A stretch of DNA of 64,000 nucleotides from Streptomyces sp. NRRL WC-3626. Its GTDB lineage: Bacteria > Actinomycetota > Actinomycetes > Streptomycetales > Streptomycetaceae. This document shows positions 1-64,000 of the stretch, piece after piece. The stretch is from NCBI RefSeq assembly GCF_000718785.1, contig NZ_JOCA01000022.1, positions 73,220 to 137,219 on the forward strand, given 5' to 3'. Positions within the stretch are counted from its first letter, which is position 1. Each line of letters begins with the position of its first letter. The notes beneath the pieces were generated by a model. The model had not been told where the DNA came from, searched no databases, and saw nothing but the letters and a program-made list of their open reading frames with translations. The position numbers and the translations under genes are program-made.

Positions 1-999
1 CGCTCCATCGAAGACCCCCGTCTGATGGCGGACGTGATGAAGGCCGACCACGCGGCCTCGCAGATGACCCGCAAGGCGCAGACACTCCTGGTGATGTGCG
101 GAATCTGGCCCGCTCGCCGGGAGACCCGGCCGGTCTCGCTCTACGACTGCGTACGGGGCGCCCAGTCCAGGATCGTGGAGTTCGGCCGGATCGAGGTGCA
201 CGGCGGACAGACCCTGTACGCGGTGCCCCCGGCGGTGGAGGGGCTGATGCACTCCGTCGCCGAACTGCTCGAGAACGCCACGGTGTTCTCACCGTCCAGC
301 TCCCCCGTCGTCGTCGGCGTGCGGGAGGTGGGCGCCGGTGCGGTCATCGAGATCGACGACGCCGGGCTCGGGATGCCGCCGGACGTCCTGCACCAGGCCC
401 TCGGCCAGCTCCGCGACGACCTGGACCTGACCCGCCTGGGTGCGGTGCCCCGGCTCGGCCTGGCGTGTGTCGGGCGCTGGAGCCGGGAGCTGGGCTTCCA
501 CGTGGAGCTCAGCGGGGCTTCGGCGTACGGCGGCACACGGGCGGTGATGTTCGTGCCGTTCCGGCTGCTGACCGAACCGCTGCCGAGACCCGCCGCACAC
601 CGCCGCCCGGCGGTCGAGCACGCCGGGCCCGTCGTACCCCCGGCAGGCGCGCGCGACGACGCCCCCGTAGTGGCCGGGCACCCCGACGACGCCGCCGAGC
701 CGGCCCGCGCACCCGCCCCGGCGACGGCCGGTCTGCCCCGGCGGCGCAGCCGGCGCGGTGCCGCCCGGGCCGCGGCGTCCGCACGGCACTCGGCGCCCGA
801 CCCGCCGCCCGGTGCCGAGCCCGCCGAACCCTGGACGCCGGAAGCGGCACGCGCCTCGATCACCAGTGTGATGTCCGGGACGCTGCGCGGCCGGGCCGCC
901 GTCGACACGGACGGCGACACCGAACCGGTACCGCCCCCGCACGGCGGACAGTCCCTGCCCAGCACCCCGCACGACGAGCACGCCGGAGGCCGACCGTGA
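1..999 (+). CDS. cvnA: Conservon sensor-like ATPase CvnA, 5' truncated
   Basis: The reading frame is open from the first base of the window, so the true start and the N-terminal sensor and membrane part lie upstream. What remains is the end of a dimerisation helix region (ADHAASQMTRKAQTLL) and a histidine-kinase-like ATP-binding fold with an N-box (ELLENATVFS) and a glycine-rich box (DDAGLGMP), followed by a proline/alanine-rich disordered tail of about 130 residues. CvnA proteins are the membrane-sensor component of Streptomyces conservons, which act like G-protein-coupled complexes. It overlaps the next gene by four bases (GTGA), as expected for a conservon operon. The family call is firm; which numbered conservon it belongs to cannot be decided here. 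Confidence 0.88.
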   Translation, partial: RSIEDPRLMADVMKADHAASQMTRKAQTLLVMCGIWPARRETRPVSLYDCVRGAQSRIVEFGRIEVHGGQTLYAVPPAVEGLMHSVAELLENATVFSPSSSPVVVGVREVGAGAVIEIDDAGLGMPPDVLHQALGQLRDDLDLTRLGAVPRLGLACVGRWSRELGFHVELSGASAYGGTRAVMFVPFRLLTEPLPRPAAHRRPAVEHAGPVVPPAGARDDAPVVAGHPDDAAEPARAPAPATAGLPRRRSRRGAARAAASARHSAPDPPPGAEPAEPWTPEAARASITSVMSGTLRGRAAVDTDGDTEPVPPPHGGQSLPSTPHDEHAGGRP

Positions 1000-1442
1000 C
1001 CGGAACCATCACCAGACTCCCCGATCTGGGGTGGATGCTCCGCCCACTGACCGAGATTCCCGGCGTCCGGCACGCCGTGGTGGTGTCCGAGGACGGGTTG
1101 CGTCTCGGGCACGCCTCCGCCGAGAACCTCTCGGGTCCGGTGGCCTGCCTGAGCGTCGCCGACGCGGAGTCGCTCTCGGCGGCCGGCGCGGCGATGACCA
1201 TGACGGGCCGGTCCACCGGCGCGCTCCTGTTCGGGCCGGGTGTCGGGACACGCCAGCTGATGCTGGAGACCGACCAGGGGTTCGTGCTGTTCACCCATGC
1301 CGGGGTGGGCGCGCACCTGGGGGTCGCCACCGATCCGGACGCCGACGTGGGCCTGGTGGCCCAGCAGATGCAGTTGCTGGTGGCGAAGATCGGCGCGCAC
1401 CTCAGCAGCCTGCCCCGGGACGAGGCCGCCGCGACGTCATGA
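996..1442 (+). CDS. cvnB: Conservon roadblock/LC7 protein CvnB
   Basis: 148 residues. The GTG start overlaps the cvnA stop, and the protein reads as a single roadblock/LC7 domain (LGWMLRPLTEIPGVRHAVVV, then DGLRLGHAS). Roadblock proteins of this kind, related to MglB, are thought to act as partners or GAPs for the small GTPase encoded two genes downstream. The protein has no signal peptide or membrane segment and should be cytosolic or associated with the CvnA complex. It overlaps cvnC by four bases (ATGA), so the genes are almost certainly translated together. Confidence 0.9.
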   Translation: MTGTITRLPDLGWMLRPLTEIPGVRHAVVVSEDGLRLGHASAENLSGPVACLSVADAESLSAAGAAMTMTGRSTGALLFGPGVGTRQLMLETDQGFVLFTHAGVGAHLGVATDPDADVGLVAQQMQLLVAKIGAHLSSLPRDEAAATS

Positions 1443-1798
1443 CGGAGCGGCCCGAGGCGCCGAGGGTCTCGGCGATCCGTCCGTACGTCATCACACGCGG
1501 CCGCTCGGAGTCCGAGGGCGAGCCGCTCTCCTGGGAATCCCTGGTGATGACGGCGGAGACGGCGTTCCCCGCCGCCCTCCAGCCGGAGCACCTCGCCATC
1601 CTGGAGCACTGCGAGGGGCTCATCTCGGTCGGAGAGGTGGCCGCTCACCTCGGCCAGCCCCCGTCGGTCACACAGGTGCTGCTCTCCGATCTCCTCCGGT
1701 GGGGGCTGATCGTGACCCGCCCGCCCATTCCGCCGGCCGAACGCACCGATGTGACCATGCTCAGAAAGGTCCTCCATGGTCTCGAAAGCTGCCTCTGA
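1439..1798 (+). CDS. cvnC: Conservon DUF742 protein CvnC
   Basis: 119 residues. Recognised as DUF742 by IRPYVITRGRSES near the N-terminus and a winged-helix-like C-terminal half (LEHCEGLISVGEVAAHLG, then LLSDLLRWGLIV). CvnC is the invariant third conservon member; its role in the complex is not established, although the fold suggests a helix-turn-helix adaptor. The ATG overlaps the cvnB stop. The 3' end overlaps cvnD by 23 bases, which fits translational coupling. Confidence 0.9.
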   Translation: MTERPEAPRVSAIRPYVITRGRSESEGEPLSWESLVMTAETAFPAALQPEHLAILEHCEGLISVGEVAAHLGQPPSVTQVLLSDLLRWGLIVTRPPIPPAERTDVTMLRKVLHGLESCL

Positions 1799-2408
1799 AA
1801 CCTTGACCGAGGCCGCCCCGCCGCCCGCCGCCGACGGGAAGTACCTCGACTCGAACGTGTCGGGCGCGGCGAAGATCCTGGTCGTCGGCCCGCTGGGCGT
1901 GGGCAAGACGACGCTGATCGGTACGGTGTCGGAGATCCGGCCGCTCTCCACCGAGGCGTCGATGACCCGGGCGGGCGCCCGGGTCGACCCGTACGCCGGG
2001 GACAGCGGCAAGAAGACCACCACGGTCGGCCTCGACTTCGGCCGGCTGACCATCGACGGCGACCTGGTCCTGTATCTGTTCGGTACGCCGGGCCAGCAGC
2101 GGTTCCTGCCGGCCTGGCAGGACCTGGCCAAGGGGTCGCTCGGCGCGCTCGCGCTGGTGGACGCCCGCGACCTGACGGCGTCCTTCGACGCGCTGGGGAA
2201 TCTGGAGGACCTGGACCTCCCCTTCGCGGTCGCCGTCAACGTCTTCCCGACCGGCCCCCGGTACGACGCCGACGACGTCCGCACGGCCCTCGATCTGCTG
2301 CCCGACACCCCGCTGGTGATCTGCGACGCACGGGACCGGGCCTCGTCGATCCGGGCGCTGATCGCCCTGGCCCGCCACCTCATCGACCTCGCCACGGAGT
2401 CCTCATGA
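1776..2408 (+). CDS. cvnD: Conservon small GTPase CvnD
   Basis: 210 residues. A P-loop (GPLGVGKTTL, about residues 38-47) and a G3-type motif (FGTPGQQRF) identify a Ras-like/MglA-related GTPase of the conservon type. The canonical NKxD guanine-specificity motif is not obvious; AVNVF sits where it would be expected. In studied conservons CvnD is the nucleotide-binding switch that interacts with CvnA, CvnB and CvnC at the membrane. The start lies inside cvnC and the stop overlaps the ATG of the following P450, so the operon continues without a gap. Confidence 0.9.
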   Translation: MVSKAASETLTEAAPPPAADGKYLDSNVSGAAKILVVGPLGVGKTTLIGTVSEIRPLSTEASMTRAGARVDPYAGDSGKKTTTVGLDFGRLTIDGDLVLYLFGTPGQQRFLPAWQDLAKGSLGALALVDARDLTASFDALGNLEDLDLPFAVAVNVFPTGPRYDADDVRTALDLLPDTPLVICDARDRASSIRALIALARHLIDLATESS

Positions 2409-3754
2409 GTACGCCGCACCCCTCGGCGGGCCCGGCCGTCGGCTGCCCCGTGACCGGCGCCACCGGCACGGCGGCCGCGCTGTACGGGCCCGGCCTCGAC
2501 GGCGACACGATGCCCGCGCTGTACGAGGAACTGCGCGGCACACACGGCCCGGTGGCGCCGGTGTCCATCGCCCCCGGCATCGACGCCTGGCTGGTCCTGG
2601 GCCACCGCGAACTGCTCCGGCTCACCCGCGAGGAACAGGACTTCTCACACGACCCGCGCCGGTGGAGCCTGCTGCGCGAAGGCCGGGTGCCGGCCGACTC
2701 GCCGATCCTGCCGATGGTCGGCTGGCGCCCCGCGCTGCTCTTCGCGGACGGGCAGCAGCACCGCAGGATGCGCAGCGCCGTCTCGGACGCGCTGGCCGGA
2801 ATCAACGGGCACGAGCTGCGACGCAGTGTCCGGGCCACCGCCGAGGCGCTGATCGCCGGATTCGCGGCGCACGGCGAGGCCGACCTCGTCGCCGCGTACG
2901 CGCGCACGCTGCCGATGCGGGTGATCGCCGGGCTGCTCGGCCTGGACGACCGGACCGGCCGGGAGCTGGTGAACGCGGTGGCGGGCCTCGTGTCCGCCAC
3001 CGGCGGGGCGGGGGACGCCAGCCGCAGGATGGGCGCCATCCTGAAGGGACTGATCGAGGAGAGGCGGCGGGCGAGGGGCGACGACATCGTCTCGGCGCTG
3101 CTGCACCACCCGGCGCGGCTCACCGACGAGGAAGTGCTGCACAACCTGGTGGTGATGTTCGTCGCGGGCAACCAGACCACGGTGAACTGGATCGCCACGA
3201 CGCTGCGCATCCTGCTCTGCGACCCCGCGCTGCGCTCCTCGCTGAGCGGCGGCCACCTCGGCGTGGACGACGCGCTCGACCTGGTCCTGTGGCGCTTCCC
3301 GCCCACGCAGAACTTCCCGGCCCGCTACGCCACCCGCGACATGGACTTCGGCGGCCAGGACATCCGGGCGGGCGACATGCTGATCCTGGGCCTGGCGGCG
3401 GCCAACGCGGATCCGGAGGTCCTGCCGGCCGACGGCACCCCGGTGGCCGGCAACCGCTCCCATCTGGCGTTCGGCGCGGGCCCGCACATCTGCCCCGCCC
3501 AGGACCCGGCCCGGCTGATCACCCGGACCGCGGTCGACACGATCCGGCACCGCCTGCCCGACCTGGAACTGGCCGTCCCGGAAGACGAGTTGGAGTGGAT
3601 CAAATCGCCGTGGAGCAAGGGACTGGGCACGCTGCCGGTGCGCTTCACCTCGCCGCAGCTGCCTCAGGGCGCGGTGCTCCCTCGGACGGCCGAGGCTCCC
3701 GCCCCCGCCTGGGCGCACCGCCACGCGGTACAGCCACAGGCCGGTCCGCACTGA
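2405..3754 (+). CDS. Cytochrome P450 lacking ExxR, CYP157-like
   Basis: 449 residues, ATG overlapping the cvnD stop (ATGA). The haem ligand is Cys363 in FGAGPHICPAQDP and the I-helix oxygen-activation motif is AGNQTT. At the K-helix, where nearly all P450s have Glu-x-x-Arg, this protein reads Asp-Leu-Val-Leu-Trp (residues 292-296), so both residues are missing. From established knowledge, the CYP157 family lies in Streptomyces conservons, is followed by a CYP154, and lacks ExxR. Position and motif both fit CYP157. Substrate and redox partner are unknown, and it may need partner proteins or have a non-catalytic role. The C-terminus after about residue 415 is extended and proline-rich. Confidence 0.85.
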   Translation: MSTPHPSAGPAVGCPVTGATGTAAALYGPGLDGDTMPALYEELRGTHGPVAPVSIAPGIDAWLVLGHRELLRLTREEQDFSHDPRRWSLLREGRVPADSPILPMVGWRPALLFADGQQHRRMRSAVSDALAGINGHELRRSVRATAEALIAGFAAHGEADLVAAYARTLPMRVIAGLLGLDDRTGRELVNAVAGLVSATGGAGDASRRMGAILKGLIEERRRARGDDIVSALLHHPARLTDEEVLHNLVVMFVAGNQTTVNWIATTLRILLCDPALRSSLSGGHLGVDDALDLVLWRFPPTQNFPARYATRDMDFGGQDIRAGDMLILGLAAANADPEVLPADGTPVAGNRSHLAFGAGPHICPAQDPARLITRTAVDTIRHRLPDLELAVPEDELEWIKSPWSKGLGTLPVRFTSPQLPQGAVLPRTAEAPAPAWAHRHAVQPQAGPH

Positions 3755-3818
3755 CCCGTTCCGAGCCCGCCCCTGCCCGGCTCGTCCCTCCTCCCCCTCC
3801 CCGAGAACTGGAGCCCTG

Positions 3819-5066
3819 TTGAACACGTCACCGGCGAACCCCGCGGCCGACCGTCCGCACCGTCTGGACCCGGGGGGAGGCTGCCCGCACGCGGCCAACG
3901 CCCGGCTGCTGGCCCAGGGGGCGGTCACCCCGGTGGTCCTGCCCGGCGAGGTGCGGGCCATGGCGGTGCTGGGCCACGACGCGCTGAAGGAGTTCCTCGC
4001 GCACCCCGACGTCGCCAAGAACGCACGGCACTTCACGGCGCTCCAGGCCGGGGAGATAGCCGACGGCTGGCCGCTGAAGACGTTCGCCACGGTGCAGGGG
4101 ATGACGACCGCGGACGGCGCCGACCACCGGCGGCTGCGGTCGCTGATGGGCAAGGCGTTCACAGCCCGCCGGGTCGAGGAACTCCGCCCGTACATCGTAG
4201 AGTTGACGTCCCGTCTGCTGGACGGCCTGGAGACGGCCGCCCTCGAGGACGGTGTCGTCGATCTGCGCACCCACTTCGCGCTGCCGCTGCCGATGGGCGT
4301 CATCTGCGAACTGCTGGGCGTGGACGAGGTCCATCACGACCGGCTGCACCACCTCTCCAACCAGATCGTGGCCACGGACATCGGCCCGGCCGAGGCGATG
4401 GCGGCCAACCGGGAGATGGTGGAGGTGCTGAGCGAGGTCGCCGCGGCCCGGACGGCCGATCCGGGGGACGACCTCACCAGTGCGATGATCGCGGCCCGTG
4501 AGGAGAGCGGCGACCGGTTCAGCCCGCACGAGCTGATCGGCACGCTGATGCTGACCATCATCGCGGGGCACGAGACGACGCTGAATCTGATCACGAACGC
4601 CGTACGCGCCCTGTGCGCCCATCGGGACCAGCTCGACCTGGTCCTCTCCGGCCGGGCGAGCTGGTCGGACGTGGTGGAGGAGACCCTGCGCTGGGACAGC
4701 CCGGTCAGCTACTTCCCGTTCCGCTACCCGACCCGCGATCTGACCCTGGACGGCACCCTGATCCCCCGGGGCACCCCGGTCCTCGCCGGATACTCGGCCG
4801 CCGGCCGCGACACGCGGGCCCACGGCCCGGACGCCGCACGCTTCGACATCACCCGCTCCGGCGAGTCCCGCCATCTCTCTCTGGGACACGGCGCGCACTA
4901 CTGCATGGGTGCGCCCCTGGCCCGCCTGGAGAGCACCACCGCCCTGGAACAGCTCTTCAGCCGCTTCCCGGCCCTGGACCTCGCGGTCCCGGAGCCGGAA
5001 CTGCCGCGCCACGCCTCGTTCGTGGGCAACAGCGTGCGGAGGCTTCCGGTGCGGCTGAAGGCCTGA
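3819..5066 (+). CDS. Cytochrome P450, CYP154-like
   Basis: 415 residues. The TTG start was chosen because TGGAG lies five bases upstream and the N-terminus then aligns with the family (HRLDPGGGCPH). It has a complete set of P450 motifs: I-helix AGHETT, K-helix ExxR (E288-T-L-R291) and haem-binding LGHGAHYCMG with Cys362. It follows the ExxR-less P450 after 64 bases. In other streptomycetes CYP157/CYP154 pairs close a conservon operon, and this gene takes the CYP154 place. The substrate cannot be read from sequence; known CYP154 enzymes hydroxylate macrolides, flavonoids and steroids. Two hairpins follow the stop. Confidence 0.85.
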   Translation: MNTSPANPAADRPHRLDPGGGCPHAANARLLAQGAVTPVVLPGEVRAMAVLGHDALKEFLAHPDVAKNARHFTALQAGEIADGWPLKTFATVQGMTTADGADHRRLRSLMGKAFTARRVEELRPYIVELTSRLLDGLETAALEDGVVDLRTHFALPLPMGVICELLGVDEVHHDRLHHLSNQIVATDIGPAEAMAANREMVEVLSEVAAARTADPGDDLTSAMIAAREESGDRFSPHELIGTLMLTIIAGHETTLNLITNAVRALCAHRDQLDLVLSGRASWSDVVEETLRWDSPVSYFPFRYPTRDLTLDGTLIPRGTPVLAGYSAAGRDTRAHGPDAARFDITRSGESRHLSLGHGAHYCMGAPLARLESTTALEQLFSRFPALDLAVPEPELPRHASFVGNSVRRLPVRLKA

Positions 5067-5077
5067 GGGAGCACCTT

Positions 5078-5148
5078 CCACCTGGCGGACCCGTCAGGTG
5101 GCGTACCCTCCCGCGGCCGCCCGGCCTCCCCTCCCTTGGAGGGGAGGC
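5078..5148. terminator. Double hairpin between convergent genes
   Basis: Two inverted repeats lie between the P450 and the convergent RNase J gene. The first has 7-bp arms (5078-5084 and 5095-5101). The second is a perfect 11-bp stem (5124-5134 and 5138-5148) with a 3-base loop. Neither has a long T-run, but the position is right for bidirectional termination. Confidence 0.7.
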
Positions 5149-5194
5149 ACGAGGGCCGCGATGATGCGTACGGGCCGACCCGGCGGGCCGCGGC

Positions 5195-6880
5195 TCAGGC
5201 GTCGATGATGACGGGGATGATCAGGGGCTTGCGGCGGTGGGTGCGGAACGCCCAGTTCGCCACGGCACGGGCGAGGAGCTGTTCGAGCTGGCGCGCGTCC
5301 CCGACGCCTTCCTCCGCCGCGGTGGCCAGGGTCTTCTCGATGACCGGGATGACCGGTTCGAAGGTGGTGTCGTCGTGGACGAAGCCGCGGGCCAGGAAGT
5401 CGGGGGCTTCGGTGAGGGCGCCGGTGTCCGCGTCGACGATCGCCACCACCGTGACGACGCCTTCCTCCGCGAGGGTGAGGCGGTCCTTGAGGGACGCCTC
5501 CGTGGCGCCGCCCACCTCCATGCCGTCCACGTAGACGTTGCCGGCGGGGACCTTGCCGGTGATGGACGCGCGCCCGTCGACGAGGTCGACGACGACGCCG
5601 TCCTCGGCGATGACGACCCGCTCCGGGGCGACGCCGGTACGGATCGCGAGGTCGCCGTTGGCCCGCAGATGGCGCCATTCGCCGTGCACGGGCATGACGT
5701 TGCGGGGCTTGACGATGTTGTAGCAGTAGACGAGTTCGCCGGCACTGGCGTGCCCGGAGACGTGCACCTTGGCGTTGCCCTTGTGGACCACGTGGGCGCC
5801 CCACCGGGTGAGTCCGTTGATCACCCGGTAGATGGCGTTCTCGTTGCCGGGGATGAGGGAGCTGGCGAGCAGGACGGTGTCACCCTTGCCGATGCGGATC
5901 ACGTGATCGCGGTTGGCCATCCGTGACAGCGCGGCCATCGGTTCGCCCTGGGAGCCGGTGCACACCAGAGTGACCTTGTGGTCCGGGAGCTTCTCCAGCT
6001 CCTTGGTGCTCACGACCAGACCGGACGGGACCTTCAGATAGCCCAGGTCACGGGCGATGCCCATGTTGCGGACCATCGACCGGCCGACGAAGGCGACCTT
6101 GCGGCCGTGCTGGTGGGCGGCGTCCAGAACCTGCTGGATGCGGTGCACATGGCTGGCGAAGCTGGAGACGATGACCCGCCGCGGCGCGGTGCGCATCACC
6201 TGCTCGATCGCCGGGTTCAGCTCACGCTCGGAGGTGGTGAAGCCGGGCACCTCGGCGTTGGTGGAGTCGGTGAGGAACAGATCCACGCCCTCCTCGCCGA
6301 GGCGGGCGAAGGCACGCAGATCGGTGATGCGCTCGTCGAGAGGGAACTGGTCCATCTTGAAGTCGCCGGTGTGCAGCACCATCCCGGCACCGGTTCGGAT
6401 CGCGACCGCGAGGCTGTCGGGGATGGAGTGGTTGACGGCCACGAACTCGCAGTCGAAGGGCCCGAAGCCTCGCCGGTCGCCCTCACGCACCCGTACCGTG
6501 CGCGGCCGGATGCCGTGTTCCTTGAGCTTGGCCTCCAGGAACGCCAGCGTCAGCTTGGAGCCGACGACGGGGATGTCGCGCCGCTCGCGCAGCAGGTACG
6601 GCACGCCGCCGATGTGGTCCTCGTGGCCATGGGTGAGGACGATGCCCACGATGTCGTCCAGCCGGTCCCGGATCGAGGTGAAGTCCGGCAGGATCACGTC
6701 CACGCCGGGCTGGGTCTCTTCGGGGAACAGCACGCCGCAGTCGACGATGAGCAGCTTGCCCGCGTACTCGAAGACGGTCATGTTGCGGCCGATCTCACCC
6801 AGGCCGCCCAGGGCAATGACCCGCAGCCCCCCTTCGGGCAGGGCAGGGGCGGCTTTCAGCTCAGGGTGCGGATGACTCAT
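5195..6880 (-). CDS. rnj: Ribonuclease J
   Basis: 561 residues from the ATG at 6880, which has AGGG a few bases upstream; an in-frame start 39 bases earlier is less likely. A metallo-beta-lactamase nuclease core carries the zinc ligands in THGHEDHIGG, and a beta-CASP domain follows (SFASHVHRIQQ, CTGSQGEPMAAL, HVSGHASAGE, MPVHGEWRHL). RNase J is a 5'-to-3' exonuclease and endonuclease in RNA processing and decay. From memory, the usual Streptomyces rnj copy lies beside dapA; this one sits between a conservon and an NTPase locus and its sequence differs from what I recall of that copy, so it may be a second paralogue. No obvious partner gene is adjacent. Confidence 0.93.
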   Translation of the reverse strand: MSHPHPELKAAPALPEGGLRVIALGGLGEIGRNMTVFEYAGKLLIVDCGVLFPEETQPGVDVILPDFTSIRDRLDDIVGIVLTHGHEDHIGGVPYLLRERRDIPVVGSKLTLAFLEAKLKEHGIRPRTVRVREGDRRGFGPFDCEFVAVNHSIPDSLAVAIRTGAGMVLHTGDFKMDQFPLDERITDLRAFARLGEEGVDLFLTDSTNAEVPGFTTSERELNPAIEQVMRTAPRRVIVSSFASHVHRIQQVLDAAHQHGRKVAFVGRSMVRNMGIARDLGYLKVPSGLVVSTKELEKLPDHKVTLVCTGSQGEPMAALSRMANRDHVIRIGKGDTVLLASSLIPGNENAIYRVINGLTRWGAHVVHKGNAKVHVSGHASAGELVYCYNIVKPRNVMPVHGEWRHLRANGDLAIRTGVAPERVVIAEDGVVVDLVDGRASITGKVPAGNVYVDGMEVGGATEASLKDRLTLAEEGVVTVVAIVDADTGALTEAPDFLARGFVHDDTTFEPVIPVIEKTLATAAEEGVGDARQLEQLLARAVANWAFRTHRRKPLIIPVIIDA

Positions 6881-7344
6881 ACCCTGACGGTACCCGGAGA
6901 GCCGGACGAGATGATCCACTGCCTGTGTGATCTCTTCCGCCCGACGGAGCGGGGCAGCGGCTGCTCCGGGAAGACCGTGACGCCGCCGGCGCCCGGTCAG
7001 GGCGGTACCGCCTCCGGTGGCTCAGCCGTGAGCCCGCCAGTTCGTCGACGGCCGAGAGGACCCGCTGCCGTGGATCGCATCAGGCTGCGGTCGATGGACT
7101 CGGCGACCCGGTTTCCGGACTCCCTGACCACGACGGCTTTCGTCTCCGCTGCCAGCCCGCCCCGCCGCAGGGGGCAGAGCGGGGTACCGGGACCGGCGGC
7201 ATGATCACCATCGGACCGTGACGGACGCCTCCGTCCGTTCGGGTGAAGCGAGAGAGCATGAGCGGCCGGTCGCCTCACCCTGCGGGTTCCGACGCCCCGG
7301 TCCGGGGGCGACCCGCCGGAAGCCGGCGGCCCGGACCCGCCGGC
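6881..7344. other. Non-coding spacer, no feature recognised
   Basis: 464 bases between the start of RNase J and the stop of the protease/STAND gene, both on the minus strand. It must hold the RNase J promoter and the 3' end of the upstream transcript. I see no convincing gene, RNA or repeat. Open frames here lack ribosome-binding sites and recognisable protein. Confidence 0.5.
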
Positions 7345-10300
7345 TCAGTCAGGACAGATCTCGTCCGGCAGCGGACCCGACAGCGCGCTCCGTTCGTCAT
7401 GGGTCAGACCGCGGCCGAGGACCTCGCAGAGGTGCCGCTTCCAGAGGGCGGGGGCGAGGCGGGTGAGGGTCAGGGCACCCGCGCCCTCCGCGGGAGCACC
7501 GAGGAGCGCTTTGCCGTCCCTGGTGTTGGTGGCGGCGAAGCGCTGGTCGGCACCGAACTTGTAGGTGTCCCGGTACAAGGGATCGTCCGCTTTGAGGAAG
7601 ACGGCGGTACTGCCATAAGCCACGAAGAAGTCGGCACCCACGGGATTTCCGACCGTGAATCCGCCGAGTTCCAGCGGCCCGAGCGGGCCCACCACTCTTC
7701 GTGGCGCCCGCCCCCGCTCAGCGGACCACAGTTCCACGATACGGCCGGTGGTGAGCACGGCCACGTACCGGCTGTCCTCGAGGAAGCTCGCCGTGAGAAG
7801 GTCCTCACCGAAAGCGAGCCGGAGGTCCTTTCGCTCCCGGCCGGTCCGCAGGTCGACGGCGTACAGGTTCGGCTCCCCGGATGCGTGAACCGCGATTACT
7901 CCCGGGACGCGATGCTCGTCCACGGAATACGCCGGTTCGTCCTGGGAGGTCAGACGGAGGTCCCTCAGGTCGATCGGCGCGCGCAGACGGCGTCCCTCAC
8001 TGATGCTCCAGTGCTCGATCCGTGTGCCGGAAAGCGTGACGAGCCGGTCGTCGGGCTGGATTACGAGCGATACGGGCTCCCGCTGGTCCTTCCCTTTCTG
8101 CAAAGGCGGGCGCGCCACCGTGAATGCGGAGACCTTCTTCAGTGAAGGCAGTCGGCGGACCGTCACCCGGTTCTCGTCCGAGACATCAGCCATGAGCGTC
8201 TTCGGCCGGTTCACCATGAGGAGCTGGTCCCTGGCGGGCGGAGTCTCGAACGTACTGGACACCTCGGACAGGACCCGGTTCTCCCCTTCGGTCTCCACCA
8301 CGACCAGCCTGCTGCCCTCCTTCCCCGTACGGACCAGCATCGTGCTCCCGTCTCCCAGCAGTTGCGGGGCCCCGTACGCGGTGTCGCCCTCGGCGGAGAC
8401 CAGCTTCTGTCCGGTGATCGCGGTCTCTCCCCGGACAGGCACCACCAGGTCGTGGCCGGTGCCGAGCAAGGAAAAGGGCGCGCCGGCGCGGAAATCGACG
8501 ACCGGGCCCACGAACTTCCGGGGGCGGGCGTCGCCACTCGTCTCCAGGACCTCCCACTTGGTGTCGTAGCTGCTGCCCCGGGCGAACCGCTTCCCCGACG
8601 CGTCGAGGAGCGTGGTTCCGCAGCCCCAGCCGTCGTTCCAGCGGTAGGTGCGCAGGGTGCGCCCGTCAGCCACGCGTATCGCCTTGTAGTGGACGCTCAG
8701 CGGCGCATCGTCCTCGTTCCGGACCCGGCAGGAGAGCGCCACGGTTCCGTCGGCGGAAACCCAGCTGCCGCCGTCCGACCTCGTGGACACGGTGTCGGAC
8801 TCGTCGGTCAGCCGGCGCATCTCTCCGGTCCGGGTGTCGACGGCGATCAACGATCTACTCGCCGACTCCAGCACCAGCGTGTGGTTGTCGGGACCGAACC
8901 ACGCGGACGTGGCGATGGAGTACTTCTTCGGCAACGCGTACGCGCGTCCCGTATCCAGGTTCCACACCCGCACGGGAAACCCCGGCTGATCGAACACCCC
9001 GCTGGTCCAGGCGTCGTTCGCCGACTCGACCAGGAGGCGGGCGTCGCGGGAGAAGGCGGTCGTCTTGAATTGACGCAGGGCACCGCCGCTGTCGTCCGGA
9101 CCGGGGCCGGCCGGTTCCGGCGTGTCCAGCGGATGTGCCCGCCCCACCAGTCGTTTCGCCGCAGGGGTGACGTCATGCCAGACGATCACTCCATCGTCCT
9201 TGCGCACGTAGGAGATGCGCCGTCCGTCGAAGCTCACCCCGGGTGATCTGACGTTGGGGCGAAGCCGGAGACTCTCCTGGCGCACTGTGCCCTGCGCCGA
9301 ACGTACGAACAGCAGGGCACGCCCGCCGTCGGTCGTCACCAGCGTCACCCCGCCATCCGTACTCATCGCGGCCTCCTCGAACTTTCCCTCCGCCCCCGAC
9401 AGACTCCACTCCAGGTTCCGGTTCTCGGTGTACCGCCGCAGCAGCGCGTTACGGGCTTCCTGCGTCGGCTCGGTCTCGTAGGCGGCCACCGCGGCCAGGG
9501 CGGCGTGGCCGGGGTTGGTGTCGACCAGGTCGTCCGACTGCACCGCCAGCGCCCGGGAGCGGGCTTCGCCGGCCCGCTGGGCGCTGACCCGGGACTCCAG
9601 GATGTTGAAGGTGAGCAACGTCGCGACGAGCGCCAGCACCAGGGCGCCGGCCGCCCAGCCGGCCCGTTTCCGCCAGCGGAACCTCCATCGCCGTCGACGT
9701 GCCGCGGCCAGGAACTCCCGGTGGTCCTCGCTCAGTTCGCTTTCACGTCCGTGCAGTCGCTTCGTGAGGGAGTCGAGCTGGAAGCCCCCCGGCAGGAGGT
9801 CCGGACGACGTCCCATTCGCTCCCATCGGTCCAGGTCGTGCTGGACTTCGGCCCGTGCGTTGAGGAAGTCGGCGTCGACGCGGACCACTTCGGCCAGCTC
9901 GGGCCACTGCGTGATCAGTGCCTCGTGCGCCAGCTCGGCACTCTCGGGCCTGCCCTCTCCACCGTGCAGGACGAGCAGCCGCTGGTCCTTCGCGGCCATG
10001 GCCTGGGCCAGACGCCAACGCTTCTCGCCCGCCTCCTCCCGCGTCAGCGCGCGCCTCAGCATGGCCTCCCCGCCGGGAACCACACGCACCAGCCCGGCCA
10101 GCAGACGCCGTGCCTCCTGTTCCGAGCCGGTCGGCACGCAGCTCTTCCACACCTGTTCGGCGTGCTGGAGCAAGGCGCCCCTGACCCCTCCGATCTCCTG
10201 GTACGTCGCGGCACTCAGCCGTCCGCCGTGTTGTCGCTCCCACAGCTGTTCCAGCACGAACCCCAGGAGGGGAAGGACGCCCGGGTCGGTGCCGGCGTCA

Positions 10301-11646
10301 TCCAGGATCCGCAGGTCCAGGCCCGGGTCGTACGTCACCCCGGGCGTCCTTTCGAGAGGGCGTGTGATGACGGTGTGCAGCTGGTCGCGGGTCATCGGCG
10401 ACAGGGGCAGGGTCACCCCGGCCGTCAGCACGGGGGCCAGACGGGGGTGTTCCAGCGCGGTGTTGATGACGTCGGCACGCAGGGTGGCCAGTACCCGCAA
10501 GCCGTTGCGGCGGGGCGGGAACAGCAGGCTCAGTGTTTCGGTGAGGTCCGGCTCGGGCAGGCCGAGGAGCGCTTCCGCCTGGTCGAGGACGACGAGGAGA
10601 CGTTCCGCGGTACGGCCGGTGGCCCGGTGGAAGGCGTCGATGAGCCCCAACTCCCGCAGCCATGCCTCCACCTGGTCCGCGTGCTTCACCCGCGCGGGAC
10701 CGGAACCGCCCGCCGCGCGCTCGAAGAGCTCCGTGGCCAAGGCGGCCCGGGGCAGGCCCACGCCGCTGCAGTCGATGACCAGGATTTCCCATCCGGACCG
10801 GCGTAACCGGGGCACCACGCCGGCCAGCGCGAGGGAGGACTTGCCGCTGCCCGAAGGGCCGCACACCGTGACCACGGGGTGGTCACCCCTGAGGGCGGCG
10901 ACCACCCGGTCGATGTCGCCGTCCCGGCCGAAGAACACATGCCTCGAGTCCTCCCCGAACGGCTGGAGACCGAGGAACGGCTTGGCGGGGAGCAGGATCC
11001 GTGCAAGACCGGGTACCTCCCCGGACAGCGCCTCCGTGCGCATCACGAACGCCTGCTGCGCCTCCCGCACCGGCTGCGACGCGACGACCATGCCCACCGC
11101 CACGCCCAGGGCCTCGTCCCAGACCGGACTCCCGCTGAACCCCGGCCTCACATGGACGGCCTGGCCGTCCGCCCGCGAGAGCTGGACCAGAGAACTCCCC
11201 ACAGGACCGCGAAAACGCCCCTTCTGCCAGTTGCCGTCGGGCGCGTCGTCGGTGAAGCCGACCGTCCGGGTCTGGTGGTCCCAGACATCCCTGACGTCGG
11301 CCATCGGCAAGGGGCGGGCCCCGGGCAGAGGAACGCGCAGACGCAGCACGGCCACGTCACCGCCCTGGTCCTCCCGGACAGGCACCCACTGCACGACCTT
11401 CGCCGTCCCACTCGGGTGGCCGGCGGCGAACGGCAGGTCGAGTCCGACCACCGCCCCCGCTTCCACGACGGCGTCCCGGGGCTGTTCCAAGGCGTCGGAC
11501 ACCACATGAGCGCAGGTCAGTACGGTGTCCCCCGCGACGAGGAAGCCCGCGCCCACGATGGCGCCGTCCCTGCCTCTGACCCGTACGACCGACGACGCCA
11601 TCGCGGGTTCGCGTGCCTCTCCGACCACCGGTCCCCCTTCGGCCAT
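7345..11646 (-). CDS. Trypsin-like protease/nSTAND1 NTPase/WD40 protein
   Basis: 1433 residues from the ATG at 11646; the open frame continues upstream only as a shadow of the preceding gene. Domains in order: a trypsin-like protease with a visible triad, His47 (TCAHVV), Asp97 (GGDVAV) and Ser171 (GFSGSP); a STAND-type NTPase of the nSTAND1 kind with Walker A GPSGSGKS (about 263-270) and Walker B LLVVLDQ (about 350); a helical region; one membrane segment at about 661-681; and a C-terminal beta-propeller of about 700 residues resembling WD40 repeats. STAND proteins are signal switches in which ligand binding to the repeat region drives oligomerisation. The attached protease is the probable effector. 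It begins seven bases after its Trypco1 partner. A role in defence or programmed death is inference from architecture. Confidence 0.88.
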   Translation of the reverse strand: MAEGGPVVGEAREPAMASSVVRVRGRDGAIVGAGFLVAGDTVLTCAHVVSDALEQPRDAVVEAGAVVGLDLPFAAGHPSGTAKVVQWVPVREDQGGDVAVLRLRVPLPGARPLPMADVRDVWDHQTRTVGFTDDAPDGNWQKGRFRGPVGSSLVQLSRADGQAVHVRPGFSGSPVWDEALGVAVGMVVASQPVREAQQAFVMRTEALSGEVPGLARILLPAKPFLGLQPFGEDSRHVFFGRDGDIDRVVAALRGDHPVVTVCGPSGSGKSSLALAGVVPRLRRSGWEILVIDCSGVGLPRAALATELFERAAGGSGPARVKHADQVEAWLRELGLIDAFHRATGRTAERLLVVLDQAEALLGLPEPDLTETLSLLFPPRRNGLRVLATLRADVINTALEHPRLAPVLTAGVTLPLSPMTRDQLHTVITRPLERTPGVTYDPGLDLRILDDAGTDPGVLPLLGFVLEQLWERQHGGRLSAATYQEIGGVRGALLQHAEQVWKSCVPTGSEQEARRLLAGLVRVVPGGEAMLRRALTREEAGEKRWRLAQAMAAKDQRLLVLHGGEGRPESAELAHEALITQWPELAEVVRVDADFLNARAEVQHDLDRWERMGRRPDLLPGGFQLDSLTKRLHGRESELSEDHREFLAAARRRRWRFRWRKRAGWAAGALVLALVATLLTFNILESRVSAQRAGEARSRALAVQSDDLVDTNPGHAALAAVAAYETEPTQEARNALLRRYTENRNLEWSLSGAEGKFEEAAMSTDGGVTLVTTDGGRALLFVRSAQGTVRQESLRLRPNVRSPGVSFDGRRISYVRKDDGVIVWHDVTPAAKRLVGRAHPLDTPEPAGPGPDDSGGALRQFKTTAFSRDARLLVESANDAWTSGVFDQPGFPVRVWNLDTGRAYALPKKYSIATSAWFGPDNHTLVLESASRSLIAVDTRTGEMRRLTDESDTVSTRSDGGSWVSADGTVALSCRVRNEDDAPLSVHYKAIRVADGRTLRTYRWNDGWGCGTTLLDASGKRFARGSSYDTKWEVLETSGDARPRKFVGPVVDFRAGAPFSLLGTGHDLVVPVRGETAITGQKLVSAEGDTAYGAPQLLGDGSTMLVRTGKEGSRLVVVETEGENRVLSEVSSTFETPPARDQLLMVNRPKTLMADVSDENRVTVRRLPSLKKVSAFTVARPPLQKGKDQREPVSLVIQPDDRLVTLSGTRIEHWSISEGRRLRAPIDLRDLRLTSQDEPAYSVDEHRVPGVIAVHASGEPNLYAVDLRTGRERKDLRLAFGEDLLTASFLEDSRYVAVLTTGRIVELWSAERGRAPRRVVGPLGPLELGGFTVGNPVGADFFVAYGSTAVFLKADDPLYRDTYKFGADQRFAATNTRDGKALLGAPAEGAGALTLTRLAPALWKRHLCEVLGRGLTHDERSALSGPLPDEICPD

Positions 11647-11653
11647 GACTGTC

Positions 11654-12025
11654 TCAGCCTGCCGGCGTCCGCGACGCGTCCGCTTCGTCGTTGTGCCAGG
11701 TGAGGGTGACCGCGAAGTTCGCGGTGGCCGACGATCCGGCGATGAGGATCTTCGCGTCGGCCGACAGCGACATGCCGAACTCGATCGTGGCCTCGTCAGG
11801 CTGCCGCGCCATGTCCCGGCAGCGCCCGACGAACGCGTCCGCCACCGGCCGGACCACTTCCAGCATCCGCTCCAGGGACTCGTCGGCACGAGCCGCCGTC
11901 CGGCTGCCCCGGCCGACCCGGACCACGGACTCGTCGGTCTCGTCGACCTGTACCCGTACGACGCCTCCCCCTTCGCCCAAGGGCACTTCGACCACGTGGA
12001 AGGGACGGCGTTCGTTCAGGGCCAT
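11654..12025 (-). CDS. Trypco1 (CU044_2847 family) protein
   Basis: 123 residues. The start at 12025 has a GAGGA ribosome-binding site about seven bases upstream. The sequence begins with a beta-rich stretch (FHVVEVPLGEGGGVVRVQVD), continues with a helix around LERMLEVVRPVADAF, and ends with IEFGMSLSADAKILIAGSS. That pattern is typical of the trypsin-co-occurring domain 1 family, small proteins encoded next to trypsin/NTPase proteins in actinobacteria. Here it directly precedes the protease/STAND gene with a 7-base gap, so the two are an operon. Its function is unproven; it may regulate, activate or be the substrate of the protease. It has no signal peptide or membrane segment. Confidence 0.82.
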   Translation of the reverse strand: MALNERRPFHVVEVPLGEGGGVVRVQVDETDESVVRVGRGSRTAARADESLERMLEVVRPVADAFVGRCRDMARQPDEATIEFGMSLSADAKILIAGSSATANFAVTLTWHNDEADASRTPAG

Positions 12026-12376
12026 GGGGGTTCCTCGTCTCAGGTCCGGTGCATGGGGTACGGGCAAGCGTATTCATCCCTGTCCGGACGGGAGGCGCAA
12101 TCTCCTTTTCGGGCGAAGAGCACCCCGTCCTTTGAGGACCGGCTCAACGCCGACGCCCAAGCCGATGGCCTCCTCCGCACCTTCGTACAACCGCACGCGG
12201 CTACGGAAGCATCCGCGCCGGGGCTGCCCGAGCCCGCTGAAGATGCGGCAGTGAGCGGGGTCGGCAGCCTCGGTGGTGCCCACCGCGGTCTCCGGAACTG
12301 CGGTGCCGGCCCTCGGTGTCACCGCTGACGGGCTCCGGTGCGCGGTGGCCGCAAGCGCACCGTGACCGGGTGGCGC
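12026..12376. other. Non-coding spacer upstream of Trypco1 gene
   Basis: 351 bases between the Trypco1 start and the stop of the DUF6223 gene, both on the minus strand. It presumably holds the promoter of the Trypco1/protease operon. I found no convincing coding sequence, RNA gene or clear repeat. Confidence 0.45.
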
Positions 12377-12751
12377 TCAGCCGGTCGTCCGATCGGCGGG
12401 CCGGCCGGCGCGGCGGCAGCGGGTCAGAGCCCGGCGGCCGAGGAGTACGGCGCCCAGCCCCAGCGGGACAGCCACAAGGGCGCCGACGAGTCCGTTGCCG
12501 GTGCCGGGCCCACCGCTGGCGGTGGCCAGGTGCAGCACCGCGAGAACCGTGCCGACCGCTCCCACCGCGATCGCCGCCACCCCGCCGGTGCGCGCGTTGC
12601 CAGTGCTGATCCCGTGGCCGACGCGGGCCAGGGCAAGCCAGCCGATGGCCAGTCCGAACGCCCCTACTGCGAGGGCCAGGTTGGCCCCTGTCCGCCCGTC
12701 GCCGATGATCCCGCCCTCGGCGGCCGTCATCAGTGCTGCTGAAGCGCTCAT
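12377..12751 (-). CDS. DUF6223-like small membrane protein
   Basis: 124 residues, start at 12751 with a strong GGAGGAG ribosome-binding site. Three hydrophobic segments are visible (LALAVGAFGLAIGWLALA, VAAIAVGAVGTVLAVLHLA and LVGALVAVPLGLGAVLL), so it is an integral membrane protein, and the C-terminus is short and basic. It resembles the DUF6223 family, whose function is unknown. The gene is divergent from a two-component system across a 235-base spacer rich in inverted repeats, so it may be a target of, or accessory to, that system. The operon assignment is inference. Confidence 0.65.
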   Translation of the reverse strand: MSASAALMTAAEGGIIGDGRTGANLALAVGAFGLAIGWLALARVGHGISTGNARTGGVAAIAVGAVGTVLAVLHLATASGGPGTGNGLVGALVAVPLGLGAVLLGRRALTRCRRAGRPADRTTG

Positions 12752-12860
12752 GCCGCTCTCCTCCTTCTTCCTTCGTCGCCACTTCCGGAGTTCGATGTCC
12801 CTGGAGAGCATGCGCGCCGGCCTTCCTGCCGGTCGTCCGGCAGATGCGGGCACTTCCCAC

Positions 12861-12979
12861 TGCCGCCGCCGCGGCAGCCGGATACCGCGGCGGCGGCACG
12901 CGACGGCCGGCTACCGCACGCGCGGTAGCCAACTGCTCGTCCACGAGCCGGACTCGCCCGCAACCGCATCCGGCTACGG
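12861..12979. promoter_or_regulatory. Inverted-repeat operator candidates in divergent promoter region
   Basis: Three elements lie between the DUF6223 gene and the divergent kinase gene. One is a perfect 14-bp inverted repeat (12861-12874 and 12885-12898). Another is a perfect 9-bp inverted repeat, GGCTACCGC/GCGGTAGCC, with a 4-base spacer (12909-12930). The third is a recurring half-site CCGG(A/C)TAC(C/G)G at 12878, 12907 and 12970. The layout suits an autoregulating NarL-type response regulator, but binding is unproven. Confidence 0.5.
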
Positions 12980-12986
12980 TGCACCC

Positions 12987-14114
12987 ATGGACAAAGGACG
13001 GTTCGCTGTCCCGGCCGCGGTCACCGACTGCGCAACCGCCCTGGGCGTGACTGCACTGCTGCTGAGCACCGGGCTGTCCGGGCCACACCCGTCCGGGGAA
13101 CGCGAGTTGCTCGGCTCCGCGCTGCTGGCGGCCGGCGGGCTGGCACTGGCCGCACGCAGCCGGGCGCCGCTCGTGGTCCTCGTCGTCACCGGGCTGTGCG
13201 CGGTGGGATACCTGGGGACCGGGTTCGAGGCCCTCGCCGTCTCCTACCTGGTCGCGGTCTACGGCACGGTACGCGCCGGGCACCGCGCCGCCACGCTGGC
13301 TGTCTCCGTGGGTCTGCTGGCCATGCTCCACCTGACGGCCCTGGTCCTTCATGACGGAGCCCCGCGCGAAGTCGTGGCGCAGGCCCGGAGCACCCTCGAG
13401 CTCGCCTGGCTGATCGCCGCCTTCGCCGCCGGAGAGGCGGTACGGCAGGCCGAACGGCGGGCGGACGAAGCCGAGCGTACCCGCGAGGAGACCGCGCGCC
13501 GCCGGGCGGACGAGGAACGGCTGCGCATCGCGCGGGAGCTGCACGACTCGCTCACCCACCAGATCTCGGTCATCAAGGTGCAGTCCGAGGTTGCCGTCCA
13601 CGTGGCCAGACGCCGCGGCGAGCAGGTGCCGGAGGCCCTGCTCGCGATCCAGGAAGCCGGCCGGGAGGCAAGTCGGGAACTGCGCGCGACCCTCGAGGCG
13701 CTGCGCGACGACGACACCACCCCGCCGCACGGACTCCACCACATCCCCGACCTGGTGGAACGGTTACAGGGGACCGGACTGGCTACGACGCTGACGATCG
13801 AAGGACATCCGCACGCCGTACCGGCGGCGGTGAGTCGCACCGCTTACCGGATCGTTCAGGAGTCGCTCACCAACGTCACCCGGCACGCCGCCGCCACCAC
13901 GGCCTCAGTGCTCATCGACTACCGGCCAAACGCCCTCGCCATCCGCGTCGACGACAACGGGAAGGCCACCTTTCACCCCGCGCCGACGCCCGGACTCGGC
14001 CTGCTCGGCATGCGCGAACGCGTCACGGCCCTGGGCGGCCGCCTGCGCACCGAGCCGCGCAGCGCGGGCGGCTTCACCGTCCAGGCCGAACTCCCCACGA
14101 ACGGAGCCCCGTGA
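12987..14114 (+). CDS. NarL-type sensor histidine kinase
   Basis: 375 residues. The N-terminal half is membrane-embedded, with about five or six hydrophobic helices and almost no extracytoplasmic loop, so it probably senses something in or at the membrane. A HisKA_3 dimerisation domain follows, with the phospho-accepting His186 in ARELHDSLTHQI, and then a HATPase domain (NVTRHAAATTASVLIDY, DDNGK, GLGLLGMRERV). The stop overlaps the GTG of the response regulator (GTGA), so the pair is co-translated. The stimulus is unknown; the divergent membrane protein is a plausible partner or target. Confidence 0.9.
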   Translation: MDKGRFAVPAAVTDCATALGVTALLLSTGLSGPHPSGERELLGSALLAAGGLALAARSRAPLVVLVVTGLCAVGYLGTGFEALAVSYLVAVYGTVRAGHRAATLAVSVGLLAMLHLTALVLHDGAPREVVAQARSTLELAWLIAAFAAGEAVRQAERRADEAERTREETARRRADEERLRIARELHDSLTHQISVIKVQSEVAVHVARRRGEQVPEALLAIQEAGREASRELRATLEALRDDDTTPPHGLHHIPDLVERLQGTGLATTLTIEGHPHAVPAAVSRTAYRIVQESLTNVTRHAAATTASVLIDYRPNALAIRVDDNGKATFHPAPTPGLGLLGMRERVTALGGRLRTEPRSAGGFTVQAELPTNGAP

Positions 14115-14773
14115 TCCGGGTCCTGCTGGTCGATGACCAGCCGCTCATCCGCAGCGGCTTCCGCGCGCTGCTCGACCTCGAGGACGACATCGAGGTGGTG
14201 GCCGAGGCCGCCGACGGCCAAGAGGGCCTCGCACTCCTCAAGGAGCGGCTGCCCGACGTCGCTCTCATCGACATCCAGATGCCCGTCATGGACGGCATCG
14301 AAGCGACCCGGCGCATCGCCGCGGACCCGGCCCTGGCCGGCGTGCACGTCGTCATGCTGACCAACTACGGCCTGGACGAGTACGTCTTCGACGCGCTGCG
14401 TGCCGGCGCCGCCGGCTTCCTGGTCAAGGACATCCTGCCGGAGGACTTCCTGCACGCCGTACGCGTCGCCGCCCGCGGTGACGCCCTGCTCGCCCCCGCC
14501 ATCACCCGCAAGCTCATCGACCGGTACGTCACCCAGCCGCCGCCCGCCCGCATCGGCAGCGGGCTGGAGGAACTGACCGGCCGCGAACGCGAGGCGGTCG
14601 CCCTGGCCGCACACGGTCTGTCCAACGACGAGATCGCCGACCGCCTGGTCATCAGCCCGGCGACCGCCAAAACCCACATCAACCGGGCCATGACCAAGCT
14701 CCACGCCCGCGACCGCGCCCAGCTCGTGGTCCTCGCCTACGAATCCGGTCTGGTGACTCCGCGCAGCTCCTGA
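14111..14773 (+). CDS. NarL/LuxR-family response regulator
   Basis: 220 residues with a GTG start overlapping the kinase stop. The receiver domain has the acidic pair DD at residues 8-9, phospho-acceptor Asp54 (ALIDIQMPVMDG) and the conserved Lys in GFLVKDILPED. The C-terminal LuxR-type helix-turn-helix reads LTGREREAVALAAHGLSNDE and then SPATAKTHINR. It is the cognate regulator of the upstream kinase and a likely binder of the inverted repeats at 12861-12979. It converges on the methyltransferase gene across 95 bases in which I see no strong hairpin. Confidence 0.92.
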   Translation: MIRVLLVDDQPLIRSGFRALLDLEDDIEVVAEAADGQEGLALLKERLPDVALIDIQMPVMDGIEATRRIAADPALAGVHVVMLTNYGLDEYVFDALRAGAAGFLVKDILPEDFLHAVRVAARGDALLAPAITRKLIDRYVTQPPPARIGSGLEELTGREREAVALAAHGLSNDEIADRLVISPATAKTHINRAMTKLHARDRAQLVVLAYESGLVTPRSS

Positions 14774-14868
14774 CTCCCGCACACCGCCTGCTTCCCGGCC
14801 TCGGTCGCCCCGGTGCACGCGGCGGGTAGGCGTTGCCCCTGCAAGCGCCGCGCTCACTGATCCGCAGG

Positions 14869-16197
14869 TCAGGACGCCTTGCTCGCCGGCTCAAGAATCG
14901 CCACGCACTCCACGTGGTGCGTCATCGGGAACAGGTCGAACACCCGGAGCGTCCGCACCCGGTAGCCGCCGTCGCGGAAGTAGGCCAGGTCCCGGGCCAG
15001 GGCCGCCGGGTCGCAGGCGACGTAGGCGATACGGCGGGCGGAGAGGGACGTCAGCTGCCCCACCGTCTTGCGGCCGGCGCCCGCCCGGGGCGGGTCGAGG
15101 ACGATGAGGTCGACCTCGTCGATGCCCGTACGGGGCAGGACCGTCTCGACCTTGCCCTGTTCGACGCGCACGCGCGGGAAGTCCGCGAGGTTGTGGCGGG
15201 CGTCCTCCACCGCGCGCTTGCCGGACTCGATGCCGAGGACCGCGCCCGCCTCGCCGACCCGGTCGGCGAGGGCGCCCGCGAAGAGGCCGACGCCGCAGTA
15301 CAGGTCGAGGGCCATGTCGCCCTTGCGGGGCAGCAGGCCCTGCATGACGGCGGTGACGAGGGTGTCGGCGGCCTTCGGGTGGACCTGCCAGAAGCCGCCG
15401 CCGGCGACGCGGTGGGTGCGGCCGTCGGCGCGTTCGCGGACGAAGGGGCGGCCGTGGACGCGGTGGAGCTGCCCGTTGCGTTCGTCGACGCGCATGACCG
15501 AGACGGGACGGTCGAGCTCGACCAGGGGGAGGCGGGCGCCGGGCTTCGGGGTGAGGACGACCTGGCGGTCCTGGGAGCCGGTCGCGGCGATGGCCTCGAC
15601 CGAGTCCATGCCGGTCCAGTCCCGCTTCTCGACGCCCAGCTCGCTGACCCCCTCCGCGGCGATCATGCAGTGGTCGATCGGCTCGACCTCGTGCGAGCGG
15701 TGCCGGCGCAGTCCCGCGCGGCCGTCGGCGGTGACGGCGTACTGCACGCGTGTGCGCCACGCCGGGACCTGCCCGGCGGGGACCTTGTCGCCCTCGGCCG
15801 GCATGACCGTGCCGTCCCAGCCGGCCTCCTCCGGGGTGAGTCCGGCGAGGCGCTGGAGCTGCTCGGTGACGACCTCGCCCTTCAGCCGGCGCTGGGCGCC
15901 CGGCTTGGCGTGCTGCCAGTCGCAGCCGCCGCAGCGGCCGGGGCCGGCGTACGGGCAGGGGGCGTCGATGCGGTCCTTGGAGGCGTCCAGCACCCGCACG
16001 GCGTCCGCGCGCAGGAAGCGGGCCCCCTCCTCGCCCTCCGTGACCTGCGCGACGACGCGTTCGCCGGGCAGCGCGTGCCGGACGAAGAGGACCTGCCCCT
16101 CGGAGGTACGGGCGATGCAGTGGCCGCCGTGGGCGACGGGGCCGATCTCGACCTCGTACTCCTCCCCCACCAGTGATTTCCTCGGTTCTGCCTGCAT
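14869..16197 (-). CDS. TrmA/RumA-family RNA uracil-C5 methyltransferase
   Basis: 442 residues from the ATG at 16197; an in-frame start at 16251 adds 18 unconserved residues. Order: an N-terminal TRAM RNA-binding domain (VEIGPVAHGGHCIAR ... LPGERVVAQV), a cysteine cluster that may bind an iron-sulphur centre (CPYAGPGRCGGCDWQH), then a SAM-dependent methyltransferase domain with DLYCGVGLFAG, the LDPPRAG motif and the catalytic-cysteine region YVACDPAALARD. Enzymes of this family make m5U in 23S rRNA or tRNA. The target position cannot be assigned from sequence. It is transcribed after the KimA-like gene with a 66-base gap and may share its transcript. Confidence 0.88.
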   Translation of the reverse strand: MQAEPRKSLVGEEYEVEIGPVAHGGHCIARTSEGQVLFVRHALPGERVVAQVTEGEEGARFLRADAVRVLDASKDRIDAPCPYAGPGRCGGCDWQHAKPGAQRRLKGEVVTEQLQRLAGLTPEEAGWDGTVMPAEGDKVPAGQVPAWRTRVQYAVTADGRAGLRRHRSHEVEPIDHCMIAAEGVSELGVEKRDWTGMDSVEAIAATGSQDRQVVLTPKPGARLPLVELDRPVSVMRVDERNGQLHRVHGRPFVRERADGRTHRVAGGGFWQVHPKAADTLVTAVMQGLLPRKGDMALDLYCGVGLFAGALADRVGEAGAVLGIESGKRAVEDARHNLADFPRVRVEQGKVETVLPRTGIDEVDLIVLDPPRAGAGRKTVGQLTSLSARRIAYVACDPAALARDLAYFRDGGYRVRTLRVFDLFPMTHHVECVAILEPASKAS

Positions 16198-16263
16198 GGC
16201 GGGGTGACTCCACAACATCGAGAGCGGAAAGGCCCGTAAGGACCTGGACAACAGCCCACCAGT

Positions 16264-18309
16264 CTACGTGTGCGAGGACGAGTCCTTCGCCCGCTCCGCC
16301 GGACCGCGGCGCACCGAGCCGGGGGCGACCCAGTTCTGCCGCTTGCGGGCGCGCTTCTTGGCCGCCTCGGAGGACTGCAGCTGGTACGGCACCGAGGTCA
16401 CCATCACACCGGGCGTGAACAGCAGCCGGCCCTTGAGCCGCAGCGCGCTCTGGTTGTGCAACAGGTGCTCGTACCAGTGGCCGACCACGTACTCGGGGAT
16501 GATCACCGACACGACATCGCGCGGGGACTCCTTGCGCAGGCCCTTGACGTAGTCGATGACCGGTCGCGTGACCTCCCGGTACGGCGAGTCGAGCACCTTC
16601 AGGGGTACGTCGATGCCACGCCGTTCCCACTCCTCGCGCAGTGCCCTGGTGTCGGCGGCGTCCACGTTGACGCTGAGCGCCTCCAGGCTGTCGGTGCGCA
16701 TCAGCTTGGCGTAGCCGAGGGCGCGCAGCGCGGGGCGGTGGATCTTGGAGATCAGGACGACGGAGTGCACCCGAGAGGGCCGCACCATGTCGTCGGCGGA
16801 CGCGTCCGGGGCGGCGATCTCCTCGGCGACCCGGTCGTAGTGCTTACGGATCGCCGTCATCGTCGCGTAGAAGATGCACATCCCGAGCAGCGCGACCCAG
16901 GCGCCGTGGGTGAACTTGGTGACGAGGACGACGACCAGGACCAGGCCGGTGAAGAAGGCGCCGAAGGTGTTGATGCCCCGCGAGCGGACCATGTGCCGGC
17001 GCTTGGCCTGGTCCCGCTCGGTGGCCAGCAGCCGGTTCCAGTGCCGGACCATGCCGATCTGGCTGAGCGTGAAGGACACGAACACGCCGACGATGTAGAG
17101 CTGGATCAGCCGCGTGGAGTCGGCGCCGTAGATCCCCACCAGCAGTCCGGCGGCGCCCGCGAGCAGCACGATGCCGTTGGAGAAGGCGAGGCGGTCGCCG
17201 CGCGTGTGCAGCTGGCGGGGGAGGTAGCGGTCCTGGGCGAGGATCGAGCCGAGCAGCGGGAAGCCGTTGTAGGCGGTGTTCGCGGCGAGGAACAGCACCA
17301 GCGCGGTGGCGGCGGCGAGGATGACGAACAGGAAGCTGCCGTGGCCGAAGACGGCCTCGGCGACCTGCGAGATCACCGGGTCCTGGACGTAGCCGGAGCC
17401 GAGCGGGACGCCGTCGTGGATCAGGTCCTTGGCGGGGTTCTCGGCCATCCGGACGTCGGTGGCGGCGGCCAGGGCGATGATGCCGCAGAACATGGTGACG
17501 GCGAGCAGGCCCATCATGGCGAGCGTGGTCGCCGCGTTGCGCGACTTGGGCTTGCGGAAGGCCGGTACGCCGTTGGAGATCGCCTCGACGCCGGTGAGGG
17601 CGGCGCAGCCGGAGGAGAAGGCGCGCAGCAGGAGGAAGACCAGGGCGAAGCCGGCGAGGCCCGGGTGTTCGGGTTTGATCTCGAAGTCCGCTGTCGGTGC
17701 CCGCATGTCGTCGCCGAGCACGACCCCGCGGAAGGCGCCCCAGGCGATCATGGTGAAGACGCCCGCGACGAAGACGTAGGTGGGGATCGCGAAGAGTGTG
17801 CCCGACTCCTTCACCCCGCGCAGGTTCATCAGCGTCAGCAGCACGATCACACCGATCGCGCAGGCCACCTTGTTCTCGACGACGAACGGGACCGCCGAGC
17901 CGAGGTTCTCGATCCCGGAGGAGATCGACACGGCGACGGTGAGGACGTAGTCGACGAGGAGGGCGCTGGCGACGGTCAGACCGGCCTTGGGGCCGAGGTT
18001 GGTGGTGGCGACCTCGTAGTCGCCGCCGCCGCTCGGGTACTCCCGGACGTTCTGCCGGTAGGAGGCGACCACGGTGAACATCAGCACGACGACCGCGACG
18101 GCGATCCAGGGGCTGAAGTGGTACGCCGAGAGGCCCGCGATCGACAGGACCAGCAGCACCTCGCCGGGGGCGTACGCCACGGAGGACAGCGGGTCGGAGG
18201 CGAAGACGGGAAGTGCGACTCGCTTCGGCAGGAGCGTCTCGCCCAGCCGGTCACTGCGGAGTGCGCGCCCGATGAGGATGCGTTTGGGCACGTCGGTCAG
18301 TTTGGACAC
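16264..18309 (-). CDS. KimA-like APC-superfamily potassium transporter
   Basis: 681 residues from a GTG at 18309 (VSKLTDVPKRILIG); in-frame starts further upstream add a poorly conserved leader. About 12 membrane helices carry the APC-fold signature DPLSSVAYAPGEVLLV, then YPSGGGDYEVATTNLG and DYVLTVAVSISSGIENL. A cytosolic C-terminal domain of about 190 residues contains HNQSALRLKGRLLF. The membrane core and the end (HNQSA ... VPYQ) match what I remember of Bacillus KimA, a high-affinity K+/H+ symporter inhibited by c-di-AMP. Annotation pipelines often call such proteins amino-acid permeases. The divergent neighbours are TrkA/RCK potassium regulators, which supports a potassium role. Confidence 0.8.
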   Translation of the reverse strand: MSKLTDVPKRILIGRALRSDRLGETLLPKRVALPVFASDPLSSVAYAPGEVLLVLSIAGLSAYHFSPWIAVAVVVLMFTVVASYRQNVREYPSGGGDYEVATTNLGPKAGLTVASALLVDYVLTVAVSISSGIENLGSAVPFVVENKVACAIGVIVLLTLMNLRGVKESGTLFAIPTYVFVAGVFTMIAWGAFRGVVLGDDMRAPTADFEIKPEHPGLAGFALVFLLLRAFSSGCAALTGVEAISNGVPAFRKPKSRNAATTLAMMGLLAVTMFCGIIALAAATDVRMAENPAKDLIHDGVPLGSGYVQDPVISQVAEAVFGHGSFLFVILAAATALVLFLAANTAYNGFPLLGSILAQDRYLPRQLHTRGDRLAFSNGIVLLAGAAGLLVGIYGADSTRLIQLYIVGVFVSFTLSQIGMVRHWNRLLATERDQAKRRHMVRSRGINTFGAFFTGLVLVVVLVTKFTHGAWVALLGMCIFYATMTAIRKHYDRVAEEIAAPDASADDMVRPSRVHSVVLISKIHRPALRALGYAKLMRTDSLEALSVNVDAADTRALREEWERRGIDVPLKVLDSPYREVTRPVIDYVKGLRKESPRDVVSVIIPEYVVGHWYEHLLHNQSALRLKGRLLFTPGVMVTSVPYQLQSSEAAKKRARKRQNWVAPGSVRRGPAERAKDSSSHT

Positions 18310-18495
18310 AAGAGTGGATCGTAGGCCGTGGAACAGGGCACGCCCCACCCGCCACCCCACATCCATACGGCATCCATACGGCCGCTGCTCTCCGGGTGAA
18401 ATCACCGTGGTCCGGGATGCGGATTCCGCAGGTCGCGGAAGTTCCATGCCTATATGACTGATCCGGCCGTAGTCGCCCTGTCACGTGGAGGTCCC

Positions 18496-18591
18496 ATGCA
18501 CACCACCGCAGAACTGATCGGCGCCGCGGCCTCCCTCGTCGGCCTCGGCATCCTGGCCGTGGCGAGCGTGCGCAGCATCACCCGCCGCTGA
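18496..18591 (+). CDS. 31-residue single-helix membrane peptide
   Basis: A short frame that length cut-offs miss. ATG at 18496, preceded by GGAGG four bases upstream, encodes 31 residues ending SVRSITRR. Residues 6-26 form one hydrophobic helix (ELIGAAASLVGLGILAVAS) with a basic C-terminus, so an N-out/C-in single-pass peptide is likely. It lies between the divergent KimA-like gene and trkA. Size and type recall KdpF-like accessory peptides of potassium transporters, but it is not recognisably KdpF. Coding status rests on the ribosome-binding site, composition and membrane-helix pattern. Confidence 0.6.
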   Translation: MHTTAELIGAAASLVGLGILAVASVRSITRR

Positions 18592-18780
18592 GCCGCGCCC
18601 CGCGCGGGCGGCGACGGACGGGCCCCGGAGGGCGTCACCGGTGCGTTCCCCCGGCATGATGTTGCCTTGCGTCCCGCACTCGGGCCGCGATGTACGCCTT
18701 GTCGCCCGCGAGCCGAAAGAGAGACATGAGCACGAAGGTCATGAAGGCCGTACGGCCTGCAGGAAGCGCGGTGTGACGCG

Positions 18781-19452
18781 ATGCATATTGTCATCATGGG
18801 CTGCGGGCGGGTGGGTTCCGCGCTCGCCCAGACCCTGGAGGAACAGGGGCACACGGTCGCCGTGATCGACCGGGACCCCACCGCCTTCCGCCGGCTGGGC
18901 TCCTCGTTCGGCGGCCGCCGGGTCACCGGCATCGGCTTCGACCAGGACACGCTGCGCGAGGCGGGCATCGAGGAGGCCGGCGCCTTCGCCGCCGTCTCCA
19001 GCGGGGACAACTCCAACATCATCGCCGCGCGGGTCGCCCGCGAGATGTTCGGCATCGAGAACGTCGCCGCCCGCATCTACGACCCCCGCCGCGCGGAGGT
19101 CTACCAGCGCCTCGGCATCCCCACGGTGGCGACCGTCCGCTGGACGGCCGACCAGATGCTGCGCCGGCTGCTCCCCTCCGGCGCCGAGCCGCTGTGGCGC
19201 GACCCGACCGGCGGGGTACAGCTCGCCGAGGTGCACACCTCCACCGCGTGGGTGGGGCACCGGATCAGCAGGCTGCAGGACGAGACCGGGGTGCGCGTGG
19301 CCTTCCTGACCCGGCTCGGCGAGGCGATGCTGCCCAGCTCGCAGACGGTGCTGCAGGAGGGCGACCTCGTGCATGTGATGATGCGCACCGACGAGATCGA
19401 CCGGGTCGAGGCGGCGTTCGCCAAGGGTCCCGAAGAGGAGGGCGGTCACTGA
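18781..19452 (+). CDS. TrkA-family potassium uptake regulatory protein (first of pair)
   Basis: 223 residues. An N-terminal Rossmann fold of the TrkA-N/RCK type has the glycine motif MGCGRVGSALAQ and an acidic residue closing beta-2 (VAVIDRDP). The C-terminal RCK_C domain covers about residues 140-215. Such proteins are cytosolic gating rings that bind NAD(H) or nucleotides and regulate K+ transport; RCK_C domains are also known c-di-AMP receptors. It overlaps the next trkA gene by one base (TGATG). No TrkH/KtrB membrane subunit is in the window; the closest transporter is the divergent KimA-like gene. Confidence 0.88.
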   Translation: MHIVIMGCGRVGSALAQTLEEQGHTVAVIDRDPTAFRRLGSSFGGRRVTGIGFDQDTLREAGIEEAGAFAAVSSGDNSNIIAARVAREMFGIENVAARIYDPRRAEVYQRLGIPTVATVRWTADQMLRRLLPSGAEPLWRDPTGGVQLAEVHTSTAWVGHRISRLQDETGVRVAFLTRLGEAMLPSSQTVLQEGDLVHVMMRTDEIDRVEAAFAKGPEEEGGH

Positions 19453-20120
19453 TGAGGGTCGCCATTGCCGGAGCCGGCGCCGTCGGCCGCTCGATCGCGG
19501 GCGAGCTGCTGGAGAACGGCCACGAGGTGCTGCTGATCGACAAGGCGCCGACCGCCATCTCGGTCGAGCGCGTCCCGCAGGCGGAGTGGCTGCTGGCCGA
19601 CGCCTGCGAGATCACCTCCCTGGACGAGGCGGCGCTCCAGCGCTGCAACGTCGTCATCGCCGCGACCGGCGACGACAAGGTCAACCTGGTCGTCTCGCTG
19701 CTCGCCAAGACCGAGTACGGCGTCCCGCGCGTCGTCGCCCGGGTGAACAACCCGAAGAACGAGTGGCTGTTCAACGAGTCGTGGGGAGTGGACGTCGCCG
19801 TCTCCACCCCGCGTCTGATGTCGGCCCTGGTGGAGGAGGCGGTGAGCGTCGGCGACCTGGTCCGGCTGCTGCGCTTCAGCCACGGCGACGCCAACCTGGT
19901 CGAGCTGACCCTGCCGGAGGAGTCGGCGCTGGCCGGGACCCAGGTGGGGGACGTCCAGTGGCCGCAGGACACCTCACTGGTCACCATCATCCGCGGCACA
20001 CGCGTACTGACGCCGACGCGCGAGGACTCCCTGGAGGCGGGTGACGAACTCCTCTTCGTGGCCGCGCAGGCGCGTGAGCAGCAGTTGGAGGACCTGCTCT
20101 CGGTCCGCAAGGAGTCGTGA
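19452..20120 (+). CDS. TrkA-family potassium uptake regulatory protein (second of pair)
   Basis: 222 residues. The ATG shares its first base with the stop of the preceding trkA. It has the same architecture: Rossmann motif AGAGAVGRSIAGELLENGHE with VLLIDK, then an RCK_C domain (about 140-215: LVELTLPEESALAGTQVGDV). Two different single-domain subunits side by side suggest a heteromeric ring, equivalent to the tandem domains of Escherichia coli TrkA. A strong hairpin immediately follows the stop. Confidence 0.88.
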   Translation: MRVAIAGAGAVGRSIAGELLENGHEVLLIDKAPTAISVERVPQAEWLLADACEITSLDEAALQRCNVVIAATGDDKVNLVVSLLAKTEYGVPRVVARVNNPKNEWLFNESWGVDVAVSTPRLMSALVEEAVSVGDLVRLLRFSHGDANLVELTLPEESALAGTQVGDVQWPQDTSLVTIIRGTRVLTPTREDSLEAGDELLFVAAQAREQQLEDLLSVRKES

Positions 20121-20159
20121 AAGCGGGGGCGCCCGGAGAAGTCCGGGCGCCCCCGCTTT
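20121..20159. terminator. Hairpin terminator after trkA pair
   Basis: AAGCGGGGGCGCCCGGA and its exact complement are separated by a 4-5-base loop, giving a stem of about 17 bp. It lies between convergent genes and probably terminates from both sides. Confidence 0.8.
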
Positions 20160-20167
20160 CGTACGGA

Positions 20168-20932
20168 CTAGGACTCGCGGCGGTGACGGCCGGCCGTCGT
20201 GGTCTCGTCGTTCTCCCGCGCGGCGGCGGCCTTGCGTTCCTCTTCCGCGCGCTCCTCCGCCTCCATTTCGGCGAAGACATCGATCGGCGGCGGCGCCTTC
20301 GCCAGGAACACCCAGGTCAGATACACCGCGAGCAGGAAGGGCGGGATCTTCAGCGCGATCAGCACCCAGCCCAGCTGGGTCGTGTCCGCCCACCAGTACA
20401 GCGGGAACAGGATCGCGCTCTTGGCGAGCAGGATCAGGCCCCACGCCCAGCTGGCCTTGGTGTACGCCTTCTTGCGGCCGGGGTTGCGGGTGCGCCAGGA
20501 GAGGTTCTCCTTGAACACCGGGCCCAGCATCAGGCCGATCAGCGGGACGCCCGCGACCGCCGTGACGATGTACGCGAGAGCCAGGCCCAGCGTGTAGAGC
20601 ATGCCCGGCAGATAGAAGTCCTTGGCGTTGCCCGTCATCATCGCGAAGACCACACCGAAGGCGACGCCGAAGACACCGCTGAAGGCGTGCTTGACGGTGT
20701 CCTTCATGGCCAGCCGGACCACGACCATGACCAGCGCCACGGCGAGCGCCGCGATCGCCGACATGTGCAGGTCCTTGTTGACCGTGTAGATGCTGACGAA
20801 CAGCAGCCCGGGGAGCACCGTCTCGACCATGCCCCGCACCCCGCCGAACGCCTCGAAGAGGGCGGCTTCGGTCACCGCCCGGGCGTCGTCGGCGGATGTG
20901 TCTTCGGTTGTCGGCTTGTCGAGTGACGTCAC
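20168..20932 (-). CDS. DUF3159 membrane protein
   Basis: 254 residues, GTG start at 20932, three bases after the stop of the OB-fold gene. A short polar N-terminus precedes the family signature ALFEAFGGVRGMVETVLPGL, and five or six membrane helices follow (e.g. LPGLLFVSIYTVN, AALAVALVMVVVRLAM, YIVTAVAGVPLIGLMLG). The charged tail is rich in Glu, Lys and Arg. DUF3159 proteins are widespread in actinobacteria next to trkA and OB-fold genes, and their function is not established. The gene is coupled to the OB-fold gene and converges with the trkA pair. Confidence 0.85.
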   Translation of the reverse strand: MTSLDKPTTEDTSADDARAVTEAALFEAFGGVRGMVETVLPGLLFVSIYTVNKDLHMSAIAALAVALVMVVVRLAMKDTVKHAFSGVFGVAFGVVFAMMTGNAKDFYLPGMLYTLGLALAYIVTAVAGVPLIGLMLGPVFKENLSWRTRNPGRKKAYTKASWAWGLILLAKSAILFPLYWWADTTQLGWVLIALKIPPFLLAVYLTWVFLAKAPPPIDVFAEMEAEERAEEERKAAAARENDETTTAGRHRRES

Positions 20933-20935
20933 CGG

Positions 20936-21334
20936 CTACTCCCGTCCGAGGGGTCTCAGTTCGTATTTCGGATTGAACAGCACCCGGCGGCCCCGGCTCA
21001 TCGAGATCCGGCCCGATGCGATCAGCTTGCGCCCCGGTTCTATGCCCACGATGGAGCGCCTGCCGAGCCACACCACGTCGAGCGCGGCGGAGCCGTCGAA
21101 CAGCTCGGCCTCCAGGGCCGGCACCCCCGCGCGCGGCCGCAGCGTGACCGTGCGCAAGGTACCAGTAACCGTGACGATCTGCCGGTCACGGCAGTCGCCT
21201 ATCCGCGTGCAGCCGGCCGTCTCGGCGTCCTCACGCAGCTCCTCGGACTCCAGGTCCTCCTGAGACGAGGAGAGCCGGTCGAGCATGCGCCGGAACCGGC
21301 CTGCCGGCTTCTCGGATCGAGGAACAGCACTCAT
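20936..21334 (-). CDS. OB-fold nucleic-acid-binding protein
   Basis: 132 residues. After a charged N-terminal helix (MLDRLSSSQEDLESEELRED) the C-terminal about 85 residues form an OB-fold: IVTVTGTLRTVTLRP, then PALEAELFDGSAALDVVWLG and KLIASGRISMSRGRRVLFNP. This resembles the RecG/tRNA anticodon-binding type. It has no catalytic domain, so it is probably an RNA- or DNA-binding accessory protein. It is followed after three bases by the DUF3159 gene; this pairing recurs in actinobacteria, for reasons unknown. Confidence 0.8.
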   Translation of the reverse strand: MSAVPRSEKPAGRFRRMLDRLSSSQEDLESEELREDAETAGCTRIGDCRDRQIVTVTGTLRTVTLRPRAGVPALEAELFDGSAALDVVWLGRRSIVGIEPGRKLIASGRISMSRGRRVLFNPKYELRPLGRE

Positions 21335-21422
21335 ATCTGAAGCGTACCGGGGTGCACTGACGGTTACGTACCCCGTGCTGCCCCGGTCCGAACGGGCCGC
21401 TCCCGGCCACCGCCGCCGGCCC

Positions 21423-22103
21423 TCACCTTTCGAAGCGGTAGCCCATGCCCGGCTCGGTGATCAGGTGCCTCGGGTGTGACGGGTCCGCCTCCAGCTTCCG
21501 CCGCAGCTGTGCCATGTACACGCGCAGATAGTTCGTCTCCGTGCCGTACGACGGCCCCCACACCTCCCGCAGCAGCTGCTTCTGCGCCACCAGCCGGCCG
21601 CCGCCGCGCACCAGCACCTCCAGGAGATGCCATTCGGTGGGGGTCAGCCGTACGTCCTTGCCGTCGCGGTGGACCTTCTTCGCGGCCAGGTCGACGGTGA
21701 ACCCGGCGGTCTCCACCACCACGTCCCCCCCGTCGCCCGCGGGCTCCGCGCGGCGTACGGCGGCCCGCAGCCGGGCCAGCAGCTCGTCCATGCCGAAGGG
21801 CTTGGTGACGTAGTCGTCGGCGCCCGCGTCCAGTGCCTGGACCTTCTCGCCGGAGGCGTGCCGCGCGGACAGCACCAGGATCGGCACCCGGGTCCAGCCG
21901 CGCAGTCCCCTGATCACCTCGACGCCGTCCATGTCGGGCAGGCCCAGGTCGAGGACGACCACGTCGGGGTGGTGCGCGGCGGCCGTACGGAGTGCGCCGG
22001 CGCCGTCCTGCGCGGAGTCGACCTCGTACGAGCGTGCTCTGAGGTTGATCACGAGGGCGCGCACTATGGCCGGATCGTCGTCGACCACCAGCACACGGGT
22101 CAT
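21423..22103 (-). CDS. kdpE: KdpE-type response regulator
   Basis: 226 residues. The receiver domain has acidic residues DDD (8-10), phospho-acceptor Asp52 and the conserved Lys in DDYVTKPFGMDE. The OmpR-type winged helix ends VYMAQLRRKLEADPSHPRHL and EPGMGYRF. It overlaps kdpD by four bases and is its cognate regulator. KdpE classically activates the high-affinity KdpFABC K+ pump. No kdpFABC is in this window, so the target operon must be elsewhere, as I recall for S. coelicolor. Confidence 0.92.
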   Translation of the reverse strand: MTRVLVVDDDPAIVRALVINLRARSYEVDSAQDGAGALRTAAAHHPDVVVLDLGLPDMDGVEVIRGLRGWTRVPILVLSARHASGEKVQALDAGADDYVTKPFGMDELLARLRAAVRRAEPAGDGGDVVVETAGFTVDLAAKKVHRDGKDVRLTPTEWHLLEVLVRGGGRLVAQKQLLREVWGPSYGTETNYLRVYMAQLRRKLEADPSHPRHLITEPGMGYRFER

Positions 22104-24637
22104 GAGGGCTGCCTTTCGGGTTCTGCGGCCGCCGCGGCCTGCGGGGGCCCCGGGTGTGCCGCGGCGGCACGCAGGGTGAGCGCCATGGTGAGGCCGCCGC
22201 CGGGGGTGTCCTCGGCGTTCAGGGTGCCGCCCATGGCCTCGGCGAAGCCGCGCGCGACCGCCAGGCCGAGGCCGACTCCGGCCCCGCGCGGGGCGTCGCC
22301 GTACCGCTGGAAGGGTTCGAAGATGCGGCCCTTGGCCTCGTCGGGGACGCCGGGGCCGCGGTCCACCACCCGTACCTCGACCCGGTCCGCGAGGGCGCTG
22401 GCGGCGACGAGGACCCGCAGACCGGCGGGGCTGTACTTGACGGCGTTCTCGATCACGTTGGCCATCGCCCGCTCCAGCAGGCCGGGGTCGACGGCGACCA
22501 TGGGCAGGGCCTCGGGGATGTCGAGGGTGACGCTGCCCTCGGGCACCCCGCCGAGCGCCATCGGCACCACCTCGTCCAGGTCGATCTCGCGGATCAGGGG
22601 GGTGACGGTGCCGGTGTGCAGCCGGGACATGTCCAGCAGGTTGCCCACCAGGTGGTCGAGGCGGTCGGCGCCGTCCTCGATGCCCTCCAGGAGCGCGGCC
22701 CGGTCCTCGGGGGACCATTCGACGTCGGCGGAGCGCAGCGAGGAGACGGCGGCCTTGATGCCGGCCAGCGGGGTGCGCAGGTCGTGGCTGACGGCGGCGA
22801 GCAGGGCGGTGCGGATGCGGTTGCCCTCGGCGAGGGCGAGGGCCCGGTCGGCCTGTTCGCGCAGCCGCCGGCGGTCCAGGACGACGGCGGCCTGCGCGGC
22901 GAAGGCGCCCAGCACCCTGCGGTCCTCGGCGGGCGGCACCCGGCCGGTCAGGGCCAGCGCCATGTGGTCGCCCACCGGGACCTCCACGTCCGCGTCCTCG
23001 GGCCGGTCGACCGGCCGTCCGCGGCCGGCCCGGCCGGCGCAGGTCCACGGCTCGACGTCGCCCGCGCGTTCGAGCAGGGCGGCGGACTCCATGCCGAAGG
23101 TCTCCCGGACGCGTTCCAGCAGGTCCTCGAGGCCGGTCTCGCCGCGCAGCACGTTGCCCGCGAGGAAGGAGAGGATCTCCGACTCGGCGCGCAGCCGGGC
23201 CGCCTGGTGGGTGCGGCGGGCCGCGAGGTCGACCACGGACGCGACGGCCGTGCCCACCGCGACGAAGATCGCGATGGCGACGATGTTCTTCGGGTCGGAG
23301 ATGGTCCAGGTGTGCAGGGGCGGTGTGTAGAAGTAGTTGAGCAGCAGCGAGCCGACCGCCGCGGAGGCGAGGGCCGGCCAGAGTCCGCCGAGCAGGGCCG
23401 CCGCGACCGTCAGGGCCAGGAACAGCAGCATGTCGTTGGCGAGTCCCAGGTCGACGGCGCTGAGCAGCACCGCCACTCCCACCGGGCCGGCCAGGCCGAC
23501 CGCCCAGCCCCAGGCCCGCCGGGACCGTCCGAGCCGCGCGTCCCGGGCGACGGGCAGTCCGCGCCCCTTGGCGACCTCCTCGTGGGTGACGATGTGCACG
23601 TCGAGATCGGGTCCGGAGTCCCGGGCGACGGTGGCGCCGACGCCAGGTCCGAAGACGTACTGCCAGGCCGGGCGGCGGGAGGAGCCGAGCACGATCTGGG
23701 TGGCGTTGGCGCCGCGCGCGAAGGCGAGCAGGGCGGCCGGTATGTCGTCGCCGACGACGTGGTGGAAGGTGCCGCCGAGGTCCTCCACCAGGGTGCGCTG
23801 TTCGACCAGGGCCCGGGGGGAGGCGGCGGTGAGGCCGTCGCTGCGGGAGATGTAGACGGCGAGCAGTTCGCCGCCGGCGCCCTTCTCCGCGAGCCGCGCG
23901 GCCCGCCGCAGCAGGGTGCGGCCCTCGGGGCCGCCGGTCAGGCCGACGACGATCCGCTCGCGCGAGCCCCATATCGCGGAGACCTCGTGCTCGCTGCGGT
24001 AGCGCTGGAGGTGGGCGTCGACCCGGTCCGCGACCCAGAGCAGCGCCAGCTCCCTGAGGGCGGTGAGGTTGCCGGGGCGGAAGTAGTTGGAGAGGGCGGC
24101 GTCGACCTTGTCCGGCTGGTAGATGTTGCCGTGCGCCATACGGCGGCGCAGCGCCTCGGGGGTCATGTCGACGAGTTCGATCTGCTCGGCCCTCCGTACG
24201 ACCTCGTCCGGTACGGTGTCCCGCTCCCGTACGCCGGTGATCGACTCCACGACGTCGCCCAGCGACTCCAGGTGCTGGATGTTGACGGTGGAGAGCACGT
24301 CGATGCCGGCCGCGAGCAGTTCCTCCACGTCCTGCCGGCGTTTGGCGTTGCGGGAGCCGGGGGCGTTGGTGTGGGCGAGCTCGTCGACCAGGGCGACCTG
24401 GGGGCGGCGGGCGAGGACGGCGTCGAGGTCCATCTCCCGGTGCTCGCCCGCCCGGAGCGGCACCTGTTCGAGCCCCTCCAGCAGGGCCTCCGTGCGGGGG
24501 CGGCCGTGCGGTTCGGCGAAGGCCACCACGACGTCGGTGCCGCGTCCGGCACGGCGGTGGGCCTCGGAGAGCATCGCGTACGTCTTGCCGACGCCCGGTG
24601 CCGCACCGAGGTGAATCCGAAGCTTGCCGCGTCCCAT
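22100..24637 (-). CDS. kdpD: KdpD osmosensitive K+ sensor kinase
   Basis: 845 residues. Order: an N-terminal KdpD domain with P-loop GAAPGVGKT (about 12-19), a universal-stress-protein-like domain around residues 230-350, four membrane helices at about 380-480, a GAF-like region, HisKA with phospho-accepting His618 (AAVSHDLRTPLAGIK) and HATPase (NVIENAVKYSPAG, GPGVPDEAKGRIF, GVGLGLAVARG). KdpD responds to low K+ and, in other bacteria, to c-di-AMP through the Usp domain. The position near a KimA-like transporter and TrkA proteins marks this stretch as potassium homeostasis. Length is within the family range. Confidence 0.93.
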   Translation of the reverse strand: MGRGKLRIHLGAAPGVGKTYAMLSEAHRRAGRGTDVVVAFAEPHGRPRTEALLEGLEQVPLRAGEHREMDLDAVLARRPQVALVDELAHTNAPGSRNAKRRQDVEELLAAGIDVLSTVNIQHLESLGDVVESITGVRERDTVPDEVVRRAEQIELVDMTPEALRRRMAHGNIYQPDKVDAALSNYFRPGNLTALRELALLWVADRVDAHLQRYRSEHEVSAIWGSRERIVVGLTGGPEGRTLLRRAARLAEKGAGGELLAVYISRSDGLTAASPRALVEQRTLVEDLGGTFHHVVGDDIPAALLAFARGANATQIVLGSSRRPAWQYVFGPGVGATVARDSGPDLDVHIVTHEEVAKGRGLPVARDARLGRSRRAWGWAVGLAGPVGVAVLLSAVDLGLANDMLLFLALTVAAALLGGLWPALASAAVGSLLLNYFYTPPLHTWTISDPKNIVAIAIFVAVGTAVASVVDLAARRTHQAARLRAESEILSFLAGNVLRGETGLEDLLERVRETFGMESAALLERAGDVEPWTCAGRAGRGRPVDRPEDADVEVPVGDHMALALTGRVPPAEDRRVLGAFAAQAAVVLDRRRLREQADRALALAEGNRIRTALLAAVSHDLRTPLAGIKAAVSSLRSADVEWSPEDRAALLEGIEDGADRLDHLVGNLLDMSRLHTGTVTPLIREIDLDEVVPMALGGVPEGSVTLDIPEALPMVAVDPGLLERAMANVIENAVKYSPAGLRVLVAASALADRVEVRVVDRGPGVPDEAKGRIFEPFQRYGDAPRGAGVGLGLAVARGFAEAMGGTLNAEDTPGGGLTMALTLRAAAAHPGPPQAAAAAEPERQPS

Positions 24638-24801
24638 GCCCTCATTGTCTTCCGCTCACCGTCACCACGCGGAATCGACCATACGGCCGCCACCTGCGAC
24701 GGGAGGCACGGGGCGGGGCAGGGGGCAGGTCCTTGACGGAACTCTGACGCGCGGGCGGCGGGGGCCCGGGACGTCCGCGGCCCCGTGCCGGCGCGTGGAC
24801 G

Positions 24802-25494
24802 TCAGTGTTCCGTGATCTCGCCGTCGCCGAGTTCCAGGACGCGGTCGGCGAGGTCGAGGAGGGTGGCGTCGTGGGTGGCGACCAGGGCGGTGACGTTCTC
24901 GCTGCGGACGACCGCGCGGAGCAGTTCCATCACGGCGTGTCCGGTTTCCGCGTCCAGCTGGCCGGTCGGCTCGTCGGCGATGAGGAGGGAGGGACTGTTG
25001 GCGAGGGCGCGGGCGATGGCGACCCGCTGCTGCTGGCCGCCGGAGAGCTCGCCGGGCCGCTGGGCCGCGTGGTCGGCGAGGCCGACCAGGGAGAGGAGCA
25101 GCTCGACGCGTTCCTCGCGCTCGCGCGGGTCGGCGCGGCGCAGCCGCAGCGGGACGCCCACGTTCTCGGCGGCGGTGAGGATGGGGATGAGGCCGAAGGA
25201 CTGGAAGACGAAGCCGACCTGGTCCCGGCGCAGGGCGAGCAGCCCGTCCTCGTCGAGGTCCGCGAGGTCGCGTCCGTCGACGAGGACCCTCCCCCGGTCG
25301 GGGGTGTCGAGGCCGCCGACGATGTTCAGGAGGGTGGTCTTGCCGGATCCGGAGCGGCCCTTGAGGGCGACCAGTTCCCCGCGCGGGACCTCGAAGGAGA
25401 CACCGCGCAGCGCGTGCACGGCGGCCGCGCCACGGCCGTACGACTTGTGCACGTCCTCGACGCGCACCATGGTCTCGGTGACCACCTGACTCAT
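24802..25494 (-). CDS. LolD/MacB-type ABC transporter ATPase, no adjacent permease
   Basis: 230 residues. Walker A is GRSGSGKTT (about 45-53), the signature is LSGGQQQRVAIARAL, Walker B is LLIADEPTGQLD, and the switch His is in ATHDA. The closest type is the lipoprotein- or macrolide-export class (LolD, MacB, FtsE-like), which works with MacB/FtsX-fold permeases. No permease gene adjoins it: the neighbours are kdpD and an alginate-lyase-family gene, both on the same strand but separated by 164 and 64 bases. It may serve a permease encoded elsewhere. Confidence 0.88.
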   Translation of the reverse strand: MSQVVTETMVRVEDVHKSYGRGAAAVHALRGVSFEVPRGELVALKGRSGSGKTTLLNIVGGLDTPDRGRVLVDGRDLADLDEDGLLALRRDQVGFVFQSFGLIPILTAAENVGVPLRLRRADPREREERVELLLSLVGLADHAAQRPGELSGGQQQRVAIARALANSPSLLIADEPTGQLDAETGHAVMELLRAVVRSENVTALVATHDATLLDLADRVLELGDGEITEH

Positions 25495-25558
25495 TGCGAC
25501 CGCCCTCCCCCGTGAACCGGGCGCCAGTATCCCCGTCCGGCGCCCGGCTGATCAACGG

Positions 25559-26770
25559 TCAGGCGGGGTTGTCTCCGTGGGTGAGGGTCTCCCAGGCGAC
25601 GAAGAGGTTGTTGCTGCCGGAGGGGCGGGTGCGCTCGGTGAGGGCCTGGGTGTTGGTCATGGCGTGGCCGAGGCGGTTGTGCAGGGCGTTGTAGCCGACC
25701 TCGGTGACCGGTCCGAGGCCGAGGTGCAGGGAGCCCCCGCAGAGCCAGCCCGGGGCGGCCGTGCCCTGCTCGTACTTGGCCTGGAAGCCGAGCGCGTGCC
25801 GCAGCCGCTCGCCGACGTCGGTGCCGTAGAGGTCCTGGCCCTGGATGCGGCTGGTCTCGGCGATGTGCGAGATCGAGGAGATGCCGTAGCCGGTGTGGGT
25901 GAGGTCGCGGCAGGTCTCCTGGGTGAGGCCGGTGACGAAGGTGGACTGGTTCTGCCAGTACTTGACGATCTTGTCGCGGGTGTTCAGGTTCTGGCTGGGC
26001 ACCGTCTTCGGCAGGGCCCCGTCGGACTCCAGATAGACGTAGGCGGCGGTGCGGGTGCTGAACGTCGCCATGGCCTTGTCGTAGGAGGACCGGTCCTCCA
26101 GGAAGACGGAGATGCCTACGGCGGCCTCCATCATCGTGAGCTCCCAGTTGCCGTTGGAGTTCGAGCCGTTGATGACCTCGGGCAGGTAGACGTCCCGGAG
26201 CATGGTGGCGAAGCGGCCGGAGTTGGCCCAGCCGCCGGTGTAGGTGTGCTTGATGATCTCGGCGGCCCTGGGCCAGGAGGAGCCGGCCCAGCCGGTCTGC
26301 AGGGGCGCGTTGCTGTTGGTGTGGTCCCGGATCACGGCGGACCAGGCGTCCATCAGCTCGATGGACTTGCGCGCGTAGCGGTCGTCCCGGGTGATGTACC
26401 AGGCCAGCGCGTTGGTGTACGCGGCGATCGCGTCCTCGCGCTCGTCGGTGCAGCCGTGGTTCGGGTTGGAGTACGAGCCGCACTCGACGACCGCGCGGGG
26501 CTTGGGCGTGCGGTTCGGGTCGGCGTACTTGCTCGCCATCATCCGGTCGAAGGCGTTCTTCCAGGGCTGGGCACCGGCGTCGACCCTGCTCCTCGCGAAG
26601 TCGAGCTGGGCCCGGGAGACGGTGACTCCGGGGTGGGCGAAGGCGGCGGGGGCGGCTTCGGCGGGTGCGGCGTCGGGGCGGAGAACGAGGGTGCCGACCA
26701 GCGCCGTGGTCAGGAGTGCGAACAGCGCGGTGCGGGCTCTGCGGCGGGGGTGCGAGGGTGCAGAGGACAT
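25559..26770 (-). CDS. Secreted alginate-lyase-family polysaccharide lyase
   Basis: 403 residues from the ATG at 26770. A signal peptide is clear: basic RRRAR, hydrophobic TALFALLTTALVGTLVL, and alanine-rich cleavage near APAEAAPAAFA. The mature protein is an (alpha/alpha) toroid type with FAHPGVTVSRAQLDFARSRV, then IAAYTNALAWYIT and the NGNWELTMMEAAVGI motif. These features fit the alginate lyase family (PF05426), whose members cleave uronate polymers. The substrate could differ, because the promoter carries a repressor-like site of the chitin/amino-sugar type. It is transcribed alone. Confidence 0.8.
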   Translation of the reverse strand: MSSAPSHPRRRARTALFALLTTALVGTLVLRPDAAPAEAAPAAFAHPGVTVSRAQLDFARSRVDAGAQPWKNAFDRMMASKYADPNRTPKPRAVVECGSYSNPNHGCTDEREDAIAAYTNALAWYITRDDRYARKSIELMDAWSAVIRDHTNSNAPLQTGWAGSSWPRAAEIIKHTYTGGWANSGRFATMLRDVYLPEVINGSNSNGNWELTMMEAAVGISVFLEDRSSYDKAMATFSTRTAAYVYLESDGALPKTVPSQNLNTRDKIVKYWQNQSTFVTGLTQETCRDLTHTGYGISSISHIAETSRIQGQDLYGTDVGERLRHALGFQAKYEQGTAAPGWLCGGSLHLGLGPVTEVGYNALHNRLGHAMTNTQALTERTRPSGSNNLFVAWETLTHGDNPA

Positions 26771-26836
26771 GTGGGGGGTCCATCCGTTCTCGTATGTGAA
26801 CGAAGGGCGTCTTTTTGAACGCCTGGATGGCCCGAG

Positions 26837-26865
26837 ACGGTAGGTCCAGACCAATACCGCGTCAA
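26837..26865 (-). promoter_or_regulatory. Promoter with GGTCTGGACC operator for lyase gene
   Basis: On the minus strand a TTGACG -35 box (26860-26865) and a TACCGT -10 box (26837-26842) are 17 bases apart. Between them lies TTGGTCTGGACC (26843-26854), which closely resembles the direct-repeat element of Streptomyces chitinase promoters and the DasR dre core. A site between the -35 and -10 boxes implies repression. The transcript would have a leader of about 60 bases. Confidence 0.6.
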
Positions 26866-26882
26866 GGGTCCGCGCACGGGAG

Positions 26883-26915
26883 AGGGCCGCACCCCCCGCG
26901 CGGGGACACGGCCCT
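26883..26915 (-). terminator. Hairpin after dut/DUF3710 operon
   Basis: Arms AGGGCCG (26883-26889) and CGGCCCT (26909-26915) enclose the self-complementary CCCCGCGCGGGG. It lies 37 bases beyond the DUF3710 stop and upstream of the lyase promoter. There is no T-run. Confidence 0.55.
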
Positions 26916-26951
26916 TCTTGTTCTCGACCGACGTGATCCGCCGGACAGGTC

Positions 26952-27707
26952 CTAGCGGACCTCGGTGATCTCCGGTCCGCGCTGGAGCTGGCCCATGCCG
27001 CCGGCGAAGCGGGAGCCCTCCTCCTCCTGCTGCACGTTCTCCGGCACCATCTGCGCGTCGTTGGGCAGCTTCAGGACGATCGGGTCACGCGGGGCCATCG
27101 GGCCCTCGCCGCGCACCACGACCGTGTCCCGGAAGATCTGCTCCAGGAGCCCGGCGGCCTGCGGCTGCACCGCGCCCTGGCCGGAGATCACCCCGCGCAG
27201 GAACCAGCGGGGCCCGTCCACGCCGACGAACCGCACGACCTGGAAGCCGCTGGTGCCGTCCGGCAGCTGCACCGGCACCTGCGCCCGCAGCTCCCAGCCC
27301 AGCGGGCCCTCGACCTCGTCGATGATGCCGCCCTGCTGGGTGATGCCGGACGCGATCTCCTCGCGCACCTCGCCCCAGATGCCCTCGCGCTTGGGCGCGG
27401 CGAAGCCCTGCAGCTGGATGGCGCTGTCCCGCAGGACGACCGTGGCCGCGACGATCGCGTCGCCCGCGACCTCCACCCGCAGCTCCATGCCGTCGACCCC
27501 GGGCACGAAAAGGCCGCCCAGGTCGACGCGGCCCTCGCCGGGCTCGCTGACCTCGCTGCCGTCCCAGGGCCCGTCGGGCCTCGGCGCCGGCTCGAGCCTC
27601 AGCCGCTCGGCCTCCTCGCCCGCCTCAGCGTCGACACCGTCGACGACCTGCTCGGCCTCGCCGGCCGCACCTTCGGCGGCATCCTTCTTCTTGCGACGTC
27701 CGAACAC
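26952..27707 (-). CDS. DUF3710 protein
   Basis: 251 residues. The GTG start at 27707 (VFGRRKKKD) has AAGGA seven bases upstream. A basic N-terminus and an acidic linker rich in Glu and Ala precede the DUF3710 domain: GRVDLGGLFVPGVDGMELRV, VLRDSAIQLQGFAAPKREGI, GPRWFLRGVISG. The family is strongly conserved in actinobacteria directly downstream of dut, as here with a single base between genes. Function is unknown. No membrane segment or catalytic motif is visible. Confidence 0.9.
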   Translation of the reverse strand: MFGRRKKKDAAEGAAGEAEQVVDGVDAEAGEEAERLRLEPAPRPDGPWDGSEVSEPGEGRVDLGGLFVPGVDGMELRVEVAGDAIVAATVVLRDSAIQLQGFAAPKREGIWGEVREEIASGITQQGGIIDEVEGPLGWELRAQVPVQLPDGTSGFQVVRFVGVDGPRWFLRGVISGQGAVQPQAAGLLEQIFRDTVVVRGEGPMAPRDPIVLKLPNDAQMVPENVQQEEEGSRFAGGMGQLQRGPEITEVR

Positions 27708-27708
27708 G

Positions 27709-28257
27709 TCACTGTCCTTCCCGGTCGGATACGACCGAAGCGTATCGATTCCCACCCGCTGTACCGCCCGTGGCGGCCTGAACGCTTGTGCCGCTCTTAC
27801 CTTCGCCCACCGCGGCGTGACCACCGGTGGACCCGAAGCCCCCCTCGGCCCGGACCGAGGGGGGAAGCTCCGCGACCGACACGAAGCGGACCCTCTCGAC
27901 CTGCTGGACGACCAGTTGGGCAATCCGGTCGAAGCGCTCGAACCGCACGGTCTCGCGCGGATCGAGATTCACCACGATCACCTTGATCTCCCCACGGTAC
28001 CCGGCATCAACCGTCCCCGGGGCATTCACCAGGGCGACGCCGCAGCGGGCGGCAAGACCGGATCGCGGGTGCACGAAGGCCGCGTACCCATCGGGCAGCG
28101 CCACAGACACCCCGGTGGGCAGTACGGCCCGTTCGCCGGGTGCCAGCGCGCACGCCTCGGTGGTGCGCAGATCGGCGCCCGCGTCCCCGGGGTGCTCGTA
28201 CGCCGGAAGCGGTACGTCGGGGTCGACACGCCTGATCAGCACCTCGAGGGCGCTCAC
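27709..28257 (-). CDS. dut: dUTP diphosphatase
   Basis: 182 residues from a GTG at 28257 that overlaps the upstream stop. All five trimeric dUTPase motifs are visible in order: HPGDAGADLRT, HPRSGLAAR, GTVDAGYRGEI, ERFDRIAQLVVQ and the C-terminal GGFGSTGG. The enzyme hydrolyses dUTP to dUMP, keeping uracil out of DNA and feeding dTMP synthesis. A tail of about 30 residues follows the fifth motif. It is translationally coupled to the upstream thioesterase and followed after one base by the DUF3710 gene. Confidence 0.95.
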   Translation of the reverse strand: MSALEVLIRRVDPDVPLPAYEHPGDAGADLRTTEACALAPGERAVLPTGVSVALPDGYAAFVHPRSGLAARCGVALVNAPGTVDAGYRGEIKVIVVNLDPRETVRFERFDRIAQLVVQQVERVRFVSVAELPPSVRAEGGFGSTGGHAAVGEGKSGTSVQAATGGTAGGNRYASVVSDREGQ

Positions 28258-28838
28258 GGGTTCACCTCGAAGGCGCGCGCACGGCGGACCTGGTCGGGGT
28301 CGTCCATGGCGGCGCGGATCTCCTCCTCGCGGCCGTGGTCGACGAAGTGGTCGACCTTGACCTCGATGAACAGGGCGTCGGCGCGGACGGCGACCTGGCC
28401 GTCGGGGCCGCCGATGCGTCCGGTGGCCGTGCAGTAGATCTTCCGTCCGGCGACGGCCGTCACCTCGGCCGCCAGGTGCAGCACGGTGCCGACGGGCACG
28501 GGGCGGACGAAGTCGGTCTCCAGCCTGCCGGTGACCGCGATCGTGCGCAGCAGCCAGTTGAGCGAGCCCAGCGTCTCGTCCAGGGCGCTGGCGAGCACCC
28601 CGCCGTGCGCGAGTCCCGGGGCGCCCTGGTGGGCGGCCTGCACGGTGAACTCGGCGGTGATCGACACGCCTTCGCCGGCGCGGGCCGCCAGATGCAGTCC
28701 GTGGGGCTGCTCGCCGCCGCAGCCGAAACACTGGCCGTAGTGCGCGCCCAGGAGTTCGCCGGGGGCGGGGGCGTCCGGGTGGCGCACCGGTCGCACGGCG
28801 TCGGCGGGGGGCTGAAGAGCCGGGGAAGTACCACTCAC
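28254..28838 (-). CDS. PaaI-like hotdog-fold thioesterase
   Basis: 194 residues; GTG start at 28838 with AAGG about nine bases upstream. A hotdog fold of the PaaI/4HBT type is indicated by GLAHGGVLASALDETLGSLN, where the Asp/Glu after the helix start is catalytic in the family, and by GRLETDFVRPVPVGTVLHL. A short Cys-containing stretch (YGQCFGCGGEQPHG) precedes the domain and could bind metal. Substrates are usually acyl-CoA thioesters; the natural one is unknown. The stop overlaps dut, forming a three-gene operon with dut and the DUF3710 gene. Confidence 0.82.
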   Translation of the reverse strand: MSGTSPALQPPADAVRPVRHPDAPAPGELLGAHYGQCFGCGGEQPHGLHLAARAGEGVSITAEFTVQAAHQGAPGLAHGGVLASALDETLGSLNWLLRTIAVTGRLETDFVRPVPVGTVLHLAAEVTAVAGRKIYCTATGRIGGPDGQVAVRADALFIEVKVDHFVDHGREEEIRAAMDDPDQVRRARAFEVNP

Positions 28839-28896
28839 AGGCGCAGACCTTACCCGCGCGTGAGTGCGCTCCCGACACCGTGCCAAGCTTGGATTC

Positions 28897-29358
28897 ATGC
28901 AGCTCTCCGCCACCCCGTACGAAGAACGCCTCACCGCGCCCCGCTCCTGGTGGCTCATCTCCCTCCTGGCGGGGGTCTCCCTCGCGCTGATCCTGCTGCC
29001 GTTCGGCACGCTGCCGATGCTCGGTGGCCTGGCCTGCGGCACCGCGGCGGCGGCCGTGATGGCGAGCGCCTACGGCTCGGTGCGCATCCGGGTCGTGGGC
29101 GGCCATCTGATCGCGGGCGAGGCGAAGATCCCGGTGTCGGCCCTCGGCGAGCCGGAGATCCTCGACGAGGAGGAAGCCCGGGCCTGGCGCACCCACAAGG
29201 CCGACGCCCGCTGCTTCATGCTCCTGCGGGCCTACATCCCCGGCGCCCTGCGCATAGACATCACCGACCCCGAGGACCCGACCCCGTACGTCTTCCTGTC
29301 GACCCGCACCCCCCAGCGCCTGGCCGAGGCCCTGCAGGCGGCCAGAAACGCCGCGTAG
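28897..29358 (+). CDS. DUF3093 membrane protein
   Basis: 153 residues, divergent from the thioesterase by 58 bases. After MQLSATPYEERL come two adjacent membrane helices (WWLISLLAGVSLALILLPFG and MLGGLACGTAAAAVMASAYG), then a soluble beta-rich domain (VRIRVVGGHLIAGEAKIPVS ... YVFLSTRTPQRLAEAL). This matches DUF3093, an actinobacterial family of unknown function almost always found beside dut. The short upstream region leaves little leader, and no clear ribosome-binding site is visible, so the message may be leaderless. Confidence 0.88.
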   Translation: MQLSATPYEERLTAPRSWWLISLLAGVSLALILLPFGTLPMLGGLACGTAAAAVMASAYGSVRIRVVGGHLIAGEAKIPVSALGEPEILDEEEARAWRTHKADARCFMLLRAYIPGALRIDITDPEDPTPYVFLSTRTPQRLAEALQAARNAA

Positions 29359-29360
29359 CC

Positions 29361-29411
29361 CCAAGGGGCGCGCGGAACTGCGCACATGGGGGTCCGGGGG
29401 CGCGGCCCCCG
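29361..29411. repeat. Dispersed Streptomyces intergenic element with hairpin
   Basis: AAGGGGCGCGCGGAACTGCG closely resembles the short dispersed intergenic element common in Streptomyces genomes. A hairpin (GGGGG at 29396-29400 with CCCCC at 29406-29410) follows. It lies between convergent genes and probably acts as a bidirectional terminator. Identity as a dispersed repeat is from memory. Confidence 0.6.
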
Positions 29412-29477
29412 AGGGACGGGAAGGGGCGGCGGGGGGCGGAAAAGGCCCAGCCGCCACGGAACCGGCTCTCGCCGGAC

Positions 29478-30404
29478 CTACGGCATCCGGCGATCATCGC
29501 CCGGCACTTCGAGCACCCCCTCGGACAGCGCGTCCGCGGGACGTTCCAGCGCCGGAAGGGCCGCCAGCGCCTCCCAGGGCACCTGGATTCTGCGCAGGTC
29601 GCCCCGGATACGCGACGCCAGCTTCCGGGTATCGCGGCGGTTCATCACCGCCCCCACCGCCGCCCCCACCAGGAACGGCATCAGGTTCGGCAGATTCCGC
29701 ACCGTGCGCTTCATGATCCGCTGCCGGAGCTCACGCTTCATCCGGCTGCTCAGCGCCGCGCCCACCGTCGACGGCTTCGTCGCCTCGACCCCCCGCTCCT
29801 CCGACCAGGAGTTGAGATACACGGTGCTGCGCTGAGCCAGGCTCCCGGCCGGGCGCACCCCGTACACCTCATGAAGTTCGGCGATCAGTTTCAGTTCGAT
29901 CGCGGCGACGCCGGTGATCTCCGCGGCCAGTTCCGCCGGCATCGCGGGCGGTACGGGCATCATCGCCGCCGCACCGACCCCGGCCCCGACCGTCGCCGTG
30001 GCCTTCGCGGCGCCCGCCACGAGCTTGTCGGCGAGTTCTTCGGGGCCGAGCCCCGGGAACTGCCCGCGCAGCGTCTCGAGGTCCCGTACGGGCACCCGCG
30101 GGGCGATCTCGATGATCCGGTCCGCGAGGTGCGCCAGTCCCGCGCGGGCGCGGGCACCGCCCTTGCGGGCGCCTTCCACGGCCTTCTCGCGGATGACGGC
30201 GGCCCGCCTTCGCGCCACGGGCGCGGTGACCTCCAGGGAGTCCGGGAGGTCACCCCGGCCGGCTGCCGCTTCGAGCGAGGCCGCCCCGGTACCGGTTGAG
30301 CCCCGCTCTGGTTCACGCGTGTCGTGCTGTGGGCCCTGAGGGGCCCCTTGGTCCGCTCCCTTCGTGAAGAAGCGGCGCTTCCGCGGAGGGGTCGAGCCGG
30401 TCAC
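29478..30404 (-). CDS. Conserved hypothetical protein, weakly EcsC-like
   Basis: 308 residues, GTG start 13 bases after the DUF4193 stop, so probably co-transcribed with it. A disordered N-terminus of about 60 residues precedes a helical protein with small-residue-rich stretches (VAGAAKATATVGAGVGAAAM and LMPFLVGAAVGAVMNRR) that could sit in or on a membrane. The stretch ITGVAAIELKLIAELHEVYG resembles the EcsC family, but I would not assign it firmly. No catalytic motif is visible. Function is unknown. Confidence 0.65.
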   Translation of the reverse strand: MTGSTPPRKRRFFTKGADQGAPQGPQHDTREPERGSTGTGAASLEAAAGRGDLPDSLEVTAPVARRRAAVIREKAVEGARKGGARARAGLAHLADRIIEIAPRVPVRDLETLRGQFPGLGPEELADKLVAGAAKATATVGAGVGAAAMMPVPPAMPAELAAEITGVAAIELKLIAELHEVYGVRPAGSLAQRSTVYLNSWSEERGVEATKPSTVGAALSSRMKRELRQRIMKRTVRNLPNLMPFLVGAAVGAVMNRRDTRKLASRIRGDLRRIQVPWEALAALPALERPADALSEGVLEVPGDDRRMP

Positions 30405-30417
30405 GGCCGACCCCGCC

Positions 30418-30714
30418 TCAGTCGCAGTCGCGGCAGATCGGCTGGCCGTTCTTCTCGCGGGCCAGCTGGCTGCGGTGGTGGACGAGGAAGCAGCTCATGC
30501 ACGTGAACTCGTCCTGCTGCTTCGGCAGGACCCGGACGGCCAGTTCCTCGTTCGAGAGGTCGGCCCCGGGCAGTTCGAGGCCTTCCGCGGCCTCGAACTC
30601 GTCGACGTCGACGGCCGAGGCCGACTTGTCGTTCCGCCGTGCCTTCAGCTCTTCGAGACTGTCCGAGTCGACGTCGTCGTCGGTCTTGCGTGGAGTGTCG
30701 TAGTCGGTTGCCAT
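30418..30714 (-). CDS. DUF4193 zinc-ribbon-like protein
   Basis: 98 residues with a strong GGGGGAG ribosome-binding site. The N-terminus is acidic and the C-terminus carries two CxxC pairs (CMSC ... CRDC), typical of DUF4193. This small actinobacterial family probably binds one zinc. A related mycobacterial protein is essential, but its function is not defined. It begins an operon with the following 308-residue protein. The 394-base region upstream contains two palindromes. Confidence 0.9.
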   Translation of the reverse strand: MATDYDTPRKTDDDVDSDSLEELKARRNDKSASAVDVDEFEAAEGLELPGADLSNEELAVRVLPKQQDEFTCMSCFLVHHRSQLAREKNGQPICRDCD

Positions 30715-31108
30715 TGGACGCTCTCCCCCTCTGGGTGTATGCGGTGTCTCCAGCGCACGTAACGCGTGAGAGGCCGGACTTGTGCCCGACCTGAGGCGGA
30801 GATTTTGCCTCACATCAAGGTCTGTTACTCAATCGACACCCAACCGCACTCCTCATGAGTGATCGGCTTGGATGGCGATGGGGACCGTACACGGTCCGCA
30901 TGCCGCACTTCAAAGGCGCCTCACCGTGTACTTCCCGTGATGAGCACCCCTGAAAACCGGGACTTTCGCGACCTTTCGCAGGGTTACATGATCACAGAGC
31001 GTCGATGACGGCGAAATCGCCCTTGTGATCGATCACACAGGGGAATACCGGAGCGGCGCCCCGGGAATTCCGCTCAAAGCGAACACCCCGCTATGTCGCG
31101 GAATGATC
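30715..31108. promoter_or_regulatory. Intergenic region with two palindromes
   Basis: 394 bases between the end of cutS and the start of the DUF4193 gene, locally AT-richer than its surroundings. It holds GGACCG-TACA-CGGTCC (30882-30897) and the perfect 14-bp palindrome TGTGATCGATCACA (31024-31037). The second is Crp-like in its half-sites, but the spacing is four rather than six bases. The region should contain the DUF4193 promoter and the cutS 3' end. Confidence 0.45.
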
Positions 31109-32353
31109 TCAGATCGGAAAGGTGACACGCATCACGAGCCCTCCCCCTTCGCGCGGCTGTGCGTAGATGTGCCCGCCGTGCGCCCGCGCGACCGAACGCA
31201 CGATGGACAGACCGAGCCCGACGCCCTTGTCGCTGCCCGTACGTTCGGTGCGCAGCCGCCGGAACGGCTCGAAGAGATTGTCGATCTCGTACGCCGGCAC
31301 CACCGGGCCCGTGTTGGACACCACCAGGACCGCCTGGCCGTGCTCCACGCCGGTGGTGACCTCGACCCAGCCGTCCTCGGGCACGTTGTACCGCACGGCG
31401 TTCTGCACCAGGTTCAGCGCGATCCGCTCCAGCAGGACGCCGTTGCCCTGGACGACCGCCGGCTTGCGCCCGCCGCGGATCTCCACGCCCTTCGCCTCCG
31501 CCTCCCCGTGCACCTGGTCGATGGCCTGGGTGGCCACCTCCGCGAGGTCCACGGGTCCCCGTTCCACGATCTGGTTGTCGCTGCGCGCGAGCAGCAGCAG
31601 GCCCTCGACGAGCTGCTCGCTGCGCTCGTTGGTGGACAGCAGCGTCCTGCCGAGCTGCTGCAGCTCCACCGGTGCCCCCGGATCGGAGAGGTGCACCTCC
31701 AGCAGCGTGCGGTTGATCGCCAGCGGGGTGCGCAGCTCGTGCGAGGCGTTGCCCACGAAGCGCTGCTGCGCGGTGAACGCCCGCTGGAGCCGCTCCAGCA
31801 TGTCGTCGAACGTGTCCGCCAGTTCCTTCAGCTCGTCGTCCGGGCCGTCCAGCTCGATCCGCCGGGACAGGTCCGAACCGGCCACCGCGCGGGCGGTACG
31901 GGTGATGCGGCCCAGCGGCGACAGGACCCGGCCGGCCATGGCGTAGCCGAAGGCGAAGGCGATGATCGCGAGACCGAGGAGCGCGCCCAGGGAACGGCTG
32001 AGCAGATCGTCCAGCGCGTGCTGCCGCTGGACCGCGTTGCACTGCTTCAGCATGTCGTTCAGCTGGTCGTTGGTGGTCGCGCTGTTCAGCTGGGGGCAGG
32101 TCTCACTGGTGATGTCGATGTTGGTGCCGCTCACCCGGAAGGACTGGCCGCTGCCGCCGTCGTGCAGCGCCTGGGCGGCCAGCAGGTAGATGATCGACAG
32201 CAGCAGGATTCCCGCGATCAGGAACATGCCGCCGTACAGCAGCGTGAGACGTATGCGGATGGTGGGACGCAGCCAGGGGAAGGGCGGTTCGCCCTTTCTC
32301 GGGTCCCAGGTGGGCTTGGGGGGCGCCGTGGGGGGCGCGGGTGTGGCGGCCAT
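31109..32353 (-). CDS. cutS: CutS sensor histidine kinase
   Basis: 414 residues, the usual CutS length. A proline-rich cytosolic N-terminus, a first membrane helix at about 41-60, an extracytoplasmic domain with exactly two cysteines (Cys86 and Cys105), a second helix at about 122-142, a HAMP domain, HisKA with His near residue 205 (VGNASHELRTPLA) and HATPase (NLVQNAVRYN, GVGLGLSIVRS). CutRS was named for copper-linked effects in Streptomyces lividans. Later work, as I recall, ties the two cysteines to extracellular redox or disulphide sensing and the control of secreted-protein quality. It lies six bases after cutR. Confidence 0.92.
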   Translation of the reverse strand: MAATPAPPTAPPKPTWDPRKGEPPFPWLRPTIRIRLTLLYGGMFLIAGILLLSIIYLLAAQALHDGGSGQSFRVSGTNIDITSETCPQLNSATTNDQLNDMLKQCNAVQRQHALDDLLSRSLGALLGLAIIAFAFGYAMAGRVLSPLGRITRTARAVAGSDLSRRIELDGPDDELKELADTFDDMLERLQRAFTAQQRFVGNASHELRTPLAINRTLLEVHLSDPGAPVELQQLGRTLLSTNERSEQLVEGLLLLARSDNQIVERGPVDLAEVATQAIDQVHGEAEAKGVEIRGGRKPAVVQGNGVLLERIALNLVQNAVRYNVPEDGWVEVTTGVEHGQAVLVVSNTGPVVPAYEIDNLFEPFRRLRTERTGSDKGVGLGLSIVRSVARAHGGHIYAQPREGGGLVMRVTFPI

Positions 32354-32359
32354 GACGCA

Positions 32360-33013
32360 TCAGATCCGGTATCCGGAGCCGGGCACGGTCACGATGACCG
32401 GCGGCTCCCCGAGCTTGCGGCGCAGGGTCATCACGGTCACCCGCACCACGTTGGTGAACGGATCCGTGTTCTCGTCCCAGGCCTTCTCCAGCAGCTGCTC
32501 CGCGGAGACGACCGCGCCCTCGCTGCGCATGAGCACCTCCAGGACGGCGAACTCCTTCGGCGCGAGCTGCACCTCCTTGCCGTCCCGGAAGACCTCGCGG
32601 CGATTGGGGTCCAGCTTGATCCCGGCACGCTCCAGCACGGGCGGCAGCGGCACGCTCGTACGCCGCCCCAGGGCGCGCACGCGCGCGATGAGCTCGCTGA
32701 ACGCGAAGGGCTTGGGCAGATAGTCGTCGGCGCCGATCTCCAGGCCCTCGACACGGTCGCTGACGTCGCCGGACGCCGTGAGCATCAGCACACGCGTGGG
32801 CATACCGAGCTCGACGATCCGGCGGCAGACGTCGTCGCCGTGCACGAGGGGGAGATCGCGGTCGAGGACGACCACGTCGTAGTCGTTGACGCCGATGCGC
32901 TCCAGGGCGGCCGCACCGTCGTACACGACGTCGACGGCCATGGCCTCCCGGCGCAGTCCGGTGGCCACCGCATCGGCGAGCAGCTGCTCGTCCTCGACGA
33001 CGAGTACGCGCAC
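32360..33013 (-). CDS. cutR: CutR response regulator
   Basis: 217 residues from a GTG at 33013 with AAGGA nine bases upstream. The receiver has acidic residues at 8-9, phospho-acceptor Asp51 (VVLDRDLPLVHG) and Lys in DDYLPKPFAFSE. The C-terminal OmpR-type winged helix ends RVTVMTLRRKLGEPP and PGSGYRI. It is cognate to CutS downstream. A tandem TAAG(T/G)CGG element with 11-bp period lies about 106 bases upstream and is a candidate autoregulatory site. Confidence 0.93.
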   Translation of the reverse strand: MRVLVVEDEQLLADAVATGLRREAMAVDVVYDGAAALERIGVNDYDVVVLDRDLPLVHGDDVCRRIVELGMPTRVLMLTASGDVSDRVEGLEIGADDYLPKPFAFSELIARVRALGRRTSVPLPPVLERAGIKLDPNRREVFRDGKEVQLAPKEFAVLEVLMRSEGAVVSAEQLLEKAWDENTDPFTNVVRVTVMTLRRKLGEPPVIVTVPGSGYRI

Positions 33014-33479
33014 GTCGCTTGTCCTTCCTCATGTCCCGCCCTCGATCGGGCAGCGCCTCAGGACGCACTCGGGCAGGGGTACGGGTGGGTGTTGCCTCCA
33101 TCCTGCCCTTTTCGGTCATAAGTCGGCTGTAAGGCGGGAGGGGGAGGGCGGCGGACCCGGCGGTGGGCAGGTGGCGGACGGGTGCCGGACCGGGGAACGT
33201 CCGGGCGAACGGGGCGGGAATACGAGATTTTCTCGCGCGGTTAGGTTTCCACGGAAGAGAGCTTGGGGAGGACGGGTTTACATCCCGCGATCACGCTCTG
33301 CTCGTACCGCGCCACCATGCGGTGCGCTTCAGTCCGCTTCCGCAGAGCGGGCGTGGATGTCCGGCACCGTCGCCTCCCGGCCGGGTGGCGCTGGGCATCC
33401 GCTGGACGTGATCGTCCCTTTCCGACCGGCACACCCCCGTGCCACCCGACCCACCCGACCCAGGACGAGGGGGCGCAGC
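33014..33479. other. Divergent spacer between cutR and small gene
   Basis: 466 bases. Apart from the tandem repeat at 33119-33137, I see a locally AT-richer patch around 33220-33245 (GAGATTTTCTCGCG, then GGTTAGG) that may be promoter sequence. No further gene is convincing. Confidence 0.4.
33119..33137. promoter_or_regulatory. Tandem TAAGnCGG direct repeat upstream of cutR
   Basis: TAAGTCGG (33119-33126) and TAAGGCGG (33130-33137) are in direct orientation, 11 bp apart. OmpR-family regulators bind such one-turn direct repeats. The site lies in the divergent spacer between cutR and the 58-residue gene. Binding by CutR is inference. Confidence 0.35.
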
Positions 33480-33656
33480 ATGGACGCATTCACCGCAGGA
33501 CTTCTGCAGCGCATAAAGGCGACCGAGTCCGATCTGTCGCGTGCCCGCGACGAAGGCGACGACTTCCTCGTCGACGTCGAACAGGGCGAACTCGACGACC
33601 TGCGCCGCCTCGCCGCCGAACACGGCGTGGAGGTCGGCGCGCAGGCCGTCTGCTGA
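33480..33656 (+). CDS. Small conserved protein, function unknown
   Basis: 58 residues, ATG at 33480 after the purine-rich leader GAGGGGGCGCAGC. It is highly charged and almost entirely helical (GLLQRIKATESDLSRARDEG, then VDVEQGELDDLRRLAAEHGV), ending in a cysteine. The pattern suggests a short coiled-coil-like dimer. I recall similar small proteins beside suhB in streptomycetes but no function. A strong hairpin follows 13 bases after the stop. Confidence 0.75.
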   Translation: MDAFTAGLLQRIKATESDLSRARDEGDDFLVDVEQGELDDLRRLAAEHGVEVGAQAVC

Positions 33657-33669
33657 ACGAGTGAGCACG

Positions 33670-33702
33670 GCAAGCCCCGGCGAATCCAGCGCCGGGGCTT
33701 GC
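33670..33702. terminator. Hairpin terminator
   Basis: Perfect 12-bp stem, GCAAGCCCCGGC/GCCGGGGCTTGC, with a 9-base loop, followed by TCGTTCGTTCGT. It separates the 58-residue gene from the convergent suhB-like gene. Confidence 0.8.
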
Positions 33703-33758
33703 TCGTTCGTTCGTCACGGCCGACGCACGGGGCGGTGGGCCTCGGCCGAGGTGTCCCG

Positions 33759-34574
33759 TCAGTCGTGCCAGGCGCCCAGGTCCTCCAGGTGCCGCTGCAG
33801 CGGCTCGAAGACACCCGGCGTCGCGGCCACGGTCAGGGCCCAGGACGGGCGGTCTCCGGGGCGGCCGCCCGTCAGCGCGCCCGCCTCGCGGGCGATCAGG
33901 TCACCGGCCGCCAGGTCCCAGGGGTGCAGTCCACGCTCGTAGTAGCCGTCCAGGCGCCCCGCCGCGAGGTCGCACAGGTCGATCGCGGCCGAGCCGCCCC
34001 GCCGGATGTCCCGCAGCAGCGGGATCAGGCGCTGCGCCACCTCGGCCTGGTGGGCGCGGACCTCGGTGACGTAGTTGAACCCGGTCGACACCAGCGCCTG
34101 GTCCAGCGGCGGCGAGGGACGGCAGGCCAGCCGCCGCTCGCCCGCCCAGGCACCGGTCGCCCAGGCGCCGCGTCCGCGCACCGCGTGGTACGCCTCGCCG
34201 CGCATGGGGGCCACCACGGCCCCGGCCACGGTCTCGCCGTCCTGCTCGGCGGCGATGGAGACGGCCCAGGTGGGCAGGCCGTACAGGTAGTTCACCGTGC
34301 CGTCGAGCGGGTCGATCACCCAGCGGATGCCGCTGCTGCCCTCGATGGAGGCGCCCTCCTCGCCGAGGAAGCCGTCCTCCGGGCGGCGCTCGGCGATCAG
34401 CGTGGTGATCAGCTTCTCGGCAGCGATGTCCATCTCGGTGACGACGTCGACCGGGCTGGACTTGGTCGCGGCGACCGCCAGGTCGGCCGGCCGGCCGTCC
34501 CTCAGCAGCTCGCCCGCGCGGCGGGCCGCCTCACGGGCGAGCTGCAGCAGTTCCGCGTGCAGGGGGTCGGTCAC
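33759..34574 (-). CDS. Inositol monophosphatase family protein
   Basis: 271 residues from the GTG at 34574, preceded by GAGGAG. The metal-binding motifs of the Li+-sensitive phosphatase family are complete: the E of GEEG, DPLDGTVNY and the C-terminal WDLAAGDLIAREAG. Members hydrolyse inositol-1-phosphate, histidinol phosphate or similar phosphomonoesters. In actinomycetes this supplies inositol for phospholipids and mycothiol; which substrate applies is not decided. It follows hemH with eight bases between, so the pair is an operon. Confidence 0.9.
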   Translation of the reverse strand: MTDPLHAELLQLAREAARRAGELLRDGRPADLAVAATKSSPVDVVTEMDIAAEKLITTLIAERRPEDGFLGEEGASIEGSSGIRWVIDPLDGTVNYLYGLPTWAVSIAAEQDGETVAGAVVAPMRGEAYHAVRGRGAWATGAWAGERRLACRPSPPLDQALVSTGFNYVTEVRAHQAEVAQRLIPLLRDIRRGGSAAIDLCDLAAGRLDGYYERGLHPWDLAAGDLIAREAGALTGGRPGDRPSWALTVAATPGVFEPLQRHLEDLGAWHD

Positions 34575-34582
34575 GGTGCTCC

Positions 34583-35710
34583 TCAGGCGTAGGGGCTGTC
34601 GGCGCCCGCGGCGGCGGGACGCTGGGCGCGGGCCGGACAGCAGCCCACCGGGCACAGGTTGTGGCTCGCGCCGAGCGCGCCCAGGGCGCAGGGCGTGACG
34701 TCCTGGCCGCGCTCGGCGCCGGCGCGCTCCACGATCAGGTCACGGATCGCGGCCGCGAACCGCGGGTCGGCGCCGACGGTCGCCGAGCGGCGCACCGGCA
34801 GACCCAGCTCCGCCGCCTTGGCGGTGGCCTCGGTGTCGAGGTCGTAGATGACCTCCATGTGGTCGGAGACGAAGCCGATGGGCGCCATGACCACGGCCGG
34901 GACCCCGGCCGCGTGCCGCTCCACGAGGTGGTCGCAGATGTCGGGCTCCAGCCAGGGGATGTGCGGGGCACCGGAGCGGGACTGGTAGACGAGCTGCCAG
35001 GGGCGGTCGACGCCGGTGCGCTCGCGGACGGCGTCGGCGATCACCTGGGCCACGTCCAGGTGCTGGCGGACGTACGCGCCGCCGTCGCCGTGCTCCTCCA
35101 CCGGACCGGAGGTGTCGGCGGCGGCGGTGGGGATCGAGTGGGTGCAGAAGGCGAGGTGCGCGCCGTCCCGGACGTCCTCGGGCAGGTCGGCGAGGGACCG
35201 GAGGACCCCGTCGACCATGGGTTCGACGAAGCCGGGGTGGTTGAAGTAGTGCCGCAGCTTGTCGATCTCCGGCAGCTCGAGGCCCTCCTGCTCCAGGGCC
35301 GCGAGGGCGTCGGCGAGGTTCTCGCGGTACTGGCGGCAGCCGGAGTACGAGGCGTAGGCGCTGGTGGCCAGGACGAGGATCCGGCGGCGGCCGTCGCGGA
35401 TCATCTCGCGCAGGGTGTCGGTGAGGTAGGGCGCCCAGTTGCGGTTGCCCCAGTAGACCGGCAGGTCCAGGCCGTGGTCGGCGAAGTCCTTGCGCAGCGC
35501 GTCCAGCAGGGCGCGGTTCTGCTCGTTGATGGGGCTGACCCCGCCGAAGAGGAAGTAGTGCTCCCCGACCTCCTTGAGGCGTTCCCTGGGGATACCGCGC
35601 CCGCGCGTCACGTTCTCCAGGAACGGGACCACGTCGTCCGGGCCTTCGGGACCACCGAAAGAGAGGAGGAGCAGGGCGTCGTAAGGGGTGGCATCGAGCA
35701 CGTCAGGCAT
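34583..35710 (-). CDS. hemH: Ferrochelatase, coproporphyrin III type
   Basis: 375 residues, ATG at 35710 with GGAGG eight bases upstream. Ferrochelatase fold: [32 protein letters not shown], the catalytic His in AFCTHSIP and the Glu in [14 protein letters not shown]. Cysteines at 125, 353 and 357/358 ([11 protein letters not shown]) fit the [2Fe-2S] cluster ligands of actinobacterial enzymes. Such enzymes insert Fe2+ into coproporphyrin III in the coproporphyrin-dependent haem pathway, so cpfC is the alternative name. It is followed by the inositol phosphatase gene and divergent from an MFS transporter. Confidence 0.93.
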
Positions 35711-35834
35711 GTCCCGATCCTCCCACCCGTCACCGGCGGCCGGGACAGGGTGGGGTGTCACGTGCCGTACGGCTTTTCCGGCTGCCGTAATCGCTGGTGC
35801 GTACGGGTGAACGCGTTAGTAAGCTGTACCGACT

Positions 35835-35865
35835 GCGGTCGCACCTTACTGAGAGGCGGTCGCAC
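35835..35865. promoter_or_regulatory. Direct repeat GCGGTCGCAC upstream of MFS gene
   Basis: GCGGTCGCAC occurs at 35835-35844 and again at 35856-35865, so the start-to-start distance is 21 bp, two helical turns. The second copy ends 21 bases before the MFS start, a good place for a repressor acting on that transcript. Confidence 0.4.
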
Positions 35866-35886
35866 TGAGCAGCCTCCGGAGACCTC

Positions 35887-37125
35887 GTGCCCAGCCCCTA
35901 TCGCGCCCTGTTCGCCGCACCCGGCAGCAGGGCTTTCTCCGCCGCGGGGTTCCTCGGCCGGATGCCGCTGTCCATGATGGGCATCGGCGTGGTGACGATG
36001 ATCTCCCAGCTCACCGGCCGGTACGGGCTGGCCGGCGCCCTCTCCGCCGCGCTCGCGCTGTCCGCCGCCGTGGCGGGCCCGCAGGTGTCGCGTCTGGTGG
36101 ACCAGTACGGGCAGCGGCGGGTGCTGCGCCCCGCGACGCTGATCTCGCTCGCCGCGGCCGCCCTGCTGCTGTTCGCCGCGCACTACGCGTGGCCGGAGTG
36201 GGTGCTGTTCGTCGCGTGCGTGGGCATCGGCTGTGTGCCGAGTCTCGGTTCGATGATCCGGGCCCGCTGGGCCGCCCTGTACCGGGGCACTCCGAAGCTG
36301 CACACCGCGTACTCGTTCGAGTCCGTGGTGGACGAGATGTGTTTCATCTTCGGTCCGATCATCTCCATCGGGCTGTCCACGGCCTGGTTCCCGGAGGCGG
36401 GCCCGCTGCTCGCGGCCTGCTTCCTGGCGGCCGGTGTCTTCTGGCTGACCTCGCAGCGCGCCACCGAGCCCGAGCCGCATCCGCGTGAGCACAAGGGCGG
36501 GGGTACGGCGCTGCGCGCGCCGGGTCTGCAGGTCCTGGTCGCGACGTTCGTGGCGACGGGGGCGATCTTCGGCGCCGTGGACGTGGTCACCGTGGCCTTC
36601 GCCGAGGAGGAGGGGAGCAAGGCCGCCGCCAGTGTGGTGCTCGCCGTGTACGCGCTGGGTTCGTGTGTGGCGGGGGTGGTGTTCGGGCTGCTGCACTTCG
36701 CGGGGGCACCGGAACGTCGCTGGCTGCTGGGCGTCTGCGCCATGGCCGTGAGTATGATCCCACTCCTACTGGTCGGGAACCTGCCGTTTCTGGCCGTGGC
36801 GCTGTTCGTTGCGGGTCTGTCCATCGCTCCGACGATGATCACGACGATGTCCCTCATCGAAGAGCACGTACCACGCGCGCAGCTCACCGAGGGCATGACC
36901 TGGGTGAGCACCGGGCTCGCGGTCGGGGTCGCGGTCGGCTCCTCCGCGGCCGGCTGGGTGATCGACGCGGCCGGGGCGCGTGCCGGGTACGGGGTTCCGG
37001 CGGTGGCCGGTGCCGTCGCGGTGGCGGTCGGTTTCCTCGGCTACCGCCGGCTCAAGCGGCCGGCGCCGGGACGGGGAGGCTTCGTTGGTCGGCACGACGA
37101 GCACGGGGAACGGCACATGGCGTAA
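35887..37125 (+). CDS. MFS transporter
   Basis: 412 residues, GTG start with GGAGA five bases upstream. Twelve hydrophobic segments in two halves, with an MFS motif between helices 2 and 3 (VSRLVDQYGQRRVL) and a basic cytosolic loop in the middle (ATEPEPHPREHKGG). It belongs to the drug/metabolite efflux type, but the substrate is not readable. The last 41 bases overlap the following flavoenzyme gene, so the two are an operon. It could export the product or substrate of that enzyme. Confidence 0.88.
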   Translation: MPSPYRALFAAPGSRAFSAAGFLGRMPLSMMGIGVVTMISQLTGRYGLAGALSAALALSAAVAGPQVSRLVDQYGQRRVLRPATLISLAAAALLLFAAHYAWPEWVLFVACVGIGCVPSLGSMIRARWAALYRGTPKLHTAYSFESVVDEMCFIFGPIISIGLSTAWFPEAGPLLAACFLAAGVFWLTSQRATEPEPHPREHKGGGTALRAPGLQVLVATFVATGAIFGAVDVVTVAFAEEEGSKAAASVVLAVYALGSCVAGVVFGLLHFAGAPERRWLLGVCAMAVSMIPLLLVGNLPFLAVALFVAGLSIAPTMITTMSLIEEHVPRAQLTEGMTWVSTGLAVGVAVGSSAAGWVIDAAGARAGYGVPAVAGAVAVAVGFLGYRRLKRPAPGRGGFVGRHDEHGERHMA

Positions 37126-38404
37126 CTGGGGCGGCAACGTCCTGGTACGTCCCGCGCGGGAGGTCGTACCCGCCTCCGTCGACGAGCTGGCCGCCGCCGT
37201 GCGCCGGGCCGCCGAGGACGGGATGCCGGTGAAGGCGGTCGGCAGCGGCCACTCCTTCACCTCGATAGCCGCCACCGACGGTCTGCTGATCCGCCCTCAG
37301 CTGCTGACGGGCATACGTCACATCGACCGCGCGGCCGGCACGGTCACGGTGGAGGCAGGCACCCCGCTCAAGCGGCTGAACCTGGCGCTCGCACGGGAGG
37401 GTCTGTCGCTGACCAACATGGGCGACATCATGGAGCAGACGGTCTCCGGCGCCACCAGTACGGGCACCCACGGCACGGGCCGCGACTCGGCCTCCATCGC
37501 CGCCCAGATCCGGGGCCTGGAGCTGGTCACCGCCGACGGTTCGGTGCTCACCTGCTCCGAGGAAGAGAACCCGGACGTCTTCGCGGCCGCCCGGATCGGG
37601 CTCGGTGCCCTCGGTGTCGTCACCGCGATCACCTTCGCCGTGGAGCCGGTCTTCCTGCTCAGCGCCCGCGAGGAACCGATGCCCTTCGAGCGGGTCTGCG
37701 CGGAATTCGATCAGCTGTATGCCGAGAACGAGCACTTCGAGTTCTACTGGTTCCCGCACACGGGTAACACCAACACCAAGCGCAACAACCGCAGCGCGGG
37801 TCCCGAGCGGCCGGTGCCGCCGCTCAGGGGCTGGTTCGAGGACGAGTTCCTCTCCAACGGCGTCTTCCAGGCGGCGAACTGGGTCGGCCGGACGGTGCCC
37901 GCGAGCGTTCCGGCCATCGCGCGGATCTCCAGCAGGGCGCTCTCCGCGCGGACCTACACCGACATTCCCTACAAGGTCTTCACCTCGCCGCGCCGGGTGC
38001 GTTTCGTGGAGATGGAGTACGCCGTCCCGCGCGAGGCCCTGGTGGAGACGCTGCGGGAGCTGAAGGCCATGGTCGACCGCTCACCGCTGCGGGTCAGCTT
38101 CCCCGTCGAGGTGCGTACGGCGCCCGCCGACGACATCACCCTGTCCACCGCGTCCGGCCGGGACAGCGCCTACATCGCCGTCCACATGTTCAAAGGGACC
38201 CCCTATCAGGGGTATTTCACCGCCGCCGAGCGCATATTCACCGCGCATGAAGGGCGGCCTCACTGGGGAAAGATCCATACACGGGACGCGGAGTACCTCT
38301 CACGGGTGTATCCGCGCTTCGGGGAATTCGTCGCGCTACGGGACCGGCTCGACCCTGAACGCCGGTTCCGGAACGACTACTTGCGGAGGGTTCTGGGGTC
38401 GTAG
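37085..38404 (+). CDS. D-arabinono-1,4-lactone oxidase-type FAD oxidoreductase
   Basis: 439 residues from a TTG at 37085, which has GGGGAGG five bases upstream and gives the family N-terminus (WRNWGGNV). An FAD-binding domain of the vanillyl-alcohol-oxidase type carries His56 in AVGSGHSFTS, the residue that is covalently flavinylated in this family, then GATSTGTHGTG. The C-terminal ALO domain ends with the HWGK motif (GRPHWGKIH). Such enzymes oxidise aldonolactones or alditols using O2. The exact substrate is unknown. It overlaps the MFS gene by 41 bases. Confidence 0.9.
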   Translation: MVGTTSTGNGTWRNWGGNVLVRPAREVVPASVDELAAAVRRAAEDGMPVKAVGSGHSFTSIAATDGLLIRPQLLTGIRHIDRAAGTVTVEAGTPLKRLNLALAREGLSLTNMGDIMEQTVSGATSTGTHGTGRDSASIAAQIRGLELVTADGSVLTCSEEENPDVFAAARIGLGALGVVTAITFAVEPVFLLSAREEPMPFERVCAEFDQLYAENEHFEFYWFPHTGNTNTKRNNRSAGPERPVPPLRGWFEDEFLSNGVFQAANWVGRTVPASVPAIARISSRALSARTYTDIPYKVFTSPRRVRFVEMEYAVPREALVETLRELKAMVDRSPLRVSFPVEVRTAPADDITLSTASGRDSAYIAVHMFKGTPYQGYFTAAERIFTAHEGRPHWGKIHTRDAEYLSRVYPRFGEFVALRDRLDPERRFRNDYLRRVLGS

Positions 38405-38710
38405 AGGATTCGTGGCGCGGCGTGCCAATCCACGCAGGTGGCCCAAATGGAGTACTGTTGCCAGCCCTGGGCCGGGTTCCCGTCAGGGTGCCCGGACTTG
38501 AGGACCGCCGGGAGGGGACTAGTTGCACAGGGTGAGGCAGTTGGTCACTTAGCGTTGCGAATAAGTAACCGTGCCATAACGGCGATCCAGGGCCCGCGCC
38601 CGACACGCCGGGCAACTCGGCAAGGTTGTGGCAGGCTGCACCCGGGCAGGCCACACTCGACTAGCGGAAGCAGCGACGTGACGTCGGCAGGCACCACCCG
38701 GGAGGTCCCC
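38405..38710. other. Spacer and promoter region of sepH
   Basis: 306 bases without a recognisable gene. A locally AT-rich stretch (TTGCGAATAAGTAACC at 38555-38570, then CATAAC at 38575-38580) could be the sepH promoter, but the box spacing is not ideal. A GGAGG ribosome-binding site lies at 38701-38705. Confidence 0.4.
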
Positions 38711-39760
38711 ATGCCGGAACTGCGTGTCGTGGCCGTCTCGAATGACGGCACACGGCTGGTGTTGAAGGCTGCGGACAGCACGGAGTACACGCTTCCGATC
38801 GATGAACGGCTGCGCGCCGCGGTGTGCGGCGACCGTCCCCGCCTCGGCCAGATCGAGATCGAGGTGGAGAGCCATCTCCGCCCCCGTGACATCCAGGCGC
38901 GTATAAGAGCCGGTGCGACCGCGGAAGAGGTCGCCCAGATGGCCGGCATCCCCGTGGACCGCGTACGCCGCTTCGAGGGCCCCGTCCTCGCCGAGCGCGC
39001 GTTCATGGCCGAGCGCGCCCGCAAGACCCCCGTCCGCCGCCCCGGCGAGAACTCCGGGCCTCCGCTCGGTGAGACGGTGCAGGAGCGACTGCTGCTGCGC
39101 GGCGCCGAGAAGGACACCGTCCAGTGGGACTCCTGGCGCCGCGACGACGGCACCTGGGAGGTGCTGCTGGTCTACCGGGTCGCGGGCGAACCGCACTCGG
39201 CGAGCTGGACGTACGACCCGCCGCGGCGGCTCGTCCAGGCCGTCGACGAGGAGGCGCGCTCGCTGATCGGCGAGTCCGACGACCTCGCCGCGCCCGAGCC
39301 CAGCTTCCCGTTCGTGCCGCGCATCGCCCGGCTGCCGCGGGACCGCCCGCTCGACCGTCCCGGCGACCGCGACCGGCCGGGCCTGCCCGCGCAGGCGTCC
39401 GAGCCGGACGAGGAGTCGCTGACGGCCACGGCCTCGGGTGAACGGGACTCGCTGACCAGCCTGCTGGAGGCGGTGCCGAGCTTCCGCGGCGACCTGGTCG
39501 TCCCGGAGCGTCCGTCCGAGACCGCTCCCGAGGAGCAGGAACCGGAGCCCGAGGCGGAGGAGCCGCCGGCCCCCGCCGCGTCGGCCGGATCCGCGTACGC
39601 GGACGTCCTCATGCCGCGTTCCGTCACCAGTCACCGCGACCGTCTCATCGGCTCGACCGACCGTCAGGCCGAGGCGGACGGCGTCCGTCCGGGCCGCCGG
39701 GCGGCGGTGCCGAGCTGGGACGAGATCGTGTTCGGCACCCGGCGGAAGAAACAGGACTAG
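38711..39760 (+). CDS. sepH: SepH cell-division regulator
   Basis: 349 residues with GGAGG five bases upstream. The N-terminal DUF3071 domain (MPELRVVAVSNDGTRLVLKA ... YTLPIDERLRAAV) is followed by a helix-turn-helix (RAGATAEEVAQMAGIPVDRV) and a WDSWRR/WTYDPP region. A long acidic, proline-rich linker and a conserved short C-terminus (PSWDEIVFGTRRK) follow. SepH of actinobacteria binds FtsZ and promotes its assembly, and it is needed for sporulation septation in Streptomyces. The length matches the family. A strong hairpin follows the stop. Confidence 0.92.
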   Translation: MPELRVVAVSNDGTRLVLKAADSTEYTLPIDERLRAAVCGDRPRLGQIEIEVESHLRPRDIQARIRAGATAEEVAQMAGIPVDRVRRFEGPVLAERAFMAERARKTPVRRPGENSGPPLGETVQERLLLRGAEKDTVQWDSWRRDDGTWEVLLVYRVAGEPHSASWTYDPPRRLVQAVDEEARSLIGESDDLAAPEPSFPFVPRIARLPRDRPLDRPGDRDRPGLPAQASEPDEESLTATASGERDSLTSLLEAVPSFRGDLVVPERPSETAPEEQEPEPEAEEPPAPAASAGSAYADVLMPRSVTSHRDRLIGSTDRQAEADGVRPGRRAAVPSWDEIVFGTRRKKQD

Positions 39761-39805
39761 CCCGTTCGGACGGTTCGCGGTCACGGCGGGTTGACGAGGA
39801 TTCAC

Positions 39806-39846
39806 CAGGTAAGGGGCGCTCACCATGGGTGGGCGCCCCTTACCTG
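39806..39846. terminator. Bidirectional hairpin terminator
   Basis: Perfect 14-bp stem, CAGGTAAGGGGCGC (39806-39819) with its complement (39833-39846). It lies between the convergent sepH and sulfurtransferase genes. Confidence 0.85.
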
Positions 39847-39854
39847 TGCGTGCT

Positions 39855-40706
39855 CTACCGCGGATCCGGGCCCACCGCGACCGGCCGCTCCGGGTCCGCC
39901 GACCACTCCGACCAGGAACCGACGTACAGCGCCGCCGGAATACCCGCGACGGCCAGCGCCAGCACCTCGTGCGCGCCGGAGACCCCGGAACCGCAGTACA
40001 CGCCGACCGGTGCACCCTGCTCCACGCCAAGCCCCTTGAAACGGGCGCCCAGTTCACCGGCGGGCAGGAAGCGGCCGTCGGCGCCGACGTTGTCCGTGGT
40101 GGGCGCCGAGACGGCGCCCGGGATGTGCCCGCCCACCCGGTCGATGGGCTCCACCTCACCGCGGTACCGCTCCCCCGCGCGGGCGTCCAGCAGCACCCCC
40201 GAACGCGCCAGCGCGGCCGCCCCGTCGGCGTCGAGCAGCCCGGACTCCGCCGGCTCCGGTACGAAGTCGCCCTCGGCCGGCCGCGGCACCGACGTCTCCA
40301 ACGGGCCCTCCCAGGACGGCAGCCCGCCGTCCAGGACCCGCACGTCCGGGTGCCCCGTCCAGCGCAGCAGCCACCACGCGCGGGCGGCGCCCCAGCCCAT
40401 GCCGCCGTCGTACACGACCACCGGCGTCCCCGACGACACTCCCGCGCGTCGCATCGCGGCGCCGAACACCGCGAGGTCCGGCAGCGGATGGCGGCCGTTG
40501 CCGCCCGGCGCGGACGCGAGCTCCCCGTCCAGGTCGACGAAGACGGCACCGGGCAGATGCCCTTCCCGGTACGCGGCCCGTCCGTCGAACGGCGGTTCAC
40601 CGGACGCGACGGCCGTGCTGAGCTGCCAGCGGACATCGAGCAGCACCGGCGGGTTGGCGCCCTTGAGCGCGCTCGCGAGTGCGGAGGCGGAGATGATGGC
40701 GTTCAT
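39855..40706 (-). CDS. Tandem-rhodanese sulfurtransferase
   Basis: 283 residues. Two rhodanese domains: the N-terminal, inactive-type one (PPVLLDVRWQLS ... LPGAVFVDLDGELA) and the C-terminal one with the catalytic cysteine in VYCGSGVSGAHEV and GVLLDARAGERYRGE. It transfers sulphane sulphur from thiosulphate or 3-mercaptopyruvate to thiol or cyanide acceptors. The CGSGV(S/T) loop favours 3-mercaptopyruvate-type enzymes, but I cannot decide. The start at 40706 was chosen because the earlier ATG at 40715 has GAGG directly against it. The gene stands alone. Confidence 0.9.
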   Translation of the reverse strand: MNAIISASALASALKGANPPVLLDVRWQLSTAVASGEPPFDGRAAYREGHLPGAVFVDLDGELASAPGGNGRHPLPDLAVFGAAMRRAGVSSGTPVVVYDGGMGWGAARAWWLLRWTGHPDVRVLDGGLPSWEGPLETSVPRPAEGDFVPEPAESGLLDADGAAALARSGVLLDARAGERYRGEVEPIDRVGGHIPGAVSAPTTDNVGADGRFLPAGELGARFKGLGVEQGAPVGVYCGSGVSGAHEVLALAVAGIPAALYVGSWSEWSADPERPVAVGPDPR

Positions 40707-40887
40707 GGCCACCATCCTCGCGCACGGGGTGGCCGAGCCGCCCACGTCCGGCTACTCTGCTCGGCCGGACAGGACCGGTCACGAGGCGTACGGGAACGGG
40801 CACATACTGTGTCGGCGACGGCGCGGGAACGATCCGCCGGACGCGAGAGGACAACGGCCGCCACACCCGGCCGAGAAGAGAGTTGCG

Positions 40888-41691
40888 ATGACCGACGCAC
40901 GGGGGAACGCCCGCCCGAACGGCGAGGCGCCCGCTCGGCAGACACCCGGCACACCCTGCTGGGTGAGCCTGATGGTGCACGGCCTGGAGACCACCGAGGA
41001 GTTCTACGGGGCGCTGTTCGGCTGGGAGTTCCGTCCCGGCCCCGAACAGCTCGGCCCGTATGTGCGCGCCCTGCTCGACGGGCGCGAGGTGGCCGGCATG
41101 GGGGTGCTGCCGCCGGACCGTGATCTGCCGATCGCCTGGACGCCGTACTTCGCGTCGGACGACGTGGACCGGACGGCGGACGTGGTGCGGTCGTGCGGCG
41201 GCACCATCGGGGTGGGCCCGCTGGACGCCGCCGACGCCGGCCGGCTGGCGATCGGCTCCGACCCCTGCGGTGCCGTCTTCGGCGTCTGGCAGGCGTCCGC
41301 GACCCCGGGCACGGCCCTCAGCGGGGTGCCCGGCACCCCCGCCTGGAACGAGCTCGCGACCTTCGAGTCGACGAACATCGCCAAGTTCTACGAGACCGTG
41401 TTCGGCTACGACGAGGAGCCGGTCGTCTCCGCCGACCTGGACTACGTCACCCTGCACCTGGACGGCCACCCCGTGGCCGGCGTGCACGGCCTGGGCAACG
41501 CCCTCCCCCGCGACCGGGGCCCGCACTGGACGACGTACTTCACGGTCACCGACACCGACGAGGCGGTCACCCGGCTACGCCACCTCGGCGGCCACGTCCT
41601 GACCCCGGCCCACGAGGGCCCCCGGGGCCGCACGGCCCTGGTGACGGACCCGGAGGGAGCCCGCTTCGCCCTGCTGCAGACACCACGCTGA
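40888..41691 (+). CDS. VOC (glyoxalase/bleomycin-resistance fold) family protein
   Basis: 267 residues, divergent from the sulfurtransferase by 181 bases. Two VOC modules are visible: CWVSLMVHGLETTEEFYGAL ... GWEF, and WNELATFESTNIAKFYETVF ... HWTTYFTVTDTDEAVTRL, ending DPEGARFALLQ. Twin VOC proteins of this size are common in Streptomyces, where they act as metal-dependent enzymes, binding proteins or hydroxylases. The metal ligands are not clearly conserved, so no reaction is assigned. Confidence 0.85.
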   Translation: MTDARGNARPNGEAPARQTPGTPCWVSLMVHGLETTEEFYGALFGWEFRPGPEQLGPYVRALLDGREVAGMGVLPPDRDLPIAWTPYFASDDVDRTADVVRSCGGTIGVGPLDAADAGRLAIGSDPCGAVFGVWQASATPGTALSGVPGTPAWNELATFESTNIAKFYETVFGYDEEPVVSADLDYVTLHLDGHPVAGVHGLGNALPRDRGPHWTTYFTVTDTDEAVTRLRHLGGHVLTPAHEGPRGRTALVTDPEGARFALLQTPR

Positions 41692-41700
41692 GACGCGGCA

Positions 41701-41736
41701 CCCGGAGTGGCCGGCGCGATGTCGGGCCACTCCGGG
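41701..41736. terminator. Hairpin terminator between convergent genes
   Basis: Perfect 12-bp stem, CCCGGAGTGGCC (41701-41712) with GGCCACTCCGGG (41725-41736). It separates the VOC gene from the NB-ARC gene, whose stop is only seven bases further. Confidence 0.8.
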
Positions 41737-41742
41737 CGGACT

Positions 41743-43881
41743 TCACCCTCCTGAGGAGAGTTCGGCGAGGAGTCGTCGGCCGGCGACGGTGAACGGGTGT
41801 TCGGCTCCCAGACCGCGTTCCCGTCTGGCCACGACATCCGTCATGATGTCGACGGCCACGCTCACATCGCCTTGCGCGGCCCGCGTCCGGGACAGGAGCT
41901 GCTGTGCCGAGAGCACGAGCGGGTGGTCGGGGCCGAAGCGTCGCCGGTACGCGTCCGCGACCAGCCGGATCTCCTGGTCGGCCTCGTCGAAGCGGCCCAG
42001 GAGGTACAGCGCCCAGGCGTGGTTGTGGTGGGCGCCCAGCGTCACCGTGTGGTCGGGACCGAGGTGCCGTACGCACTCCGTCGGCAGGGAAAGCAGCTCG
42101 CCGTCCTCTTCGGCGGCCAGCTCGGACGCCGGCAGCAGCACCAGGAGGCTGGAGCGGGAACGCAGGGTCAGCGGGTGGGCCGGACCCAGCGCCCGCCGTC
42201 TTCCGGTGACCGTGGAGCGGAGGAGCGAGAGGGCCTCGTCACGGCGTCCGAGGTTGCCGAGCACCAGCTGAAGGCCGTGGCGGCTGTCCAGGGTGTCGGG
42301 GTCTTCGGCACCGAACAGTCGCTCCTGCGCCGCGTGGACATGTGCGAGCAGTTCTTCGGCGCTCGGGTATTCGCCCAGCCGGAAGAGCGCCCGTCCGGCC
42401 CTGGAGCGGGCGGCCAGAACATGACGGTGCTCCGTGCCCAGCCACCGCTCGCCGAGGTCCGCGGCGGCCCTTGCGGTTTCGCAGGCGGACAGATAATCCC
42501 CCTTGCGGTGCAGGGCGGTGGCGAGCCTGGTCGCCAAGGCCACCGCGTCGGCCGATACCGACGGATCGCCCGCGCGCCGTAGCAGGGCGAGCGCGTGCGG
42601 CACCAGCAGCCGAAGCCCCGGATCGTCCGGGCCGGCGTCGGGCACACGGGGTACGCCCGCGTCGAGCAGCCGGACCGCGGTGGTGTGGAGGGCCGGAACC
42701 AAGTCCGCCGGAGTCGCCGCGGCGACGCTGTCGAGCAGCACCGCGTGGCTCTGTACGCAGCGCTCGCCGACGTCGACGAGTTCGGTCAGTGACTGGTCGA
42801 GCAGCGCTCTGAGCGCCGTCTCGCAACGGGCCCGCGGCAGGGCTCCGTCGACCTCGGTGCGGTTGAGCAGGGACAAGGGCAGTGGCTCGGGGGCGAACCG
42901 CGACAGGAGCCTGAGCAGCGCGGTCGCCTCCGGCAGGCCACGGGCCTCGAATGCGTCGAGGGTCAACTGCCACGTCAGGCCCACCAGATGCCGGGGGTCC
43001 TCCTCGGACAAGGTGTCGGCTCCCCGGTCGATGAGTTCGATCCCCTCACCCTCCTCCAGACGGCGCCCGTACGTCTCCATCGTCCAGGGATCGAGCACTT
43101 GCTGGGAGAGGAAGCCCCCTGCCAGCGTGAGGGCGAGCGGCAGCCGGCCGAGCCGGTCGGCGATCCTGGCCGCCTCCTGCTCATTGCCACTGTGCGGCGC
43201 GAGGTCCCGTAACACCCGCGCGGCGTCCTCACGCGGCAGCACGCCGATGTGCTGCAGCTCCGCGCCCGGCCACCAGCGGGCGGCCGGCCGGCGGGTGGTC
43301 ACCACGACCGTGCCCCGTGAACTGGTACGCAGCCAGCTGCCGTCGCGGAAAATCTCGGGGTGGTCGGCGTTGTCGAGCACCAGTAACCAGGGTTCCGCGG
43401 AGCGGTCGAGGCACTGCCAGACCAGGTCGGCGGCGGGACGCAGTCCGTTGCGGGCGGCCAGCAACTCGGCGTCGCCGGCCCCCCGGTCGGCGGCGACGGC
43501 GAGCATCCCCGCACGCAGGCTCGCCCGGTCGGACGCGCCGACCCACAGCCCCACCCTGGCGCCTTCGCCGGTGGCCAGCTGGAACAGGGTGTAAGCGACC
43601 GCGGTCTTGCCGGAGCCGCCCATGCCGTACAGCACGTAGACCTCGCCGCCGTGCCCTTCCCGCACGCTCGACCGCAGCCGGTCCAGCACCTCGGCGCGGT
43701 CGCGCAGGACGACCGGGGGTCTGCCGACCGCCGGCCGGCGAACCGAGTCGGGGCCCTGCAGCCCGGCCGGCTCGTCACCGCGCTCGCCGTGATGATGGTG
43801 GTGCTCGCTGATGTGCTGGTCACCCGACGCCTGGTAGACGCGGCCACGGTCCTCGGCGTGGCCGTCCATCGCGCCCGTCAT
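41743..43881 (-). CDS. NB-ARC/TPR STAND protein with N-terminal amyloid-like motif
   Basis: 712 residues. Residues 12-32 read GRVYQASGDQHISEH followed by a His run, then a linker. The NB-ARC NTPase follows with P-loop GMGGSGKT (86-93), Walker B WLLVLDNAD and GLPLAL-type GRLPLALTLAGG. The C-terminal half from about residue 450 is tetratricopeptide-like repeats (GTEHRHVLAARSRAGRALF, GPAHPLTLRSRSSLL, GPDHPLVLSAQQLLSR). The architecture is that of an NLR-like sensor. From memory, the N-terminal motif resembles bacterial amyloid signalling sequences, which recruit an effector carrying the same motif; no such effector gene is adjacent. The start has no clear ribosome-binding site and could be the ATG at 43869. 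A defence role is inference. Confidence 0.85.
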   Translation of the reverse strand: MTGAMDGHAEDRGRVYQASGDQHISEHHHHHGERGDEPAGLQGPDSVRRPAVGRPPVVLRDRAEVLDRLRSSVREGHGGEVYVLYGMGGSGKTAVAYTLFQLATGEGARVGLWVGASDRASLRAGMLAVAADRGAGDAELLAARNGLRPAADLVWQCLDRSAEPWLLVLDNADHPEIFRDGSWLRTSSRGTVVVTTRRPAARWWPGAELQHIGVLPREDAARVLRDLAPHSGNEQEAARIADRLGRLPLALTLAGGFLSQQVLDPWTMETYGRRLEEGEGIELIDRGADTLSEEDPRHLVGLTWQLTLDAFEARGLPEATALLRLLSRFAPEPLPLSLLNRTEVDGALPRARCETALRALLDQSLTELVDVGERCVQSHAVLLDSVAAATPADLVPALHTTAVRLLDAGVPRVPDAGPDDPGLRLLVPHALALLRRAGDPSVSADAVALATRLATALHRKGDYLSACETARAAADLGERWLGTEHRHVLAARSRAGRALFRLGEYPSAEELLAHVHAAQERLFGAEDPDTLDSRHGLQLVLGNLGRRDEALSLLRSTVTGRRRALGPAHPLTLRSRSSLLVLLPASELAAEEDGELLSLPTECVRHLGPDHTVTLGAHHNHAWALYLLGRFDEADQEIRLVADAYRRRFGPDHPLVLSAQQLLSRTRAAQGDVSVAVDIMTDVVARRERGLGAEHPFTVAGRRLLAELSSGG

Positions 43882-44196
43882 CGCCGCGCGTGGTGCTGGT
43901 CTCGTCCGGCCCGCTGGGTGACCGGTGTGACTCCCGCGCTCTGCGCGAATAATGCCGTCTCCGAGTCCATAGTTCCCCCTGCCCTAAAAAACTCGACTTT
44001 TTCATATCATCCGCTAAATGGCCCGCATCTGTCTTGTTTTGATGCACATCATTTCGCGACTGTTCATCGTCGCATCCATGCACCGAAGAGAACAACAAAG
44101 GAGCCGATCACACCCTTGAGCGTGTCCACTTTTCGCGCGGCCAAGCAGGTATGTTCACTGCTAAAGTAGCCGGAATCCGATCCAGCCGAGGGGGCG
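43882..44196. other. AT-rich spacer upstream of NB-ARC gene
   Basis: 315 bases between divergent genes. 43980-44130 is markedly AT-richer than the rest of the window (for example CTAAAAAACTCGAC and ATATCATCCGCTAAATGG). That suggests promoters for both directions or a trace of foreign DNA. No gene or RNA is recognised. Confidence 0.5.
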
Positions 44197-44472
44197 ATGG
44201 CATTGAGCAGGCCATGGGAAGCGGATCCCGCCACGACATTCAAGCGACGACTGGGAAAGTCACCGCAGGAACTGGGGCACACGACCGACAACCCCGACTG
44301 CCCCGACATCTGGGAACTCGGGAACGGCGACATCGCTGTCATAGGCCGTGACCTCACGGTACCGCTGGGCGGGAAGTTACCCGAAGGGGTCTCCGTCGGG
44401 GCGGACGAACGCATCGTGGTCATCCCAAGGAACATGTTGATCGCAGCGAAACCGGATATCCCGAATGTTTGA
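44197..44472 (+). CDS. Small hypothetical protein upstream of DUF6879 gene
   Basis: 91 residues, ATG at 44197 preceded by GAGGGGG. It reads WEADPATTFKRRLGKSPQEL, then CPDIWELGNGDIAVIGRDL, a pattern I recall from small actinobacterial proteins that precede DUF6879 genes. No known fold is assigned. The stop lies inside the start of the DUF6879 gene (8-base overlap), so the two are translationally coupled. Such pairs are typical of the accessory genome of streptomycetes; a toxin-antitoxin-like arrangement is possible but unproven. Confidence 0.75.
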   Translation: MALSRPWEADPATTFKRRLGKSPQELGHTTDNPDCPDIWELGNGDIAVIGRDLTVPLGGKLPEGVSVGADERIVVIPRNMLIAAKPDIPNV

Positions 44473-45076
44473 CTCCTTCCCGCACGGAACTTCGCAACGC
44501 ATGGATCGCCCCACGTACCATGCCGACTTCCGTCGCGTCTACGAGAGCGGAATTCGCCACCTCAACAAACTGGAACGGGGCCAGACTTTCCAAGAGCGCG
44601 GGTTCGCCAGCTGGGAGGCCTTCGCCGCCGGGGACTGGGACCGCGCGCTGTCCCTCGTCCAGGAGAAGCGCGACTCCTACGCCCGACAGTTCCGCGACGC
44701 CGCACGACTGGGCATCCTGGAACGTCGCCTGCGCGTCGTGGAGTTCCCGGTGACCCCGTACGTGCAGTGGGAGCTCTTCGTCCTGCGCCTGCGGGTGGAG
44801 CTGGGCGACAACATCAGGGTGCTCGACGCCCGCGCCATCACGGACGTCGAGAAGAACCGCCCGGTCCCCGAAGTGGTGATCCTGGGGGATGTCGCCCTGT
44901 ACGAGGTGCTCTACGACGACGAGGGGAACGCGGCGGGAGCCAACCGCTTCACCGATCGAGCCCTGATCCGTGAAACCTCCGCCGACTTCGACACCCTGTA
45001 CGAACGGGGCGCCGACTTCCACGACTTCTTCGCCAGGGAGATCGCCCCGCTGGCGCCACCCGCGGTGGTCCACTGA
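44465..45076 (+). CDS. DUF6879 protein
   Basis: 203 residues from the ATG at 44465; the ATG at 44501 (MDRPTYHADF) is an alternative, with less coupling to the upstream gene. The family pattern is YESGIRHLNKLERGQTFQER, QEKRDSYARQFRDAARLGI and RLRVVEFPVTPYVQWELFVL. DUF6879 proteins are fairly common in streptomycetes beside helix-turn-helix or small DUF genes. Function is unknown. No catalytic motif or membrane segment is visible. Confidence 0.8.
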   Translation: MFDSFPHGTSQRMDRPTYHADFRRVYESGIRHLNKLERGQTFQERGFASWEAFAAGDWDRALSLVQEKRDSYARQFRDAARLGILERRLRVVEFPVTPYVQWELFVLRLRVELGDNIRVLDARAITDVEKNRPVPEVVILGDVALYEVLYDDEGNAAGANRFTDRALIRETSADFDTLYERGADFHDFFAREIAPLAPPAVVH

Positions 45077-45235
45077 GAGCCGGAGGGGACACCCTCAGCG
45101 CGGGCCGCCCGGCGTGATCCCCTCAGGCCCGGTGCACTCACCAGGTCCCTCACAGCTCCCGACGCCGGTGAACCTTCGGGCCACGGCACCGGTTTGAGGG
45201 CTCGGCGTCATCGCCCTGCGCGCCGGAAGCGCGGT

Positions 45236-45691
45236 TCACCGATGGGGCCAGGACGGGAGTGAGTACTCCGCCCAGACGGTCTTGCCCGGGCCGTCGGGGC
45301 GTGGGTGCCAGTTCCAGTGGGTCGCGAGGTGGGATACGAGGAGCAGGCCGCGGCCTGTCTCGTCGGACTCCTCCAGGGCGGTGGGGCGTCGGGGACCGCG
45401 TTCCGCGCGGGTGTCGGTGACTTCCACGCGTACGCCGTCGGGGGTCGCGTGGAGGCCGAGGTGGAAGTCCCGGCCGGGGACGTGGCCGTGCTGCACGGCG
45501 TTCGCGGAGAGTTCGGCGACGATCAGCACGATCGCGTCGTGCGGGTCGGTGCCGTACGGGATGCCCCACGCGTCCAGGCGTACGGCCGCCAGACGGCGGG
45601 CCAGGCGGGCTCCGCGGGGTGTGGAGGTGAAGCGCATCTCGAAGGTGCGGGGCGGGCTCAAGGGAGTGGGGTCGATGGGTTTCGTCGTCAT
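45236..45691 (-). CDS. RsbW-like ATP-binding protein (anti-sigma type)
   Basis: 151 residues, a stand-alone HATPase domain: IVLIVAELSANAVQHGHVPG (N-box), GVRVEVTDTRA (G1-type) and ETGRGLLLVSHLATHWNW. Streptomyces encodes dozens of these as anti-sigma-factor kinases or as partners of DUF397/XRE regulators. It is divergent from the XRE-DUF397 pair, an association that recurs across the genus. The specific sigma factor or partner cannot be named. Confidence 0.87.
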   Translation of the reverse strand: MTTKPIDPTPLSPPRTFEMRFTSTPRGARLARRLAAVRLDAWGIPYGTDPHDAIVLIVAELSANAVQHGHVPGRDFHLGLHATPDGVRVEVTDTRAERGPRRPTALEESDETGRGLLLVSHLATHWNWHPRPDGPGKTVWAEYSLPSWPHR

Positions 45692-45839
45692 GCCCCTTAC
45701 CGTCCCGTCCGTCGCGTAGCGTGACCAGTGGTGACGCAGCGACAGGGGGCGGATGTACGCGCGTTGTCCGCACAGGTAGGAGCCGCGCGCCGTGACGGCG
45801 TTCCTTGCGGGGGCGTTGAGCGGAAGAGGCGGTGGTGGC

Positions 45840-46730
45840 ATGACCGAGCACAAGGGTGCGGAAGCCGGGACCGAGGCGGTTCCCGGGCAGCGCGTGGACG
45901 ACGGTGGGGCCGGGCGGCGGCCCGAGGACGAGTCGGGGCGAGGCGTCATCGTCGCGTTCGGACAGACCATGAAGACGCTGCGCGTACGGGAGGGGCTGGA
46001 GCGCGAGGAGTTCGGGCGACGGCTCGGGTACTCGGCGTCCACCATCGCGTCGTTCGAACAGGGGCGCAGGATTCCGACGCCTCAGGCGATCGAGCGGGCG
46101 GATGAGGTGCTCGGGGCGGGCGGGTTGCTGCGCCTGTGGAAGGAGCAGGTGGAGCGGGCCCAGTATCCGGTCCGGTTCCAGGGAATGGCCCAACTGGAGA
46201 AGGAGTGCGCCGAACTGCTCATGTACGACGCGCTCGTCGTCAACGGCCTGCTCCAGACCGAGGACTACATGCGGGCTCTGCTTGGCATGCGGCGTCCGCC
46301 GCTGACGCAGGAAACCATCGACCAACGGGTAACCGCTCGGCTGGCCAGACAGGACATCTTCGACCGGCAGCCCGCGCCGCTACTGGGCTTCGTCATGACC
46401 GAGGCAGTGCTGCGGCAGCGCTATGGCGGCGCAGGCGTACTACGCGGTCAACTGGAGCACCTCCTCCTGCTGGGGCAGAAGCGAAACCTCGAGATCCAGG
46501 TCATGCCGCTCGACTGCGAAGAGAACGCGGGGGTGAACGGGCCGTTCACAGTCGTCACTCGGAAGGACGGCAAGAAATTCGTCTACTCCGAGGCCCACGC
46601 CACCAGCACACTCGAAGCGGACACGGAACACACGGTTCTTGCTGCCGCCCGCTATGGGATCATCCGATCACAGGCTCTCAGACCGCGAGAGTCCGCTCAA
46701 TTCATCGAGAGGTTGCTGGGAGAGCTATGA
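45840..46730 (+). CDS. XRE-family regulator with DUF5753 domain
   Basis: 296 residues. The N-terminal XRE helix-turn-helix is at about residues 40-95 (TLRVREGLEREEFGRRLGYS, then STIASFEQGRRIPTPQAI). The DUF5753 domain follows (YDALVVNGLLQTEDYMRALL ... LEIQVMPLDCEENAGVNGPF). Proteins of this type pair with a DUF397 protein; the pair affects antibiotic production and differentiation in S. coelicolor (Scr1/Scr2 type). The stop overlaps the DUF397 start (ATGA). Confidence 0.9.
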   Translation: MTEHKGAEAGTEAVPGQRVDDGGAGRRPEDESGRGVIVAFGQTMKTLRVREGLEREEFGRRLGYSASTIASFEQGRRIPTPQAIERADEVLGAGGLLRLWKEQVERAQYPVRFQGMAQLEKECAELLMYDALVVNGLLQTEDYMRALLGMRRPPLTQETIDQRVTARLARQDIFDRQPAPLLGFVMTEAVLRQRYGGAGVLRGQLEHLLLLGQKRNLEIQVMPLDCEENAGVNGPFTVVTRKDGKKFVYSEAHATSTLEADTEHTVLAAARYGIIRSQALRPRESAQFIERLLGEL

Positions 46731-46927
46731 ACACCGCCGAGTCCGAACTCACCTGGTGCAAGAGCAGCTACAGCGACACCGAGGGCGGCCAGTGCGTGGA
46801 GGTCGCTGCCGCCAAGGCAGTGGTGCACGTCCGGGACTCGAAGGCTGAGGCCGGGCCCGTACTCACCGTCTCGCGTGCGGCATGGGCGGGCCTCGTCGGG
46901 TTGACCTCGTCGCGACGGCGCGGCTGA
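46727..46927 (+). CDS. DUF397 protein
   Basis: 66 residues. DUF397 signature: LTWCKSSYSDTEGGQCVEVA, then VHVRDSKAEAGPVLTVSRAAW. It is the partner of the XRE/DUF5753 regulator with which it overlaps by four bases. In related pairs the small protein modulates the regulator, in a way that recalls toxin-antitoxin modules. It converges with the VWA gene 18 bases away. Confidence 0.92.
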   Translation: MNTAESELTWCKSSYSDTEGGQCVEVAAAKAVVHVRDSKAEAGPVLTVSRAAWAGLVGLTSSRRRG

Positions 46928-46945
46928 CGCTGGGGTGCGGATGCG

Positions 46946-48121
46946 TCAGGCGGGGACCCGTACCGTCTCCACCCAGCCCGGGGGCTGCGGCGCACCCTCG
47001 CCGATCAGGGCCGCGATCAGGCGGCAGGACGGGGTTTCGGCGGGCCAGGGGGTGAAGCCGTCGGTGAGGACGATGACGATGGACGGGCGGTCGCGGGCCG
47101 CGAGGGCCGCTTCGATGCCGACGCGCATGTCCGTGCCGCCCCCGCCGCCGAGGGTGATCTGGTCGGTGGCCGTCACCCGGGACACGGCGTGCACGTCGGC
47201 GTCGCAGGCGAGGACGGTGACGCGGTTGCCCCGTACGCCTACCTCGCGCAGCACGCCCGTCACCTCCCCGAGCGCGGCGGCGAGTTCGTCGTCTCCCATC
47301 GAGCCCGAGGTGTCGACGACGACGGCCACCCGGGGCAGCGGGCGGCGCAGGCTGGGGAGGACGACGCCACGCAGCGCCGGGGTGCGGCGCGAGGGGCGGC
47401 GGTAGGTGTAGTCGATGGCGCCCGCCGCCCATGCGGCGGCTTCCCGGACCGCGCCGGACAGTGCCTGCCGCCAGTCGACGGTGGGTTCCAGGAGTTCCTC
47501 GGCCCAGCGCTGCCAGCCCGCGGGCAGGGTGCCTCGGGAGCGTTGGTGGGCGCGCATGGCCTCGGCGGTGTGCCGACGCAGTGCCTGGGCCTCGACGTCA
47601 CCGAGGGCGGCGGTTCCGGGGAGGTCCCAGGGCGCGGGACGGCCGTGGGCACCCGAGCCGCAGTCGTGCTCTCGTACGTGCGGGGGCAGTTGGGGCAGGT
47701 ACGTCTCGAACAACCGGCCTTCGGGCAGGCCGTAGAGGCGGGGCTCGACGCGTCCGGCGGGCAGGCGCAGGCCGTCGGTGAGGAGGTCGTCGTTGATCTC
47801 GCAGTCCTGGGCGACGTTGACGCGGTACCGGTCGCGCTGGTCGGCGGCGGGGAGCCGGCCGGCACGGCCGTGGTGGTCGCGCAGCAGGTGAGCCACCTCG
47901 TGGATCCAGACGCCCGCGAGTTCCTCGACGGGGGTCGCGTCGACGAAGGCGGGTGACACGTAGCAGCGCCAGTGGCGGTCCACGCCCATCGTCGGCACGT
48001 CGGGGCTCGGCACGACGGTGAGGGCGTACAGGGCGGAGGCCAGGTAGGGGCGGTCGTTGGCCGCGCGGTAGCGGGCGGCGAGCAGTTTGGTCGTGTCGAG
48101 GCGGCCGCGGGGGTCCGTCAT
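46946..48121 (-). CDS. DUF2201 metallopeptidase/VWA-like protein
   Basis: 391 residues. The N-terminal half is a putative metallopeptidase domain with HEVAH at about residue 73 in VWIHEVAHLLRDHHGR and a downstream acidic CEIND. The C-terminal half is a VWA-like domain with a MIDAS motif DTSGSMGDDE at about 268 and a final LTDGFTPWPAETP. This matches DUF2201 proteins, which pair with MoxR ATPases. The MoxR partner is encoded 11 bases upstream. It is the last gene of the LRR-ankyrin-MoxR-VWA operon and its likely executor, because the zinc-protease motif is intact. Confidence 0.88.
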   Translation of the reverse strand: MTDPRGRLDTTKLLAARYRAANDRPYLASALYALTVVPSPDVPTMGVDRHWRCYVSPAFVDATPVEELAGVWIHEVAHLLRDHHGRAGRLPAADQRDRYRVNVAQDCEINDDLLTDGLRLPAGRVEPRLYGLPEGRLFETYLPQLPPHVREHDCGSGAHGRPAPWDLPGTAALGDVEAQALRRHTAEAMRAHQRSRGTLPAGWQRWAEELLEPTVDWRQALSGAVREAAAWAAGAIDYTYRRPSRRTPALRGVVLPSLRRPLPRVAVVVDTSGSMGDDELAAALGEVTGVLREVGVRGNRVTVLACDADVHAVSRVTATDQITLGGGGGTDMRVGIEAALAARDRPSIVIVLTDGFTPWPAETPSCRLIAALIGEGAPQPPGWVETVRVPA

Positions 48122-48132
48122 GTTCGTGGGTC

Positions 48133-49320
48133 TCAGTGCCCGCCGGGCAGGGCCCCGGACAGCTGCAGCAGGTCCAGGAACCCGTCGATGCCCGGGGGTA
48201 CGGGCCAGTCGAGCCGGCGCATCGCCGCGAGGTCGGTGGCGGCCCGGGCGGCCACGTCCGGAACGCCCGCGTCCACGGCCTTGGCCAGGACCACCCAGCC
48301 GGCCTCCCAGCGGGGCCGGGTGGGATCGCTCTGGATGGCGGCGACGACCGCGATGAGGAAGGCGAGTTGGCGGTCGCCGCGCTCGGGCAGGGCGAACGCC
48401 TCCGGGTCGGCGAGGACCCGCTCGGGGTCGGGCAGATCGAGGTGTTCGAGGTACGACAGCAGTTCGATGCCCGCGCCGTCCCCGACGGCACCGGTCAGCG
48501 CGGCGGCCGTGGCCTCACGCCCCGCCCCGGTCGCGTACCCGGTGGCCAGCAGCCGCAGCGCCATCTCCCAGGTGCGCGGGGAGGGCCAGGAGCGGCCCCG
48601 GCTCTCGGCGTCGGCGGGGATGTGGTGGACCAGGCCCGGCCGGGCCGTGAGGAAACCCGACACGGCTCCGCGTGCCCGCGCGACGGCACCGGGCACCCTG
48701 GCCGGATCGACCGCCAACACGGCCACCTCCGGCCAGGTGCCGGCCATGCCGCGGGCGACCGTGGCCGGGTCGTGGGTCCAGTCGAGGTGGACGAAGCGGT
48801 TGGCGAGCGGCGGGCTGAGATGCCAGCCGTCCGCGGCGCTCGACGGCGGGTTGGCGGCGGCGACGATGCGCACCGCGTCGGGCAGGACGAGGCTGCCGAC
48901 CCGGCGTTCGAGGACGACCCGCAGCAGCGCCGCCTGTACGGCCGGGGGCGCGGAGGACAGTTCGTCGAAGAAGAGCAGGCCCTGTCCCGCGCGGGTGAGG
49001 CGGACCGCCCAGTCGGGCGGGGCCATCGGTACTCCGGTGGTGGCCGGGTCGTCGCCGACGATCGGCAGTCCGGCGAAGTCCGACGGCTCGTGCACGCTGG
49101 CGATGACCGTCTCCAGCGGCAGGCCGAGCCCGGCGGCGAGCTGTTCCAGTCCGGCGGACTTGCCGATGCCCGGTTCGCCCCACAGCAGGACGGGCTGATT
49201 CGCCGTCACCGCCAGGGCCAGGGCCTCCAGTTGCGGGTTGGCGGCCGGCTCCGTGCGGTGCGCGCGCAGTCGGCCGACGAGGTCGTCGGCGGCGGCGAGG
49301 GGGGCAGGTGTGGTGTTCAA
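48133..49320 (-). CDS. MoxR-family AAA+ ATPase
   Basis: 395 residues from a TTG at 49320, which overlaps the ankyrin stop as TTGA; no ATG fits before the P-loop. Walker A is WGEPGIGKS (about 46-54), Walker B is GLLFFDELS, and sensor-1 is VAAANPPSSAADGWHLSPP. An AAA lid follows. The C-terminal part (about 250-395) is helical and specific to this subfamily. MoxR ATPases remodel or load a VWA partner, here the metallopeptidase/VWA protein directly downstream. The ankyrin and LRR genes upstream would supply recognition. Confidence 0.88.
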   Translation of the reverse strand: MNTTPAPLAAADDLVGRLRAHRTEPAANPQLEALALAVTANQPVLLWGEPGIGKSAGLEQLAAGLGLPLETVIASVHEPSDFAGLPIVGDDPATTGVPMAPPDWAVRLTRAGQGLLFFDELSSAPPAVQAALLRVVLERRVGSLVLPDAVRIVAAANPPSSAADGWHLSPPLANRFVHLDWTHDPATVARGMAGTWPEVAVLAVDPARVPGAVARARGAVSGFLTARPGLVHHIPADAESRGRSWPSPRTWEMALRLLATGYATGAGREATAAALTGAVGDGAGIELLSYLEHLDLPDPERVLADPEAFALPERGDRQLAFLIAVVAAIQSDPTRPRWEAGWVVLAKAVDAGVPDVAARAATDLAAMRRLDWPVPPGIDGFLDLLQLSGALPGGH

Positions 49321-51086
49321 AACGGTATGTCCTCTTCGTCCGCCGCGCGCTGTTCCATCCATTCGTCCCACCAGTCGGCGCCGGCACCGGGATGCTCCTC
49401 CCGTACGCGGTCCCGGAGGAAGGACAGGTCGGCGCGCTTGTACCGGCGTACGGTCTGGGCCAGCGACAGCTCGGACTCGTCCGCCACGTCGATCCGGGCA
49501 CCGGCGGCGAGGAACGCCTCCACGAGTGCCCTGGAACCGCCGTCGTTGACCGCGACGAAGAGCGGAGTACGGTCCCGCTGGTCCCTGGCCTCCAGATCGA
49601 GCCCCGCCGCGAGCAGCCGCGGCAGGAGCGGTTCGTGGTCGAGGAGATGCAGTACGTGGAGCAGCGAGCGTCCGGTGGCGTCGCGCACGCGGGGGTCCAT
49701 GCCGGCGTCCAGGAGGTGGAGCACGCCGTGGGTGTCACCGTGCTGGGCGCGCAGGAACAGGTCCCGGCGCTGGGCGCGCAGCGCCTTGGGCAGCCGGCCG
49801 CTGCCCGACGCCCAGGTCTGTTCGACGGCAAAGCATCCGGCGACGGCGCCGCCGAACGCGCGCAGGGCCCGCTCGCGCTGCTGCTCCTCGTCGCTGTGCG
49901 GCATACGGAGCAGACCGCCCGCGCGGAATCCCACCTCGTGCCACTCACCGCGGCAGCGCACCCGGACGGGTGCGGGGTCGGTGGGGCCCGGCGGGCCCGC
50001 GGCACCCCGCAGGGCGGGGAACAACGCCTCGCTCACCAGCGGATGCAGGTGCTCCGGCTCGATGCCGCCGACGCGCATGAGGTCGAGGTCGGGGAGCCTG
50101 CGCCAGAGCGCTTCGGCCAGGAACGGCACCCCCTTGGTCTCCTCGCGGCCCACGGCCCTCATCCGCAGCCCGGTGCGGCCGGCGGTGGCCGCCGGTTCCA
50201 GCAGGAAGCGGGTGTGCCAGTCACCCATGACGAGGTAACGGTCACCGACGCCCTCGTCCGTCAGCCGGCGGACCTCCCGCTCCAGGCGGGTGTGGTCGAG
50301 GGCGAGACGGCCGAGCAGTACCGACGGGTCGCCCCGGTACCAGCCGGGGCCGGCCGGGGATGTCAGGTCGAGCTCGATCCCGGCGGCGGCGAAGGCCGCC
50401 TCGATCTCGCCCTTCCGGTGCAGCAGGGTGACCCACTCGGCGCGGGCGGCCGCGTCGCCGGGGCCGGGGTCCGCGGTGGGCAGTTCGTCCGTACGGCGTG
50501 GGCGGCCGTCGGCGTGGAGGAAGGGAGGCCGGTCGGTGCCGCCGCCACGCTCCCGCAGTTCGGCGGTGCGGCGCGCGTCCCACAGGTGCCGGGCGTACCG
50601 CCAGTCCTCGGTTCCACCGCCGAAGACACCCGCGCTCTCCTCGTCCGCGACGGTGCCGAAGCGCAGGGTGATCCGCTGCGGGCCCTCCATCATGGCGGGC
50701 GTGACCAGGTGCAGATACGGCGCGGCCCGGGGGCCTTCGCCCTCCCGCACCGGCCGGTAGCGGGCGAGGACGACGGTCCGGCCGGTGTCGAGGGTGGTCC
50801 GTCCGCCCAGAATCCGGGGCAGGTGCCAGCGCACCAGGTCCGGGACCAGGTGGCGCAGGTCCTCCTCCAGCGCGTCGGCTATGTCGTCGCCGCAGTGCTC
50901 GGCGACCTCCGGCAGGTCGATGTCGACGTCCACGCCGGCCGCCGCGCACGCTCCGCGCCAGTCTCCGGCCGTACGGCGTTCCGTCGCGCTCCCGATCATC
51001 GTGCGGGGGACGGCGTAACGGCGGATCCTCCGCCAACTCGCCGCCTCCTCCGGGGAGAAGCAGGGGGAATCGGGGCGGCCGCTCAA
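49317..51086 (-). CDS. Large ankyrin-repeat protein of the MoxR-VWA operon
   Basis: 589 residues from a TTG at 51086 overlapping the LRR stop (TTGA). Residues 1-430 match no domain I recognise, but have conserved-looking blocks (DLPEVAEHCGDDIADALEED, YLVMGDWHTRFLLEP, EPEHLHPLVSEALFPALRG). Residues about 442-540 are ankyrin-like repeats (HGDTHGVLHLLDAGMDPRVR, then TGRSLLHVLHLLDHEPLL and DRTPLFVAVNDGG). It has no signal peptide or membrane segment. The tight coupling to LRR and MoxR genes suggests it bridges recognition and ATPase, but that is inference. Confidence 0.82.
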   Translation of the reverse strand: MSGRPDSPCFSPEEAASWRRIRRYAVPRTMIGSATERRTAGDWRGACAAAGVDVDIDLPEVAEHCGDDIADALEEDLRHLVPDLVRWHLPRILGGRTTLDTGRTVVLARYRPVREGEGPRAAPYLHLVTPAMMEGPQRITLRFGTVADEESAGVFGGGTEDWRYARHLWDARRTAELRERGGGTDRPPFLHADGRPRRTDELPTADPGPGDAAARAEWVTLLHRKGEIEAAFAAAGIELDLTSPAGPGWYRGDPSVLLGRLALDHTRLEREVRRLTDEGVGDRYLVMGDWHTRFLLEPAATAGRTGLRMRAVGREETKGVPFLAEALWRRLPDLDLMRVGGIEPEHLHPLVSEALFPALRGAAGPPGPTDPAPVRVRCRGEWHEVGFRAGGLLRMPHSDEEQQRERALRAFGGAVAGCFAVEQTWASGSGRLPKALRAQRRDLFLRAQHGDTHGVLHLLDAGMDPRVRDATGRSLLHVLHLLDHEPLLPRLLAAGLDLEARDQRDRTPLFVAVNDGGSRALVEAFLAAGARIDVADESELSLAQTVRRYKRADLSFLRDRVREEHPGAGADWWDEWMEQRAADEEDIPF

Positions 51087-52219
51087 CGGTAGACACTTCC
51101 TATCGCGCGCAGGTCGGGGTGGGACCCGGCCATGGGCCGCAGGCGCTGCGTGAAGGACCGCTTCACCTTCCGGGGCAGTCCCGGCCCCAGACCGACGTAC
51201 TCCAGCGGTGAGCCGTCCGGCACCGCCGCCAGCAGGGACTTCGCGCCCCGCCCGGTGAGCCCGGTGTGGCACAGCTCCAGCCGGCGCAGCGGGCTGCCGG
51301 GGAGGGCGGCGGCCAGGGCGTGGGCGCCTTCGTCGCCGGTGGCGTTGGCGGGGGCGCCGAGGCTGCGCTCCGACATCGGCCGGCCCAGGTCGAGCATCTC
51401 GATGGCGCCCAGGGCGTCGGCGAGGGCGCGCGCCCCGGCGGGGCCGATCCCGTTGCCGCCCAGGCCCAGTCGTACCGGACCTCCGGCGTCGGCGGCGGCT
51501 GCCGCGAGGACGGCGGCGCCCTCGTCGCCCAGGTGGTTGGCGGGCAGGTACAGCTCGCGTACGCCGGCGTCCCGGATCAGCGCCGCCAGCAGACCGGCGG
51601 CCTCGGGGGTCAGGCCGTTCCCCCCGAGGAACAGGCGTTCCACGGGGCGCGGGCGGCCGGTGAGGGCGTCGAGCAGGGCGCGCAGACCGTCGGTGGTGAC
51701 ACCGGTGTTGACCAGGTCGAGGGTGCGCAGCGCGGTGTTGCGGCGGAGCATCGCGGCGAGCGCCGAGGCACCGTCGTCGCCGACCGGGTTGCGCTTGAGC
51801 CACAGGGCACGGACGGTGTCGTCCGCCGACAGGGCGTCGGCGAGCGCGCCGACGCCGTCCGGGCCGATGCGGTTGCAGCCGAGGTAGAGCGTGTGCAGTC
51901 CATGGCCGTCGGCGAGTGCCCGGGCGACCGTGGACGCGCCTTCGTCTCCGATGGCGTTGGTGCCGAGGAGCACGTGCCGGGCGTGCGGTGAGGCGGCGGC
52001 GACGGGCATCAGCCGGGCGGCGCCGGCTGTGCCGAGCCCCTGCTTGCACAGGTCGACGCGGCCGTCCGCGCGGACGGTGCCGAGCGGGAACGTCTCGTCG
52101 GTCTCCACCGCCCGCGGCGACCTCAGCCGGGCCACCAGCGGGTCGAGCCCGGAAGGATCACTGATCGGGATGTCCGGGTGCTCGATCGCCGGGCAGCGCA
52201 CGGGTGTCGGCTGCGTCAT
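51083..52219 (-). CDS. Leucine-rich-repeat (RNI-like) protein
   Basis: 378 residues; ATG at 52219 with GGAG five to six bases upstream (a GTG at 52225 is possible). After a linker, about ten ribonuclease-inhibitor-type repeats of about 28 residues run from residue 60 to 350: LGTNAIGDEGASTVARAL, LGCNRIGPDGVGALADAL, LKRNPVGDDGASALAAML, LGGNGLTPEAAGLLAAL and others. It is cytosolic, with no signal peptide. This is the first gene of a four-gene operon; an LRR protein there is most simply the recognition subunit. The tRNA-like gene lies 109 bases upstream. Confidence 0.88.
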   Translation of the reverse strand: MTQPTPVRCPAIEHPDIPISDPSGLDPLVARLRSPRAVETDETFPLGTVRADGRVDLCKQGLGTAGAARLMPVAAASPHARHVLLGTNAIGDEGASTVARALADGHGLHTLYLGCNRIGPDGVGALADALSADDTVRALWLKRNPVGDDGASALAAMLRRNTALRTLDLVNTGVTTDGLRALLDALTGRPRPVERLFLGGNGLTPEAAGLLAALIRDAGVRELYLPANHLGDEGAAVLAAAAADAGGPVRLGLGGNGIGPAGARALADALGAIEMLDLGRPMSERSLGAPANATGDEGAHALAAALPGSPLRRLELCHTGLTGRGAKSLLAAVPDGSPLEYVGLGPGLPRKVKRSFTQRLRPMAGSHPDLRAIGSVYR

Positions 52220-52328
52220 CACCACTCCACCGGTCCATCGCCGGTGCCCGGCCCGCCGAGGGCGGCACCGCCCTCCGCCCGCCCAGGACGGACCGACGCC
52301 AATCGACGTTCCTCCACGACAAGGGTGG

Positions 52329-52401
52329 CAAGGCTGGTCGGATTCGAACCGACGTCCTCCAGCTCGATGCTAGGGCGCGACGACCTCTGCGCTACAGCCT
52401 C
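52329..52401 (-). tRNA. tRNA-like gene with degenerate anticodon arm
   Basis: Read on the minus strand, a 7-bp acceptor stem (GAGGCTG with CAGCCTT, one G-U pair), a D-arm (TAGCGCAGAGGTCGTCGCGC) and a perfect T-arm (GTCGG-TTCGAAT-CCGAC) are all present, and CCA follows the discriminator G in the genome. The anticodon arm is poor: a 4-bp stem with one mismatch and the loop CATCGAG, which lacks U33. If it were read, the anticodon would be UCG (Arg). The acceptor complementarity extends to 10 bp (GGC/GCC), which is unusual. It may be a pseudo-tRNA or tRNA-like element rather than a decoding tRNA. Confidence 0.5.
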
Positions 52402-52470
52402 GCCATGAATGATCATAGCGGGATCGGCCGCTGTGTCGATCACTTGTTTGAATGAATTCTTGCGCGCGGC

Positions 52471-52544
52471 CCCGCGCGGTCGGTGGTCCCCGCGCGGCCG
52501 GCGCTCTCCGTGCGGTCGGCGGTCCCCCGCGCGGTCGGTGGTCC
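52471..52544. repeat. 18-bp tandem repeat downstream of tdk
   Basis: Four tandem units of about 18 bp based on CCCGCGCGGTCGGTGGTC. Units 1 and 4 share 19 identical bases (52471-52489 and 52526-52544); the middle two have diverged. The array ends one base before the tdk stop codon. Confidence 0.75.
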
Positions 52545-52545
52545 G

Positions 52546-53196
52546 TCAGCCGGACGAGACCGGCAGCACGTCCGGTGACAGCGCCCCCGCGCCCGACGTC
52601 GCGGCCGTCATGCGGCGGCGGTGGTGACGCCGGCACAGCACCTCGTAGCCGACCTCGTCCGCGGCGCCGGTGACATCGCCGACGACGACCTGGGCGCCCT
52701 CGACGACCATGACACCGCCGACCGTGCGGGCGTTGTGCGTGGCACGCGCGCCGCACCAGCACAGGGCCTCGACCTGGAGCACCTCGACCCGGTCGGCCAG
52801 CTCCACCAGGCGCTGGGAGCCGGGGAACAGCTTGGAGCGGAAGTCGGTGGTGATGCCGAAGGCGTAGACGTCGAGTTCCAGGTCGTCGACCACGCGCGCG
52901 AGCTGGTCGATCTGCTCCGGCGCCAGGAACTGCGCCTCGTCGGCGATGACATAGTCCGCGCGCCGGCCCTGGGAGAGGTGGTCGACGAGGTGCGCGTACA
53001 GATCCGCGCCGTCGCCGACCTCGACCGCGTCCGTGACCAGGCCGAGGCGGGAGGACAGCTTGCCCTCGCCGGCCCGGTCGTTACGGGTGAAGATCATGCC
53101 GACCAGGCCCCGCGCGGAACGGTTGTGCTCTATCTGCAGAGCCAGTGTCGACTTCCCGCAGTCCATCGTTCCGGAGAAGAACACCAGCTCGGGCAT
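52546..53196 (-). CDS. tdk: Thymidine kinase, type II
   Basis: 216 residues from the ATG at 53196, which gives the family N-terminus (PELVFFSGTMDCGKST, with the P-loop). An earlier in-frame ATG at 53220 adds eight residues. Walker-B-like VIADEAQFL, the GITTDFRSKLFPGS lasso and zinc-ribbon cysteines (CWCG and CRRHH) are present. It phosphorylates thymidine and deoxyuridine in salvage. The extended C-terminus (about 20 residues after the last zinc ligand) is not conserved. It is downstream of the phosphodiesterase gene with a 46-base gap. Confidence 0.94.
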   Translation of the reverse strand: MPELVFFSGTMDCGKSTLALQIEHNRSARGLVGMIFTRNDRAGEGKLSSRLGLVTDAVEVGDGADLYAHLVDHLSQGRRADYVIADEAQFLAPEQIDQLARVVDDLELDVYAFGITTDFRSKLFPGSQRLVELADRVEVLQVEALCWCGARATHNARTVGGVMVVEGAQVVVGDVTGAADEVGYEVLCRRHHRRRMTAATSGAGALSPDVLPVSSG

Positions 53197-53242
53197 GGGA
53201 GGTCGGGCACCTTTCGGCAACGGGGTCGGGGCGGGCGGGGAG

Positions 53243-54490
53243 TCAGGAGCGTACTTCGAGCAGCGGGACGAGCTGCTCGGCGGGTGTCAGCGAACCGTGG
53301 TTGCCGACCATGGCCGACTCCCTGGGCTCCCGCTCGGAGGCGATCAGCAGGACGTCGTCCCGCGCGGCGGCGATCACGTCGCCGAGGCGCTGGTGGACGC
53401 GCTCGTCGACGGACGGCCCGAACCAGCCCGCCTCGATCGCCTCGTCGCGCGAGGCCACCCAGAACTGCTCGCCGAGCACCTCGCGCCAGCAGGTCAGTAC
53501 GTCACCGGCGGCACCCGGTACGGCGTAGACGTGCCGGGCACGGCCCTCGCCGCCGAGGAGGGCGACGCCCGCCTTCAGCTCCCAGTCCTCGTCGAAGTCG
53601 ATGCGGTGCTGCTCGTCGAAGGGGATGTCGACCATGCCGTGGTCGGCGGTGACGTACAGCGCGCTGCGCGGCGGCAGCTGTTCGGCCAGGCGCTGGACCA
53701 GGCGGTCGACGTACATGAGCTGGCCGCGCCAGGTGTCGGAGTCCACGCCGAAGCGGTGGCCGGCGCCGTCGACCTCGGCGTAGTACGTGTAGACCAGTGA
53801 GCGGTCGGCGGCGGCCAGCTGCTCGGCGGCGACGTCCATGCGCTCCTCGCCGGACAGCCGCCCGTGGAAGCTGCCCCCGCTGAGCGCGACCTTGGTCAGG
53901 GGGGTGTTCGCGAAGGTCGGCGAGGAGACCTGGGCCGCGTGCACACCCGCGCGGTGGGCCAGCTCGAAGACGGTGGGGTACGGCTGCCAGGCGCCGGGCG
54001 GGGTCCAGGGCTGCCAGCGCAGCTGGTTCATCAGCGCGCCGGTGCCGGGATCGCGCACGGTGTAGCCGGGCAGGCCGTGCGCCCCCGGCGGCAGGCCGGT
54101 GCCGACGGAGGCGAGGGAGGTGGCGGTCGTCGCCGGGTATCCGGTGGTGATCGGGCGGCCGGTGCCGCCGCGCGAGGCGGCGAGCAGGGACGTCATGAAG
54201 GGGGCTTCGTCGGGGTGCGCCCTCAGCTGCTCCCAGCCCAGCCCGTCGATCAGGAACACGCAGTTCCGGTCGGCGGGGGTCAGCTCGGGGATCGCGGCGG
54301 TGGTACCGGGGACACCCAGCCCCGCGGCCAGCGTGGGCAGCAGGTCGGCGAGCGAGCCGGTGCCGTAGGCGGGCAGGGGGGCGGAGGAGAGGGGGAGGGG
54401 TTCCGGGTGGGTGTCCCAGACCGCGGAGTCGAGAGGGGCGGGCGCGGAGCGCCCTCGATCATGGGCGGCGGGGGGAGACGGGTGGGCCAT
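53243..54490 (-). CDS. Type I phosphodiesterase/nucleotide pyrophosphatase family protein
   Basis: 415 residues. Alkaline-phosphatase superfamily: the metal-binding Asp in CVFLIDGLGWEQL, the nucleophile Thr in GYPATTATSLASVGTG, EVDGAGHRFGVDS and TADHGMVDIP, with a last His in VGNHGSLTP. It hydrolyses phosphodiester or pyrophosphate bonds; the substrate is unknown. No signal peptide is visible, so it is probably cytosolic. The start overlaps the stop of the DUF5998 gene by one base, so they are an operon. Confidence 0.88.
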   Translation of the reverse strand: MAHPSPPAAHDRGRSAPAPLDSAVWDTHPEPLPLSSAPLPAYGTGSLADLLPTLAAGLGVPGTTAAIPELTPADRNCVFLIDGLGWEQLRAHPDEAPFMTSLLAASRGGTGRPITTGYPATTATSLASVGTGLPPGAHGLPGYTVRDPGTGALMNQLRWQPWTPPGAWQPYPTVFELAHRAGVHAAQVSSPTFANTPLTKVALSGGSFHGRLSGEERMDVAAEQLAAADRSLVYTYYAEVDGAGHRFGVDSDTWRGQLMYVDRLVQRLAEQLPPRSALYVTADHGMVDIPFDEQHRIDFDEDWELKAGVALLGGEGRARHVYAVPGAAGDVLTCWREVLGEQFWVASRDEAIEAGWFGPSVDERVHQRLGDVIAAARDDVLLIASEREPRESAMVGNHGSLTPAEQLVPLLEVRS

Positions 54491-55077
54491 CAGCGGGCGG
54501 TGTCCGCGGTCGCCTCGGAGAGGGCCTGGGCGAACGTGAGGGCCTGGCGTACCGTCTCCGGGCCGTCGCCGGCCTCGCTGACGCGCAGGCTCAGGTCATC
54601 GGCCGTCGAGCTGCCCGTGTAGCCGTGGTCGGCCTCGCAGTTGGGGTCGCCGCAGGCGGCCGGTTCCAGGTCGATGCGGGCCACGGCGCCCCAGCCGATG
54701 GTGAGCACGATCTCGCGCGGCAGCGTGCCCGGCTTGTACGACTCCGGGTTGGCGACCACGCGGCTGACCACGATCGACGAGATCCGGCCGAGCTTGACCG
54801 ACTCCGTGGACGTGGTGGCGTACGGCGTCGGGGAGGTGGTGTCCGCGGCCTGCTCGTCGGTGTGGCTGACGATGAAGCGGTTGTCGGTGAGGACGAGCAC
54901 GGTGACATGCCGCCGTACCTCGTTCTGGTCGAACGTCGTCTCCTGGTGGACCAGGTACGACCGGACGGGCTCGCCGCCCACGGCGGCCTCCACCGCCTCG
55001 GCCACGAGAGCCGGGTAGTAGCCGCTGCGTTCGATCGCCGCCCGCAGCCCCTGGGTCGTCGTACTGGTCTTGGCCAT
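54490..55077 (-). CDS. DUF5998 protein
   Basis: 195 residues from the ATG at 55077 with AGGA upstream; an ATG nine bases earlier is too close to its ribosome-binding site. The family pattern is TTTQGLRAAIERSGYYPALV, HQETTFDQNEVRRHVTVLVL and LPREIVLTIGWGAVARIDLE. A conserved CGDPNCEADHGY stretch may bind metal. Function is unknown; it is conserved in actinobacteria upstream of the phosphodiesterase gene, with which it overlaps by one base here. Confidence 0.83.
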   Translation of the reverse strand: MAKTSTTTQGLRAAIERSGYYPALVAEAVEAAVGGEPVRSYLVHQETTFDQNEVRRHVTVLVLTDNRFIVSHTDEQAADTTSPTPYATTSTESVKLGRISSIVVSRVVANPESYKPGTLPREIVLTIGWGAVARIDLEPAACGDPNCEADHGYTGSSTADDLSLRVSEAGDGPETVRQALTFAQALSEATADTAR

Positions 55078-55118
55078 GACGCCCATCCTACGGGGGACCA
55101 CCGGCTGCCCGGCACCGC

Positions 55119-58013
55119 TCAGTACGCGGGGAGCGTGCGCGGGCCGAGGTCGTCCCGCGCGGGCGGCGGGGCCAGGCGTACGGAGGCGCCCAGGACGCTC
55201 ACCCCGCGCGGGGCGACGACCACCGGTTCCAGGGTGACCGCGACCACCTCGGGGTGATCGTCGACCAGCCGCGAGAGCCGCACCATCAGCTCCTCGAGCG
55301 CGGGGGTGTCGACCGGTGCGGAACCGCGCCAGCCGAACAGGAGCGGGGCCGTCCGGATCGATCGCACCAGGGAGGCCGCGTCCCGGTCGGTGACCGGAAT
55401 CAGCCGGTGCGCCATGTCGCCGAGCAGCTGGGAGACGGCCCCGGCGAGACCGAAGGACAGCACGGCTCCGGCGGCGGGGTCGATGACCGCGCGTACGACG
55501 GTGTCGACCCCGCGCGGGGCCATCCGCTGCACCACCGGGCGCAGCTCCTCCGGTTCGCCGAACAGCTCCGTCAACTCGGCGTACGCCCGCCGCAGTTGTT
55601 CCTCGTCGGCGAGGTCCAGGCGGACGCCGCCCAGGTCGGCGCGGTGCCGCAGATGCGGTGCGGTCGCCTTGAGGGCCACGGGGTAGCCGAGGGTGCGCGC
55701 GGCGTCGACGGCGGCGTCGGGGCCGGGGGCGGGAAGGGCGCGGTGGACCTCGACGCCGTAGGCGCCGAGCAGGTCGCAGGTCTCGTCGGTGCCCAGGGTG
55801 AGGCCCTGCCCGCGCGAGAGCAGCCCGTCGATGAGGGCGGCGGCGCCCCGCTCGTCGATGTTCTCGTACTCCGGCACCTTGCCGGGGTCGGCGGCCTCGC
55901 GCCGCCACTGCCCGTACGCGACGGCCTGCGCGAGGGCGCGTACGGCACGCTCGGCGGCGGGGTAGGCGGGGATGAGGTGAGCACCCTCGGGGGGTGGCTG
56001 GGGCGTCGGGGCGGTGGGATTCGTCCGGGGCTGCGGCGCCGGGGCGGGCGCGGAAGCGGGGCCCGTCCGGGATCGCGGTGCCGTCACGGAAGCGGGGCCC
56101 GGCTCGGACCGTGGCGCCGGGGCCGCCGGTGGCACGGCCTGCGGTGCCGTACTCGTCGCCGCCGACAGCGCCTCCGCGAGGCCGCCGAGTTCCACGTGGA
56201 CCACGAGGACGGGCTTGGACGGGGTCGCGGCGGCGGCCGAGCGCAGGGCCTCGGCCAGGGCCGCGTCGCCGACCGAGGTCTCCCCCACCGCCGGGATCGC
56301 GGTCACGACGACCGCGTCGCTCGTGTCGTCGGCGAGCGCGCGCGCGAGCGCCGCGTGGAAGTCCGCGGCGGAGGCGGCGGTGGTGAGGTCCAGCGGGCGG
56401 TGCGGACGCAGCCCCTCGGCGAGGCAGGCGTCGTAGGTGAGCAGGCCCAGGGACTCGGAGTTGCCGAGGATCGCCACCCGGGGTCCGGCCGGCAGGGGCT
56501 GGCGGGCGAGCAGCAGGCCCGCGTCGACGAGTTCGGTGATCGTGTCCACGCGGATCACGCCCGCCTGCCGCAGCAGCGCGGACACGGTGGCGTGCGGCAG
56601 CCGGGTCGCCCGTACGGCATGCCCGCTGGGCCCCGCCCCATGGCGTGCGCCCTGGACCACGACCAGCGGCTTCGCCGCCGCGGTCCGGCGGGCGAGGCGG
56701 GTGAACTTGCGGGGGTTGCCGATGGACTCCAGGTACATCAGGGCGACGTCCGTGTCGGGGTCCTCGTACCAGTACTGCAGGACGTCGTTGCCGGAGACGT
56801 CGGCCCGGTTGCCGGAGGAGACGAAGGTGGACACACCGGTCACGCCGGTGACGCCGCCGCCGCGCCGGTGCAGCCGGGACAGCAGGGCGACGCCGATGGC
56901 GCCGGACTGGGCGAACAGCCCGATCCGGCCGGGGCGGGGCATCTCCGGGGCGAGCGAGGCGTTCAGGCGTATGTCCGGGGAGGTGTTGATGACGCCGAAC
57001 GCGTTCGGTCCGATGATCCGCATTCCGTACGAGCGGGCCTGCCGTACGAGGGCACGCTGGCGTTCGCGGCCCTCGGGGCCTGACTCGGCGTAGCCGGCGG
57101 AGACGACGACGAGCCCCTGCACACCGTGCTCACCGCACTCGGTGACGATCTCGGGGACCTGCTCGGCGGGCACCGCGACGACCGCGAGGTCGACCGGCCC
57201 GTCGATGTCCCGCACCGAGCGGTACGCGGCCACCCCGCCGAGCTCCTTCTCCCCCTCGCCCAGCGCGCGGTTCACGGCGTGGAGCCGGCCGGTGAACCCG
57301 GTGTCCCGCAGGTTGTCGAGGACGCTGCGGCCCACGCCGCCGGGGGTGCGGCCGGCGCCGACGACGGCGACCGAGCCGGGGGCGAGCAGCCGCTGCACCG
57401 AGCGCGCCTCGGCGCGCTGTTCCCGCGCGCGCTGCACGGCCACGGAGCGGTCGGTGGGTTCGAGGCCGAACTCCAGGCGGACCACGCCGTCCTCGAAGCT
57501 GCGCTTCTGGGTGTAGCCGGCGTCGGTGAACACCTTGATCATCTTGTTGTTGGCGGGCAGCACCTCGGCCGCGAACCGGCGGATGCCCCGCTCGCGCGCG
57601 ACGGCGCCGATGTGCTCGAGCAGGGCGGAGGCGACACCGCGGCCCTGGTGGGCGTCCTGCACCAGGAAGGCGACCTCGGCCTCGTCGGCGGGCGCGGACG
57701 CGGGAGCCCCGTCGGCACCGATCCGGTCGTAGCGTACGGTGGCGATGAACTCGCCGCCGATGGTGGCCGCGAGTCCCACCCGGTCCACGAAGTCGTGGTG
57801 CGTGAAGCGGTGGACGTCCTTGGCGGACAGACGTGGGTAGGGCGCGAAGAAGCGGTAGTACTTCGACTCGTCCGACACCTGCTCGTAGAAGCTGACCAGG
57901 CGCTCGGCGTCATCGACGGTGATGGGGCGGATGCGCGCGGTGCCGCCGTCGCGCAGCACCACGTCGGCCTCCCAGTGGGCGGGGTACTCATGCCGGTCCG
58001 ACGAGGTCTGCAT
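55119..58013 (-). CDS. GNAT acetyltransferase fused to acyl-CoA synthetase (NDP-forming) domains
   Basis: 964 residues. An N-terminal GNAT domain (about 15-185; acetyl-CoA loop VQDAHQGRGVASALLEHIG) is followed by a CoA-binding domain (SVAVVGAGRTPGGVGRSVLD), a succinyl-CoA-synthetase-like part (RPGRIGLFAQSGAIGVALLS) and an ATP-grasp C-terminus (AYGVEVHRALP, then LGYPVALKATAPHLRHRADL). A Pro/Ala-rich linker of about 50 residues near residue 640-690 separates them. This matches bacterial protein lysine acetyltransferases of the Pat/PatA type, in which the synthetase part senses acyl-CoA and is usually inactive. A typical target is acyl-CoA synthetase. It is divergent from ptsH. Confidence 0.87.
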   Translation of the reverse strand: MQTSSDRHEYPAHWEADVVLRDGGTARIRPITVDDAERLVSFYEQVSDESKYYRFFAPYPRLSAKDVHRFTHHDFVDRVGLAATIGGEFIATVRYDRIGADGAPASAPADEAEVAFLVQDAHQGRGVASALLEHIGAVARERGIRRFAAEVLPANNKMIKVFTDAGYTQKRSFEDGVVRLEFGLEPTDRSVAVQRAREQRAEARSVQRLLAPGSVAVVGAGRTPGGVGRSVLDNLRDTGFTGRLHAVNRALGEGEKELGGVAAYRSVRDIDGPVDLAVVAVPAEQVPEIVTECGEHGVQGLVVVSAGYAESGPEGRERQRALVRQARSYGMRIIGPNAFGVINTSPDIRLNASLAPEMPRPGRIGLFAQSGAIGVALLSRLHRRGGGVTGVTGVSTFVSSGNRADVSGNDVLQYWYEDPDTDVALMYLESIGNPRKFTRLARRTAAAKPLVVVQGARHGAGPSGHAVRATRLPHATVSALLRQAGVIRVDTITELVDAGLLLARQPLPAGPRVAILGNSESLGLLTYDACLAEGLRPHRPLDLTTAASAADFHAALARALADDTSDAVVVTAIPAVGETSVGDAALAEALRSAAAATPSKPVLVVHVELGGLAEALSAATSTAPQAVPPAAPAPRSEPGPASVTAPRSRTGPASAPAPAPQPRTNPTAPTPQPPPEGAHLIPAYPAAERAVRALAQAVAYGQWRREAADPGKVPEYENIDERGAAALIDGLLSRGQGLTLGTDETCDLLGAYGVEVHRALPAPGPDAAVDAARTLGYPVALKATAPHLRHRADLGGVRLDLADEEQLRRAYAELTELFGEPEELRPVVQRMAPRGVDTVVRAVIDPAAGAVLSFGLAGAVSQLLGDMAHRLIPVTDRDAASLVRSIRTAPLLFGWRGSAPVDTPALEELMVRLSRLVDDHPEVVAVTLEPVVVAPRGVSVLGASVRLAPPPARDDLGPRTLPAY

Positions 58014-58160
58014 GGGGCCCAGAGTACGGCTCGCGTACGACAACGGCGCGAGGCAGTCTGTGGAGGACGCCAGCCGGACCGAGGCCGCGGTCCGGCTGTC
58101 ATCCGGAGCGGGAGCGATGCCGCTCCGGCCCCGCCCCGGGCACGCTTCACGATGTGGGAA

Positions 58161-58176
58161 ACTGGTCTAGACAACC
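58161..58176 (+). promoter_or_regulatory. DasR-responsive element (dre) upstream of ptsH
   Basis: ACTGGTCTAGACAACC matches the DasR consensus A(C/G)TGGTCTAGACCA(C/G)T at nearly every position; the left half is perfect. It lies 24 bases upstream of the ptsH start. DasR, the N-acetylglucosamine-responsive GntR regulator, is known to control ptsH in S. coelicolor. The adjacent GntR gene belongs to a different subfamily and is not DasR. Confidence 0.85.
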
Positions 58177-58200
58177 CTGAACACCGAAGGGCAGCAACAC

Positions 58201-58482
58201 ATGGCTGAGCGCCGCGTCAACGTCGGCTGGGCCGAGGGTCTCCACGCCCGCCCCGCCTCCATCTTCGTCCGAGCCGCCACGGCCGCAGGCGTCCCGGTGA
58301 CGATCGCCAAGGCCGGGGGCAACCCCGTCAACGCGGCCTCCATGCTGGCCGTCCTGGGCCTGGGCGCCCAGGGCGGCGAGGAGATCGTCCTCGCCTCCGA
58401 CGCCGAGGGCGCCGACGCCGCCCTGGACCGTCTGGCGAAGCTGGTCTCCGAGGGCCTCGAGGAACTCCCCGAGACCGTCTGA
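58201..58482 (+). CDS. ptsH: HPr phosphocarrier protein
   Basis: 93 residues. His15 in GLHARPAS is the site phosphorylated by enzyme I; the helix-2 region NAASMLAVLGLGAQ has Ser47 in place of the usual regulatory Ser46 loop. HPr passes phosphate to EIIA proteins of the PTS for N-acetylglucosamine and fructose. The promoter carries a dre site and a hairpin with a T-run ends the gene, so it is monocistronic. Confidence 0.94.
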   Translation: MAERRVNVGWAEGLHARPASIFVRAATAAGVPVTIAKAGGNPVNAASMLAVLGLGAQGGEEIVLASDAEGADAALDRLAKLVSEGLEELPETV

Positions 58483-58535
58483 GCGACGCGTCGGCGCGGG
58501 AACGTTCTTTTACCGGACACGCGCCCACGATATCG

Positions 58536-58568
58536 AAAGGCCCGCCCCGACCATCGGGCGGGCCTTTT
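58536..58568 (+). terminator. Intrinsic terminator of ptsH
   Basis: AAAGGCCCGCCCC pairs with GGGCGGGCCTTT across a short loop and is followed directly by TTTT. It is a classical hairpin plus T-run, and can also serve the convergent GntR gene. Confidence 0.85.
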
Positions 58569-58636
58569 GCATTCTCATTTCCGGGCAGCCCGAATAAGCC
58601 CCGCGAATAACTTCCTCTTTGTATACGGCAGCCGTG

Positions 58637-59353
58637 TTAATTCCGGAGACTCGGCATGTTTACGGGATGTTGCGGGTTCCTCACACGCTCCGTGCGGCCG
58701 GCCCGGTCGGGGCCGGCGCCGAGGCCGGGGCCGGGACGCAGCCGGTGTCCGGCGTTCGCCCGCTCGGTGTGCAGCGCGGTGACGGCCCGCGCGCGGTCGC
58801 CGTCGCCGCGCGCCACGGCGTCCACGATCGCGCCGTGCTCCGCCCAGTACTCGACCGGGTCCGGTGGGCCCTCGGCGGCGTACATCCAGGCGATCTTGTG
58901 CCGCAGCTGGGTCAGGGTCGAGGTCAGGGCCGGGCTGCCGGTGGCCTGGGCGAGCGTCTCGTGGAACCAGCCGCTCAGGGAGCGCAGGTCGTCGCTGTTG
59001 CCCTGGCGGGCGCGCTCCTGCCCCAGCCGGACCAGGCCGCGCAGCACCTTCAGATGGGCGTCGGTCCGGCGCTGGGCCGCGCGGGCGGCACCGAGCGGTT
59101 CGAGGAGCATCCGCATCTCCAGCAGATCGGCGGCCTCCTGCGCTCCGGGTTCCGCGACGCACGCGCCCGCGTGCCGCCGGGTCACCACGAACCCCTCGGC
59201 CTCCAGCGTGCGCAGCGCCTCCCGGACGGGGACACGCGAGACGCCGTACCGGCGGGCGAGGACCTCCTCGGTGAGCCGGGCCCCGCGCTCGTGGACACCC
59301 GCGACGATGTCGTCGCGGATCGCCGTGCACACCGAGTGCGCGGGAATACGCAT
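58637..59353 (-). CDS. GntR-family regulator, FCD subfamily
   Basis: 238 residues, ATG at 59353 with GGAGG six bases upstream. A winged helix at the N-terminus (AIRDDIVAGVHERGARLTEE, then YGVSRVPVREALRTLEAEGF) is followed by an all-helical FCD effector domain (MLLEPLGAARAAQRR ... WFHETLAQATGS). FCD domains bind a metal and carboxylate-type ligands. It is not DasR (HutC type). An 8-bp inverted repeat with arms 31 bp apart lies just upstream and is a candidate operator. The C-terminal about 30 residues are low-complexity. Confidence 0.9.
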   Translation of the reverse strand: MRIPAHSVCTAIRDDIVAGVHERGARLTEEVLARRYGVSRVPVREALRTLEAEGFVVTRRHAGACVAEPGAQEAADLLEMRMLLEPLGAARAAQRRTDAHLKVLRGLVRLGQERARQGNSDDLRSLSGWFHETLAQATGSPALTSTLTQLRHKIAWMYAAEGPPDPVEYWAEHGAIVDAVARGDGDRARAVTALHTERANAGHRLRPGPGLGAGPDRAGRTERVRNPQHPVNMPSLRN

Positions 59354-59386
59354 GACGGACCTCCGGCTCAATCCCCGTGAAACGTC

Positions 59387-59425
59387 GCCGATTGACGTGT
59401 GTTCCGCGACTCTATTGCAATCGGC
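59387..59425. promoter_or_regulatory. Inverted repeat upstream of GntR gene
   Basis: GCCGATTG (59387-59394) and CAATCGGC (59418-59425), 31 bp apart (three turns), lie 34 bases before the GntR start. GntR-type proteins commonly autoregulate through such sites. Confidence 0.4.
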
Positions 59426-59491
59426 GGGAATTTCCGACGGAGAGCCGGAATCCATGCCTGTTTTTTGGACAGGCATTCCCCGGAAAACACC

Positions 59492-59520
59492 GATGCCCCG
59501 GCTCGGGGAGCCGGGGCATC
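59492..59520 (-). terminator. Hairpin terminator of M23 peptidase gene
   Basis: Perfect 13-bp stem, GATGCCCCGGCTC (59492-59504) with GAGCCGGGGCATC (59508-59520), and a 3-base loop. It lies 15 bases beyond the peptidase stop. Confidence 0.88.
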
Positions 59521-59535
59521 GGGAGGCGGTACGGG

Positions 59536-60309
59536 TCAGAGGCCGACGCCGTGCGCGCGGAGGTAGGCGACGGGGTCGAGGTCGGAGCCGTACTCGGCGG
59601 TCGTACGGGCCTCGAAGTGCAGGTGCGCGCCCGTGACGTTGCCGGTCGCGCCGGAGAGGCCGATCTGCTGCCCGGCGGCGACCTGCTGGCCCACCGAGAC
59701 ACCGATGGACGACAGATGCCCGTACTGGGTGTAGGTGCCGTCGTTCATCCTGATGACGACCTGGTTGCCGTACGAGCCGCCCCAGCCGGCCTCGACGACG
59801 GTGCCGATGCCGACCGACTGGACGGGCGTACCGGTCGCCGCGTGGAAGTCGACCCCGGTGTGGCTGCCGGAGGACCAGACGGCGCCGCCGGTCTTGTAGC
59901 CGGTCGAGACGTACGAGCCGGGGATCGGGGAGACGAAGGTGTTGAGGCGGACGCGCTCGGCCTCCCGCGCGGCGCGCTCCTTCTCCGCGCGGGCCTCCGC
60001 TGCCGCCTTGGCGGCCTTCTCGCGGGCCTGCTCCTCGGCGGCCTTGCGTGCGGCGGCCTCGGCCGCCTCGCGTGCGGCCTCGTGCTGGGCGGCCGCCTGG
60101 GCGTCGATCCGGTCGGCGACCTCGTCGCCGAGGATGACGACGGGCGTGAGACCTGTCTGTGCGGCAGCGGGTTCGGCGGCCAGGGCGGGGGCCGCGAGGG
60201 AGCCGATGACGCCGGTGCCGGTGAGCGCCGCGACGCCCGCCGCGCGGACGGTGCCGCGCTGCGTGCCGCGGGTACGGCGGTGCTTGCCCGGGGCGCGAGT
60301 GAACGCCAT
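59536..60309 (-). CDS. M23 (LytM) cell-wall endopeptidase
   Basis: 257 residues. A signal peptide (basic start, then VAALTGTGVIGSLAAPALAA) is followed by an Ala/Glu/Lys-rich coiled coil at about 60-120 and a LytM domain with zinc-site motifs HTGVDFH, QYGHLS and HLHFEAR. It should cleave peptide cross-links in peptidoglycan outside the cell. The coiled coil may tether it to the wall or a partner. It is expressed under a c-di-AMP riboswitch and has its own terminator, so cell-wall remodelling is tied to the c-di-AMP level. Confidence 0.93.
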   Translation of the reverse strand: MAFTRAPGKHRRTRGTQRGTVRAAGVAALTGTGVIGSLAAPALAAEPAAAQTGLTPVVILGDEVADRIDAQAAAQHEAAREAAEAAARKAAEEQAREKAAKAAAEARAEKERAAREAERVRLNTFVSPIPGSYVSTGYKTGGAVWSSGSHTGVDFHAATGTPVQSVGIGTVVEAGWGGSYGNQVVIRMNDGTYTQYGHLSSIGVSVGQQVAAGQQIGLSGATGNVTGAHLHFEARTTAEYGSDLDPVAYLRAHGVGL

Positions 60310-60321
60310 GTACAGGCTGGT

Positions 60322-60480
60322 CCTTTCCTTCCCTCTCGCCTACCGGGTTAGCTGACGGGTTCGGAGCAGGAAGGTCTCCTACGGGCCCCCTCGCGACACG
60401 CGCGGGCGTCCGATTCACCCCAGGGACTGCGATGGGTCCCCGGCTCCCCCGGCTCGCGCCTTGGGGGACTCGGCGATGGC
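60322..60480 (-). promoter_or_regulatory. Cyclic di-AMP (ydaO-yuaA) riboswitch
   Basis: The leader on the minus strand shows the conserved blocks of the class in order: GGGGGAGCCGGGGACCCA, CCCTGGGGTGAATCGG, TAGGAGACCTTCCTGCTC and CGAACCCGTCAGCTAACC with GGTAGGCGAGAGG before the ribosome-binding region. In Streptomyces this riboswitch controls rpfA-like and M23 peptidase genes, usually as an OFF switch when c-di-AMP binds. The boundaries are approximate. Confidence 0.93.
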
Positions 60481-60626
60481 TGTCCGGTGCCGCGGATGCG
60501 GCGCACTGCCCGACGAACAGCCCGCATGACGCTAAGCGGGCCGTCTCCCGATCCTCAAACGGATCCCGGTTTTTGTAGCGCATCCCACAGGCCAGACGGG
60601 CAACTTCCGTGCCGATTCGGGCAAAA

Positions 60627-60662
60627 GGGGGCCCTGGTGACCTTCGGGTCACCAGGGCCCCC
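60627..60662 (-). terminator. Intrinsic terminator of M16 peptidase operon
   Basis: A perfect 16-bp stem with a 4-base loop (60627-60642 and 60647-60662) is followed, in minus-strand reading, by TTTT. It lies 24 bases beyond the stop of the second M16 gene. Confidence 0.9.
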
Positions 60663-60686
60663 GCGCGTGTGCGACCGCGCCGCTCG

Positions 60687-62075
60687 CTACTCTGCGGCCA
60701 CGACCGTGACTTCACCGATGCCGAGGGCCTCGACGGGCGCCTTGATCTGCGCCGCGTCGCCGACGAGGATCGTCACCAGGCGGTCCACCGGGAAGGCGTT
60801 CACGACGGCCGCGGTGGCCTCCACCGTGCCGGTGGCCGCCAACTGCCGGTACAGGTCGGCCTGGTAGTGGTCGGGCAGATGCTGCTCTACCTGGTCGGCG
60901 AGGGTGCTCGCGACGGCCGCGGCCGTCTCGTACTTGAGCGGCGCCACACCCACGAGGTTCTGCACGGCGACATCACGCTCGTCGTCCGTCAGCCCGTCGG
61001 CGGCGAGCGTGCGCAGCACCGTCCACAGGTCCTCGAGGGCCGGTCCGGTGTTCGGGGTGTCCACGGAGCCGCTGATGGCCAGCATCGCCGCGCCGGTGCC
61101 GTCCGGGGCGGACCGCATGACCTGTCCGAACGACCGGACGCCGTAGGTGTATCCCTTCTCCTCGCGCAGCACGCGGTCCAGGCGGGAGGTGAGGGTGCCG
61201 CCGAGGCAGTAGGTGCCGAGCACCTGCGCGGGCCATACCCGGTCGTGCCGGTCGGCGCCGATCCGGCCGATCAGCAACTGCGTCTGGACGGCGCCGGGGC
61301 GGTCCACGATCACGACGCGCCCGGTGTCGTCGGCGACCACCGGCGGCACGGGCCGCGGCTCGGCGGTGGAGCCGGTCCAGGAGCCGAGGGTGTCGCCGAG
61401 CAGCGCGTCCAGGTCGATGCCCGTGAGGTCGCCGACGACCACGGCGGTGGCCGTGGCGGGGCGGACGTGCTTCTCGTAGAAGGCGCGTACGGCCGCGGAG
61501 TCGATGCCCTCGACCGTCTCCTCGGTTCCCTGGCGCGGGCGCGACATGCGCGCACTCGCCGGGAACAGCTCCTTGGAGAGCTCCTTCGCGGCGCGGCGGG
61601 AGGGGTTCGCCAGCTCGTGCGGGATCTCGTCGAGGCGGTTGCGGACCAGCCGCTCGACCTCGCTGTCGGCGAACGCCGGTGCCCTGAGCGCGTCGGCGAG
61701 CAGGCCGAGTGCCTTGGTGAGCCGGGAGGCCGGGACCTCCAGGCTGAGGCGGACGCCGGGGTGGTCGGCGTGCGCGTCCAGGGTGGCGCCGCAGCGCTCC
61801 AGTTCGGCGGCGAACTCCTCGGCGGAGTGCTTGTCGGTGCCCTCGGAGAAGGCCCGCGCCATGATCGTGGCGACACCGTCGAGACCGGCCGGCTCGGCCT
61901 CCAGGGGCGCGTCGAGGAGCACCTCGACGGCGACGACCTGCTGTCCGGGACGGTGGCAGCGCAGCACGGTCAGGCCGTTGTCGAGGCGGCCGCGCTCGGG
62001 GGCCGGGAAGGCCCAGGGCTTGGCGTCGCCCGGCTGCGGCTGCGCGTGGAAGTCCATCGTGGCGAGCTCGGTCAC
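60687..62075 (-). CDS. M16-family peptidase, inactive-type subunit
   Basis: 462 residues from a GTG at 62075 overlapping the upstream stop (GTGA). The M16 fold is clear (RLDNGLTVLRCHR, GTYCLGGTLTSRLDRVLREE and KGYTYGVRS with the Arg/Tyr pair that binds substrate C-terminally). The HxxEH zinc motif is absent: GVATIMARAF stands where it belongs. In heterodimeric M16 peptidases such as mitochondrial processing peptidase and PqqFG types, one subunit has lost the zinc site but keeps the Arg/Tyr pair. This gene and the next upstream one form such a pair. Confidence 0.9.
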   Translation of the reverse strand: MTELATMDFHAQPQPGDAKPWAFPAPERGRLDNGLTVLRCHRPGQQVVAVEVLLDAPLEAEPAGLDGVATIMARAFSEGTDKHSAEEFAAELERCGATLDAHADHPGVRLSLEVPASRLTKALGLLADALRAPAFADSEVERLVRNRLDEIPHELANPSRRAAKELSKELFPASARMSRPRQGTEETVEGIDSAAVRAFYEKHVRPATATAVVVGDLTGIDLDALLGDTLGSWTGSTAEPRPVPPVVADDTGRVVIVDRPGAVQTQLLIGRIGADRHDRVWPAQVLGTYCLGGTLTSRLDRVLREEKGYTYGVRSFGQVMRSAPDGTGAAMLAISGSVDTPNTGPALEDLWTVLRTLAADGLTDDERDVAVQNLVGVAPLKYETAAAVASTLADQVEQHLPDHYQADLYRQLAATGTVEATAAVVNAFPVDRLVTILVGDAAQIKAPVEALGIGEVTVVAAE

Positions 62076-63442
62076 TTCGCCGCCTCCTCGTTCTCGTCGG
62101 TGCCGGCCGCGGCGGCTTCCCCGGTGTCCTCTGCCTCGGATGTGACGGGCTCGTAGACCAGCACCGCGCGGTTGTCGGGGCGCAGACGGGCCTTGGCGAC
62201 CTCCCGCACCTCCTCCGCCGTGACCTCCAGGACGCGCTGTACGGCGGTCAGGGCGAGCTGCGGGTCGCCGAACAGGACCGCGTACCGGCACAGTTCGTCG
62301 GCGCGGCCCGCGACCGTGCCGAGCCGGTCGAGCCACTCGCGCTCCAACTGCGCCTGCGCGCGCTCCATCTCCTCCGCCGTGGGGCCCTGTTCGGCGAACC
62401 GGGCGAGCTCCTCGTCGATGGCGGCCTCGATGACCGGCACCTCCACGTCGCCGGACGTCTTCACGTCCAGCCAGCCCAGGGAGGGTGCCCCGGCCAGCCG
62501 CAGCAGGCCGAAGCCGGCCGCCACGGCCGTACGGTCGCGCCGTACGAGCCGGTTGTAGAGCCGCGAGGACTCGCCGCCGCCGAGGACGGTGAGCGCCAGG
62601 TCGACGGCGTCGCACGCGCGCGTGCCGTCCTCGGGCAGCCGGTAGGCGGCCATCAGCGCACGCGCGGGGACCTCCTCCTCCACGACCTCGCGCAGCTGCC
62701 CGCCCATGACCTCCGGCAGCGCGCCGTCACGCGGGGCGGCCTTGCCGTCGTGGCCCGGGATGGAGCCGAAGTACTTCTCGACCCACGCGAGCGTCTGCTC
62801 CGGGTCGATGTCGCCGACCACGGAGAGCACCGCGTTGTTCGGCGCGTAGTACGTGCGGAAGAACTGGCGGGCGTCCTCCAGGGTGGCCGCGTCCAGGTCC
62901 GCCATCGAGCCGATGGGCGTGTGGTGGTACGGGTGGCCCTCCGGGTAGGCGAGGGCGGTCAGCTTCTCGAACGCCGTGCCGTAGGGCACGTTGTCGTAGC
63001 GCTGGCGGCGCTCGTTCTTGACGACGTCCCGCTGGTTCTCCATGGACTCGTCGTCCAGGGCGGTCAGCAGGGAGCCCATGCGGTCGGCCTCCAGCCAGAG
63101 GGCGAGCTCCAGCTGGTGGGCGGGCATGGTCTCGAAGTAGTTGGTGCGCTCGAAGCTGGTGGTGCCGTTGAGGGAGCCGCCGGCGCCCTGGACCAGCTCG
63201 AAGTGACCGTTGCCCTTCACCTGGGCGGAGCCCTGGAACATCAGGTGCTCGAAAAGGTGAGCCAGGCCCGTACGCCCCTTGACTTCGTGGCGCGACCCCA
63301 CGTCGTACCAGAGGCACACCGCGGCGACCGGGGTCAGGTGGTCCTCGGACAGCACCACGCGCAGGCCGTTGGCCAGGCGGTGCTCGGTCGCTGTCAGGCC
63401 GCCGGAGCCTGCCTGGGCTGTGGCCGTGTGACCCATGGGCAT
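62072..63442 (-). CDS. M16-family zinc metallopeptidase, catalytic subunit
   Basis: 456 residues from the ATG at 63442 with AAGGGA six bases upstream; the frame is open further upstream but that DNA is repetitive spacer. It has the inverted zinc motif HLFEH (GLAHLFEHLMFQG), the distal Glu region (LEADRM ... ENQRDVVKNERRQRYDN) and an M16_C domain. The C-terminal tail is acidic. It is co-translated with the zinc-less partner downstream. Substrates of the streptomycete pair are unknown, although small peptides or signal-peptide fragments are plausible. Confidence 0.92.
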   Translation of the reverse strand: MPMGHTATAQAGSGGLTATEHRLANGLRVVLSEDHLTPVAAVCLWYDVGSRHEVKGRTGLAHLFEHLMFQGSAQVKGNGHFELVQGAGGSLNGTTSFERTNYFETMPAHQLELALWLEADRMGSLLTALDDESMENQRDVVKNERRQRYDNVPYGTAFEKLTALAYPEGHPYHHTPIGSMADLDAATLEDARQFFRTYYAPNNAVLSVVGDIDPEQTLAWVEKYFGSIPGHDGKAAPRDGALPEVMGGQLREVVEEEVPARALMAAYRLPEDGTRACDAVDLALTVLGGGESSRLYNRLVRRDRTAVAAGFGLLRLAGAPSLGWLDVKTSGDVEVPVIEAAIDEELARFAEQGPTAEEMERAQAQLEREWLDRLGTVAGRADELCRYAVLFGDPQLALTAVQRVLEVTAEEVREVAKARLRPDNRAVLVYEPVTSEAEDTGEAAAAGTDENEEAAK

Positions 63443-64000
63443 GTACGTCCCTTCGATCGCGGAGGCGGTCGTCGACCCCGCCGTTTCTACCGGTCCTGCC
63501 ACTGTATGCAAGCGCGCCAACCCCCGGCGAAGTTCCCACCGCCCCCGAACTACGCCGAGAGCGAGACCACCCGCCCACCCGCCGACAGCCACGCCACAAC
63601 CCTCCGCGGACCACGCCGCAGCCCACCACTCCCACGGACAGCCACGCCGCAACCTCCCGCTTCCGCGGGCAGTCGTGCCGCTGGGGCGGCACAAAACGGA
63701 CAGCCACGCCGCAACCCCCCGCTTCCGCGGGCAGTCGTGCCGCTGGGGCGGCACGGGTGGGCGCGACGGCACCCCGCGAGCGCCGGGCCGCGCGACCAAC
63801 TCCCGGCCCCGCCACCGCACCGGGCCACAAGCCCGGCCCTCCCCGCCCGTGGGCGGGACGGCACCCCATAAACGCCGGGCCGCGCAACCACCCCCCGGGC
63901 CCACCCGCCCCGGGCCACACGCCCAGCCCGCCCCCGCGAGTGGGCGCGACGGCACCCCGTGAACACCGGGCCGCGCGGCCGACCCCGCCCCATCCACCCC
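63443..64000. repeat. Non-coding repeat-rich spacer upstream of M16 operon
   Basis: 558 bases to the window end. A near-perfect 58-bp direct repeat occurs at 63635-63692 and 63697-63754 (62-bp period). Each copy contains the inverted repeats CCGC-TT-CCGCGG and GTGCCGCTGGGGCGGCAC. Three copies of a 40-45-bp element built on GTGGGCG(C/G)GACGGCACCCC and CCGGGCCGCGC follow at about 63756, 63848 and 63940. They look like the dispersed intergenic repeats of streptomycetes and are not genes. The M16 promoter should be within 63443-63560. Confidence 0.75.

Follow-up and report, generated by a model that had tools for sequence, protein, structure and literature searches.

A tRNA-like RNA gene accompanies a conserved LRR-ankyrin-MoxR-VWA metallopeptidase operon in Streptomyces

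All complete LRR-ANK-MoxR-VWA operons that we recovered (54 of 54 distinct loci) carry a gene for a tRNA-like RNA that, judged by its sequence, is apparently unable to read codons. As far as our searches of the open-access literature reach, no account has been published of an AAA+/metallopeptidase machine that is constantly accompanied by a tRNA mimic which seems not to decode. The RNA and its gene set occur in Streptomyces and related soil bacteria. The locus under study lies in a 64,000-nucleotide stretch of DNA from Streptomyces sp. NRRL WC-3626 (the window, meaning that whole stretch), where four minus-strand open reading frames have the coordinates given by the initial annotation, with two TTGA overlaps (LRR/ANK and ANK/MoxR) and then an 11-base gap before the VWA gene. 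The RNA gene precedes the LRR gene by 107 bases and so falls outside the interval 46946..52219 which that annotation had covered:

52412..52439, minus strand: sigma-70-like promoter, TCGACA-16-TATGAT, its -10 box ending 7 bases ahead of RNA base 1
52325..52404, minus strand: tRNA-like RNA, from ARAGORN, Rfam, MFE fold, covariation and co-occurrence
51083..52219, minus strand: LRR protein, 378 aa, ribonuclease-inhibitor-like repeats; database name "gala protein"
49317..51086, minus strand: ANK protein, 589 aa, with an N-terminal region common to the third component of three-gene paralogues and C-terminal ankyrin repeats
49479..49757, minus strand: ankyrin repeats (Pfam Ank_2), ANK protein residues 444-536
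48133..49320, minus strand: MoxR-type AAA+ ATPase, 395 aa; Walker A GEPGIGKS, Walker B LLFFDEL
46946..48121, minus strand: VWA protein, 391 aa, a DUF2201_N metallopeptidase domain fused to a DUF2201 VWA domain
47888..47902, minus strand: HEVAH zinc-site motif, VWA protein residues 74-78
47300..47314, minus strand: MIDAS motif DTSGS, VWA protein residues 270-274

Gene order and strand are the same at all 54 complete loci, and given that number the set is far from chance. These loci belong to 77 distinct ones, the rest being 18 without a full LRR gene (16 three-gene loci, L118 at a contig edge and L126 with a partial LRR gene) and five others (L045, L052, L125, L136 and L138); loci recurring between collections were counted once, as were L034 and L035, which are copies of L061 and L072. 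The four-gene unit described initially is thus real and conserved, but it does not consist of proteins alone: the tRNA-like RNA is a constant member, and in other families an SDR gene belongs to it too.

The LRR protein matches Pfam LRR_6 (E 2.2e-20), and its best-scoring solved relatives are ribonuclease inhibitors. Pfam assigns AAA_5 to the MoxR-like protein and both DUF2201_N (a putative metallopeptidase, PF13203) and DUF2201 (VWA-like, PF09967) to the VWA protein, at 104.5 and 76.1 bits, above the gathering cut-offs of 23.2 and 26.4. The Walker, HEVAH and MIDAS sites had been reported as intact, and they are: GEPGIGKS and the Walker B DE, residues H74, E75, H78, D106, E108, N110, D111 and D112 of the VWA protein, and MIDAS residues D270, S272, S274, T330 and D354 are kept at all 54 loci, so that the HExxH site, whose lack of conservation had been named as grounds for abandoning the proposal, is intact throughout. 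At all of these loci, VWA proteins terminate 0-7 residues past the aligned VWA part. The third component evolves fastest, with a mean identity of 61% vs 87% for MoxR and 80% for VWA. Only ankyrins were detected by Pfam in the ANK protein, and no domain in its relatives L033, L036 and L138; its structure model (pLDDT 85.6) yielded a listing of matches that ankyrins filled, and in that listing no RNA binder matched the N-terminal region. Evidence of an internal duplication of this region is weak (hhalign probability 9, P 0.0037). The structure model of the VWA protein (pLDDT 53) was too poor for use.

Linkage of the RNA extends to incomplete gene sets, as it also occurs at two partial-operon loci (L125, L126), at two with ANK only (L136, L138) and, at L258, with LRR but without ANK; in 18 three-gene or ANK-like loci scanned it was absent, the best score being 15.7 bits vs 108.6 in the window. 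Across 392 Streptomyces genomes, the ANK protein is patchy (37 genomes), and the exact 22-base D-arm was found in all 37 of these genomes vs 4 of the 355 others, a comparison in which a Fisher test overstates independence because the genomes are related. The 37 remain from 39 initially ANK-positive genomes after G218 and G406 (aligning at 40%, as the paralogue does) were left out, and include G107, whose ANK gene has no LRR, MoxR or VWA nearby. A reversed-pattern control for the D-arm search matched in 8 of the 392 genomes at genus level and in 5 of 394 at class level, so a few of the two-mismatch D-arm matches are due to chance. The 54 complete loci are spread over 20-26 neighbourhood groups, a number that is approximate because two of them (L058, L063) have few called flanking genes. 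The initial annotation would have been undermined by homologues that were always housekeeping, non-mobile and unclustered with variable genes; patchy presence and scattered neighbourhoods depict a different distribution. At phylum level, the RNA model matched in 121 of 149 genomes (E 1e-4), never above 60 bits except in the window's own genome, and these matches are likely ordinary tRNAs. Since the model separates poorly below about 65 bits, only matches of at least 65 were counted at this level; lower-scoring copies at L240, L256, L257, L310, L311, L315, L342 and L355 were recognized mainly by the D arm or by a location next to SDR or LRR genes.

In the window, the RNA is predicted to have a 10-bp acceptor helix, a D arm, an anticodon stem of 5 bp closed by a 5-base loop (as in the MFE fold), and a 5-bp T stem with a TTCGAAT loop. 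ARAGORN calls it tRNA-Arg (tcg), the Rfam tRNA model scores it at 44.5 bits, and it folds at -38.9 kcal/mol (z -3.29), with one of 200 shuffles as good. Among 58 operon RNAs, 42 have an acceptor helix of 10 pairs and 15 one of 9 (our script mis-registered the remaining RNA), and two-sided changes occur at all ten acceptor pairs, with 97.4% of cells paired. The anticodon arm is 16 nt long in 57 of the 58, a statement that concerns operon RNAs and does not extend to free-standing relatives with a Trp-like 7-base loop. Apart from base 19, the D arm is identical in 57 of 58 copies, and arm sequences vary little among Streptomyces operon RNAs. In acceptor and loop the RNA departs from a decoding tRNA, with its 7-bp acceptor (8 in selenocysteine tRNA) and 7-base anticodon loop with U33; just 18 of 58 RNAs have CCA where it would be expected, and the "anticodon" reported by ARAGORN varies by locus (SeC, Arg, Asp, Cys, Leu, Ala). 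Because ARAGORN reports these RNAs as tRNAs with ever-changing anticodons, they are easily overlooked.

The promoter-like sequence in the window agrees with the consensus at 10 of 12 bases (50 shuffles gave a mean of 0.0). Exact TATGAT is present at 52 of 58 RNA loci vs 5 of 10,800 control windows, and at all 58 the best -10 is 6-8 bases from RNA base 1, a position that likely places the transcription start at about that base. In other families, one or two RNAs are followed by SDR, LRR, ankyrin, MoxR and VWA genes, and shorter operon forms have up to three RNAs in front. Most of the multiple copies before one operon differ in their arms; where copies are separated by over 100 bases, every one carries a TAnnnT box of its own, and later copies in tight arrays have no -10 box. 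Related RNAs are also free-standing, with no common downstream gene. Copies with differing arms and their own boxes, together with these stand-alone relatives, argue fairly strongly that the RNA acts in trans.

The build is modular: RNA-SDR-LRR units and X-MoxR-VWA units are each found alone. The three-gene X-MoxR-DUF2201 operon, of which the genome of the window has its own copy (G000:C7, locus L033), encodes a homologous third component, MoxR and VWA-metallopeptidase, and unlike the four-gene operon has neither RNA nor LRR. The ankyrin region of the ANK protein does not align to four three-gene third components, and the two that were scanned (L033, L036) contain no ankyrin or other Pfam domain. 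The SDR protein of the other families is of the zinc-ribbon type, and its family is present in 131 of 150 Streptomyces genomes (searched with a 67-residue piece). A linkage of SDR and RNA across all Streptomyces was rejected: the RNA is at 3 of 20 selected SDR loci and absent from 17, and two of the three (G084, G067) had been chosen for a tRNA-like match already seen there.

The initial annotation had regarded the operon as a candidate conflict system, a label that found no direct support and a role that is unproven. PADLOC (2023) gave nothing for the LRR or VWA proteins and only ankyrin- or AAA-type part matches for ANK and MoxR. The four families occur together at 54 loci. In sampled flanks, 110 proteins scanned with PADLOC and without a control set returned ten model names, each represented by a single member (111 proteins after removal of repeated clusters, proteins of <70 or >700 aa and weak gene calls, and one, from the SDR region of L077, removed by hand). 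The window's own flanks hold mostly ordinary genes. No phage record carrying the operon was found, and viral contigs gave no exact 20-mer match. Seventeen plasmid records match, none covering 80% of the query; the 15 listed all start from query position 1416, i.e., without RNA and LRR, and the best two are hypothetical-AAA-VWA gene sets resembling the three-gene type. We also rejected a mobile island at a tRNA: the window has no second copy of the RNA 3' end, and the RNA follows the operon across different neighbourhoods.

We tentatively favour, at somewhat less than even chances, a proposed ribonucleoprotein system: an AAA+/VWA metallopeptidase would be gated by a tRNA mimic that acts in trans. 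The non-decoding mimic would be transcribed from its own promoter and serve in trans as structural bait or gate, and the LRR and ANK proteins, plus the zinc-ribbon SDR protein in other families, might bind or watch it. Alteration of the RNA or of its bound state, e.g., attack by a tRNA-directed nuclease or modifier, could be the trigger, upon which the MoxR ATPase would remodel the VWA protein and the HExxH metallopeptidase of the latter might cleave a target; the sense-remodel-cleave machine suggested at the outset is still plausible. A narrower version, in which near-invariant mimics with varied anticodon arms bait tRNA-attacking toxins or phage enzymes, and damage or occupancy fires the AAA+-gated metallopeptidase via LRR, ankyrin and SDR sensors, is speculative and on balance unlikely. 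For the broader model too, the low arm variation in Streptomyces operons is a point against, being unlike what a fast-evolving bait would show. We know of no earlier tRNA-mimic-controlled protease, and this guard, if real, would to our knowledge be the first.

Rather less probable than the gated system, yet the strongest of its competitors, is a housekeeping or stress machine rather than a conflict system, e.g., one that checks the quality of tRNA/RNA, or one in which a MoxR-VWA chaperone carries out cofactor-linked protein maturation. MoxR-vWA pairs such as Midasin and RavA-ViaA are described in non-conflict roles (PMC7159879), and the ordinary flanks, the single defence-model matches, the near-universal SDR family and its mostly RNA-free loci would all suit such a function, but the patchy ANK protein and its scattered positions do not, nor does a fastest-evolving third component, which matches the fast VMAP and vWA components of published conflict systems. 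The RNA might instead be a cis-acting leader at the mRNA 5' end, bound by operon proteins or tRNA-processing enzymes that set expression. At 55 of the 56 loci measured, 27-112 bases separate the RNA from the LRR start downstream, and in the window this interval yielded no terminator, so a role in cis is conceivable, and the -10 box just ahead of RNA base 1 would fit it; tandem copies with their own boxes before one operon, free-standing relatives and the near-identical D arm make it unlikely.

An ordinary MoxR-vWA conflict system with an incidental RNA would account for the third component-MoxR-vWA order and for the RNA-free paralogue, but is very improbable in view of an RNA that is present at every complete locus over many neighbourhoods and also occurs with ANK alone or with LRR without ANK. 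Scarcely credible at all is the view that the RNA is an ordinary tRNA or a suppressor, or simply the tRNA at which a mobile element attaches: two programs call a tRNA, and tRNA genes are common integration sites, but the covarying acceptor of 9-10 bp, the 5-base loop, the shifting "anticodon" and the infrequent CCA contradict the former, and the single RNA 3' end and the changing surroundings the latter. Should the gated system prove true, it would let bacteria answer attacks on tRNA with regulated proteolysis; should it prove false, a family of structured RNAs whose protein partners are clear would still stand, open to testing in ordinary Streptomyces strains.

Unusual tRNA cloverleafs include the 8/4, 9/3, selenocysteine and allo-tRNAs, with a lengthened acceptor stem. 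This lengthening is common to them and the operon RNA, which at 10/5 has 15 stacked pairs vs 12-13 in theirs and whose predicted 5-base anticodon loop would permit no normal decoding. Ro60 has a vWA-type domain. Like the Ro60/Rsr and Y RNA (YrlA) RNA-repair operons (PMC7790460), the loci studied here encode a tRNA-mimicking RNA beside proteins. They differ from those operons in that their RNA is predicted to form an entire cloverleaf, its acceptor 10 bp long, and in the presence of MoxR and a metallopeptidase; Pfam detected no TROVE/Ro60 or RtcA/RtcB domain in the SDR protein or in any of the four operon proteins. In MoxR-vWA ternary conflict systems (PMC7159879; PMC8195603), third components are VMAP, iSTAND, FtsH, beta-propeller, iSTAND2 or TERNS3, VMAP systems have the gene order third component-MoxR-vWA, and VMAP and vWA components are reported as fast-evolving. 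Compared with these, our operons have an additional LRR (and SDR) gene and a constant tRNA-like RNA gene, Pfam detected none of those domains in their third component, and the metallopeptidase is N-terminal with nothing after the vWA, whereas variable effectors lie C-terminal to the vWA in the ternary systems. What they share with these systems is a MoxR AAA+ with an intact P-loop and a vWA with MIDAS (54 of 54 loci), the third component-MoxR-vWA order (again 54 of 54), a paralogous set in the same genome and a fast third component.

All four genes of the operon lie where the initial annotation had placed them, and their overlaps and motifs are also as it described; a tRNA-like RNA that it missed is part of the same unit. 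In window coordinates, the elements are:

52325-52404, minus strand, tRNA-like RNA
51083-52219, minus strand, LRR gene
49317-51086, minus strand, ankyrin (ANK) gene
48133-49320, minus strand, MoxR gene
46946-48121, minus strand, VWA gene (HEVAH metallopeptidase domain joined to a vWA domain)

Searching named genome contigs and 392 Streptomyces genomes with the ANK protein as query, we gathered 54 distinct complete loci, in all of which gene order and strand are identical. The named contigs contributed 28 loci (26 from Streptomyces and one each from Kitasatospora and Microtetraspora), and 39 of the 392 Streptomyces genomes gave ANK matches at E 1e-40 or better, near full length in 37. The zinc site is conserved across homologues: H74, E75, H78, D106 and E108 are invariant in 54/54 loci, as are the MIDAS residues and, in MoxR, GEPGIGKS and the DE of Walker B. 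Pairwise identity averages 87% for MoxR, 80% for VWA and LRR, and 61% for ANK, and the top-scoring relatives of solved structure of the LRR protein are ribonuclease inhibitors. Nearby genes encode an NB-ARC/TPR STAND-type ATPase (window 41743-43881) and an HTH-DUF5753 regulator with a DUF397 gene (45840-46927), convergent with the VWA gene. DUF397 genes are common in Streptomyces. They are associated with some ternary systems, according to the part of PMC7159879 available to us.

ARAGORN calls a single tRNA in the window, tRNA-Arg(tcg), immediately 5' of the LRR gene. Relatives have an ARAGORN tRNA at the matching position with varying anticodons (SeC, Arg, Asp, Cys, Leu, Ala), and alignment of the upstream regions together with a motif scan identifies these as one and the same RNA. 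It is present in 54/54 complete loci, in two partial operons (L125, L126) and in two loci (L136, L138) where it precedes an ANK gene and LRR, MoxR and VWA are absent from the stretch read, giving 58 copies and 45 distinct sequences; a further locus whose contig begins within the LRR gene (L118) lies outside this count. A covariance model trained on 42 distinct RNAs recovered the held-out copies (L077, L136, L138) at 82-94 bits, gave no match above 16 bits in 18 three-gene or ANK-like loci, and scored a gene called tRNA-Met by ARAGORN at 23 bits. Because tRNAs from other members of the phylum reach up to 60 bits, only higher scores indicate membership on score alone. The leader directly 5' of the LRR start (window 52219-52290; CCGG...CCGGCGA.GGACCGGTGGAGTGGTG) is unusually conserved among distant loci.

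The RNA, which matches the Rfam family 'tRNA' at 44.5 bits, is apparently a tRNA mimic and not a tRNA. Folding of the window copy by itself predicts a cloverleaf (MFE -38.9 kcal/mol, z -3.29) whose acceptor helix spans 10 bp and whose anticodon and T stems have 5 bp each, the anticodon loop having 5 bases; the alignment-based fold is nearly the same, with 9 acceptor pairs. Among the 58 RNAs, 42 have 10 acceptor pairs and 15 have nine, the remaining one (L138) having been mis-registered by the pair-scoring script, and only 18 carry CCA at the canonical position. In a set of 68 diverse copies, each of the ten acceptor pairs has changed on both sides, and pairing holds in 97.4% of acceptor cells. 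Over the whole structure 185 cells have two-sided changes, whereas sliding the partners by 1-3 bases leaves no more than 59; the alignment used was fitted to the structure and is hence biased in its favour. The 42 operon RNAs alone show thin covariation (three pairs with two-sided changes) because their sequence barely varies. An exact TATGAT box occurs at 52/58 RNA loci and in 5/10,800 control windows, and in 58/58 the distance from the best -10 to the first RNA base is 6-8 bases, so that the predicted transcript start is probably at or near the acceptor helix itself.

The exact 22-base D-arm was found in 37/37 Streptomyces genomes with a near full-length ANK and in 4/355 without, a contrast whose P value is not to be taken literally because the sampled genomes are related to each other. 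Among these four, G289 has the RNA and LRR with ANK absent (L258), the contig of G361 stops within the LRR gene (L259), the RNA of G355 lies at the edge of a 5.3-kb contig (L316), and G347 holds a free-standing relative (L244). Grouped by common flanking genes (five called per side in 40/54 loci), the 54 loci form 26 groups if two shared gene clusters are demanded (largest 21) and 20 if one suffices; retention of the RNA throughout indicates that it travels together with the operon.

D-arms with up to two mismatches extend the family to 85/392 Streptomyces genomes (reversed-pattern control 8) and 18/394 genomes of the class (control 5), and 40 loci were read among these matches; in a family sample around genome G548, 16/100 genomes carry a copy of at least 65 bits. 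Streptomyces copies outside the operon mostly have no common downstream gene, and testing eight such loci revealed a properly spaced TAnnnT box in seven. Among these copies, a Trp-like CTCCAAA loop is seen in some and a CAC-NNCAT-GTG arm in others. Seven free-standing relatives with the former (L229, L231, L236, L237, L243, L262, L264, near position 7000), six scoring a full 10-bp acceptor, could be an extra tRNA-Trp-like gene. Two tRNA-like RNAs (L257 6337, L261 7128) each have, at a distance of 138-165 bases, a large gene on the opposite strand that, from its sequence, we take to encode an isoleucyl- or valyl-tRNA synthetase, and L252 likewise has a synthetase-like gene 2.7 kb away.

Eight loci from the family and class samples combine one or two RNAs with SDR, LRR, one or two ANK, MoxR and VWA genes, and others have a short form:

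RNA-SDR-LRR-ANK-MoxR-VWA: L247, L250, L301, L302, L303 (VWA outside the stretch read), L304, L307, L308
RNA(s)-SDR-LRR: L252, L305, L306, L309, L310, L311
RNA(s)-SDR-LRR within Streptomyces: L256, L342, L355

L302 and L077 denote one Microtetraspora locus, in which the intervening SDR gene accounts for the 1,782-base distance between RNA and LRR. The classical SDR motif is YxxxK; by alignment, TxxxK occupies its position in 121/121 sequences, with a CxxC...CxxC ribbon in 119-120 of them. Protein P0005 and L338 5888-7306 likewise belong to this actinobacterial zinc-ribbon family without the usual catalytic tyrosine. SDR is near-universal in Streptomyces (131/150 genomes, with a 67-residue piece as query) and mostly without the RNA, which accompanies 3/20 hand-picked Streptomyces SDR loci and has no match beside the SDR locus of the window's own genome.

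That genome also encodes, on a different contig, an ANK-like-MoxR-VWA paralogue (L033 7458-11499, contig C7) from which the RNA is absent; similar MoxR-VWA genes occur on Streptomyces and Embleya plasmids. We read 16 three-gene loci of this type: a Pfam scan of two third components found no domain, and the ankyrin part is missing from four that were aligned. The RNA-linked operon thus resembles two modules fused together, one of RNA-(SDR)-LRR type and the other a MoxR-vWA ternary set in which ankyrins were added to the third component, a direction that we infer.

L246 has three RNAs ahead of LRR-ANK, and L310, L311 and L355 have three ahead of SDR-LRR; copies before a single operon have mostly unlike arms. 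In L246, L247, L301, L304 and L307 they lie more than 100 bases apart, each with its own -10 box (TAnnnT overall in 32/39 copies examined, control 45/7,000); this pattern is the main evidence for RNAs that would act in trans, and we consider it rather unlikely that the RNA is a cis leader. Later copies in the tight arrays of L309, L311 and L256 have no -10 box. Close arrays of two or three RNAs with differing arms, about 80-95 bases apart, stand before SDR-LRR in L309, L310, L311, L355 and L256.

The initial annotation had proposed a conflict system, a label left without direct support: a PADLOC scan of the operon proteins matched no defence system, a search of phage records gave no match to the operon and one of viral contigs no exact match, and, for the suggested proximity to defence genes, sampled flanks yielded single defence-model matches and nothing beyond. 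The operon and RNA might instead constitute a housekeeping RNP, which we hold to be somewhat unlikely. Tentatively, we favour a tRNA mimic that would act in trans, gating the AAA+/VWA peptidase, a reading suggested by the ternary-system gene order, the vWA differences, the constancy of the RNA and the YrlA precedent for an RNA bait.

A search of the open-access literature found no description of a tRNA-mimic/MoxR-VWA system. The accessible portions of PMC10910872 and PMC4810234 do not describe a tRNA-mimic operon. As far as the available parts of the sources go, the YrlA RNA of RNA-repair operons contains a domain that resembles tRNA and could, the authors suggest, competitively inhibit an anticodon nuclease (PMC7790460), making it a useful precedent, by analogy, for an RNA bait; and MoxR-vWA ternary conflict systems have the same order of third component, MoxR and vWA (PMC7159879, PMC8195603). 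The operon differs from the latter in that its metallopeptidase is N-terminal to the vWA domain, that its VWA proteins end with this domain, with no residues of a further one after it, in 54/54 loci, and that it adds a constant RNA.
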